Source: Rhodospirillaceae bacterium (lineage in GTDB: Bacteria; Pseudomonadota; Alphaproteobacteria; Rhodospirillales; UBA2165). From it: a stretch of 36,478 bases of DNA. Positions within the stretch are counted from its first letter, which is position 1. Each line of letters begins with the position of its first letter. Below the pieces are notes generated by a model. It did not search any database. It had not been told where the DNA came from and saw only the letters and a list, made by a program, of their open reading frames with translations. The stretch is from positions 1-36,478 of the forward strand of contig PBQI01000062.1 of assembly GCA_002725625.1 (NCBI GenBank), read 5' to 3'. Positions 1 to 36,478 of the stretch are shown here, in pieces. A program made the translations under genes and the position numbers.

Positions 1-77
1 ATATTGTAGCTCTTTTCAAAACAAGTATACCGCGAAAAGCATTGATAGGATTGGTTCTATGAAAAGAGTCGGGTAAT

Positions 78-671
78 ATGAACGCATCCTCAACGATCCG
101 CCCTTCGCCCAAGTCGAAGAGGCTGAAAACGGAGAGGGGGCAAGTTGCCAAAGCCAGAAAATTCGAACCAGACGTTGTCATATGTGATCATCATATGCCG
201 GCATCGGACGGGCTGCATTTCATTAAAAAAGTGCGATCCGGTACCAATGGCATACGACGGGAACTCGCCATTATTATGTTGACCGGTGACCAGGATGAAG
301 CCGTGTTTCGCTCGGCGATTGCTTTGGATGTCGACGCCTTTATGTCAAAGCCTTCCAGCAAGGAAGCGCTGACCAAGAAAATTCAGCGATGTTTTGAAAG
401 CCCTCAAACCGCGGAGGATCCGGATAAATATTCTTTCGTTAAATTGTCCGGTGCAGCCGATCTTTGCTCCCAAGCGCAATTCGATCCGGCAAGCATGGTC
501 AAGAAAACGATAGATCAGATTAAAATCAGCAAGATATTAGCCTGCGATCTGATGTCTAAAGATGGTTTTTTGCTTCTCACCGCCGGCCAGAAAATCACTA
601 ATTGTGTATTAGCGCGAACGCAGGGTCTAGCCAAAATGAGCAGCATAAATGACGTCGCAGTATTCAAGTAA
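78..671 (+). pseudogene. Decayed response regulator (receiver-domain remnant)
   Basis: The translation carries a CheY-like receiver core: KARKFEPDVVICDHHMP with the phospho-acceptor Asp region, then the IIMLTGD strand, and a Lys in MSKPSS that fits the conserved receiver Lys. Residues from about 135 on (KISKILACDLMSKDGFLLLTAGQKIT region) resemble the short beta domain often found in HDOD/HD-GYP-type regulators. The N-terminal acidic pair expected before the first helix is absent. The missing stretch RILNDPPFAQVEEAENGEG is readable in another frame (83-139) and rejoins the main frame at a run of five G (135-139), so one extra base has split the gene. In that upstream frame a TAA at 74-76 removes the start. 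The listed ATG at 78 is therefore probably not the native start. I read this as a frameshifted, N-terminally truncated gene; a sequencing error in the G run would explain only part of it. Confidence 0.7.
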
Positions 672-691
672 CCCTCGATTACCGGTTTGAA

Positions 692-1315
692 TCACACCAC
701 CAGAAAGGCGTTGCAGGCGATAGCGCAATGGCCGTAGGCGTTGTTGAACTCTGCTTCAACGGTGTCGCGTATTTTTTCGAAAGCGGGTGACAAAACGCGG
801 TTACCGGCAAATGAAACCTCGGTAATAATCGTCGCCATTTGAGGCCCGAGACCCCGATTGCGCGGGGTATCTTCTTCCCGGTTGCTCATGGTGCTATTGA
901 ATATACCCCGTTCCATGAAGTCAGAGTTTTCACGGATTATTTTAGGTAGGGTGTTTTTCGCCTGTAGCAGAAAAGGCTTTGCATTCCGTTCTTCGGCCGA
1001 ATAGTCGAGTTCGTCGTAAAAGGCTGATTTTATGTCTTCCAACTTAGGCTGGTCGGCCATGCTGAAAAACATCAGTTCGCCAAGCCCCAGCATCCAGGTC
1101 AGCTTGAAATGATCGAGATCAGTTTGCGGAATATCGCCGATATCAAAATTATTGTTGAGACGATACAGTTCCGCATATATGCGGGTCAATGCCAGTTCGC
1201 CTAATTCGTCGAACATTTCCACCATACCCTGGACCATCTTCTTGCAGTCGGTCTCTATTTTGCCGCCATAATCGTGACGGGTGATATCGTGATCGTCCAA
1301 GGGCAGGCCTTTCAA
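692..1315 (-). CDS. Hypothetical protein, function unknown
   Basis: A 207-residue, mostly helical, acidic soluble protein. I do not recognise a family, and no signal peptide, membrane segment or catalytic motif is apparent. The first codon of the open frame is TTG at 1315; in-frame ATGs further in (residues 27 and 31, MVQGMVEMFDELGELAL) are alternative starts, and no clear ribosome binding site decides between them. It lies 32 bases downstream of the tRNA-Gly gene on the same strand, so it may be transcribed with it. Coding potential is supported by length and absence of stops rather than by homology, so confidence in expression is moderate. Confidence 0.5.
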   Translation of the reverse strand: MKGLPLDDHDITRHDYGGKIETDCKKMVQGMVEMFDELGELALTRIYAELYRLNNNFDIGDIPQTDLDHFKLTWMLGLGELMFFSMADQPKLEDIKSAFYDELDYSAEERNAKPFLLQAKNTLPKIIRENSDFMERGIFNSTMSNREEDTPRNRGLGPQMATIITEVSFAGNRVLSPAFEKIRDTVEAEFNNAYGHCAIACNAFLVV

Positions 1316-1347
1316 TATAGGGGCAGGTGGAAATTGGGTTTAATTGT

Positions 1348-1421
1348 TGGAGCGGGTGAAGGGAATCGAACCCTCTCCTAAAGCTTGGGAAGCTTTCGTT
1401 CTACCATTGAACTACACCCGC
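1348..1421 (-). tRNA. tRNA-Gly (anticodon CCC)
   Basis: On the minus strand a complete 74-nt cloverleaf can be folded by hand. The acceptor stem is GCGGGTG/CACCCGC, the D-stem is GTTC/GAAC, and the anticodon stem is AAAGC/GCTTT enclosing the loop TTCCCAA. The T-arm is GAGGG/CCCTT around TTCGATT, followed by discriminator T and an encoded CCA end. Anticodon CCC reads the glycine codon GGG. The encoded CCA and perfect acceptor stem suggest a functional gene. Confidence 0.95.
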
Positions 1422-1575
1422 AAATTTTTCTCTCTGGATTACAGTAGAAATTATGAACGCAGAAAGTTCTTACCCTTTTATTGTTAATACTTTATCCGCT
1501 TTTTTCAACCTTTGTCGGCATCGCCTTCTTTGAAGCAGTCAATGGCGTGGTTAAATCCTTTTTGTTTTTTTCAGA

Positions 1576-1938
1576 ATGATCAAAATATGTAATGATAGAA
1601 GTTGCGAAATATTTGCAATCAGATTAAAGAGCCCTTGGTTAAATGAAAGTGGACGGGTGGATGGAACTGGTTTCAGAAGAATATCAAATTTATGCCGATA
1701 TGTCCCAATTATCTTGGTTGCCGCTATCGGCATCCTGTTTTCTATTGGTGCCTTTGCATTTATAAACGGCTTAGAATTCAAACGCGCAGAAGATTCTTTT
1801 CACCGTCAGGCTTCGGATAGGATAATCACCGTTCAGGAACCTATAAATTCCGAGTTGACGGTTATCGTTTTTTCGGCGAAAGATTCCCCTACTGAAATGG
1901 TAGGGGGGGGTATCGAAACTGTTCTGCTCAAATACTGA
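1576..1938 (+). pseudogene. CHASE-domain sensor N-terminal remnant
   Basis: Residues from about 35 on read as the start of a CHASE-domain sensor: a short arginine-rich cytoplasmic segment, one hydrophobic helix (VPIILVAAIGILFSIGAFAF) and then the typical amphipathic run with FKRAEDSFHRQASDRI. In intact proteins this is followed by the extracellular CHASE domain and signalling domains. Here the similarity stops after about 90 residues and the frame ends shortly afterwards, so only the N-terminus is left. The last part contains a 7-bp hairpin (1886-1892 with 1900-1906) running into eight consecutive G (1903-1910). The ATG at 1576 is only the first in frame; the native start was probably later. 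I infer a truncated, non-functional remnant. Confidence 0.6.
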
Positions 1939-2112
1939 TCAACCAATGATGTCCGTCTGGACGCTATGCGCTTTGCCGCGGGATAATATATTCATAAATA
2001 CCAACCTCCCACCCAATTGCAAAAATTAGTAATTTGGTATTATAGATTTTTCACAATATTGGATGCGCCAGAGTTCAAGTTCAACCAACCAGGAATAGCT
2101 TTCTAAGGAAAA

Positions 2113-3072
2113 ATGCCCGACGACATTGCAACGGCTCCGAAATTAGCCCCGCGGAAATTCCAAAATCCTGACATCACTGCGGATGGATTGCCGCGTGCTG
2201 TTGTTGCGCTGACTCACCTCAAGACCTTGTGGTTCAACACAGGCACACTATGCAATCTCACCTGTGAAAATTGCTATATCGAATCCAGTCCGGAGAATGA
2301 CCGGCTGGTGTATTTGAGCGAAGCGGAAGTTCGTCAATACCTTGGTGAAATCAAAAATGATGTTCTGGGTGTGGAGGAAATTGGGTTTACCGGTGGCGAG
2401 CCTTTTATGAATCCAGAAATTATCGGCATGATTGAGGCCTGTCTGGAAAAAGGGTTCAAGGTTTTGATTCTGACCAATGCCATGAAGCCGTTACACCACA
2501 AACGGGACGATCTGGCGAAGCTTAATTCAATTTACGGGGAGCGGCTCCGTCTGCGTGTCTCGATTGATCATCATACCAAATTCCGTCACGAACAGCTGCG
2601 AGGATCGGGTAGTTGGTCGCCCATGATCGAAGATCTCAAATGGCTGTCCGAAAACAGCATGAACATTGCTGCCGCCGGTCGTACCTGCTGGATTGAAGAC
2701 GATCACCCTGAACGGTCTGCCTATGCGGCGCTTTTTGCCTCTGAAGGCATACAGATTGATGCCCATGATCCAATGGCTTTGGTGTTGTTTCCGGAGATGG
2801 ATGAACGGCTTGATGTTCCCGAGATTACCACATCGTGCTGGGATATATTGGGCGTGGCGCCCGATTCAATGATGTGCGCGACTTCGCGCATGGTGATCAA
2901 ACGAAAAGGCGCTGCCCGGCCGGTTGTCGCGCCTTGTACGCTCATTCCTTATGATCCACAGTTCGAGATGGGCCACAATTTAATGGATGCGGCGACGTCC
3001 GTGAAGCTCAACCATCCCCATTGCGCCCGTTTCTGCGTATTGGGTGGTGGTTCCTGCAGCGTCACAGATTAA
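2113..3072 (+). CDS. Radical SAM protein with C-terminal Cys-rich extension
   Basis: A 319-residue radical S-adenosylmethionine enzyme. The [4Fe-4S]/SAM motif CNLTCENC gives C47, C51 and C54, and GGEP (94-97) is the SAM-binding strand. Further cysteines at 242, 255, 275, 304, 308 and 315 (ending CVLGGGSCS) resemble the auxiliary-cluster region of SPASM/twitch-type enzymes that modify peptides or small molecules. The ATG at 2113 follows an AAGGA box (about 2105-2109). The next gene is an OmpA-like lipoprotein 112 bases downstream on the same strand, and no precursor-peptide gene is evident beside it. The substrate cannot be told from sequence; being a radical SAM enzyme is near certain. Confidence 0.85.
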   Translation: MPDDIATAPKLAPRKFQNPDITADGLPRAVVALTHLKTLWFNTGTLCNLTCENCYIESSPENDRLVYLSEAEVRQYLGEIKNDVLGVEEIGFTGGEPFMNPEIIGMIEACLEKGFKVLILTNAMKPLHHKRDDLAKLNSIYGERLRLRVSIDHHTKFRHEQLRGSGSWSPMIEDLKWLSENSMNIAAAGRTCWIEDDHPERSAYAALFASEGIQIDAHDPMALVLFPEMDERLDVPEITTSCWDILGVAPDSMMCATSRMVIKRKGAARPVVAPCTLIPYDPQFEMGHNLMDAATSVKLNHPHCARFCVLGGGSCSVTD

Positions 3073-3184
3073 CCCTCCAACCGACACGACATTGCCTTAT
3101 TGTGCCCTTAGCGCGCCCCAATTCCTTGTCACATTTCCCTTTTAATTTTTAGGGTAATGATATGGAAAAACGGGGATTTATCTC

Positions 3185-4120
3185 ATGAAAAAAATACTGG
3201 TGGCCGGTATTCTGGCCGTTCAAACATCGGTTTTGTCCGCTTGTGGCGCGACCTTCGATTTCGACGCCTTGCGGCGGAAAGAATTCGGCAATGGCAATCA
3301 AGCCGGTCCGTTCTCGACTGCTCTAAGCTCGGCCTATAAGAATTTTGCCCTCCACGAAGTTGAGGAAATGTACGACTGGATTGATGCCGCCTATTTCGGT
3401 AAAAAAGCTAATTTGGCAGCCGCCGGCATGGTGGTGGAACTGGAAAAGCCGGCTGACTGGTGGCTGACCGATGATCAAGCGAGGCTATTGTCCGGTGCTC
3501 GCAAAAGACTGATGGCGGTGCTCGACAGCAAAAGCAAAACACTCCTGCCGCATTTGGCCGCCAACGCGCAGATCGGTTTTGACTGCTGGATGGAGCAGCT
3601 GGAGGAAAACTGGCAGATTGAACATATTGCCGATTGTCGCAATCGGTTTATCGCTGCCGTTGAACAGCTGGAAGATTTGCAATCGGTGGTCGGAAGAAAC
3701 TATTCGATTGCCGTGCCTAGTGGCGACTTGGTCGCCGTCGTGAAAGCGGCGACGGCTGTTTCTGAGCTGCCGGAAACCAATAGCTTCACACTTTATTTTT
3801 CCTTCGATAAAACTGCGATTAATGTGGCAAGCCATCAAGCCATCGATCAAGTGGTTAAGGCCTACCGATCAGGCGTGCCGGTAACGATTTCGCTGACGGG
3901 TCATACCGATCGGGCGGGTCCTCAGCCCTATAATTTCAAACTTTCCCGCCGCCGGGCCGAAGCTGTTCGCAAAATGTTGATTGAGAAAGGTGTACCGGTC
4001 CAGATGATCACCACTCAGGCGTTTGGCGAAGGTCGGCCGCACATATCGACGGCAGACGGTGTTCGCGATGAGAAAAACCGCAGAGTCGAGATCATAGTTG
4101 GTCCAGCGTCGAGCCTGTAA
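3185..4120 (+). CDS. OmpA-family outer-membrane lipoprotein
   Basis: The 311-residue product starts with a lipoprotein signal peptide (MKKILVAGILAVQTSVLSAC) whose lipobox ends at C20, predicted to be lipidated. The C-terminal ~105 residues are an OmpA-like peptidoglycan-binding domain: LYFSFDKTAIN, then LTGHTDRAG with the conserved Asp, LSRRRAEAVRKML and NRRVEI. The middle ~170 residues are helical and not assigned. By analogy with Pal/OmpA-like lipoproteins it probably tethers the outer membrane to peptidoglycan. Start at ATG 3185; an AT-rich stretch with no strong Shine-Dalgarno lies upstream. Confidence 0.88.
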   Translation: MKKILVAGILAVQTSVLSACGATFDFDALRRKEFGNGNQAGPFSTALSSAYKNFALHEVEEMYDWIDAAYFGKKANLAAAGMVVELEKPADWWLTDDQARLLSGARKRLMAVLDSKSKTLLPHLAANAQIGFDCWMEQLEENWQIEHIADCRNRFIAAVEQLEDLQSVVGRNYSIAVPSGDLVAVVKAATAVSELPETNSFTLYFSFDKTAINVASHQAIDQVVKAYRSGVPVTISLTGHTDRAGPQPYNFKLSRRRAEAVRKMLIEKGVPVQMITTQAFGEGRPHISTADGVRDEKNRRVEIIVGPASSL

Positions 4121-4195
4121 CACCAGCAAATAGCCACAGCAAAGGGATGCCAATCATCTTAGAATCGAGACGATTATGATCAGCGGATGTGAAGA

Positions 4196-5005
4196 ATGCA
4201 GCAGTCGGGTCCAAACTTCGAAGGTGTCTACGGTGTAACGACGAATCCGATGCGGTTGGCTTATATGATGGGTACGATCTGGCTGCTTTCACAGGAAACC
4301 AAAAGCCGGCCTCTGAATGTTCTCGAGGTTGGCAGTTGGTGCGGTTCGTTGGCGCTGACCTGGAGGCTGGCGCCCGAACTGTACAATGGGGGAAAGGGGA
4401 AATTGACTTGCATTGATGTTCGGGCGCTATTTATCGATTTAGGTGCCAACACCAATGAGGTGAGCAAGGAAATGGATAGCGCTTTAGCCGACGAAGAACC
4501 GTTCAAAGTTTTTCAGCATAATGTTCAATTTTTTTCGAGGTGAAGTTGAAATGGAGATTCTGCGCGGTTGTTCACGCGACGCCTTACCCAATCTGCCAAA
4601 AAATAATTTTGACCTTATTTATCCTGATGGTGACCACAGCTATCATGGAGTTTCTGTAGATATTGATAATTGCTGTTCGTTGGTCAGGGACGGGGGTATC
4701 TTGTGTGGCGATGACTTGGAAATACAAGCCATCACTGCGATGCTTCGTTTGCGTTAAGTCAACAAAATTTGGACCGTGCCTTTGACCAGGGCATACAGAC
4801 CTACTTTCATCCCGGAGTAACTGTAGCGGTTGGTGAATATTTTGGCCCGGTATCTTTTTGGTTTGTATTTTAGGCGATGCAAAAAAGCGGAAGTCGCTGG
4901 ATTTCAGTTGGCCTTGAAGGAATGCCTGCACACATACTAAACCACTTGCCAGCTAAAAGTCTCTTTGGTTTGAAGGCGCTGCTCATGGAGCATGGCTTGA
5001 TTTGA
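4196..5005 (+). pseudogene. Class I SAM-dependent methyltransferase, multiply frameshifted
   Basis: The sequence of a Methyltransf_24-like enzyme is spread over several frames. Frame one (4196-4543) carries VLEVGSWCGSLALTW, the SAM-binding glycine motif. A second frame, from about 4521, carries FDLIYPDGDHSYHGV and LVRDGGILCGDD, the acidic post-I region, and ends at 4757. A third frame (about 4720-4871) continues with SQQNLDRAFDQGIQTYFHPG and GEYFGPVSFWF. Further pieces follow in two other frames, the last ending in LFGLKALLMEHGLI at 5005. At least three frameshifts are needed to restore one reading frame, so this is a decayed gene rather than a single sequencing slip. It sits directly upstream of apaG. 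The original acceptor substrate is unknown. Confidence 0.8.
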
Positions 5006-5078
5006 TAAAACTCAGTCAGTTGTCTAGTGACCTGCGCCTGTGCTAGATAGCTTTAGGCATTATAATGAGCAGCTGGCG

Positions 5079-5471
5079 ATGTACTCGGAAGTTACCAAGA
5101 AAATAAAAATATCGGTCGATCCGACATTTTTGGACGATCAGTCCGATCCCACCGATTTTCACTTTGTGTGGGCCTATCACATCAGGATTGAAAATCAGGG
5201 TGAGCAAACCGTTCAATTGTTGCGGCGGCATTGGCATATCACGGATTCTAATGGTCAAGTACAGGAAGTAAGGGGCGATGGCGTGGTCGGTGAACAACCA
5301 GTACTGCAGCCCGGTGAGGCCTATGAATATACCAGCGGAACGCCCCTTTCGACGCCCTCGGGCATTATGGTTGGTTCCTATCAAATGAAGGGTTCGGCCG
5401 GCGAGACATTCAATGTTTCAGTACCGGCATTTTCGCTGGATTCTCCCCATGACCTAAAACTCGTAAATTAG
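5079..5471 (+). CDS. apaG: ApaG protein
   Basis: A 130-residue ApaG (DUF525) protein. The diagnostic segments are FVWAYHIRIENQGEQTVQLL, RHWHITDSNG, EVRGDGVVGEQPVLQPGE and TPSGIMVGSYQM, forming the fibronectin-III-like fold that is the whole family. I start it at the ATG of MYSEVTKK (5079), which matches the family N-terminus. An upstream in-frame GTG at 5040 would add 13 residues not seen in relatives. No strong ribosome binding site precedes either. Family members are linked to Co2+/Mg2+ efflux phenotypes, but the biochemical role is not settled. The gene lies between the broken methyltransferase and folE. Confidence 0.92.
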   Translation: MYSEVTKKIKISVDPTFLDDQSDPTDFHFVWAYHIRIENQGEQTVQLLRRHWHITDSNGQVQEVRGDGVVGEQPVLQPGEAYEYTSGTPLSTPSGIMVGSYQMKGSAGETFNVSVPAFSLDSPHDLKLVN

Positions 5472-5579
5472 CGCAATTATCCGTTTTTACGTCTTCGGAC
5501 TGGCGGAAGCGGAAAAAATCGCTATTTTATGGCCGGTCTCGTTTGAGATCGTTGTTTTATTCCCGGAAAGGACAAGAAA

Positions 5580-6188
5580 GTGACCACAGATAATCCTGAA
5601 AGCGTCGGCAAGAACGACCGTCCAAGCCGCGAAGAAGCGGAGGAAGCCGTCCGCGTATTGTTGCGCTGGACCGGCGACGATGTAAACCGGCCCGGACTGA
5701 AGGGAACCCCGGATCGCGTGGTGCGGGCATATGACGAATATTTTTCCGGTTATGGCGACGATCCCTATAAAATTCTCGGCCGGACTTTCGACGAAACTGA
5801 TGGCTACGATGAAATGGTTGTGTTGAAGGATATTCCTTTCTCTTCCCACTGTGAGCACCATATCGCGCCCATCCTCGGCAAGGTGCATATCGCCTATTTG
5901 CCCAAGGTGCGGGTAGTCGGTATCAGCAAGCTGGCCCGTTTGGTGGAAAGTTTCGCCCGCCGTCTTCAGATACAAGAAAAAATGACGGCTCAGATCGCCA
6001 ACACTTTGCAAGAAGTGCTTGATCCGGTCGGTGTCGCCGTCGTCGTTGAAGCCGTACATGAATGTATGACCACAAGGGGAATCGATAAACCGGGGGTCAA
6101 TATGGTGACCAGCCGTATGCTCGGCGCTTTCCGCGAAAGTTCACCGACCCGCCGTGAGTTCTTGGCGATGATTGACAATCCCAATTAA
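5580..6188 (+). CDS. folE: GTP cyclohydrolase I
   Basis: The 202-residue product converts GTP to 7,8-dihydroneopterin triphosphate, the first step of folate (and pterin) synthesis. The zinc and catalytic residues are visible: SSHCEHH gives C91, H93 and H94, and ECMTTRG gives C162. The substrate-binding segments [11 protein letters not shown] and [18 protein letters not shown] are intact. Length and order fit a type IA enzyme. The start is GTG at 5580, preceded by an AAGGA box at about 5567-5571 with good spacing. No ATG alternative is available before the conserved core. Confidence 0.96.
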
Positions 6189-6300
6189 TGTTACCGATAA
6201 TCTATGTGCAAGGACTGTACTAGGGGGGTACCTGAGATTTTTTTCTGGCCAGAAATTTTATCGGGATTTGATTTAGGGAGGGGCGCGTAGCCAATCCGTT

Positions 6301-7749
6301 GTGATCGACTTCCGGCCTATTTTTCTAATACTTGGTTTTCTGCTGACCACTTTGGCGGTGGTGATGGTAGTACCGGCCGCCGCGGACGTTATCCTCGGCA
6401 ATCCTGACTGGCAGGTCTTTGCTGTCGCCGCCGGGGTGACGCTTTTTATTGGCGTGTCGTTGGCTTTGACGAGCCGGGCAGGTGGCGCCAATCTGTCGGT
6501 ACGCCAGGCCTTTATACTGACGACGCTGAGTTGGATTGTCTTAACGGCATTTGCCGCGTTGCCGTTTGCTTTTTCCCAGTTGGACCTCAGCGTCACGGAC
6601 GCTTTTTTTGAAGCCATGTCAGGTATCACCACGACCGGAGCGACGGTGATCGTCAATCTCGATTCAGCACCGCCGGGGTTGCTGTTGTGGCGGGCTTTGC
6701 TGCAGTGGCTAGGCGGTATCGGCATCATTGTTATGGCGTTGGCGGTTATGCCCCTGCTGCGGGTTGGCGGCATGCAGCTCTTTCGCATGGAATCCTCTGA
6801 CCAGTCGGAAAAAGCGCTACCGCGCGCGGCACAAGTGGCGACTGTGATCGGCGGAATATATTTTGCTTTGACGGCGATTTGGGCTGCAGCCCTGTGGTTC
6901 GCCGGGATGAGCGGTTTCGACGCCATTGCCCATGCCATGACAACCATCGCCACCGGCGGTTATTCCACCTATGACGGCTCGATCGGACATTTCGATAGTG
7001 CCCTGATCGACGCCATTGTTACTTTGGGTATGATCGTCGGCAGTCTACCCTTCTTGCTTTATCTGGTGGCCCTACAGGGCAAGCCAGGGGCGCTATTTCG
7101 AGACAGCCAGGTGCAATGGTTTCTGACCGTTGTCGCGGTGATTATTGTTGTCACCGCTGGATGGCTTTGGCTGCGTAACGGGTTGGAGCCGCTGCAGGCG
7201 CTGCGTTTCTCGAGCTTTAATATTGTGTCGATCATGACCGGTACGGGCTATGCCACCGACGGCTTCGATAAATGGGGCAGCTTTGCCATTCCGTTGTTCT
7301 TCTTTGTCATGTTTATCGGCGGCTGTGCCGGTTCAACCACCTGCGGTATCAAGATATTCCGTTTTCAAGTGCTCTACGCTGCGGCCAAAACCCAGTTCCA
7401 GAACCTGGCTCAACCCCACGGCGTGTTCATTCCCTATTACAATCGTGATCCCATCCCGGAAGAGGTTATCAGCTCCGTCCTCAGCTTTTTCTTTGTCTTC
7501 CTGGCGACCTTTGTCGCTTTGGCAATTGCTCTGGCTTTCCTGGGCTTGGACTTCATCACCAGCATTTCCGCAGCGGCATCAGCAATTTCCAATGTCGGCC
7601 CCGGGCTGGGACCGATCATCGGGCCTGAAGGTAACTACACGTCACTGCCGGACGCCGCTAAATGGATATTATCCATCGGTATGCTATTGGGCAGATTGGA
7701 GCTGTTCACGGTTATGGTGCTGTTTACCCGCGCCTTCTGGAGAGCCTAA
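6301..7749 (+). CDS. trkH: TrkH-family potassium uptake protein
   Basis: A 482-residue integral membrane K+ translocating subunit of the Trk/Ktr superfamily, working at the inner membrane with a cytosolic TrkA. The four selectivity-filter loops are recognisable: SGITTTGAT (G113), TTIATGGYST (G219-G220), SIMTGTGYAT (G314-G316) and AISNVGPGLG (G433). The remaining sequence is a series of hydrophobic helices, and the length is typical. The start is GTG at 6301, because an in-frame TAG at 6274-6276 leaves no better choice. The nearest Shine-Dalgarno-like AGGGAGG (about 6275-6281) is unusually far at some 20 bases. Its TAA stop abuts the ATG of the deacetylase gene, so the two are probably translated together. 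No trkA is in the window. Confidence 0.93.
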   Translation: MIDFRPIFLILGFLLTTLAVVMVVPAAADVILGNPDWQVFAVAAGVTLFIGVSLALTSRAGGANLSVRQAFILTTLSWIVLTAFAALPFAFSQLDLSVTDAFFEAMSGITTTGATVIVNLDSAPPGLLLWRALLQWLGGIGIIVMALAVMPLLRVGGMQLFRMESSDQSEKALPRAAQVATVIGGIYFALTAIWAAALWFAGMSGFDAIAHAMTTIATGGYSTYDGSIGHFDSALIDAIVTLGMIVGSLPFLLYLVALQGKPGALFRDSQVQWFLTVVAVIIVVTAGWLWLRNGLEPLQALRFSSFNIVSIMTGTGYATDGFDKWGSFAIPLFFFVMFIGGCAGSTTCGIKIFRFQVLYAAAKTQFQNLAQPHGVFIPYYNRDPIPEEVISSVLSFFFVFLATFVALAIALAFLGLDFITSISAAASAISNVGPGLGPIIGPEGNYTSLPDAAKWILSIGMLLGRLELFTVMVLFTRAFWRA

Positions 7750-8913
7750 ATGGCGGTTTTTTTGACTCCCGTCGAAATGCTTGAAAAGTTGGTCAGCTTC
7801 GACACGGTCTCCGCTCATTCCAACAAAGCCATGATGGATTTCATCGCTGATTATCTGGCGGGCCATGGTATCCAAGCGAAACTGGCGCCCAATGATACCG
7901 GCGAAAAGGCTGATCTAATCGCCACGATAGGCCCCAGTATCAAAGGTGGTATTGTATTGTCCGGCCACAGTGACGTGGTGCCCGTAGAAGGCCAGGACTG
8001 GGACAGCGATCCTTTTGAGATGGTTGAAAAGGATGGGCGGCTGTATGGGCGGGGTACATCCGACATGAAAGGATTTATCGCGGTTGCCCTGGCCTTGGCC
8101 CCCGAATTCAAGGCCAGGAATTTGAAAAAGCCCCTGCATCTGGTCTTCAGTTATGACGAGGAATTAGGCTGCATCGGCGCCCCTGCTTTGGTGGCCCGTC
8201 TGGTGCGGGACGTGCCCATGCCGCTGGCGGCAATCATCGGTGAACCGACTGATATGAAACTGGCCAACGCTCACAAAGGGGTAACGGTTTTTGAGACCAA
8301 GGTTTCGGGCAAGCCGGTCCATTCCTCCCAAACCCAAGCCGGCGTAAATGCCATCACCGCCGCGGCACAATGTATTTCCCGTCTATCGGCCATTGCCGAA
8401 GAGTTTAAAACTTCAGCTTCGGCCGATGAGAAATTCGAGCCGCCTTACTCGACCATAAGTATCGGCACCATAGAAGGCGGCACAGCGCTTAATATCGTTG
8501 CTGGTGAATGCTGCGTTGTCTGGGATTGCCGGTCGATCCAAGATGGTGATAGCGATCTGGCGTTGAAACAGTTCGAAGAACACTGCCGCGCAAGCATTCT
8601 CCCCGCCATGCAGGCCGTGGCGACGGAATCCTATATCACAACGGAAAAAATGGTTTCGGCGCCGCCCCTGGTTCCCAGCGAAGACAACCCGGGAGAAGCC
8701 CTAGTTAAAAGATTGACCGGCCAGAATAGGGCCGAAGTAATTTCCTTCGCGACCGAAGCTGGAATTTTTGAACAGTCGGAAATCCCGGCAGTAATCTGCG
8801 GTCCCGGCAGTATCGCTCAGGCCCATCAGGCCAACGAATTCATTGAACTGAACCAGATGGATATATGCGCCGATTTTCTTCGCAAATTGGCCGGATGGGC
8901 GATTGAACCGTGA
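7750..8913 (+). CDS. argE: Acetylornithine deacetylase (M20 family)
   Basis: A 387-residue M20 metallopeptidase-fold hydrolase of the ArgE type, releasing ornithine from N-acetylornithine in arginine synthesis. Visible metal and catalytic residues are H73 and D75 in SGHSDVVP, the bridging Asp D105 in GRGTSDMKG, the general base pair E137/E138 in SYDEELG and E165 in GEPTD. The lid-domain segment HKGVTVFETKVSGKPVHSS follows. A late His in GPGSIAQAHQANE supplies the last metal ligand. ATG 7750 directly follows the trkH stop codon. ArgE versus another M20 amidohydrolase is decided by overall resemblance; an acyl-amino-acid hydrolase remains possible. Confidence 0.88.
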   Translation: MAVFLTPVEMLEKLVSFDTVSAHSNKAMMDFIADYLAGHGIQAKLAPNDTGEKADLIATIGPSIKGGIVLSGHSDVVPVEGQDWDSDPFEMVEKDGRLYGRGTSDMKGFIAVALALAPEFKARNLKKPLHLVFSYDEELGCIGAPALVARLVRDVPMPLAAIIGEPTDMKLANAHKGVTVFETKVSGKPVHSSQTQAGVNAITAAAQCISRLSAIAEEFKTSASADEKFEPPYSTISIGTIEGGTALNIVAGECCVVWDCRSIQDGDSDLALKQFEEHCRASILPAMQAVATESYITTEKMVSAPPLVPSEDNPGEALVKRLTGQNRAEVISFATEAGIFEQSEIPAVICGPGSIAQAHQANEFIELNQMDICADFLRKLAGWAIEP

Positions 8914-8992
8914 TCAGAATTCAACGCTTCATCTCTGCACATTTGATTTTCGTAAAGGATAATTCCATACACTTAACCTATCATATTAAACA

Positions 8993-9128
8993 TCAGAGGC
9001 GTCCATTGGACTCCCAATCTGGCGTTCCCGAGGCTGGCCTCTGTGAACATCGAGAGATGTTCCCCTCTCGAAGAATCTCCCTCTAAACTCGCCGTTCCTT
9101 CGTGGGTCAATTTTTGTTTTCGGGAGTC
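8993..9128 (+). promoter_or_regulatory. Structured leader before the MaoC gene (candidate cis-regulatory RNA)
   Basis: The 288-base gap between argE and the MaoC gene holds no ORF but several complementary segments. There is an outer helix CAGAGGC/GCCTCTG and an inner hairpin ATTGG-ACTC-CCAAT. A 7-bp hairpin GAACATC-GAGA-GATGTTC (9045-9062) is followed by an overlapping alternative, CGAGAG/CTCTCG (9051-9056 with 9065-9070), that cannot form at the same time. GACTCCC (9009-9015) is also complementary to GGGAGTC (9122-9128). No known riboswitch consensus was recognised. Function is inference from pairing only. Confidence 0.3.
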
Positions 9129-9201
9129 GAATCCGGAGTTTTTAAAGGCTATCGGGTCGGCTAAACTCCTGTCGCGTGATTTTATATGGTGAGACTATTT
9201 A

Positions 9202-9684
9202 ATGAATATCGATGAAAAGATGAATGGCTACCTTGAGGATTATGAGGTTGGCCGGACCTATATATTGGGGGAGTTTTCGGTGGACGAGTGCGAAATAATT
9301 GAATTTGCCGAAAAATTCGATCCGCAACCCTTTCACGTCAATCCCATAGCCGCCAAGGGCACTCAGTTCGGCGGTGTCATTGCCAGCGGGTATCACGTGT
9401 TGTCGATGGCTATGCGGCTCTTGGTGGATCGCTTTATATCGCCGAAGTCCAGCATCGTATCGCCTGGACTCGACGAAATCCGATGGCACCAGCCGACCCG
9501 CCCCGGCGACCGTTTACGTTGCCAGGTGACGGTGACCAGTATGCGGCCATCAAAAAGCAAACCGGATCGAGGTATTTTGTATGATCTCGTCGAACTGCAT
9601 AACCAGGATGGTGATTTGGTTTTGAGTTACAAATCGATGGGCATGTATTATCGCAATCCGGAAGTCACGGTCGCCGTTAAATAA
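9202..9684 (+). CDS. MaoC-family (R)-specific enoyl hydratase-like protein
   Basis: A 160-residue single hot-dog domain of the MaoC dehydratase family. The hydratase-2 catalytic motif is present: FDPQPFHVNP gives D40 and H45, followed by the GVIASGYH helix and the DEIRWHQPTRPGDRL strand. Such proteins hydrate or dehydrate acyl-CoA thioesters. No thioesterase or ketoreductase partner is adjacent, so the substrate is open. ATG 9202 has a GGTGAG box about nine bases upstream; a second in-frame ATG six codons later is possible. The long structured leader upstream may regulate it. The next gene is convergent. Confidence 0.85.
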   Translation: MNIDEKMNGYLEDYEVGRTYILGEFSVDECEIIEFAEKFDPQPFHVNPIAAKGTQFGGVIASGYHVLSMAMRLLVDRFISPKSSIVSPGLDEIRWHQPTRPGDRLRCQVTVTSMRPSKSKPDRGILYDLVELHNQDGDLVLSYKSMGMYYRNPEVTVAVK

Positions 9685-9690
9685 TTTGAT

Positions 9691-10554
9691 TCAAATATTC
9701 ACCTTGTTGCGGTAGCGATCAGGTCGGGCGCCCATATAGGTGAGACCGCTGGCGTTGACGCCCAGATTTACCATCAGTTTGGCCAGTTCAATAGCTGCCG
9801 TGTAGCCTTCCAACACCGGTACGTCCCAGCCCCGTTCCTTGAGCCCGTCCTTGATAAAGGGCATCAGCCAGAATGTCATGGAGCAACCCAGCGTAATGAC
9901 CTCGGCGCCGTCCTCGATGATGGCAGCTTCGGCCTGATCGACGGCGCGCTCAACGGCGATGGAATAGCCGCCTTTTGCCGCTGCTTCGCACTGTGCGGTC
10001 AGGGTATCAGGATCGGTATCACCCGGTCTGGGCAGGCTGTAGCCGATATTGCGGATTGAGCGGCAGCGGTCCTGAAGTTGGTGGGTGCGAACCAGGTCGC
10101 GGTAATAGACATTGTGCACACCTTCAATATCGATGATGGAGAAGCTGTCGCCCAACAATATTGCTAAATACATCTGGGAAAAGGCGTTGGCTGTCACCAC
10201 GACGCCACATTCGCGTCCGATCTCCCGGGACTCCAGAAAACCTGGTTCACCGCCTCCCAACAAAATCACGCCGTTATATTTTCCTGATTCGCAGGCCTCG
10301 CGCACCAGGGCAATCCGCGTTGTTGTGGCGTAGGCGAATTCCTCACGCGTTTCAACCGACCAGTTGCCGTAGAGTGGTTCGGTGCCGGGATGGAGATCCC
10401 AGTCAACATCTTCCAGATGGGGCAGGACAAATTCGCTATTCAGTAACCGTTGAATTTTTGGCGCATCGGCGGGTTCGGAATAGGCCGGCACGGTGAATTT
10501 ATCCTGATCGGGCAGCCGGAACGGCGGGATTAGTATGAATTGGTATTTTGACAT
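9691..10554 (-). CDS. Asp/Glu/hydantoin racemase-family protein
   Basis: The 287-residue product has the two-lobed Asp/Glu racemase fold signature. The second half carries the conserved catalytic cysteine in VITLGCSMTF (C224), then GYTAAIELAKLMVNLG. The first half carries GVILLGGGEPGFLESR, where family racemases usually have the other catalytic cysteine; here that position is glycine-rich with no Cys. That makes a two-base racemase mechanism unlikely. It points to a one-cysteine relative such as a decarboxylase or isomerase of the same superfamily. ATG at 10554 with GGGGGAG upstream. It ends six bases from the convergent MaoC gene. Confidence 0.75.
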   Translation of the reverse strand: MSKYQFILIPPFRLPDQDKFTVPAYSEPADAPKIQRLLNSEFVLPHLEDVDWDLHPGTEPLYGNWSVETREEFAYATTTRIALVREACESGKYNGVILLGGGEPGFLESREIGRECGVVVTANAFSQMYLAILLGDSFSIIDIEGVHNVYYRDLVRTHQLQDRCRSIRNIGYSLPRPGDTDPDTLTAQCEAAAKGGYSIAVERAVDQAEAAIIEDGAEVITLGCSMTFWLMPFIKDGLKERGWDVPVLEGYTAAIELAKLMVNLGVNASGLTYMGARPDRYRNKVNI

Positions 10555-10644
10555 TGTACTGGTCTCCCCCTTGTTATTTTTTTGGTTTGTCCATAAAGCG
10601 CGCCAACTATAGCTGCAATTTTATATTTTATAATTCCAGTTCGG

Positions 10645-11100
10645 TTATTCGGCCAGCCAAATATGTTCAGTCTTCAAGCTTGCGAGTAACCCGCCGATAT
10701 CTGTGTTCGCAGGGAGGCTGAGAAAATGAGAACTGCAGGTTCCACAATCGGAAGATCCGAATCCTGGGATGGGGATACCGGCCTGTCGATCCTTCAACAC
10801 TTTGCCGATTGTGTGGCATTCCCTCCCTTCCGGCAGCGCGGCGGCGGCTAGAATATTACTTTTGCCGGTCACGTGATCGATATGCCAGTGGACCTTCTTT
10901 TCCCGGCGCAAATGCCGCGACAGCCGCGCCTTGATACCGCCGGGGCCATAGGCCGATCCGCTATAAAGATAAAGCCCCGAATCAAGGACCGCCCCAGAAA
11001 ATTTTTTGATCGATAGCGGTAGCGGACTTTGCAGGTATAATACAAAAGTATAAGCGCCGGAAACGCCTGGTATTTCGCCGGAAATGGTAAGCCATGTCAT
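10645..11100 (-). CDS. DUF123 GIY-YIG nuclease-like protein
   Basis: A 151-residue protein of the DUF123 (Uri) group related to GIY-YIG endonucleases. Seen features are GAYTFVLYL, the GLYLYSGSAYGPGGIKARL segment equivalent to the GIY-YIG core, RHLRREKKVHWHIDHVTG, and the terminal GFGSSDCGTCSSHF motif with its paired cysteines. Family length is about 150 residues, so it is complete. The cellular role is not established. It precedes the racemase-like gene on the same strand with a 90-base gap. Confidence 0.88.
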   Translation of the reverse strand: MTWLTISGEIPGVSGAYTFVLYLQSPLPLSIKKFSGAVLDSGLYLYSGSAYGPGGIKARLSRHLRREKKVHWHIDHVTGKSNILAAAALPEGRECHTIGKVLKDRQAGIPIPGFGSSDCGTCSSHFLSLPANTDIGGLLASLKTEHIWLAE

Positions 11101-11209
11101 GGAGGGATTTGACCTAAATCTTTACCGATTGGCAATAAAATTAAGTCATCCTTATAGAGCAATAATGCGCCATGTGCGCCCGTGGCATGCCCGGTAGTAT
11201 ATCAGTCAG

Positions 11210-13138
11210 ATGTTAAGGTGGGTTTTGAAGGATATTGAGTGCCGTTACAGAGATGGCCAGGTGATCTTCCGGGAAGGTGACCAGAGCGCCACCGCGTTCG
11301 TGATTGTATCCGGCCAGGTGGAGCTTTCAAAAATAAGCGCCAACGGTCCGATCCGGCTCAGCATCCTTTCGCCCGGCGAAATTTTTGGTGAAATGGGCAT
11401 CATTGATAAATCGGCGCGTAGCGTGACAGCGCAGGCCGTCGGTACTGTCGTACTCGACGTAATTGAGCGGGATGGGTTTTTGGCGTCCCTTAGTGAGCAG
11501 CCGGAAGTCGCCCTTACGGTGATCGGTAATTTGGCCGAACGTTTGCGCCATACCAACGATTTGATTTTCAATCCGCAGAACAATTATAGCTCGTCCACCT
11601 CTTTGACGGTCCAGACATCGCCGCCAAATGGCACCCCGGATGTGCAACGGCGGCGGGCGACGGTGTTTCAAAATCTGAGCTGGCGTGCTGTCGCCTTCGG
11701 TGCCGCCGGCAAGTCGTCACTCCTGCACGCATTGATGTCGTTGTTTCTGCCGCCGGCCAGTCAGCGAAAGCATATGGAATTCAGAGTTGCCAAACTGGCG
11801 GGCGATGAAGACGGGTCGCAAACGGAATTGTTGGTTCAATCGTTTGCCGGGCAGACGGATATCCGGGTCAAGGTTCTAAGCGAAAGTCTGCCGGTCGAAA
11901 TGGAAGAGGAAAACGGCCGCTTTCTATCAACGGCCAATCTGGTGGCACGCCAACGGTTGCAGGGGGAAGACGCCGATCTTTTAATCTGTGGCAACGTCAA
12001 TGAAATCGGCACGGTCATCCGGTTGCGGTTTGTTTCATTGTCCAACGACTCTGATCACCCCGGCGCTTTTCTGGTCACCGACCGGCTTGCCCTGCCGACC
12101 GGTTTTTCTGAAGATTTCGGTGAATTGCTGTTTGCTGTTTCCCTGGCGGCCACTGTTCCCCGTAACGAGGCGCACCGTCAATTGATCAAACCGATGCTGC
12201 TGCCTGCTCTGGAAGCCGCTCAGGAATCGGGGCAACAGCCGCCCCTGGAGCTCAACAACGCCGACCGGGCCACTATCCAGGTCTGTTACGGCAATGTCAC
12301 CGCCCTGATCGGCTATTACGCCAGCGATCCAAACTGGTTAAGGCGGGCGGCTTTGGCCTATCAGGAGGCCATTGAAGGCATGACCAGAGAAGACGAACCC
12401 ATCGGCTGGGGCAACACCCAGTTTCATCTCAGCCGGGTCCGTCAAACGCTTGGCGAGCGGGGCAGTGATCCCGAGATCATCGAAAATGCGTTGACCGGTT
12501 TTAAGGATGCCCTTGGGGTGTTCAACCAGCAGGAATTTCCCTGGGAATGGGCGGCCCTGCAGGCCCGTATCGGCAATGCCTATTACCGTCTGGATGCCAT
12601 CAACGGCGATACGGATTTTCTGAAAGACGCCATTGCTGGATATCAGTCGGCTTTGCAGGTTTACACCAAAGCCGATGCACCATTGAAGTGGAGCGAGGTA
12701 AAAAACAATTTGGGACAGGCGCTGCAGGTTTGGGGTGACCTAGCCCGCAACCGGGAATTATTGGTGCGCGCCATTCAGGCCTGTCAGGAATCGCTGCAGG
12801 TGCGGTCACGGATTGAGACGCCGTTGCTCTGGGCTGCCAGTCAGAATAATCTGGGATCGGCGCTTTTCCTTTTAGGCCGGATGACGGAGGATTCAGAACA
12901 CCTGGAAGGGGCCGCCGAAGCCTTCGGTAGAGCGCTGGAAATCTACTTGGCGTATGGCTCAGCCCGGCTCACCAAAGTAGCCGAGCGGAATATGTCCAAG
13001 GCGGAAAACCTGTTGCGTGCCCGGCTCGCCCGCCGGGTGGCCAAACTCTATTGGGAAGAAGAGCCGGGAGATGGACAGGCCGGACAAGCCCGCCGCAAAA
13101 CAACTTTCCGGAAGGAAAACCTCGCCGATTTGGACTGA
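11210..13138 (+). CDS. Cyclic-nucleotide-binding domain / TPR protein
   Basis: A 642-residue soluble protein in three parts. Residues ~10-115 are a cyclic nucleotide-binding domain; the phosphate cassette GEIFGEMGIIDKSARSVTA keeps the Gly-Glu and R70 that contact the ligand. Residues ~150-320 are an unassigned alpha/beta region. It contains GAAGKSS (164-170), which looks like but does not satisfy a Walker A loop. Residues ~355-590 are tetratricopeptide-like repeats with an exact 47-residue period marked by W400, W447, W494 and W541. The tail is basic. No output enzyme domain is present, so it probably transmits a cAMP/cGMP signal by protein contacts. ATG 11210 has no clear ribosome binding site; a slightly later start is possible. 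Confidence 0.78.
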   Translation: MLRWVLKDIECRYRDGQVIFREGDQSATAFVIVSGQVELSKISANGPIRLSILSPGEIFGEMGIIDKSARSVTAQAVGTVVLDVIERDGFLASLSEQPEVALTVIGNLAERLRHTNDLIFNPQNNYSSSTSLTVQTSPPNGTPDVQRRRATVFQNLSWRAVAFGAAGKSSLLHALMSLFLPPASQRKHMEFRVAKLAGDEDGSQTELLVQSFAGQTDIRVKVLSESLPVEMEEENGRFLSTANLVARQRLQGEDADLLICGNVNEIGTVIRLRFVSLSNDSDHPGAFLVTDRLALPTGFSEDFGELLFAVSLAATVPRNEAHRQLIKPMLLPALEAAQESGQQPPLELNNADRATIQVCYGNVTALIGYYASDPNWLRRAALAYQEAIEGMTREDEPIGWGNTQFHLSRVRQTLGERGSDPEIIENALTGFKDALGVFNQQEFPWEWAALQARIGNAYYRLDAINGDTDFLKDAIAGYQSALQVYTKADAPLKWSEVKNNLGQALQVWGDLARNRELLVRAIQACQESLQVRSRIETPLLWAASQNNLGSALFLLGRMTEDSEHLEGAAEAFGRALEIYLAYGSARLTKVAERNMSKAENLLRARLARRVAKLYWEEEPGDGQAGQARRKTTFRKENLADLD

Positions 13139-13262
13139 TTCCATTAACATTAAGAAAGAGTATAAAATATGGTCAGGTATCCTGCACCTTGCTACAACCG
13201 GGATGAAACCATATCCCCGAACCGGCATTCGGCTTGGGTAAATTAAATTTAGGTGTTGGACC

Positions 13263-13667
13263 ATGTCTGATCGCGCGGCGGTATTATTCGCAAATGATGC
13301 CTTTTATGTCGCTTTTTTAAGCAATGATTTTGAGACCATGGAAACCCTCTGGGCGCGGCAGGCGCCGGTCAGCTGCATTCATCCCGGCTGGCACCATTTG
13401 AAGGGCCGCGACCTGGTCATGGAAAGCTGGCGAGGCATTCTATCGAACCCGGAAGGGACGCCGTTTCAGCTCCGCAACGCGACAGCCAATGTCCACGGCG
13501 ATATGGCGGTGGTTATCTGCTATGAAGTGTTTCAGGAAGCCTCTTTGGTGGCGACCAACGTGTTCGTTCGGGAAGACGGCCACTGGCGCGTCATGCACCA
13601 CCAGTCTGGCGGTTCCCCACCGCCACCGCCCGGGGAAGAACCGGAAACTCCGGAGACGATTCAGTAG
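13263..13667 (+). CDS. SnoaL/NTF2-like family protein
   Basis: A 134-residue small cone-shaped NTF2-like domain protein: FYVAFLSNDFETMETLWA, then CIHPGWHHLKGRDLVMESWRGI, VICYEVF and FVREDGHWRVMHHQSG. This arrangement is typical of the DUF4440/SnoaL-like group, which includes isomerases, hydrolases and pure ligand-binding proteins. The C-terminus ends in a proline-rich tail. It follows the cNMP/TPR gene on the same strand after 124 bases, with a weak AGGTG box. Specific function unknown. Confidence 0.82.
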   Translation: MSDRAAVLFANDAFYVAFLSNDFETMETLWARQAPVSCIHPGWHHLKGRDLVMESWRGILSNPEGTPFQLRNATANVHGDMAVVICYEVFQEASLVATNVFVREDGHWRVMHHQSGGSPPPPPGEEPETPETIQ

Positions 13668-13775
13668 GCATAAGTCGGGACGGTTCCTGTTTGGCCCGGT
13701 GCGGCGGATGTCGCCAGAGGAGGTGCCGGAGAAAAGATTGCTTTTGGTGGGGATTTCAATGTCCGTTATTGAACT

Positions 13776-14097
13776 GGTTCTGTTGAAAAACTTTATTTTA
13801 TGCGGATTTCCGGTGTCTGCTTTTTTGGCATAAGGGGACGTTTTTGATTCCGCTTTCGGCTGATGCCGTGGCGGGTCTTTTTTGTCTGTTTGTTTCTGTA
13901 TTTCACTTGGTTCTCAGGCTGTATTCAGGATTGGCGGCGGTCGGCTGACATACTTGGCAAGCTTTCTTAGGTTCCGAGCGGTCGCGGTAAAAAGAACCTC
14001 ATCGCGAACGCCGCTCAATCCACGCAGCCGGAACCGATCCAGTTTAAATATTCGTTTCATGTGGTGAAGGCCATTTCGACCTCCTTGCGGTTATCGC
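13776..14097 (-). mobile_element. Insertion-sequence remnant with transposase C-terminus
   Basis: On the minus strand, frame 14055-13914 reads HHMKRIFKLDRFRLRGLSG and then VRDEVLFTATARNLRKLAKYV to a TGA. This is the C-terminal end of a DDE transposase of the IS5/IS1182-like type common in alphaproteobacteria. Just upstream, NRKEVEMAF belongs to the same protein but sits in another frame; one deleted base between TTC and ACC (near 14066-14072) accounts for the shift. GGTTCTGTTGAAAAACTT at about 13776-13793 looks like the element's outer end. The rest of the transposase and the other end are missing. A further GGGGACG box at 13834 is unexplained. Confidence 0.7.
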
Positions 14098-14427
14098 CGG
14101 ATTGTTGATGGAGGCCATCGATAATTTGGGTGACCACATGGCTGACTCAGCCTAACTCGAGCAGTCGGGCGACGGCGCAATGGCCGGCATTGGGTTCGGC
14201 CACGGCCAACATTGGATCAACTGCTTCTTTCCGCCGCCAGGTCTCTCGCCGGGCTTCCTCGGAGGCCAGGAATTCGCTGAAATCAATAGGCTGGTTTTTA
14301 GTCCAAACGCCGCCAGGCTGCGAAAGTCGGGGATACCGGATTCGGTACTAATGCCGGCGCCCATAAAGATGGTGGCCCGGCGGCTCTCCACCAGCATTTC
14401 AGAAAAATTTATGATTCCATCCTGCAT
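14098..14427 (-). pseudogene. Sir2-type NAD-dependent deacylase, broken
   Basis: The N-terminus reads TIFMGAGISTESGIPDFRS, the NAD-binding signature of sirtuins. After one frameshift it continues as WTKNQPIDFSEFLASEEARR, DPMLAVAEPNAGHCAVARLL and, past an in-frame TGA, VSHVVTQIIDGLHQQSG. The motif normally reads TQNIDGLH, so the Asn of the catalytic core is Ile here. At about 14097 the sirtuin sequence passes straight into transposase sequence, and the zinc-binding and C-terminal halves are absent. The ATG at 14427 follows an AGGAAG box. The gene is dead by frameshift, stop codon and insertion/deletion. Confidence 0.85.
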
Positions 14428-14444
14428 CGTCTTCCTGAAATAAA

Positions 14445-14478
14445 GGGGACACTCCCGTTTTCGAACAGGAACGTCCCC
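14445..14478 (-). terminator. Imperfect palindrome, probable terminator of the molybdoenzyme operon
   Basis: Read on the minus strand, GGGGAC pairs with GTCCCC. Inside them CCTGTT-CGAA-AACGGG forms a second stem with a CGAA tetraloop and one G-T wobble. The arm is followed by the T-rich CTTTATTTC. It lies 22 bases past the stop of the iron-sulfur subunit gene, the right place for an intrinsic terminator. The sequence also resembles REP-type palindromes, so it may be a repeat that serves as terminator. Confidence 0.6.
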
Positions 14479-14499
14479 ATATTCTGGAATTATCTTCCT

Positions 14500-15336
14500 T
14501 TATATATAAATATCTGCCAGGGTGACGCTTTCACCGAGCTCGACATTAACGGATTTCTTTTCACTGCCGGCTTCCACTACGATGGTGTAGGCGCCGCTGT
14601 TCTCGTCTAGGCGGTCAAACTTGAAATCACCGAAATAATCGGTGGTGGCTTCCGCGACGACTTGGGTGTCCTTCATCAGTCGTACCTTGGCGTCCTTGAC
14701 GCAATCTTCAAAACCGTCTTTTTCGGTGGTCACGCTGCCGCCGATAAAGCATTTGTTATAAAGGTGCAGATTTTTGTAATAGACCCGGGGTTTGGCGTTG
14801 TATTCTGGGTGCAGGACTTCCAATCCTTCAACTTCGGCGATTTTAGCCATTTCTGTGTCGTCGACTTTTTTAGCCGTAATGGCAGCGGTAGCGCAGACAA
14901 TGGCCGCCCGCGGTTCCTTCCAGCCTTCGTCCAGCAGATGGGCATCGAAAATCCAGTGCTGGGGCAATTGCAGGTCGTCATTCCACCAGATAGCTTTGTA
15001 AGGGCAGGATTCGACCAGTTGTTTCTGGCCCTTGGCTTTTTCCGGATCGATCAGGACAATACCGTCGGACCGTTTAGTGACCGCGCCGTTTTCCGCCGCT
15101 TTGATGCAGGGGGCATTATCGCAATGCTGGCACATGACGGGCAGATAGGCGACATCGATCATGGGGACGGCGCCACGCTCTTTCCGCATGATTTCAATCC
15201 AGCGGTGACCGTGCTTGGGCATTTCCGCGGTATAACCAGGAAATTCATTGCCGTGATATTCATCCTGACAGGCGAGTACGCACATGTTGCAGTTGGTGCA
15301 GTTCTCAATATCAATAATCAAATTCCATTTAGACAT
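14500..15336 (-). CDS. Iron-sulfur subunit of a transhydroxylase-like molybdoenzyme
   Basis: A 278-residue DMSO-reductase-type ferredoxin subunit plus a C-terminal beta-sandwich (~residues 205-278) like the prealbumin/Cna-B-like tail of pyrogallol-phloroglucinol transhydroxylase beta. Cysteines present are 13, 16, 19, 23, 69, 72, 77, 111 and 148. By the standard pairing of this family, {13,16,19,148} and {69,72,77,111} make two complete [4Fe-4S] sites. The other two sites have lost nearly all ligands (Ala81; no Cys in GQKQLVES; Trp128, Asp131, Ala144). This fits an enzyme that does not pass electrons to an outside partner. The start at 15336 has TTAGGAG upstream. The gene is 27 bases behind the catalytic-subunit gene in one operon. 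A reductase subunit is the less likely alternative. Confidence 0.8.
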   Translation of the reverse strand: MSKWNLIIDIENCTNCNMCVLACQDEYHGNEFPGYTAEMPKHGHRWIEIMRKERGAVPMIDVAYLPVMCQHCDNAPCIKAAENGAVTKRSDGIVLIDPEKAKGQKQLVESCPYKAIWWNDDLQLPQHWIFDAHLLDEGWKEPRAAIVCATAAITAKKVDDTEMAKIAEVEGLEVLHPEYNAKPRVYYKNLHLYNKCFIGGSVTTEKDGFEDCVKDAKVRLMKDTQVVAEATTDYFGDFKFDRLDENSGAYTIVVEAGSEKKSVNVELGESVTLADIYI

Positions 15337-15363
15337 ATTAATATAACTCCTAAGATGGCGCGC

Positions 15364-18360
15364 CTATTCGGCAGGGACCGCCACTTTTTCCATTTTCGGT
15401 GTTGTAGCGGCCGCTTCTGTCGTCTGATTCCAAGGTTCTATTTCCACCAGCGCCGTCGAATTGCCCATGGAATGGCCTTTTTTGATCTGCGATTTCATCG
15501 GTGTTAACAAGTTCAGGGTGCCGCCCAAGTCAGCGGATTTGCCCGGCGTACCAATGGGTTCATAGATGGCACACGATTCGTAGCCGTGCACGGAACCACG
15601 GGGCAGCCGTTGGGTGATCAGGGCGGCACAAATTACGGCGCCTTGGTCGTTATGTACCTTGACCAGATCGTGCATCTTAATGCCGCGTTCCTCGGCATCC
15701 TGTTCATTGATTCGGATGATCCAGTAATAGCGGTCATCCACCTTCACCCGGTGGTCTTTGATGTCATTGATATAGGTATCTTTGGCATCACCCTGAGAGT
15801 GGAAAGAAAAGCGCGGATGTGGTGTCAGCATACGCAGAGGATATTTTTCTTCCCGCTCGCCGCCGAACGGCGCGTTATAGCGCATCATGGGCGGGCGTTC
15901 TTTATCGTCCGGGTCGAAACGTTTCAGGCTTTCCGCTTCAAATTCGATCTTACCCGATTGGGTCTGAATGCCCCTGAGATATTCTTCTGAATAATCAGAC
16001 GGCAACGGCATCGGTTCTGGCACGTCTTTCTTGCGGCCTTCATAGAACCAGTTCCAGGAGACTGGATCACGTAGTTCCGGTTTCTCCGCCGGAATAACGA
16101 CATAGCCTTTGCGGATGAATTCTTTCCAGGAAACCACCTGCGGTATATCTGAGCCGTCAAAGATTCGTTTGGCCCAATCCAGTTCCGACATGCCTTCGGT
16201 AAAGTAGGCGCTGAGGCCCAGCCGTTCACAGATGCCCGAGAAAATCTGGTAGTCCGATTTCGATTCGCCCATTTTTTCGATCACCTGATGCTGGAAGGTG
16301 ATAACCCGGTGATTGAGCTGGGTTTCACCGTGATAGGCATAGCCCCCCAGCGACGCCCATTCACTGATGTCCGGCCGTTCCAGGTTGGTGCAAGCCGGCA
16401 GGATGATGTCTGCGAATTTAGCTTCACCCTCAAACCAGATGGCTTGGCTGACCACGGTTTCCAGATTTTCCGACTGATACATTTTTACGTGCCGGTTGCA
16501 GTCGGCCATGGTGGAGAAAATAGAGCCGCCGATTTTGTAAAGCATCCTGACTGGTGAATAGCCCGGCTTGGGATAGGATATTTTGTTAAATTGAGCCTCA
16601 ATGGTCTTGCCGTCCCAGGCGTAACCCGTTGCCTTACCCTCTATGATGGCTTCCGGCAAGTAAAGGCGCGGGATGGCCTGTTCCACCGTGTTCATGGACG
16701 GCAGTTGCGGCATCCGCTGGTAGAGTTCCACCGACATGGCTGTGTGGTGCAGATCACCGGAAATGCCGCCTTCGGCGTAGCCCGGGAAATAAAGGTTGGT
16801 GTCGACGGGCGTACCCCATTGCAGGCCGCCCATGTTGACGCCCGGTTTGCCCAGGCCCTGCATGGCCATCAGGTAAACCAGGGAGCGCGCCCACTGGATA
16901 CCGGTGGTGTTGCGGCAGGCGCCGCCGTGACCGTTGCCCCAGCCCCCGGCCGACAGATAAACTTTTTTGTTGCCCCATTCGCGGGCCAGCGCCCGGATGT
17001 CTTTGGCTTTGAGGCCTGTTTGTTTTGCCGCCCATTCCGGAGTTTTTGAAATGCCGTCTTCACCACCCATGACATAGGATTTCCACTGGTCGAAGCCGGT
17101 GGTGCGCTTGGCGACAAAGTCTTTGTCGTAGAGATCTTCTTCAATCCAGACATAGGCCAGACCGACCGCTAAGGCGGGCGAAGTCGCCGGTTTTGGCGCC
17201 AGCCATTTGCCGCCCAGAAACTGGGCCGTGTCGTTGTAATAGGGATCCACATGGACAAGTTTGACATCCAGTTCCTTCAGCCATTTGCGGCGGATGGTCC
17301 CTTCTAGGGAGCCATAGGCGCCACTGGTACCTTCCGGGTTGCTGGCCCAGAAGACGACCATTTCGGCCTCTTTGAGGAGGTCCTCGACGGTACCGTAGGT
17401 TTCCGTTTGTCCCACCCGGAGCGAGCCGCCCCAGTGGTGTGAGGCGCCCCAGTACCAGCCTTCCCAGCTGTCCGGATTGTGCAGGACGCGGGTCATGCCG
17501 ATGGTGTTGATAAAGCGGAAATCGGCGCTGAGGTAATAGCCTACATTGCCCCAGGTATGGTGGGAACCGTGCGAATTGGCGATGGCGCCCGGACCGTGCT
17601 CGGTCTTCATTCGCTTGATTTCATCGGCCACCAGATCGAAGGCTTCATCCCAGCTGATACGCTCATAGCCGGATATACCGCGTTCCTGCGTATTGCGTTC
17701 ACCTTTGGGGTCCCAATCGACACGCTTCATCGGGTAGAGCAGCCGGTCAGGCGAATAGACCATAGATTTCCAGTTCATGCCGTGGGGCGCCAGGGATGTT
17801 TTACGGGGCGGTGTAAATTTCTTGCCTCGTGCTTCGATGGTCCAGGGGCCGGCGTCATTCTCATCGAATTCAATGGGCGTCATGCGGATGATTTTGTTGT
17901 CTTTGACGTATAGAAATATCGGTCCGCCATTGGTCATGTTGGTGTAACGGGTGACACCGTTGCCCATGTCGACACCGAATTTCCAGCCGACGGTCTGGGT
18001 CTGCATGATGGTCTGGGTGAACCAGGAAGTCAGCTCGTCCGGACCTTCCAGGTTCAGTAGGAAGTCCTTCATGGCATTGACCTGTTCCAGCTGATTGATT
18101 GGTGGCATTAACAAACGAACAGCGATTTCCACCGTTTTGAAAGTCAGAACAACGTCGGCATTGTCAATTACGCGGCCCCCGGAAAGAACTTTACCGTCTT
18201 TGAAGGTGAAATAGCGGCCGGTCTTACCGTCTTTGGTTTTCATCAACGCGGTGAAGTTTTTTTCCTTCAAACGGTCGCGAAAAGCCTGATATCGAAATGC
18301 CTGTATCCAGAGGAGCATGCGCAAACCGAAAAGAATTAATGAGAACAAAAGGGAGCTCAT
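15364..18360 (-). CDS. Molybdopterin catalytic subunit resembling pyrogallol-phloroglucinol transhydroxylase, with N-terminal SCP2-like extension
   Basis: A 998-residue DMSO-reductase-superfamily protein. From about residue 124 it aligns by eye with the large subunit of Pelobacter pyrogallol-phloroglucinol transhydroxylase (about 875 residues). The residues I recall as catalytic there, H144, D174, S175 (Mo ligand) and Y404, fall at a constant offset of 123 on H267 (SHHTW), D297-S298 (NPDSW) and Y527 (YFPGY). No N-terminal [4Fe-4S] cysteine motif and no twin-arginine signal are present. The extra N-terminus has a hydrophobic helix (5-20), possibly a membrane anchor, then residues ~33-120 resembling an SCP2 sterol-carrier fold ([33 protein letters not shown]). 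Known enzymes move a hydroxyl group between aromatic rings in the cytoplasm; the substrate here is inferred. AAGGA precedes ATG 18360. Confidence 0.82.
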
Positions 18361-18486
18361 TATTAGGTCCTTCCAAAGGGAGTCTTACCAGGTGGACTTG
18401 CAGCATACCGGGCAAATAGATTTCGATAAATAAATTTAATATTATTGTATCCAGGTGTTCCAGGAAGTAAATACAATTCTCATATT

Positions 18487-18519
18487 ATGGGATTTATATT
18501 AACTTGTTTTAATACCCAT
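18487..18519. promoter_or_regulatory. Dyad in the divergent molybdoenzyme/cupin promoter region
   Basis: The AT-rich 253-base gap between the two divergent start codons contains ATGGG (18487-18491) matching CCCAT (18515-18519). Nested inside it, TATTAA (18497-18502) matches TTAATA (18509-18514). The left half carries five extra bases, so symmetry is imperfect. The position between divergent genes fits an operator, but no regulator gene lies alongside and the call is tentative. Confidence 0.3.
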
Positions 18520-18613
18520 TATCACCGGTTGCTACGTGAGCGGTTGACTGGAAAAACGTCATTGGTTACCAACAGCACAAGCTGAAAATTTTTAATAAGG
18601 GGGGGTATCTTCC

Positions 18614-18958
18614 ATGAAAGTAAATCGATTGAGCGACGTTAAAGAATATGAAGCCAAGGGGCACTTCGACATGAAGGGCTTTCGTCTGCAGGGTTTCGAC
18701 GCCAGCGATGCTGAGAATTTCTGGGTCGGATTATCGTACTTTCTGCCAGGCGGAGGGACGACCCACACCGCGACGCCGCTTGAAAAAGTCTATGTCTGCG
18801 TCGAAGGGGCTATTACCATCATCACCGACGACGGCGAAGATACGCTCGAAAAGCTGGATTCCTGTTATCTGGTGGGTGGCGAAGGCCGTTCCATAATTAA
18901 CCGCACCAAAAAGATTGCTTCGATCATGGTGATTATGCCTTATCCGCCTAAGGAATAG
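18614..18958 (+). CDS. Small cupin-domain protein
   Basis: A 114-residue single cupin barrel: LSYFLPGGGTTHTATPLEKVYVCVEGAI is the first motif region and SIINRTKKIASIMVI the second. The usual metal site HxH...E is altered: H51 and E57 are present, but the second His position is Ala53, so metal binding may be weakened or non-canonical. The gene is divergent from the transhydroxylase-like operon and has a G-rich GGGGGGT stretch just upstream of ATG 18614 acting as ribosome binding site. Its position suggests a role with that enzyme's substrate or product, but this is inference. Confidence 0.8.
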   Translation: MKVNRLSDVKEYEAKGHFDMKGFRLQGFDASDAENFWVGLSYFLPGGGTTHTATPLEKVYVCVEGAITIITDDGEDTLEKLDSCYLVGGEGRSIINRTKKIASIMVIMPYPPKE

Positions 18959-18961
18959 ATT

Positions 18962-19410
18962 TTAACTGAGTTCCTTTGCCAGCAAATAACATTTCATGCT
19001 GAGTTCTTTTTTCTTAGCTTGTACCACAAATCCCTGCTGCTCGGAGATATTTTGGCGAGCAGGCTGGAGCGGGCAGAGAGATTGGGCAACCCTTTAACAC
19101 GGGCAACATCTTCCAAGGCGTCCAGCAGAGATGCTGTGGCCCCTTGCCAGCCGCACCGAGGATGGCACATCAGATACTCGATTTCGCCGGTGAACATCAA
19201 ATTGCCAATGGCGTAAATGCCTTGGCGGACCTCCAAGATCAGCGCTGCCAGGGACTCGCTCAAATCAATATTCCAGTCGATTAAAGAGGGAATAGAAGGA
19301 AGTCACGCCTGAATTTGCCGGGCCTTGTAGGCTGATGGTGCTGTCAGTTCGATTGCTTGCCGCAACACTTCGCGGGTAGCTTCAGCATCCGAGGAAATAT
19401 AGGGCCGCAT
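18962..19410 (-). pseudogene. GNAT-family N-acetyltransferase, broken
   Basis: Three pieces of one acetyltransferase can be joined. The first is MRPYISSDAEATREVLRQAI to ARQIQA (from ATG 19410). After an in-frame TGA, at a place where relatives usually have Trp, the second piece runs through EIEYLMCHPRCGWQGATASLLDALE, the acetyl-CoA-binding region. The third is in another frame: ISEQQGFVVQAKKKELSMKC, ending at 18962. One nonsense codon and one frameshift are therefore needed to explain it. In the CoA loop the usual Q/RGxG glycines are also changed (CGWQGA). It lies downstream of the flavin reductase gene on the same strand. Confidence 0.8.
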
Positions 19411-19427
19411 AACCAAATCAGACAAAA

Positions 19428-19925
19428 TTAGTCCCGGTTGGATACTCCGGTAAACTGTCCGTCGCCATAAATCAGGGGCGCACCGTCATCAACGGCCCGG
19501 CTGGCAACGATGAGGCCGATAAAGACACTATGAGTTCCTGCTTGAATTTGCTGGGCTATTTGGCAGTCGAAATTAGCCAGAGCGCCGTCCAAGACGGGCA
19601 TTCCCGTGGCCAAAGTGCACCAACTACCCAAATCGAACCGTTCCGATCGATCGGCGCCATCCATGCCGGCAAACCCCATGGCGATATCTTCCTGGTCGCG
19701 GGCCAATACGTTAAGGCAAAAGGCACCGGTTTCCTGAATAATGTCATGGGCGCCAGAGGTGGTATTAACACAGACCAGCACTTGCGGCGGTTCTGCCGAT
19801 ACAGAACAGGCGGCCGTCGCCGTCAATCCCTCCTTGGCGCCGTTGTGAGCAACCGTGATAACGTTGACAGCCGCCGCCAGCTGGCGCATGCCTTTTTTGA
19901 AAGCGTCCTCGGTAATTCCTATCAA
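19428..19925 (-). CDS. Flavin reductase family protein (HpaC-like)
   Basis: The 165-residue FMN-binding split-barrel protein has the flavin reductase layout: FKKGMRQLAAAVNVITVAH, GLTATAACSVSAEPPQVLVCVN, the small domain FCLNVLARDQEDIAMGFAG and a C-terminal LIYGDGQF. Such enzymes supply reduced flavin to two-component monooxygenases acting on phenols or other aromatics. No large oxygenase component is in the window, so its partner must be elsewhere. The best start is TTG at 19925 just after GGCGGTGAA, which matches the family N-terminus; no ATG is available nearby. Confidence 0.85.
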   Translation of the reverse strand: MIGITEDAFKKGMRQLAAAVNVITVAHNGAKEGLTATAACSVSAEPPQVLVCVNTTSGAHDIIQETGAFCLNVLARDQEDIAMGFAGMDGADRSERFDLGSWCTLATGMPVLDGALANFDCQIAQQIQAGTHSVFIGLIVASRAVDDGAPLIYGDGQFTGVSNRD

Positions 19926-20157
19926 TTCACCGCCATCGGCTATACCTGCCGCCTTATTACTTTTTTGAATTAGCGCACTAACCGTATGAAATTAACGTAT
20001 TTAATAGGTACTTGGAAGCACTCGTTTTTAGAATATCAACGGGATATCTAAATTTAGGTCTTTTATAAGACTCCTGTTTCATGCTAGGAATTTTATTGAA
20101 ACGGTCGATGGAATAACCTTCGGCCTGGGGAAACTAATTATCCGAGGGAGGATAAAG

Positions 20158-21243
20158 ATGCGCATACTCTCAAGAGCATTGCTTGGTTTGTCTGCTGTAG
20201 GGTTGGTTGCCGGTGCCCTGGTCACCAGTTCACCCGTTGACGCCAAGACCATTAAGGTCCGTATCGGTTCTGGCCATCCACCGACGGTGGTGTATGCCGG
20301 TTTGATGAAGACCTTTTTCCAGACGGAATTAAAAAAAGCCGTAGAATCCAAGACCAGCCATAAAATCAAATTTATCGAAGGTTACAGTGGTTCCATCGTT
20401 AAGGTGTTTGATGTGTTTGAAGGCGTACAGAACGGCGTTATCGACATCGGCGGTTTCTGCTACTGCTTCGAAGCGTCTAAGCTGAAAATGCATGCGTTCC
20501 AGATCATGCTGCCCTTCGGCACCATGGATCCGGTTCAGTCGGTCGCTATTGCAACGTCCGTTTACAAACAATTTCCGAGCCTTTCAAAGCGTTTCCAAAA
20601 GTTCGGCCAGACCTTGCTCGCCATAATCGGTGACGGCGGCTACAACCTGGGAACGCAGTTTCCATGGAAAGAGACTTCAGATCTTAAGGGGCGCAAAATT
20701 CTTGGCGCCGGCCTGAACCTCAATTGGTTGAAACGGGCAAATATCGGCATCGTCCCGGTGACCGATGGCCTTCCTGGCTGGTATCAGAAACTAAAAACGG
20801 GTGTTGCCGAGGGCGGCATTATGTTCCCCAGCGCCTGGGGTCCGGTCTTTAAACTTCATGAAGTCGGCAAATATTATACTGAGATCGGCTTTGGTTCGAT
20901 TACTTGGCACGGCCTGACGGTCAATAACCGCTTCTGGGCGAGCCTGCCGTCCGAACTCAAACCGATTTTCATGGAAGTGGCGGACCGCTATCGTCTTCAG
21001 ACCGGCACGTTCAACAAAGCAGGCTATAAAAAGGATATGGCTTGGCTGCGCAAAAATATAACCGTGACCAAGTTGCCTGCCGCAGTTCGTCAGGACTGGG
21101 CGCAAAAACTCGCTCATTGGCCGCAAATCCATGCCAATTCCTTGGAAAAGGAAGGTATGCCAGCAGTTAAAATCCTGAACGCCACACTCGATGCGGCGGA
21201 AAAGGTAGGCTACAAATGGCCGGTCCGGTACGTCGTCAAATAG
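20158..21243 (+). CDS. TRAP transporter substrate-binding protein (DctP type), system 1
   Basis: A 361-residue periplasmic binding protein with a signal peptide (MRILSRALLGLSAVGLVAGA..., cleavage probably after VDA at residue 29). It captures the ligand for the permease genes that follow. The DctP fold is recognisable by GVQNGVIDIGGF, DLKGRKILGAG and LKTGVAEGG. In most DctP proteins the segment after LKG ends in an Arg that salt-bridges a ligand carboxylate; here that position is Leu182. The ligand may therefore not be a simple carboxylate. ATG 20158 follows a strong GGGAGGA box. A 14-bp hairpin separates it from the permease genes. Confidence 0.92.
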   Translation: MRILSRALLGLSAVGLVAGALVTSSPVDAKTIKVRIGSGHPPTVVYAGLMKTFFQTELKKAVESKTSHKIKFIEGYSGSIVKVFDVFEGVQNGVIDIGGFCYCFEASKLKMHAFQIMLPFGTMDPVQSVAIATSVYKQFPSLSKRFQKFGQTLLAIIGDGGYNLGTQFPWKETSDLKGRKILGAGLNLNWLKRANIGIVPVTDGLPGWYQKLKTGVAEGGIMFPSAWGPVFKLHEVGKYYTEIGFGSITWHGLTVNNRFWASLPSELKPIFMEVADRYRLQTGTFNKAGYKKDMAWLRKNITVTKLPAAVRQDWAQKLAHWPQIHANSLEKEGMPAVKILNATLDAAEKVGYKWPVRYVVK

Positions 21244-21276
21244 GACCAGACTGCCTCAATTTGCGGTTTGAGTAAT

Positions 21277-21316
21277 ATTACCGGCTGGGAGTCAAAAATG
21301 GTTCCCAGCCGGTAAT
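21277..21316 (+). terminator. Perfect 14-bp hairpin between TRAP binding-protein and permease genes
   Basis: ATTACCGGCTGGGA (21277-21290) and TCCCAGCCGGTAAT (21303-21316) are exact reverse complements around a 12-base loop, followed by TTTCTTC. It begins 34 bases after the binding-protein stop codon. Such a structure within a transport operon commonly acts as a partial terminator or as a 3' end protector, giving more binding protein than permease. Which of these operates is not decided by sequence. Confidence 0.75.
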
Positions 21317-21427
21317 TTCTTCAGGCGTAAAAATATTTCGGTGCAGCAATTGGGCCGGGCCGTTATAATTAAAATACTTCAAAATGTTAGATAATGCTCC
21401 CACAGACCGTTTTGATGGAATTCAATT

Positions 21428-21970
21428 ATGAACCTCATAACTATCAGTGACCGGCTGTCTAAGTTCCTGATGATCGTGGCAGCGACCTGGACTTTTGGCC
21501 TGTCCTTTCTGGTGCTCGCTAACATTATTGGACGCACTTATCTGGATGCACCCATTCACGGTACCGCCGAAATGGTCGCCGCCTCCATCGTCATTGTCGT
21601 TTTCCTGCAGGTGGGTTATGCCATCCGCAGCCGATCAATGCTGCGGGCCGATTTCCTGGTCAACCATTTTCCGGATTGGCTGCAACGCACCTTGCTCGCC
21701 ATCGGTTATCTGCTCGGTGCAACCTTTTTCCTGATGATTATTACCGGCGGCTGGGAAGAGAGTATTCTTTCCTATGTTGAAAACGAATTTGAGGGCGAAG
21801 GCGCCATGCGCGTACCGTCCTGGCCGGCGCGCTGGACAGTATTAGTCGGCAGTGCTCTGGCAATGATCAACTATTTCGTCATGGCCTATCTTGATATATT
21901 CAGGCCCGATTTGTTGGACAGCGAGGTGCTCACTGGTCCGGAGTCGGGCGTGTCCGGTTCGCAAGGATGA
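21428..21970 (+). CDS. TRAP transporter small permease (DctQ type), system 1
   Basis: A 180-residue membrane protein with four hydrophobic helices: LMIVAATWTFGLSFLVLANI, VAASIVIVVFLQVGYAI, LLAIGYLLGATFFLMII and WTVLVGSALAMINYFVMAY. The family signature sits around the first pair of helices (NIIGRTYLDAPIHGTAEMV), followed by the charged SRSMLRADFLV stretch. It partners the large permease, whose ATG is 15 bases past this stop codon. The start at 21428 has only a weak ribosome binding site. Confidence 0.9.
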   Translation: MNLITISDRLSKFLMIVAATWTFGLSFLVLANIIGRTYLDAPIHGTAEMVAASIVIVVFLQVGYAIRSRSMLRADFLVNHFPDWLQRTLLAIGYLLGATFFLMIITGGWEESILSYVENEFEGEGAMRVPSWPARWTVLVGSALAMINYFVMAYLDIFRPDLLDSEVLTGPESGVSGSQG

Positions 21971-21985
21971 TGGAGAGCATGCGTC

Positions 21986-23362
21986 ATGTTTGAAGCCAAT
22001 ACCGCCATTATTCTCGTTGTTTGCCTGCTGGGTCTAGTAGCTTTTGGCGTCCACATCGCTATTGCGCTGGGCATGACCAGCGCCCTCGGCATCTGGCTCG
22101 TTACCGGTGCCGACAGCTATGCTTTCCGTACTGTGCAGACCATGCTGGCGGCGACCGCCTATGAAGCGATCCGCGCCTACGTCTTTGCCGTCATTCCCCT
22201 CTTTATGCTGATGGGTGAATTTATCGGTAGATCGGGAACTGTGACCGATGTCTACCGGGGGATCAACCGCCTGCTGAAAAAGATTCCTGGTCGTCTTGCT
22301 ATTGCCACGGTGATCGGCAATGCCCTGTTCTCCTTTGTCACTGGGGTCAGCATTGCCTCCGCCGCCGCCTTTTCACGCATCGCCTATCCAGAAATGAAGC
22401 GTTTCGGGTATCACAAGGGTTTCGCGCTGGGCGCTGTCGCCGGGTCAAGTTGTCTCGGCATGCTCATACCGCCGAGCGTGCTTATGATCGTCTGGGGTAT
22501 TCTTACTGAACAGTCGATTGGTCAAATTTTTGCAGCAGGTGTGCTACCTGGTCTTCTTCTGACGGCCCTGTTCATAATTTACGTCTTTTCTAGGTCTATT
22601 ATAAATCCGGGCCTCGTGGGTGCCGGCGCTAGTTCGGAAACAGCTAAAGCCGTGGGTGCAGACATTACACTGGAAGAGGTGGATGAAGTCTCCACCGGTC
22701 AGTTTATAGTTAGCCTCATTGGTATTATGTTGGTGATTGTCACTGTTTTGGGCGGTATTTGGTTCGGTATTTTCACACCGACCGAAGGCGCGGGTGCGGG
22801 CGCATTCATTGGGCTAATGCTGGGCATCATCAAAGGCATGCGGTTCCGCGAAATTATCGATTCGATTTTGAATGTGGGGCGGACGTCAGCGCCGATTTTA
22901 CTACTGCTCGTTACGGCGGCGCTTTATTCACGGACACTCGCCATGACCGGCATGGCCAACGCCATTGAAGGCGTCTTTTTGGGATCTGGAATGCCTAATT
23001 GGTTGATTCTCACCGTCATGGTGGGAATCTGGTTCTTGTTGGGCATGATCATCGATTCCATATCAATCATGCTGCTGACGGCGGCTATCTTTGCACCGAT
23101 CGCCGTTAAGATGGGTATGGATCCCATTGCCTTCGCCGTTGTCGGTATTATCGCCATTGAAGCAGGGCTATATACGCCGCCCTTTGGATTGCTGGTCTAT
23201 ACCGTGAAATCTGCGATACAGAATATAGAACCGGATATGAACGTTATGACCATCTTTAAGAGTTCGACACCCTATTGGATGATAATGCTCATTGGCATGA
23301 TTCTGATCATAAACTTTCCGGAGATCGCAACCTACTTACCGAGATTGCTGTTCGCCAGTTAG
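21986..23362 (+). CDS. TRAP transporter large permease (DctM type), system 1
   Basis: A 458-residue polytopic inner-membrane protein, the Na+-coupled translocating subunit. Typical segments are VIPLFMLMGEFIGRSG, FVTGVSIASAAAFSRIAYPEMKRFGY, GSSCLGMLIPPSVLMIVWGILTE (split here for brevity), FGIFTPTEGAGAGAF and GMIIDSISIMLLTAAIFAPI. The length is a little above the usual 425-440 because of an insert at about residues 205-225 (SRSIINPGLVGAGASSETAK). Start ATG 21986 is preceded by GGAGAG. An overlapping ATG a few bases earlier is out of frame and stops at once. Confidence 0.93.
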   Translation: MFEANTAIILVVCLLGLVAFGVHIAIALGMTSALGIWLVTGADSYAFRTVQTMLAATAYEAIRAYVFAVIPLFMLMGEFIGRSGTVTDVYRGINRLLKKIPGRLAIATVIGNALFSFVTGVSIASAAAFSRIAYPEMKRFGYHKGFALGAVAGSSCLGMLIPPSVLMIVWGILTEQSIGQIFAAGVLPGLLLTALFIIYVFSRSIINPGLVGAGASSETAKAVGADITLEEVDEVSTGQFIVSLIGIMLVIVTVLGGIWFGIFTPTEGAGAGAFIGLMLGIIKGMRFREIIDSILNVGRTSAPILLLLVTAALYSRTLAMTGMANAIEGVFLGSGMPNWLILTVMVGIWFLLGMIIDSISIMLLTAAIFAPIAVKMGMDPIAFAVVGIIAIEAGLYTPPFGLLVYTVKSAIQNIEPDMNVMTIFKSSTPYWMIMLIGMILIINFPEIATYLPRLLFAS

Positions 23363-23372
23363 ATGCCTTATA

Positions 23373-23889
23373 TCAAAAAAACAGGCCCAGCTTCCACCCG
23401 TTCCGACCAGGAGACTTCTGCCATCGGGCATGGTCAGGATTAGAGTTAAGATATCGCCGTGTTTCTGGGCTTTTACCACTGCGTCGTAAATTTTTTTTCA
23501 ACCCTTTTGAAGCCGTGGCAACTTTGGCGCTGACTTTGCGGTCCGACGGGCAAAGTTCTACGGCGGTGTTATACATCATGCAACCGCGGCGCCCCATTCT
23601 GGTAGGCGCATTCCGCCGCTTTTTCGAAAATCTTCCGGATGGCGGAAACCTTGGGCCCCACTTGCTCCAACGGTGCCATCATGTGCGTTATTTCCGTCTC
23701 ATAAAAATGATCGGGAGCTTCCAGGTGGAGTCGGCGCTTGTCGCCGAACGTGGCATAAAGGCTACCGCGGTTAATACCTATGGCGTCAACCGCGTCCTGC
23801 ATGGAAGCACATTCGTAGCCCTTTATTCCAAAAACGTGCATCGCTTTTTCGAGGACTTGTTACCGATTGAATTCCTTGGAACGCACCAT
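23373..23889 (-). pseudogene. TetR-family regulator, broken
   Basis: From the ATG at 23889 the reading is MVRSKEFNR, then an in-frame TAA, then QVLEKAMHVFGIKGYECAS, DAVDAIGINRGSLYATFGDKR (the helix-turn-helix) and the ligand-domain start IRKIFEKAAECAYQNGAPR. The next part, RGCMMYNTAVELCPSDRKVS, is in another frame, and KAQKHGDI lies in a third. This is a TetR gene with a nonsense codon in place of the usual acidic residue at position 10 and at least two frameshifts. It is convergent with the TRAP permease gene and may once have regulated that operon. Confidence 0.85.
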
Positions 23890-24113
23890 ACCGATCTCGG
23901 GTTTCCCAATTCATGAAAAAACAGCTTTCTATGAGGTCGTCCTTAAAATTCGCATTTTGAAATGACAATTCAAGTATTTTCACACTATATTTCTGTGCAA
24001 GTTTTCGTGAATGCTTATTGTATCTGGCGTTCACTTGGCTGGCGCTCTAAAATCTTCCGTTGCCTGCAACCGGGCGGAGCAAAAAAAATTATCGGGGATA
24101 GGAGAATTACAAA

Positions 24114-24539
24114 ATGAGCAAAGTTACGCTGGCCCAGGCCGACACCATAATCGATGCGGCCATGGCCAAGGGGCATGAACTAGAATTAAACCCGCTAACC
24201 GTAGCGGTAATGGATGACGGCGGGCATCTGGTTGCCTTTAAGCGTGAAGACAATAGCAGCCTTCTCAGGTTTGATATTGCCACCGGCAAGGCCTGGGGTG
24301 CCTTGGGCATGGGGGTGCCGTCGAGAGCTTTGGAGCAACGCTCCAAGGAACGCCCCGGTTTTGTGAACGGATTAATCACTGCTTCGGGCGGGCGGCTCAT
24401 TCCGGCGGCTGGAGGTGTCCTGATCAAGGATGACAACGGGCTGACCATCGGCGCTGTCGGCATCAGCGGCGATACTTCTGACAATGATGAAACCTGCGCC
24501 TTCGCCGGTATCGAAGCGGCTGGCCTCGCCCATTCTTAG
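24114..24539 (+). CDS. GlcG/HbpS-family protein
   Basis: The 141-residue product has the GlcG/HbpS fold: TLAQADTIIDAAMAKGHEL, LTVAVMDDGGHLVAFKRED, SSLLRFDIATGKAWGALGMG, GGRLIPAAGGVLI and IGAVGISGDTSDNDETCA. Characterised relatives bind haem or act as accessory proteins in glycolate or aromatic loci; the enzymatic role is mostly unknown. A GGGGATAGGAG box lies just upstream of ATG 24114. The TauE-type gene follows 40 bases after its stop, suggesting a two-gene unit. Confidence 0.88.
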   Translation: MSKVTLAQADTIIDAAMAKGHELELNPLTVAVMDDGGHLVAFKREDNSSLLRFDIATGKAWGALGMGVPSRALEQRSKERPGFVNGLITASGGRLIPAAGGVLIKDDNGLTIGAVGISGDTSDNDETCAFAGIEAAGLAHS

Positions 24540-24540
24540 C

Positions 24541-24582
24541 AAACTAGAAAAGTATAAATGGTAAACTAGAAAAGTATAAATG
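24541..24582 (+). repeat. 22-bp tandem duplication ending at a start codon
   Basis: AAACTAGAAAAGTATAAATG occurs at 24541-24560 and again, identical, at 24563-24582, with GT between them. The ATG in the second copy (24580) starts the TauE gene, while the ATG in the first copy runs straight into TAG. The leader and start codon have therefore been duplicated recently. Neither copy has a convincing Shine-Dalgarno box. Confidence 0.9.
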
Positions 24583-25356
24583 CTCGAATTTTCGATTATT
24601 ACCACCCCGTTGTTCTACGCGGTTGCCATTCCGGCGGTGCTGTCCATGGGGATAGCCAAAGCGGGCATTGGTGGTACGGGCGGCTTGGCGACACCCTTAA
24701 TGGCCCTAGCCGTCACCGTTCCCCAGGCTGCGGCCATCCTTTTACCGATTATTTGCATCGCCGATATTTTCGCTATTACCGTTTATCGGAAGAAGTGGGA
24801 CAGGGACAATATCAAGATTATGATCCCGGCAGCGGCGGTTGGGATAATCTTCGGCACCTTAAGCTTCAAATACTTGGACCCGGCGGCAATTAAAATCGTT
24901 ATTGGTGCGATCGCGGTTGTTTTTGCGCTGGAACGACTTTTGAACTACCTGTTTAAAAAAGAAGTCCGGGAGCCAACCAAACCGGCTGTCATCAAAGGTG
25001 GCTTCTGGTGTTCCATATCCGGGTTTACCAGCTTCGTCGCCCATTCCGGCGCGCCGCCGCTGAACGTCTATATCATTCCCCAGAAAATGGACAAGTCGAT
25101 CTATATGGGTACATTGGCGATTTATTACGCCTTCGTGAACTACGCCAAGATTGTTCCCTATTGGTGGCTGGGTCAGTTTCACATCACCAACCTCTGGACT
25201 TCAGTTGTTTTGTTGCCTGTGGTGCCGGTGGGGATTTTGCTGGGTCTTTGGATCCACAAAAACGTCAACGATGTTTTGTTTTACCGGATTATTATCACGT
25301 TGTTGTTCTTCACCGGCTTGAAGTTGTTATACGACGGTATCACCACGCTGATCTAA
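24580..25356 (+). CDS. TauE/SafE-family membrane permease
   Basis: A 258-residue protein made almost entirely of hydrophobic helices, with the TauE/SafE pattern: GIAKAGIGGTGGLATPLMAL near the N-terminus and its repeat GGFWCSISGFTSFVAHSGAPP in the second half. The family exports sulfite, sulfoacetate and related anions in sulfonate metabolism, but many members are of unknown substrate. Its stop codon overlaps by four bases the stop of the convergent second TRAP operon. The start lies in the second copy of a tandem repeat. Confidence 0.88.
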   Translation: MLEFSIITTPLFYAVAIPAVLSMGIAKAGIGGTGGLATPLMALAVTVPQAAAILLPIICIADIFAITVYRKKWDRDNIKIMIPAAAVGIIFGTLSFKYLDPAAIKIVIGAIAVVFALERLLNYLFKKEVREPTKPAVIKGGFWCSISGFTSFVAHSGAPPLNVYIIPQKMDKSIYMGTLAIYYAFVNYAKIVPYWWLGQFHITNLWTSVVLLPVVPVGILLGLWIHKNVNDVLFYRIIITLLFFTGLKLLYDGITTLI

Positions 25357-26675
25357 TTGCCGAACAGGTTGACGAGGAATAGGGTAATGCCGGGGAAGGT
25401 GACAAGCAGTCCTACCCGCACGACGTCCGAGGCAATGAACGGCGCCACGCCCTTAAAGGTTTGGGCGATGGGAGTGTCTTTAGACATAGAGTTGATCACG
25501 AACACATTCATCCCCACAGGAGGAGTGATAAGCCCTGTCTCCACAACGATCAACGCAACGATGCCGAACCAGACTTTAACGTCTTCTGGATTCATTCCGA
25601 AATCCATTTCTTCCAAAATCGGCCAGAAAATAGGAATGGTCAGCAGGATCATGGATAGCGAATCCATGACGCAGCCGCCGATTAGATAGAAAAACAATAT
25701 CACCGCCAACACCAGGATAGGGGCCATTTGAGCGTCGCTGATCATGGCCGCCAGTTCCTGCGGCAGTTGGGTCAGAGCGAGAAAAACGTTCAGTACATCG
25801 GCACCGAAAATAATCAGGAAAATCATACCCGTGGTCTGGCCTGCGCCCAGGACACTTTCGATAAATCCGTCTTTGCGCATGCCACCGTTAAAAAACGCCA
25901 GGATGCCGGTGCCGATGGCGCCGAAGGCTGCGCCTTCGGTCGGCGTAAAGACGCCGGTATAAATGCCGCCGATAACCACGATGAAAATCAGTACCACCGT
26001 CCAGATTTCCTTGATGGCTGCCCATCTCTCCGAAGCCGTGGATCGCTCGCCGGAGGGTCCGGATTCAGGCGATACCCGGACATAGATCATAATGACGATA
26101 ATGTAGCCGAGGGCGGCAATAAATCCCGGTATGAAAGCAGCTAGGAACATGGTGGCGATATTGGCTTCAACCAGAACGGCATAGATCACCAGGATCACCG
26201 ACGGCGGGATCAATATTCCCAGGGTGCCGCCTGCCGCCAACGCACCGGTTGCCAAGGATCCGGAATAATTGAAACGCCGAAGTTCCGGTAGTGCCACTTG
26301 GCCCATGGTGGCTGCCGTGGCCAGGGATGAGCCGCAAATAGCGCCAAACCCGGCGCAGCCGCCAATGGCCGCCATAGCGACGCCACCCTTCCGATGGCCC
26401 AGGAACACATTGGCTGCATCAAACAGGGCTTTGCTCATGCCAGCACGAGTGGCGAACTGACCCATGAGCAGGAAAAGGGGTACTACGGACAAGTCATAGG
26501 TGGAAAAGCGCCAATAGGCTGCGCTGTTGAAATAGTTTAATAATGGAGTCCACCCGGCAACGGCGACGTACCCGGTAATGCCGACAGCGATCATGGCGAT
26601 GGCGATGGGCAGTCTGAGGGCGATCAGGAGCAGGAGTACGCCCAGCATGAAAAAGCCGAATTCAAGGCCTTCCAT
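25353..26675 (-). CDS. TRAP transporter large permease (DctM type), system 2
   Basis: A 440-residue polytopic membrane protein of usual family length: VVPLFLLMGQFATRAGMSKA, GFGAICGSSLATAATMGQ, GGTLGILIPPSVILVIYAVL, YTGVFTPTEGAAFGAI, GGCVMDSLSMILLTIPIFWP and VVETGLITPPVGMNVFVI. It forms the transport channel with the small permease, whose TAA overlaps this ATG by one base (TAATG), indicating translational coupling. Confidence 0.94.
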   Translation of the reverse strand: MEGLEFGFFMLGVLLLLIALRLPIAIAMIAVGITGYVAVAGWTPLLNYFNSAAYWRFSTYDLSVVPLFLLMGQFATRAGMSKALFDAANVFLGHRKGGVAMAAIGGCAGFGAICGSSLATAATMGQVALPELRRFNYSGSLATGALAAGGTLGILIPPSVILVIYAVLVEANIATMFLAAFIPGFIAALGYIIVIMIYVRVSPESGPSGERSTASERWAAIKEIWTVVLIFIVVIGGIYTGVFTPTEGAAFGAIGTGILAFFNGGMRKDGFIESVLGAGQTTGMIFLIIFGADVLNVFLALTQLPQELAAMISDAQMAPILVLAVILFFYLIGGCVMDSLSMILLTIPIFWPILEEMDFGMNPEDVKVWFGIVALIVVETGLITPPVGMNVFVINSMSKDTPIAQTFKGVAPFIASDVVRVGLLVTFPGITLFLVNLFGN

Positions 26676-27217
26676 TATAGTTCACCTTCCAGGGGATCGT
26701 GCTCGACTTGGGCTTCGAAATAGTGTTGCCAAATCGTGTAAATGGTCACACAGACCAACAATGCCATGCACGGCATGATAAAAATAAAAACGTACGCCCG
26801 GGGTATTTGCAGAATGACGGTTTCTTCATTGGTGTGAAGAAAATCGATGCCACCGACCGCTAGGCGCCACGTAATCAAGATGATAATCAAGCTGTAAAAT
26901 ACGGCGCTGATGGAATCCAATATTCCTTTGGTGCGGGGGGACGAATTGTGGGTAAAAAAATCAACTAGCACATTACCCTTTTTAAGTTGGCAATAGGGTA
27001 GAAACGTAAAGACTGCCACGGCGCAGGCCATTTCAACCAACTCAAAGTCGCCCGGAATAGGTACGTTGAAGAAATAACGTCCAATTACGCTGGCCACGGT
27101 GAGGATGCCTGCGGCGGTTAAGCAAGCTCCGCCGATAATGACGAAGGTCCGCGTCAAACGGGTAAGCACTCGGCCCACAGGATCGGACCGAGTGCTTAAT
27201 GGTAGTGTTTCGGTCAT
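26675..27217 (-). CDS. TRAP transporter small permease (DctQ type), system 2
   Basis: The 180-residue product has four membrane helices. The DctQ signature is VASVIGRYFFNVPIPGDFEL followed by LPYCQLKKGNVLVDFF. It lies between the binding-protein gene (40 bases upstream) and the large permease (one-base overlap), so the three genes form a single minus-strand operon. No strong ribosome binding site is seen before ATG 27217. Confidence 0.92.
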   Translation of the reverse strand: MTETLPLSTRSDPVGRVLTRLTRTFVIIGGACLTAAGILTVASVIGRYFFNVPIPGDFELVEMACAVAVFTFLPYCQLKKGNVLVDFFTHNSSPRTKGILDSISAVFYSLIIILITWRLAVGGIDFLHTNEETVILQIPRAYVFIFIMPCMALLVCVTIYTIWQHYFEAQVEHDPLEGEL

Positions 27218-27257
27218 AGCTCTTAGTCTAATTCCGAATGTTGATTAACAAAAAGGA

Positions 27258-28295
27258 CTATTTCGAGTACTTTTCGATCAAAGCGTTGGCCTCGGCCAAC
27301 AATGCCTTACCGTCATGCCCTTTCTTGGTTACGTCGGCAACCCACGCCTGATGGATTTTAGCCGCCGAGGCTTTCACCTTAGCAACGTCCGCATCGGACA
27401 GGGTGGCAAACTTATTACCCCGCTTGACGGCCATGGCTTTAAATTTACCTTCAATACCGTCATAGGCCTTACCGACTTTGGCGGCGATGTTCATGCCACT
27501 GTTTTTGTCGATGACTTTTTTCATATCGGCCGGCAATCCGTTATAGAACTTTTTGTTCATGCCCAAGAAGAAAGTGGCGGCGATCAAACCACGGGGGCCT
27601 TCGATCAAAGTATGATTGGGAGCGATCTGTTGAATTTTGAAAGGAATAACGATTTCCCACGGCAAAACCGCGCCGGCGACCACGCCTTTGGAAAGCGCTT
27701 GTGGTACTTTCGGCACCGGCATGAAGACCGGGGTCGCGCCCATGGATTTCAAAAGATCGCCCATGCCACGGTTGGTGGCGCGTACTTTGAGGCCGTTAAA
27801 GTCGGAAACGGTTTTAATCTGCTTTTTTACCATGTGAATTTTGAAACGTGCGGCCGTATGGAAAAGCAGGGGATGGACGTCCTTGTATTCGTCCATCAGG
27901 TGCTTTTGAGCAAATTCCTGAAAAGCCTGGGTGGTGGCTTCGGCGGTCGACACCATAAACGGCAAATCGAATACCGACGTCAGCGGAAAGCGGCCACCGC
28001 TGTAACCCGGTAGGGTCCAGCCAATTTCAGTGATGCCGTCTTTAATTTGGTTGAAAACCTGCGGTGGACGTCCGCCGAGGGACATGGCGTGATAAACCTG
28101 CGCCGAAATTCGGCCGCCTGAATCTTTCTCAAGCGCCTTCTTCATCGGCGACAGCAGAAACACGTTAACCGGCGCTTTTGACGGTGTCTGATGGTGCATT
28201 TTAATTTTGAAATCGGCGGCCGAAGCCTTATCGGTGCTGGCCGCATAGGTCAGTGCTACGGCGCCTGCCAAGATGGGTGTAATAATTTTTTTCAT
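27258..28295 (-). CDS. TRAP transporter substrate-binding protein (DctP type), system 2
   Basis: A 345-residue periplasmic binding protein with a signal peptide, probably cleaved after ASA (residue 26). Family features are SLGGRPPQVFNQIKDGITEI, DLPFMVSTAEATTQAF and FNGLKVRATNRGMGD, where R172 is the conserved ligand-carboxylate-binding arginine, unlike system 1. The ligand is therefore likely to be an organic acid. ATG 28295 has GGGAG 11 bases upstream. It heads a three-gene operon converging on the TauE gene. Confidence 0.93.
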   Translation of the reverse strand: MKKIITPILAGAVALTYAASTDKASAADFKIKMHHQTPSKAPVNVFLLSPMKKALEKDSGGRISAQVYHAMSLGGRPPQVFNQIKDGITEIGWTLPGYSGGRFPLTSVFDLPFMVSTAEATTQAFQEFAQKHLMDEYKDVHPLLFHTAARFKIHMVKKQIKTVSDFNGLKVRATNRGMGDLLKSMGATPVFMPVPKVPQALSKGVVAGAVLPWEIVIPFKIQQIAPNHTLIEGPRGLIAATFFLGMNKKFYNGLPADMKKVIDKNSGMNIAAKVGKAYDGIEGKFKAMAVKRGNKFATLSDADVAKVKASAAKIHQAWVADVTKKGHDGKALLAEANALIEKYSK

Positions 28296-28511
28296 TGTAA
28301 GATTCTCCCATTTAAAGTGGTGAAGGTAATGTTAGATTGGGGCTGAATTTTGAAAACAAAGGTCAATCCCGATTTTCTCTTTTCAATCGTCGGCTTATGG
28401 ATCGCGTCGATTATCGTAGATATTATGTCTCCCCCGTCTTCTCCAGAAATTCAAGTGCTATTGTAGGACAATTTTCAGGCTCAAACAAACACCAGAGTTT
28501 CAGAACCTCTC

Positions 28512-28527
28512 AAAAGTGCGCACTTTT
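28512..28527. promoter_or_regulatory. 16-bp perfect palindrome upstream of TRAP system 2
   Basis: AAAAGTGCGCACTTTT is exactly self-complementary and lies about 220 bases upstream of the minus-strand binding-protein gene. The surrounding 28296-28636 stretch holds no convincing gene; the one short ORF in it has no family resemblance. A palindrome of this length fits a dimeric regulator site. With no loop it is unlikely to be an intrinsic terminator even though T residues follow. Confidence 0.45.
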
Positions 28528-28636
28528 TTATATCGACAATTGACCAATCTCAGTTCCCGAAGTTAGCGGCAACCCAACATAGCGTCAAGATGTTATACTA
28601 ATAACGAATATTTAGGGTTTTCCACAATGGCAGTTT

Positions 28637-29050
28637 CTAAACTTTCTGCATGCCATCCAGGAAGGATTCTAACTCCGTGCACAATGTATCGGCTTCGGTC
28701 GACAAGGTCGCAACCGCAGTATTCATTTGATCCGCTGCCTGGCCCGTTTCGCTGGCGCCTTTTGATACATCGGTGATATTGGTCGTTACATGTTAAGTGC
28801 TAGTCGCCGCCTGATGGACATTGCCGGTGATCTCTTGAGTTGCCGCGCCTTGTTCCACGACCGCCGCGGCAATGCGTGAGACTATTTCTTTTATGTTTCC
28901 AATCGTTGATGTAATACCGTTAATGGCTTCGGTGGAAGTTTTAGTTGCTGATTGGATAACTGAGATTTGTATCCCGATCCCTTCCGCCGCTTTGATGGTG
29001 GCATTTAAGGCCAGCAGGTTGGTCTGGCTAGCAATAAACAATGTGAGGTC
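28637..29050 (-). pseudogene. Methyl-accepting chemotaxis protein, C-terminal remnant
   Basis: The minus strand reads [21 protein letters not shown], the hairpin tip of a chemoreceptor signalling domain. It then jumps to [15 protein letters not shown] with about 25 residues missing from the conserved tip, and goes on through [20 protein letters not shown]. After an in-frame TAA (at about 28791) it continues VSKGASETGQAADQMN to MQKV at 28637. The periplasmic sensor, membrane helices and HAMP domain are absent. An internal deletion, a stop codon and truncation mark it as dead. Confidence 0.85.
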
Positions 29051-29159
29051 AAATTAGCTAGCCCATATTAGGACCCCCACTGATTTTAGTCATAACTTCG
29101 GAAATCCTTAAAGAGAGTATTATATTATTCAGATAAAAAGGTATGACGGGCGGTTTCAA

Positions 29160-30005
29160 TTAGGCGTTGGCGGTATACAGCGCCAGATTTGCGTTGCCGC
29201 TGGCCGACGATTGGGCGTAAGGACCGTATTGATTACCCGCCAAACTTTCCGTCTCCCGCTGTAGTGCTGCAGCAGCGCCAAGGAAGACACCAAGGCCCCG
29301 GCCACCCATTTCGCATTTTGCGTCCCGGGCATATTCGGGCAGCCATTTAATGGCGTCATCGATGGCGGTGTCTTTAACCATGCTGATGAATTTCTGATCC
29401 ATTTCCTGATGCTCTGGCAGGGGCCATGTATCCGGTCCTCTCACCACCAGATGGGTGAGGGCATTGCTGACAACAACAACCACCCGCTTTTTTAGTTTTT
29501 TTGCCGTGGCGTCGATTAGTTCGCCAACCTTGAAATTCTCATCCAGGTCGGAGGCATAACACGTCGGCGTGACAACGGCAGGGATGGTGCCGTCAGGGTC
29601 AATATACTGCATGGGAACGGCGGTGCCGTAATCCCAATGGAAGTGTGGCGTATCGGTGGGATAACAGGGAATTTCTGCATCATTCAGTTGCGCCCCTAGG
29701 GCTTCTGCATATTCCCGGTTTCCGGGGCGGCTATAGGGCAGGCCAGGGATCAGATGCGGGGCTTCTTCGGCAATGCAGACGCCTTCATGCTGGTCGTGGG
29801 CCGTGACCACCCAGTCAAATGTTGTGATCCAATGAGTGGTATTTACGACAAATAAATCCGGTTTAAGTCCGCGCAGGATTTCGCCCATTTCCTTTAATCC
29901 GTCGATCAGTCCCAGAGTGAAATCCCAGGCTTTGTCTTCATAGGCCATACGCGGCGTGTGCGATGCGATTGACGAAGCAATTACGCCATATTTTCCGTCA
30001 TTCAT
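29160..30005 (-). CDS. Class III (LigB-type) extradiol ring-cleavage dioxygenase
   Basis: From the ATG at 30005 the product is 281 residues, with AAAGGAG upstream. A longer frame from 30059 overlaps the regulator gene and is not used. LigB-superfamily features: SSIASHTPRM (H16), VNTTHWITT (H58) and CEMGGRG (E232) are the likely two-His-one-Glu iron site, and VVVVSNALTHLV carries the proposed acid-base His (H185). It should open a catechol or 2-aminophenol ring beside the hydroxyl. In 2-aminophenol 1,6-dioxygenase two homologous subunits pair; only one is here. It begins four bases after the GntR stop, so both are one transcript. The downstream genes point to an aminophenol-type substrate, but catechol or a carboxylated ring cannot be excluded. 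Confidence 0.85.
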   Translation of the reverse strand: MNDGKYGVIASSIASHTPRMAYEDKAWDFTLGLIDGLKEMGEILRGLKPDLFVVNTTHWITTFDWVVTAHDQHEGVCIAEEAPHLIPGLPYSRPGNREYAEALGAQLNDAEIPCYPTDTPHFHWDYGTAVPMQYIDPDGTIPAVVTPTCYASDLDENFKVGELIDATAKKLKKRVVVVVSNALTHLVVRGPDTWPLPEHQEMDQKFISMVKDTAIDDAIKWLPEYARDAKCEMGGRGLGVFLGAAAALQRETESLAGNQYGPYAQSSASGNANLALYTANA

Positions 30006-30009
30006 TGAT

Positions 30010-30735
30010 TTAATCTCCTTTCTGGTGATCGGTGGCGACAAGTTCATGCACCACGTCAAATGTCTTTTCGATGTGTTGCGTCAGGACGCTTTTGAGTTTT
30101 TTGACATCCTGCACCATGGCTGCATCAAATATCTGTTTGTGCTCCTCATGCACATCGCGGCTTACACCGACAGTTTGCAGGGACATCCGCCGATACCGTT
30201 CCGAATGCGTATGCAGGACGGTCCGGAAGCGGCGGTTCCAGTGAGACGGGCAGGCGGCCACCAGGGCTTCATGGAATTCAGTGTTGCGTTGCTCCCAAAT
30301 GTCCGAAGCCTCGCCCGCCAGATCACTGGCCTGCTCCTCGACATTGGTCAACCGGTGATAGGCGCCAACCAGACCGACCTCCCAATCTTCGTCACCGTTT
30401 TCAACGGACTTACAGGCGGCGCGTACTTCTAACAGGACACGCATTTCTGAGATGTCCCTGAGATCTTCAAGGGAGATCGGCGCGACATTGAAGCCGCGCT
30501 GCGCCGTCGCTGTTACCAGAGATTCGGATACCAGGAGGGACAGCGCTTCTCGAAGCGTGGCGGCGCTGACACCGTATTCTTCTTTCAAATGCTGGACCCG
30601 AAGTTTTTCACCGGGTTTTAATTTGCCGTAAATAATTTCTTCCCGAAGTTGGTTTAAGGCATCCAGGGCCAGCGTGCTGGATACCGGCGCGGCACTGTTT
30701 TCTGGGGTTTTCACGGTAATTTCATTACATTGCAT
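30010..30735 (-). CDS. GntR-family regulator, FadR/FCD subgroup
   Basis: The 241-residue protein has a winged helix-turn-helix at about residues 25-90 (LREEIIYGKLKPGEKL, YGVSAATLREALSLLVSE, RGFNVAPIS) and an all-helical FCD ligand domain (ISEMRVLLEVRAA, FHEALVAAC, HEEHKQIFDAAM). FCD-type regulators of aromatic pathways are usually repressors released by a pathway acid. It is divergent from the semialdehyde dehydrogenase gene and leads straight into the dioxygenase gene. It is the natural candidate for controlling both arms. Confidence 0.92.
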   Translation of the reverse strand: MQCNEITVKTPENSAAPVSSTLALDALNQLREEIIYGKLKPGEKLRVQHLKEEYGVSAATLREALSLLVSESLVTATAQRGFNVAPISLEDLRDISEMRVLLEVRAACKSVENGDEDWEVGLVGAYHRLTNVEEQASDLAGEASDIWEQRNTEFHEALVAACPSHWNRRFRTVLHTHSERYRRMSLQTVGVSRDVHEEHKQIFDAAMVQDVKKLKSVLTQHIEKTFDVVHELVATDHQKGD

Positions 30736-30801
30736 AAAAATTTATCAGCTATCATGCAAAGAAAATATCAAAAAAATCTTGAAAAGTCGATAAAAATAAA
30801 A

Positions 30802-30815
30802 TAAATCGATATTTA
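30802..30815. promoter_or_regulatory. Candidate GntR operator in the divergent promoter
   Basis: The 149-base region between the regulator gene and the dehydrogenase start (30885) is extremely A+T-rich. It contains TAAAT-CGAT-ATTTA, an inverted repeat with a four-base centre, and TCGAT at about 30787 matching ATCGA in the same repeat. It lies between divergent start codons, where an autoregulating repressor would bind. No consensus for this subgroup was matched. Confidence 0.35.
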
Positions 30816-30884
30816 TAATTTTCTCGGCGTGCATCCCTGATTGATTTAACAGGACGCTCTCTGCGTTTCACCATGGAGGATATA

Positions 30885-32369
30885 ATGGATAAGGCCGTCA
30901 AAACTTCAGTCGGAGAGACGTTGAATTTTGTCGGGGGGGAATATCGGAAAAGTTCGTCGGGGAAGACCTTCGATAATATCAATCCCATAGACGGTTCTGT
31001 CGCGTCGATTGTCCACGAGGCTGACGCCACCGATGTTGATGCCGCCGTCACGGCTGCCAATGAGGCCCTCAACGGTGAATGGGGCCAGATGCCCCTGGCC
31101 AAGCGCCTGGAACTGGTCGCTGCCGTTGCCGACGAGATCAATCGCCGTTTCGATGAATTTCTTGAAGCCGAAGTTGCCGATACCGGCAAGCCGGTCAGTT
31201 TGGCGTCCCATATCGATATTCCGCGGGGCGCCGCTAATTTTCAAATTTTCGCCGATACCATGAAGAACCATCACGGTGAGTTCTATAACTCACCCACACC
31301 GGACGGAACGGGCGCCATCAACTATACATCCGAACGTCCCAAAGGCGTCATTGCCGTGGTCTGCCCGTGGAATCTCCCCTTGTTGTTGATGACCTGGAAA
31401 GTAGGGCCGGCGCTAGCCTGCGGTAACACCGTTGTGGTCAAGCCATCGGAGGAGACGCCCCAGACAGCCTCGCTGCTGGGAGAAGTGATGAACATAGTGG
31501 GTATCCCCAAAGGCGTCTACAATGTGGTTAACGGGTTCGGACCCAATTCCACTGGCGAGTTCCTGGTCAAGCATCCCAATGTCGATGCCATCACTTTTAC
31601 CGGTGAGACGGTCACGGGTGAAGCGATCATGCAGAACGCCGCCGTCGGCATGCGCGATGTGTCGTTCGAACTGGGTGGTAAGAATTCCTCTATTGTTTTT
31701 GCTGACTGCGACATGAACAAGGCCATTGAAGGCACGGTCCGCTCGGTCTTCGCCAATTGCGGCCAAGTGTGTCTAAATACGGAAAAGGTCTTTGTCGAAC
31801 GCCTCATATATGATGATTTTGTCGCCCGGCTTAAAACCGAAGTGGAGAAAATGAAACCGGGTCTGCCCGGTGATGATGGCACAGACATGGGGCCCCTGGT
31901 CAGTCAGGAACACCGTAAAAAGGTGCTCTCTTATTATGAGGCGGCGGTCAAAGAAGGCGCCACGGTCGTCACCGGCGGCGGCATTCCCGACATGCCCGAT
32001 GACTTGAAAGACGGTTCCTGGATTGAGCCCACCATTTGGACCGGTCTGGCGGACGACGCCTCGCCCATTATCGACGAAATATTCGGGCCTTGTTGTCATA
32101 TCAGGCCGTTCGATACGGAAGTGGAAGCCATCAAATTGGCCAATGACAGTAAATATGGACTGGCTTGTTCCATCTGGACGGAGAACCTCAGCCGCGCCCA
32201 CAGGGTGGGCCCGCAGATGGATGTCGGACTGTGCTGGATCAACTGCTGGTTTCTGCGCGATCTCCGCACGCCCTTCGGCGGCGCCAAGCAGTCGGGTATT
32301 GGCCGTGAAGGCGGTGAATATTCCCTTGAGTTCTATCTGGAAACCAGCAACGTTTGCGTCAAACTATAA
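30885..32369 (+). CDS. 2-hydroxymuconic / 2-aminomuconic semialdehyde dehydrogenase
   Basis: An aldehyde dehydrogenase of 494 residues from ATG 30885. The GGAGGA at 30875-30880 is its ribosome binding site and makes the ATG at 30873 unlikely. Active-site features are CPWNLPL (N163), VVKPSEETP (K186), the FTGET nucleotide loop, SFELGGKN (E262) and NCGQVC with catalytic C296. Family resemblance is to the XylG/AmnC group, which oxidises the ring-cleavage semialdehyde to 2-hydroxy- or 2-aminomuconate with NAD+. It heads a five-gene plus-strand run with short gaps. Substrate choice between the hydroxy and amino form rests on the deaminase gene nearby. Confidence 0.9.
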   Translation: MDKAVKTSVGETLNFVGGEYRKSSSGKTFDNINPIDGSVASIVHEADATDVDAAVTAANEALNGEWGQMPLAKRLELVAAVADEINRRFDEFLEAEVADTGKPVSLASHIDIPRGAANFQIFADTMKNHHGEFYNSPTPDGTGAINYTSERPKGVIAVVCPWNLPLLLMTWKVGPALACGNTVVVKPSEETPQTASLLGEVMNIVGIPKGVYNVVNGFGPNSTGEFLVKHPNVDAITFTGETVTGEAIMQNAAVGMRDVSFELGGKNSSIVFADCDMNKAIEGTVRSVFANCGQVCLNTEKVFVERLIYDDFVARLKTEVEKMKPGLPGDDGTDMGPLVSQEHRKKVLSYYEAAVKEGATVVTGGGIPDMPDDLKDGSWIEPTIWTGLADDASPIIDEIFGPCCHIRPFDTEVEAIKLANDSKYGLACSIWTENLSRAHRVGPQMDVGLCWINCWFLRDLRTPFGGAKQSGIGREGGEYSLEFYLETSNVCVKL

Positions 32370-32384
32370 TTCGGGAGGTAAATC

Positions 32385-33173
32385 GTGGTTGAAAACGCGA
32401 TCATTCAAAAGGCAGCTGATCAACTGCAACAGGCTTATGACAGTGGTATCGGATGTTTGCCGGTCCGGGAACTATTGCCGGAAGGTGATATCGATGCGGC
32501 CTATGAAGTGCAGGAGGTCAATACTGAACGACGGCTTGAGGCAGGCGGGAGGCTGGTGGGCCGTAAAATCGGCCTGACGTCCAAGCTGGTGCAGAAGCAA
32601 CTGGGCGTCGACCGGCCCGATTTCGGTATGTTGTTCGCCGATATGGAAATTGCCGATGGCGAGGAAGTGCCTTCGGACAAACTTCTGGCACCCCGCGTAG
32701 AGGGCGAAATCGCCTATGTGCTGGGTAAGGATCTTAATGTGGAGAACCCGACGACGACGGATGTCATCAAGGCTATCGATTACGCCACACCTTCTATTGA
32801 GATTGTCGACAGCCGTATCAAAGACTGGGATATCAATATTCAGGACACCATCGCTGACAATGCCTCGGCGGTACTCTATGTGCTGGGCAATCAGAAAGTA
32901 TCACTGGATTCCTTTGATGGTCGGCTTTGCGGTATGGTGGTGGAGCATCGCGGTGAGCCGGTGTCCGTTGGCGCCGGCGCGGCCTGTCTCGGCCATCCGA
33001 TTAACGCGGTCAAATGGCTGGCTGACGAGATGGTGCGGCGGGGACGGCCCTTATCGGCCGGCGACGTGGTGATGTCGGGTGCACTTGGCCCCATGGTGCC
33101 GGTCAAGTTCGGTGAAGTCTACGAGGTCAGTATTAACGGACTTGGTTCTGTACGAGCGGCATTCGGCGCTTAA
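32385..33173 (+). CDS. 2-oxopent-4-enoate hydratase-like protein
   Basis: A 262-residue member of the MhpD/XylJ hydratase family. RVEGEIA gives E106 and E108, and SIEIVDSRI gives E139, the three metal ligands at the same numbers as in E. coli MhpD as I recall them. It would add water to 2-oxopent-4-enoate to give 4-hydroxy-2-oxovalerate, after the decarboxylation step carried out by the neighbouring gene product. Start GTG 32385 with GGGAGG upstream; 15 bases follow the dehydrogenase stop. Confidence 0.88.
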   Translation: MVENAIIQKAADQLQQAYDSGIGCLPVRELLPEGDIDAAYEVQEVNTERRLEAGGRLVGRKIGLTSKLVQKQLGVDRPDFGMLFADMEIADGEEVPSDKLLAPRVEGEIAYVLGKDLNVENPTTTDVIKAIDYATPSIEIVDSRIKDWDINIQDTIADNASAVLYVLGNQKVSLDSFDGRLCGMVVEHRGEPVSVGAGAACLGHPINAVKWLADEMVRRGRPLSAGDVVMSGALGPMVPVKFGEVYEVSINGLGSVRAAFGA

Positions 33174-33203
33174 TCAACAAATTAAATTTAAGGAGAACAT
33201 CGC

Positions 33204-33974
33204 GTGGGCGTGGATTTGGATAAATTAGCTAAGACAGTAGATGAGGCGGCGCGGTCGGCGACCGCCATTCCGCAGCTGTCGGAGAGCGAAAATTTTAGTC
33301 TTGACGAGGCTTACGAAATACAAGCCAAAAGCATTCAGCGGCGGTTCGATCGTGGCGAAGTGCGGGTCGGTATGAAAATGGGCTTTACCAGCCGCGCCAA
33401 GATGGTGCAGATGGGTGTTGACGATATGATTTGGGGCCGCCTCACCGACGGTATGTTGGTAGAGGATGGCGATGTCATCGACTTTGCCCAATACGTTCAT
33501 CCCCGGGTGGAGCCGGAAGTCGCATTTCTCCTGAAAGCCCCGTTGGAAGGGCCGGTGACCCCCATCCAGGCCATGGCGGCGGTGGAAGCCATGGCCCCCG
33601 CCTTGGAGATCATCGATTCCCGCTATAAGGATTTCAAGTTTTCCGTTGAGGACGTGGTTGCCGACAATTCATCTTCTTCCGGGTTCGTGGTCGGCAACTG
33701 GTGCCAGCCCGACCAGGATATCGCCAACCGGGGCATGGTCATGGAGTTCAATGGCCGTCCGGTGCAGATCGGCTCCAGCGCTGCCATCCTCGGCAATCCG
33801 GCACGGTCCCTGGTGACGGCTTCCCGTATGGTGACGGAACATGGTGAACGTTTGGAAGCCGGCTGGATCGTCATGGCCGGCGGTGCTACGGCGGCGGAAG
33901 CCCTGTCACCCGGCGTATCTGTCCGCAATACCGTCGAAGGGTTGGGAAAAGTCGGATTCGGGGTTACGGGCTGA
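33204..33974 (+). CDS. 4-oxalocrotonate (2-oxo-3-hexenedioate) decarboxylase-like protein
   Basis: A 256-residue paralogue of the preceding hydratase, closer to the XylI/DmpH/AmnE decarboxylases: VGMKMGFTSRAKMVQMGV, RVEPEVAFLL (E103, E105), ALEIIDSRYKDFKF (E135) and VVADNSSSSGFVVG. In known pathways hydratase and decarboxylase form a complex, consistent with adjacent genes. Start GTG 33204 with AGGAGAA upstream. Its TGA overlaps the ATG of the SDR gene by one base. Confidence 0.88.
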   Translation: MGVDLDKLAKTVDEAARSATAIPQLSESENFSLDEAYEIQAKSIQRRFDRGEVRVGMKMGFTSRAKMVQMGVDDMIWGRLTDGMLVEDGDVIDFAQYVHPRVEPEVAFLLKAPLEGPVTPIQAMAAVEAMAPALEIIDSRYKDFKFSVEDVVADNSSSSGFVVGNWCQPDQDIANRGMVMEFNGRPVQIGSSAAILGNPARSLVTASRMVTEHGERLEAGWIVMAGGATAAEALSPGVSVRNTVEGLGKVGFGVTG

Positions 33975-34726
33975 TGGCTGAAAACAAAATTGATCTCAAT
34001 GGCCGCAATGCGATTGTGACCGGCGGCGCAGCGGGGCTTGGATTCGCCATCGCCGATCGCCTGGCCGGTTCCGGCGCCAATGTCTGCATTTGGGATTTAA
34101 ACCAAGATGCGATTGATGAGGCGGTGGGTAAGCTGACTGGTAACGCAGCCGGGGTTGTCTGCAATGTGGCCGATGCGGCGTCGGTTGCCGATGCTGTGGC
34201 GGCGACCAAGGAAAAACTGGGGTCTATCCATATCACCGTGAACAATGCCGGTATTTCCGGCCCCAACATGACTAGCTGGGAATATCCGCCGGAAGAATGG
34301 CAGAAGGTGATCGACGTTAATTTGACCGGCACTTTCCTGGTCTCCAGCACTGTCATCCCGGAGATGATCAACGCCGACTATGGCCGGATCGTCAATATCG
34401 CCTCGGTGGCGGGCAAGGATGGCAATCCCCAGGCACCCGCGTATTCAGCCAGTAAGGCCGGGATTATTGGTCTGACTAAAGCGCTCGGCAAGGAGTTGGC
34501 CAATACCAACGTATTGGTTAATTGTGTGACGCCGGCAGCGGTGCGTACGGCTATATTCGACCAGATGACCCAGGATCATATTGACTTTATGCTTTCTAAA
34601 ATTCCCATGAACCGGTTCGGCCAGCCCGAGGAAATCGCTGCCATGGTGGCGTGGCTGAGTTCAGAAGAATGTTCGTTTTCAACCGGCGGCGTATTCGATC
34701 TGTCCGGTGGCCGGTCAACCTACTGA
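33974..34726 (+). CDS. SDR-family oxidoreductase
   Basis: A 250-residue classical short-chain dehydrogenase/reductase. It has TGGAAGLG (nucleotide loop, residues 16-23), NNAG (90-93) and the catalytic set N117-region, S144, Y157 and K161 (YSASK). The end of the second strand reads CIWDLN, where an Asp favours NAD(H). Close sequence feel is to 3-oxoacyl reductase-type enzymes. Translationally coupled to the decarboxylase gene. No SDR is needed in the standard meta-cleavage route, so it may oxidise or reduce a side-chain alcohol or act before ring cleavage; this is inference. Confidence 0.88.
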   Translation: MAENKIDLNGRNAIVTGGAAGLGFAIADRLAGSGANVCIWDLNQDAIDEAVGKLTGNAAGVVCNVADAASVADAVAATKEKLGSIHITVNNAGISGPNMTSWEYPPEEWQKVIDVNLTGTFLVSSTVIPEMINADYGRIVNIASVAGKDGNPQAPAYSASKAGIIGLTKALGKELANTNVLVNCVTPAAVRTAIFDQMTQDHIDFMLSKIPMNRFGQPEEIAAMVAWLSSEECSFSTGGVFDLSGGRSTY

Positions 34727-34738
34727 TAGGAAATTGCC

Positions 34739-35590
34739 ATGGAACTCGTTAGCTACCATAGCGATGGAATTGACCGTTATGGTGTGGTCAAGGAGGACGG
34801 CATCGTCGATATGTACGCTCGGTTGGGAAAGTCTTACCCGACCCTTCGGGACGTCATTGCGGCAGGTGAAATTGACCGGCTTCAGGAAATTGCCGACGGT
34901 GCCGATGCCGATCATTTTTTAGACGATGTGGATTTTAACCTGCCCATTCCCAACGTGCAGAAAATCATGTGCGCAGGGCGCAACTATCACGCCTATCATG
35001 AGGTCGTTGAGGAGGGAAAAACCCCCGAATATCCGAGCGTATTCGGTCGCTTTTTCAGCGGTTTCTCCGCCCATGGCGAGGATATTCTAAAACCGCAAGC
35101 CGGCGAACGGTTCGACTACGAAGGCGAATTGGTGGCCGTTATCGGTAAGCGTACGAGGCATATTTCCATTGATGACGCCTTGGATGCCATTGCTGGTTAT
35201 ACCATCATGAACGAAGGCACCGTCCGAGACTGGATGCCCAAGGGCACGCAGAACACACCGGCTAAGAATTTTTACCGCTCCGGCGGCATTGGCCCGTGGA
35301 TCGTGACCAAGGAAGATGTCGGCGACCCGTCTGATCAGCACATTATCACGCGGCGCAACGGTGAGGTGGTACAGGACGGTGGCACCGATATGATGATTTT
35401 CGATACCCAATATCTGATATCGCATATATCAAAATTCACCTGGCTGGAGCCGGGCGACATGATCGCCACCGGCAGTCCCGGCGGTTCCATCATCGAAAGC
35501 GGTGATCCGCAATGGCTTCAGGCCGGCGATGTGGTGGAAGTGGAAATCCCGCTGATCGGCATCCTCAGTAATACGGTTGCCGATGAGTAA
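34739..35590 (+). CDS. Fumarylacetoacetate hydrolase (FAH)-family protein
   Basis: A 283-residue protein of the FAH/HpcE group that hydrolyses, hydrates or decarboxylates beta-diketo or 2-oxo-enoate acids. Key segments are IMCAGRNYHAYHEV, FDYEGELVAVIGK (metal ligands E128, E130), TIMNEGTVRD (E159 at the third ligand position, commonly Asp), GIGPWIVT and LEPGDMIATGSPGG. The start at ATG 34739 is 12 bases after the SDR stop, with AGGAAATTGCC between. It closes the plus-strand operon and is convergent with the deaminase gene two bases away. Confidence 0.88.
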   Translation: MELVSYHSDGIDRYGVVKEDGIVDMYARLGKSYPTLRDVIAAGEIDRLQEIADGADADHFLDDVDFNLPIPNVQKIMCAGRNYHAYHEVVEEGKTPEYPSVFGRFFSGFSAHGEDILKPQAGERFDYEGELVAVIGKRTRHISIDDALDAIAGYTIMNEGTVRDWMPKGTQNTPAKNFYRSGGIGPWIVTKEDVGDPSDQHIITRRNGEVVQDGGTDMMIFDTQYLISHISKFTWLEPGDMIATGSPGGSIIESGDPQWLQAGDVVEVEIPLIGILSNTVADE

Positions 35591-35592
35591 TT

Positions 35593-35997
35593 TTATTCCG
35601 GCTTATAGGCGGTGCCTTTGATCTCCACTAGAAGATGCGGGTGCGGTAGTTGGTGGACGGCTACGGTGGTGCGGCACGGGCCGTCCTGGTCGGAGAAGAA
35701 CTTGTTATAAATTTCGTTGAAACCGCCGAAATCGGCCATGTTGACCAGGAAGCAGGTGACATCAACGAGGTCCTCAAGATCGGCTCCCATTTTCTCCAAG
35801 TTGCCGCGCATATTCTCCAATACAGCTTCGGTCTGTGCCCGTATATCCAAGTTCATGGTGCCCATTTTATCCACTTCAACGCCGGCAAACGTATTGTCGG
35901 GACGGCGGGAACTAGTGCCAGAAACCATGATAAAATCACCGGTCCGTTTGATAAGTGGATAGTTGGCGCGGGGTTTAACGACTGCTTCTGACGACAT
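35593..35997 (-). CDS. RidA-family 2-aminomuconate deaminase-like protein
   Basis: A 134-residue RidA/YjgF protein whose best resemblance is to AmnD/NbzE 2-aminomuconate deaminases rather than housekeeping RidA: MVSGTSSRRPDNTFAG, MGTMNLDIRAQTEAVLENMR, CFLVNMADFGGFNEIY and CRTTVAVHQLPHPHLLVEIK, with the active-site Arg in CRTTVAV. It would hydrolyse 2-aminomuconate to 4-oxalocrotonate and ammonia, linking the dehydrogenase and decarboxylase steps. I start it at ATG 35997 because AAAGAGG lies eight bases upstream. A ten-residue longer form from 36027 would span that box. A hairpin covers the ribosome binding site. Confidence 0.87.
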   Translation of the reverse strand: MSSEAVVKPRANYPLIKRTGDFIMVSGTSSRRPDNTFAGVEVDKMGTMNLDIRAQTEAVLENMRGNLEKMGADLEDLVDVTCFLVNMADFGGFNEIYNKFFSDQDGPCRTTVAVHQLPHPHLLVEIKGTAYKPE

Positions 35998-36004
35998 GGG
36001 AAAA

Positions 36005-36040
36005 CCTCTTTCAATGCTTATTTTCAACGCATCAAAGAGG
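36005..36040 (-). promoter_or_regulatory. Hairpin enclosing the ribosome binding site of the deaminase gene
   Basis: On the minus strand CCTCTTT pairs with AAAGAGG (36034-36040 with 36005-36011) and ATGC pairs with GCAT inside it, closing an 11-base A-rich loop. The 3' arm AAAGAGG is the Shine-Dalgarno sequence, seven bases before ATG 35997. In the folded form the box would be hidden, so translation could depend on opening the stem by a protein, a small RNA or temperature. No T run follows, so it is not a typical terminator. Confidence 0.5.
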
Positions 36041-36075
36041 CTTAAACAGATAACGACAGCGGCTCAAGCCTCATT

Positions 36076-36198
36076 TTATTCATGATAAGTAATTCGGTAA
36101 ACGGCGCCCAGAGAATCATCCGAAACTAGCAGAGAACCATCTTTCATCATTTTGATACCGACAGGTCGGCCCCAAGCTCTGTCACTAGGCAACCTTAC
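36076..36198 (-). pseudogene. C-terminal remnant of a sorbosone/glucose dehydrogenase-like protein
   Basis: The minus strand reads LPSDRAWGRPVGIKMMKDGS, LLVSDDSLGAVYRITY and ends with a stop at 36076. This is the last blade of a beta-propeller PQQ-type sorbosone/glucose dehydrogenase. Upstream of it an in-frame TAG appears and the similarity stops, so only about 40 residues remain. It is next to another gene fragment of opposite strand, suggesting a deletion junction near 36190-36200. Confidence 0.65.
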
Positions 36199-36478
36199 CT
36201 AATGCGTTCCCTGAGGCTCGGGGTTTTATCGGCGTGACGTTTCGCATTCAGCAAGACCTGTCGGGATTTGAATGCATATATCTTCGGCCTGCCAATGGTC
36301 GGGCGCAGGTGCAGTTGCGGCGCAACCGGGCGGTTCAAAATTTTTCTTTTCCAGACTGGAGATTCGATCGCTTGCGGGTTGAAGTGCCCGGCCATTAAAG
36401 GGCCTATGTCGATCCGGTGACTGGCGCCTGGACTCACATGGGAATCGAGGTGGAGGGAGAAAAGGCGGTCCTTTTTGT
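36199..36478 (+). pseudogene. DUF1080-like (concanavalin-type) domain fragment
   Basis: One plus-strand frame reads ARGFIGVTFRIQQDLSGFEC, YLRPANGRAQVQLRRN, FSFPDWRFDRLRVEVPGH, an in-frame TAA where relatives usually have Tyr, then RAYVDPVTGAWTHMGIEVEG and KAVLFV to the window edge. This pattern is that of secreted laminarinase/DUF1080-like sugar-binding domains. The N-terminal part is missing and the gene runs out of the window, so its full extent is unknown. Confidence 0.6.

Follow-up and report, generated by a model that had tools for sequence, protein, structure and literature searches.

A single arginine is the reason why TRAP transporters are seen chiefly as carriers of organic acids into the cell. 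In SiaP this conserved residue, R147, is tied to selectivity for carboxylates, and the known ligands of DctP-type binding proteins are nearly all acids (PMC4646407). The R147A variant of SiaP still binds sialic acid, weakly and through water, and high-affinity uptake is abolished; SiaP without the arginine also still closes, and an engineered variant took an amide (PMC4646407). Since the Arg-less protein closes and binds weakly, the rest of the transport cycle is independent of the arginine. Loss of this residue is unusual, yet has precedent: 199 of the 6142 members of the DctP family (3%) lack it, Tp0957 has Ala for Arg and a hydrophobic pocket, and the Arg-less Csal_0678 has ethanolamine as its ligand (PMC4646407).

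Here we describe a DctP-type protein, P1, in a window of 36,478 nucleotides from a marine Rhodospirillaceae bacterium; "the window" means this whole stretch of DNA. It carries two TRAP systems close to genes for the degradation of aromatic compounds, see Table 1. The gene of P1 is followed by its own Q and M genes, forming a complete PQM set.

Table 1. Features of the window, in order of position.
Feature	Position	Strand	Remarks
AhtS-like iron-sulfur small subunit	14500..15336	-	4v4c_B, E 1.5e-73
AhtL-like molybdoenzyme large subunit, pyrogallol hydroxytransferase/resorcinol hydroxylase type	15364..18360	-	PF21423; 4v4c_A, E 3e-283
Flavin reductase, divergent neighbour of P1	19428..19925	-	PF01613, 134.8 bits; adjoins P1 in 10 loci
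TRAP1 P (P1), DctP-type binding protein	20158..21243	+	361 residues; Leu182 at the canonical Arg position
Codons of P1 K180-I181-L182-G183	20695..20706	+	from the translation; strand 180-183 of the model
TRAP1 Q, small permease (DctQ)	21428..21970	+	PF04290, 79.5 bits; syntenic with P1 in orthologous loci
TRAP1 M, large permease (DctM)	21986..23362	+	PF06808, 254.7 bits; syntenic with P1
HbpS-like protein and TauE-type exporter	24114..25356		between the two TRAP systems; retained with them in several loci
TRAP2 M, large permease	25353..26675	-	adjoins the TRAP2 Q and P genes on the shared strand; homologues beside other P genes
TRAP2 Q, small permease	26675..27217	-	PF04290, 73.3 bits
TRAP2 P (P2), binding protein with R172	27258..28295	-	5i5p, E 2e-74; TarP_Sse 7nr2, E 2e-68
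LigB-type extradiol ring-cleavage dioxygenase	29160..30059	-	PF02900, 74.2 bits; TIGR02298 below cut-off
Meta-cleavage genes: aldehyde dehydrogenase, 2-oxopentenoate hydratase-like, oxalocrotonate decarboxylase-like, SDR, FAH-family hydrolase	30873..35590	+	

P1 has a Sec-type signal peptide, as judged by eye, and matches the DctP profile PF03480 with 66.2 bits (curated cut-off 23.4). In the translated segment SDLKGRKILGAG residue 182 is Leu. An AlphaFold model built from 33 sequences has a mean pLDDT of 90.7, and its residues 180-183 form a short strand. The fold is that of an ordinary DctP protein: the top Foldseek match is 4n6d (E 7e-21, TM-score 0.76/0.85), with an identity to the solved members of about 15-21%.

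From the sequence alone, the earlier note had claimed that P1 lacks the arginine that grips a carboxylate, and had proposed alignment and structure prediction as checks. Both agree with the claim: Leu182 is found at the position of SiaP R147, within a normal DctP fold. In HMMER alignments Leu182, or the consensus of its clade, lies opposite the Arg of 4n6d and of 4pgn/4nap in a segment free of gaps. In a MAFFT alignment the column is Arg in 10/10 Arg-bearing comparators and Leu in 27/27 orthologues (73-87% identical). The 14 nearer paralogues have Leu, Ala or Gln there and the 15 remoter ones Ala, Gly, Ser, Tyr, Phe or another residue, so that none of the 56 aligned clade members has Arg. Nine more loci from other families and orders also show Leu, some of them being records already counted. 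With Leu182, P1 does not have the R147-equivalent Arg that marks a SiaP-like, carboxylate-binding DctP protein.

The suggestion that another arginine, R179, might take over the role was not upheld. This column is not a conserved Arg: it holds His in 14 orthologues, Arg in 11 and Lys in 2, and is Ile in the next clade, and we reject R179 as a replacement ligand residue. The Arg-bearing proteins have Leu, Met or Val there. A sequencing error or chance behind Leu182 is excluded, because the residue is invariant among orthologues of 73-87% identity. Nor is the loss peculiar to the source genome, as it is clade-wide. We are nearly certain that the arginine is missing in P1 and that its absence is a kept trait.

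To see how coherent this group is, it helps to consider the tree of 75 proteins, from which the columns of the trait itself were left out. The 56 Arg-less sequences are united with a support of 100/99, and one remote member is added at 98/79. Three changes of the trait are needed among the 75 proteins, the other two being lone Arg-less proteins of the source genome. Because the proteins were chosen for their similarity to P1, the tree speaks for the coherence of the clade and not for the overall frequency of such losses.

At least five of the 20 DctP proteins of the source genome are without the arginine (P1, L012, L016, L019 and L020; L018 is not counted). Two of these, L012 and L016, fall outside the P1 clade and have Val and Leu instead, apparently through independent losses. 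In a plasmid collection only distant relatives of P1 were present (best 41% identity). These are annotated as "C4-dicarboxylate" binding proteins, a label that is doubtful because the arginine is absent. At three loci a DctP-family protein that looks to be without a signal peptide is encoded just upstream of the Arg-less P gene (L118:6836-7756, L125:7815-8807 and L126:8360-9367); such proteins might be cytoplasmic sensors.

No solved relative of the clade was recognised among the PDB matches listed, and no paper on it was found in the literature searched. Arg-less DctP proteins are already known, and the P1 clade is a new, uncharacterised and coherent variant of them.

What, then, does P1 bind? 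Because the loss is conserved and the arginine is tied to carboxylate selectivity (PMC4646407), it is fair to infer that its ligand probably does without the usual carboxylate anchor.

The residues that may line the pocket point in the same direction, in so far as they can be judged from conservation. Tyr162 is kept throughout the clade (27/27, 14/14 and 12/15 from the near to the remote group), Trp190 is conserved much like it, and both are mostly absent from the Arg-bearing comparators. In the alignment with 9dsy, Tyr162 falls at the SiaP R127-equivalent second basic site, 20 residues before column 182, a site that varies in the comparators too. The orthologues also fix Trp208, Phe223, Trp227, Cys101 and Cys103. 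The cleft of P1 would thus be aromatic and largely uncharged, with Tyr162, Trp190 and Phe223 as putative wall residues together with Trp208 and Trp227 of the orthologues.

Among the conserved residues there are also basic ones, and a ligand that is still a carboxylate or sulfonate could be held by His40 (in the SGHPP loop), His112, His251, Lys82 or backbone amides. In that case the loss of the arginine would alter the geometry of binding and not its chemistry. Nearly all members of the near clades have His40 (27/27 orthologues and 12/14 nearer relatives), and it is common in the remote group; His112, His251 and Lys82 are invariant in the orthologues. The weak, water-mediated binding that SiaP R147A kept, and the acids that make up almost all known DctP ligands, are consistent with such a ligand (PMC4646407). 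However, no conserved Arg or Lys substitutes at the site itself, and in SiaP the loss ended high-affinity uptake (PMC4646407). We regard an acid held in this way as possible, although somewhat unlikely.

Near P1 lies the AhtLS pair. Both subunits align over most of their length with the pyrogallol-phloroglucinol transhydroxylase/resorcinol hydroxylase 4v4c. H267, D297 and Y528 of AhtL are conserved and correspond to H144, D174 and Y404 of 4v4c, which we take to be the active site of pyrogallol hydroxytransferase. There are two differences from 4v4c. AhtL has about 135 extra N-terminal residues, without a Pfam match, that by eye resemble a putative small lipid- or sterol-carrier-like domain. 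The AhtS proteins of the window and of orthologous loci read HWIFD...AAIVC where the small subunit of 4v4c has KCTMC...RCAHNC, so that three of the four cysteines of one iron-sulfur cluster site seem to be gone. Pyrogallol hydroxytransferase and resorcinol hydroxylase are cytoplasmic and act on neutral phenols (PMC10100899); by analogy, a neutral phenol is a candidate substrate of AhtLS. Six AhtL-like enzymes are encoded in the source genome and 2-6 in most of its family relatives; these bacteria are far removed from the anaerobes for which the enzyme was described.

In 11 genomes of the window's GTDB family (the home family), the source among them, P1 and an AhtL-like gene are 1.9-10.7 kb apart; these are related genomes and not independent cases. 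The spacing changes between genomes, and the most divergent linked P1 is 58% identical (G007, L088). In the remaining genomes of the family no AhtL was found on the contig of P1, many of these contigs being very short. Further, HpaB-type phenol hydroxylases are found in four P1 loci and extradiol-cleavage genes in some loci of the home family; the LigB-type dioxygenase and the meta-cleavage genes are common to the window, L024 and L029.

Outside the home family the picture is different. Orthologues with 73-80% identity from other families and orders are found beside a xanthine-oxidase-type hydroxylase (L118, L121), a quinone oxidoreductase and a hydroxyisobutyrate-dehydrogenase-like gene (L119, L120), an amidase (L122), a uracil phosphoribosyltransferase and an acyl-CoA synthetase (L123) or a cyclase (L124). 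AhtL was not recognised in the flanks read at L118-L124. The combination of high conservation and varied neighbours suggests one common ligand that is not defined by the AhtL pathway alone. Because such similar orthologues sit beside unrelated genes, the ligand of P1 is not deducible from the AhtL cluster, and this is the main weakness of reading it as a phenol.

These neighbours would fit a common uncharged or zwitterionic molecule outside the AhtL pathway, such as an amide, an imide, a pyrimidine-like compound or an N-heterocycle, the linkage to AhtL then being incidental or regulatory. The amidase, uracil phosphoribosyltransferase, cyclase, quinone oxidoreductase and xanthine-oxidase-type genes beside close kin of P1 agree with this, as do the cyclase and 3-keto-5-aminohexanoate cleavage genes that adjoin remoter clade members. 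Against it, no one alternative partner recurs, and a linkage to AhtL in 11 genomes, down to 58% identity of P1 and with changed spacing, suggests more than chance. On balance we find a ligand of this kind unlikely.

A cation or amine, as bound by Csal_0678, would have a precedent in an Arg-less DctP protein (PMC4646407). However, no recurring amine-metabolism genes were seen near P1 in the loci read and no acidic residue marks column 182 of the clade, which makes such a ligand very improbable. That P1 is degenerate or does not bind at all, as its divergent DctP score of 66 bits might hint, is extremely unlikely, given that the reading frame and the partner genes Q and M are all intact, that orthologues from several genera are conserved at 73-87% and that Leu182 is invariant.

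It was suggested in the earlier note that P1 may bind an uncharged or non-carboxylate aromatic, such as a phenol or an amine, which would fit the pathway genes. The clade-wide loss of the arginine and the linkage to AhtL in the home family speak for this, and a neutral phenol is coherent with that linkage; an amine is not specially supported, and the ligand is not readable from the cluster.

The explanation that we tentatively favour, at somewhat less than even chances, is that P1 closes on a neutral ring compound free of the anchor, in the home family a phenol. In the clade the carboxylate-gripping arginine has given way to a small or hydrophobic residue, Leu182 in P1. P1 would close around a ligand that needs no carboxylate anchor, perhaps assisted by polar contacts such as His40, and pass it to the Q and M subunits of TRAP1. 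Our best guess for the home family is a neutral phenol or a ring compound like it, which may feed the neighbouring AhtLS molybdoenzyme and the ring-cleavage genes.

As had been claimed, the second TRAP system of the window retains the arginine: R172 is invariant in the alignment of P2 and lies opposite the Arg of 5i5p. With this arginine and its close match to solved members, P2 is of the TarP type, and it resembles proteins whose solved structures contain coumarate, cinnamate or another aromatic acid. TRAP2 would accordingly be expected to import aromatic acids. The locus could then be read economically as a pair of importers, one with the arginine for aromatic acids and one without it for neutral phenols. 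It should be noted that neutral phenols cross membranes readily, and therefore the need for a high-affinity importer is not obvious.

A broader proposal, that the widespread Arg-less clade imports uncharged ring compounds and that P1QM of the home family brings in neutral polyphenols with high affinity for a pathway in which an AhtL-type molybdoenzyme is combined with oxygen-dependent ring cleavage, is in our view doubtful. A coherent Arg-less clade in marine alphaproteobacteria would broaden the cargo of TRAP transporters and correct the misleading "C4-dicarboxylate" annotation. An Arg-bearing and an Arg-less TRAP system within one aromatic-degradation locus offer a clean paired test.

Compared with known systems, P1 resembles SiaP, 4n6d, 4nap and 4p56 in its DctP fold, its PF03480 domain and its PQM gene set, but P1 and its clade are without the conserved arginine of these proteins. 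The missing arginine is shared with Tp0957 and Csal_0678. The P1 clade is probably separate from these two, neither of which was recognised among the PDB matches listed. The hallmark of the clade is a motif of the type K-[ILV]-x-[GA]-[AP]-G together with the conserved Tyr162 and Trp190. The TarP-type binders (7nr2, 7nqg and 5i5p) tie TRAP uptake to aromatic catabolism, as at the P1 locus. However, they take aromatic acids, in 5i5p with the arginine, while P1 is remote from them and Arg-less.
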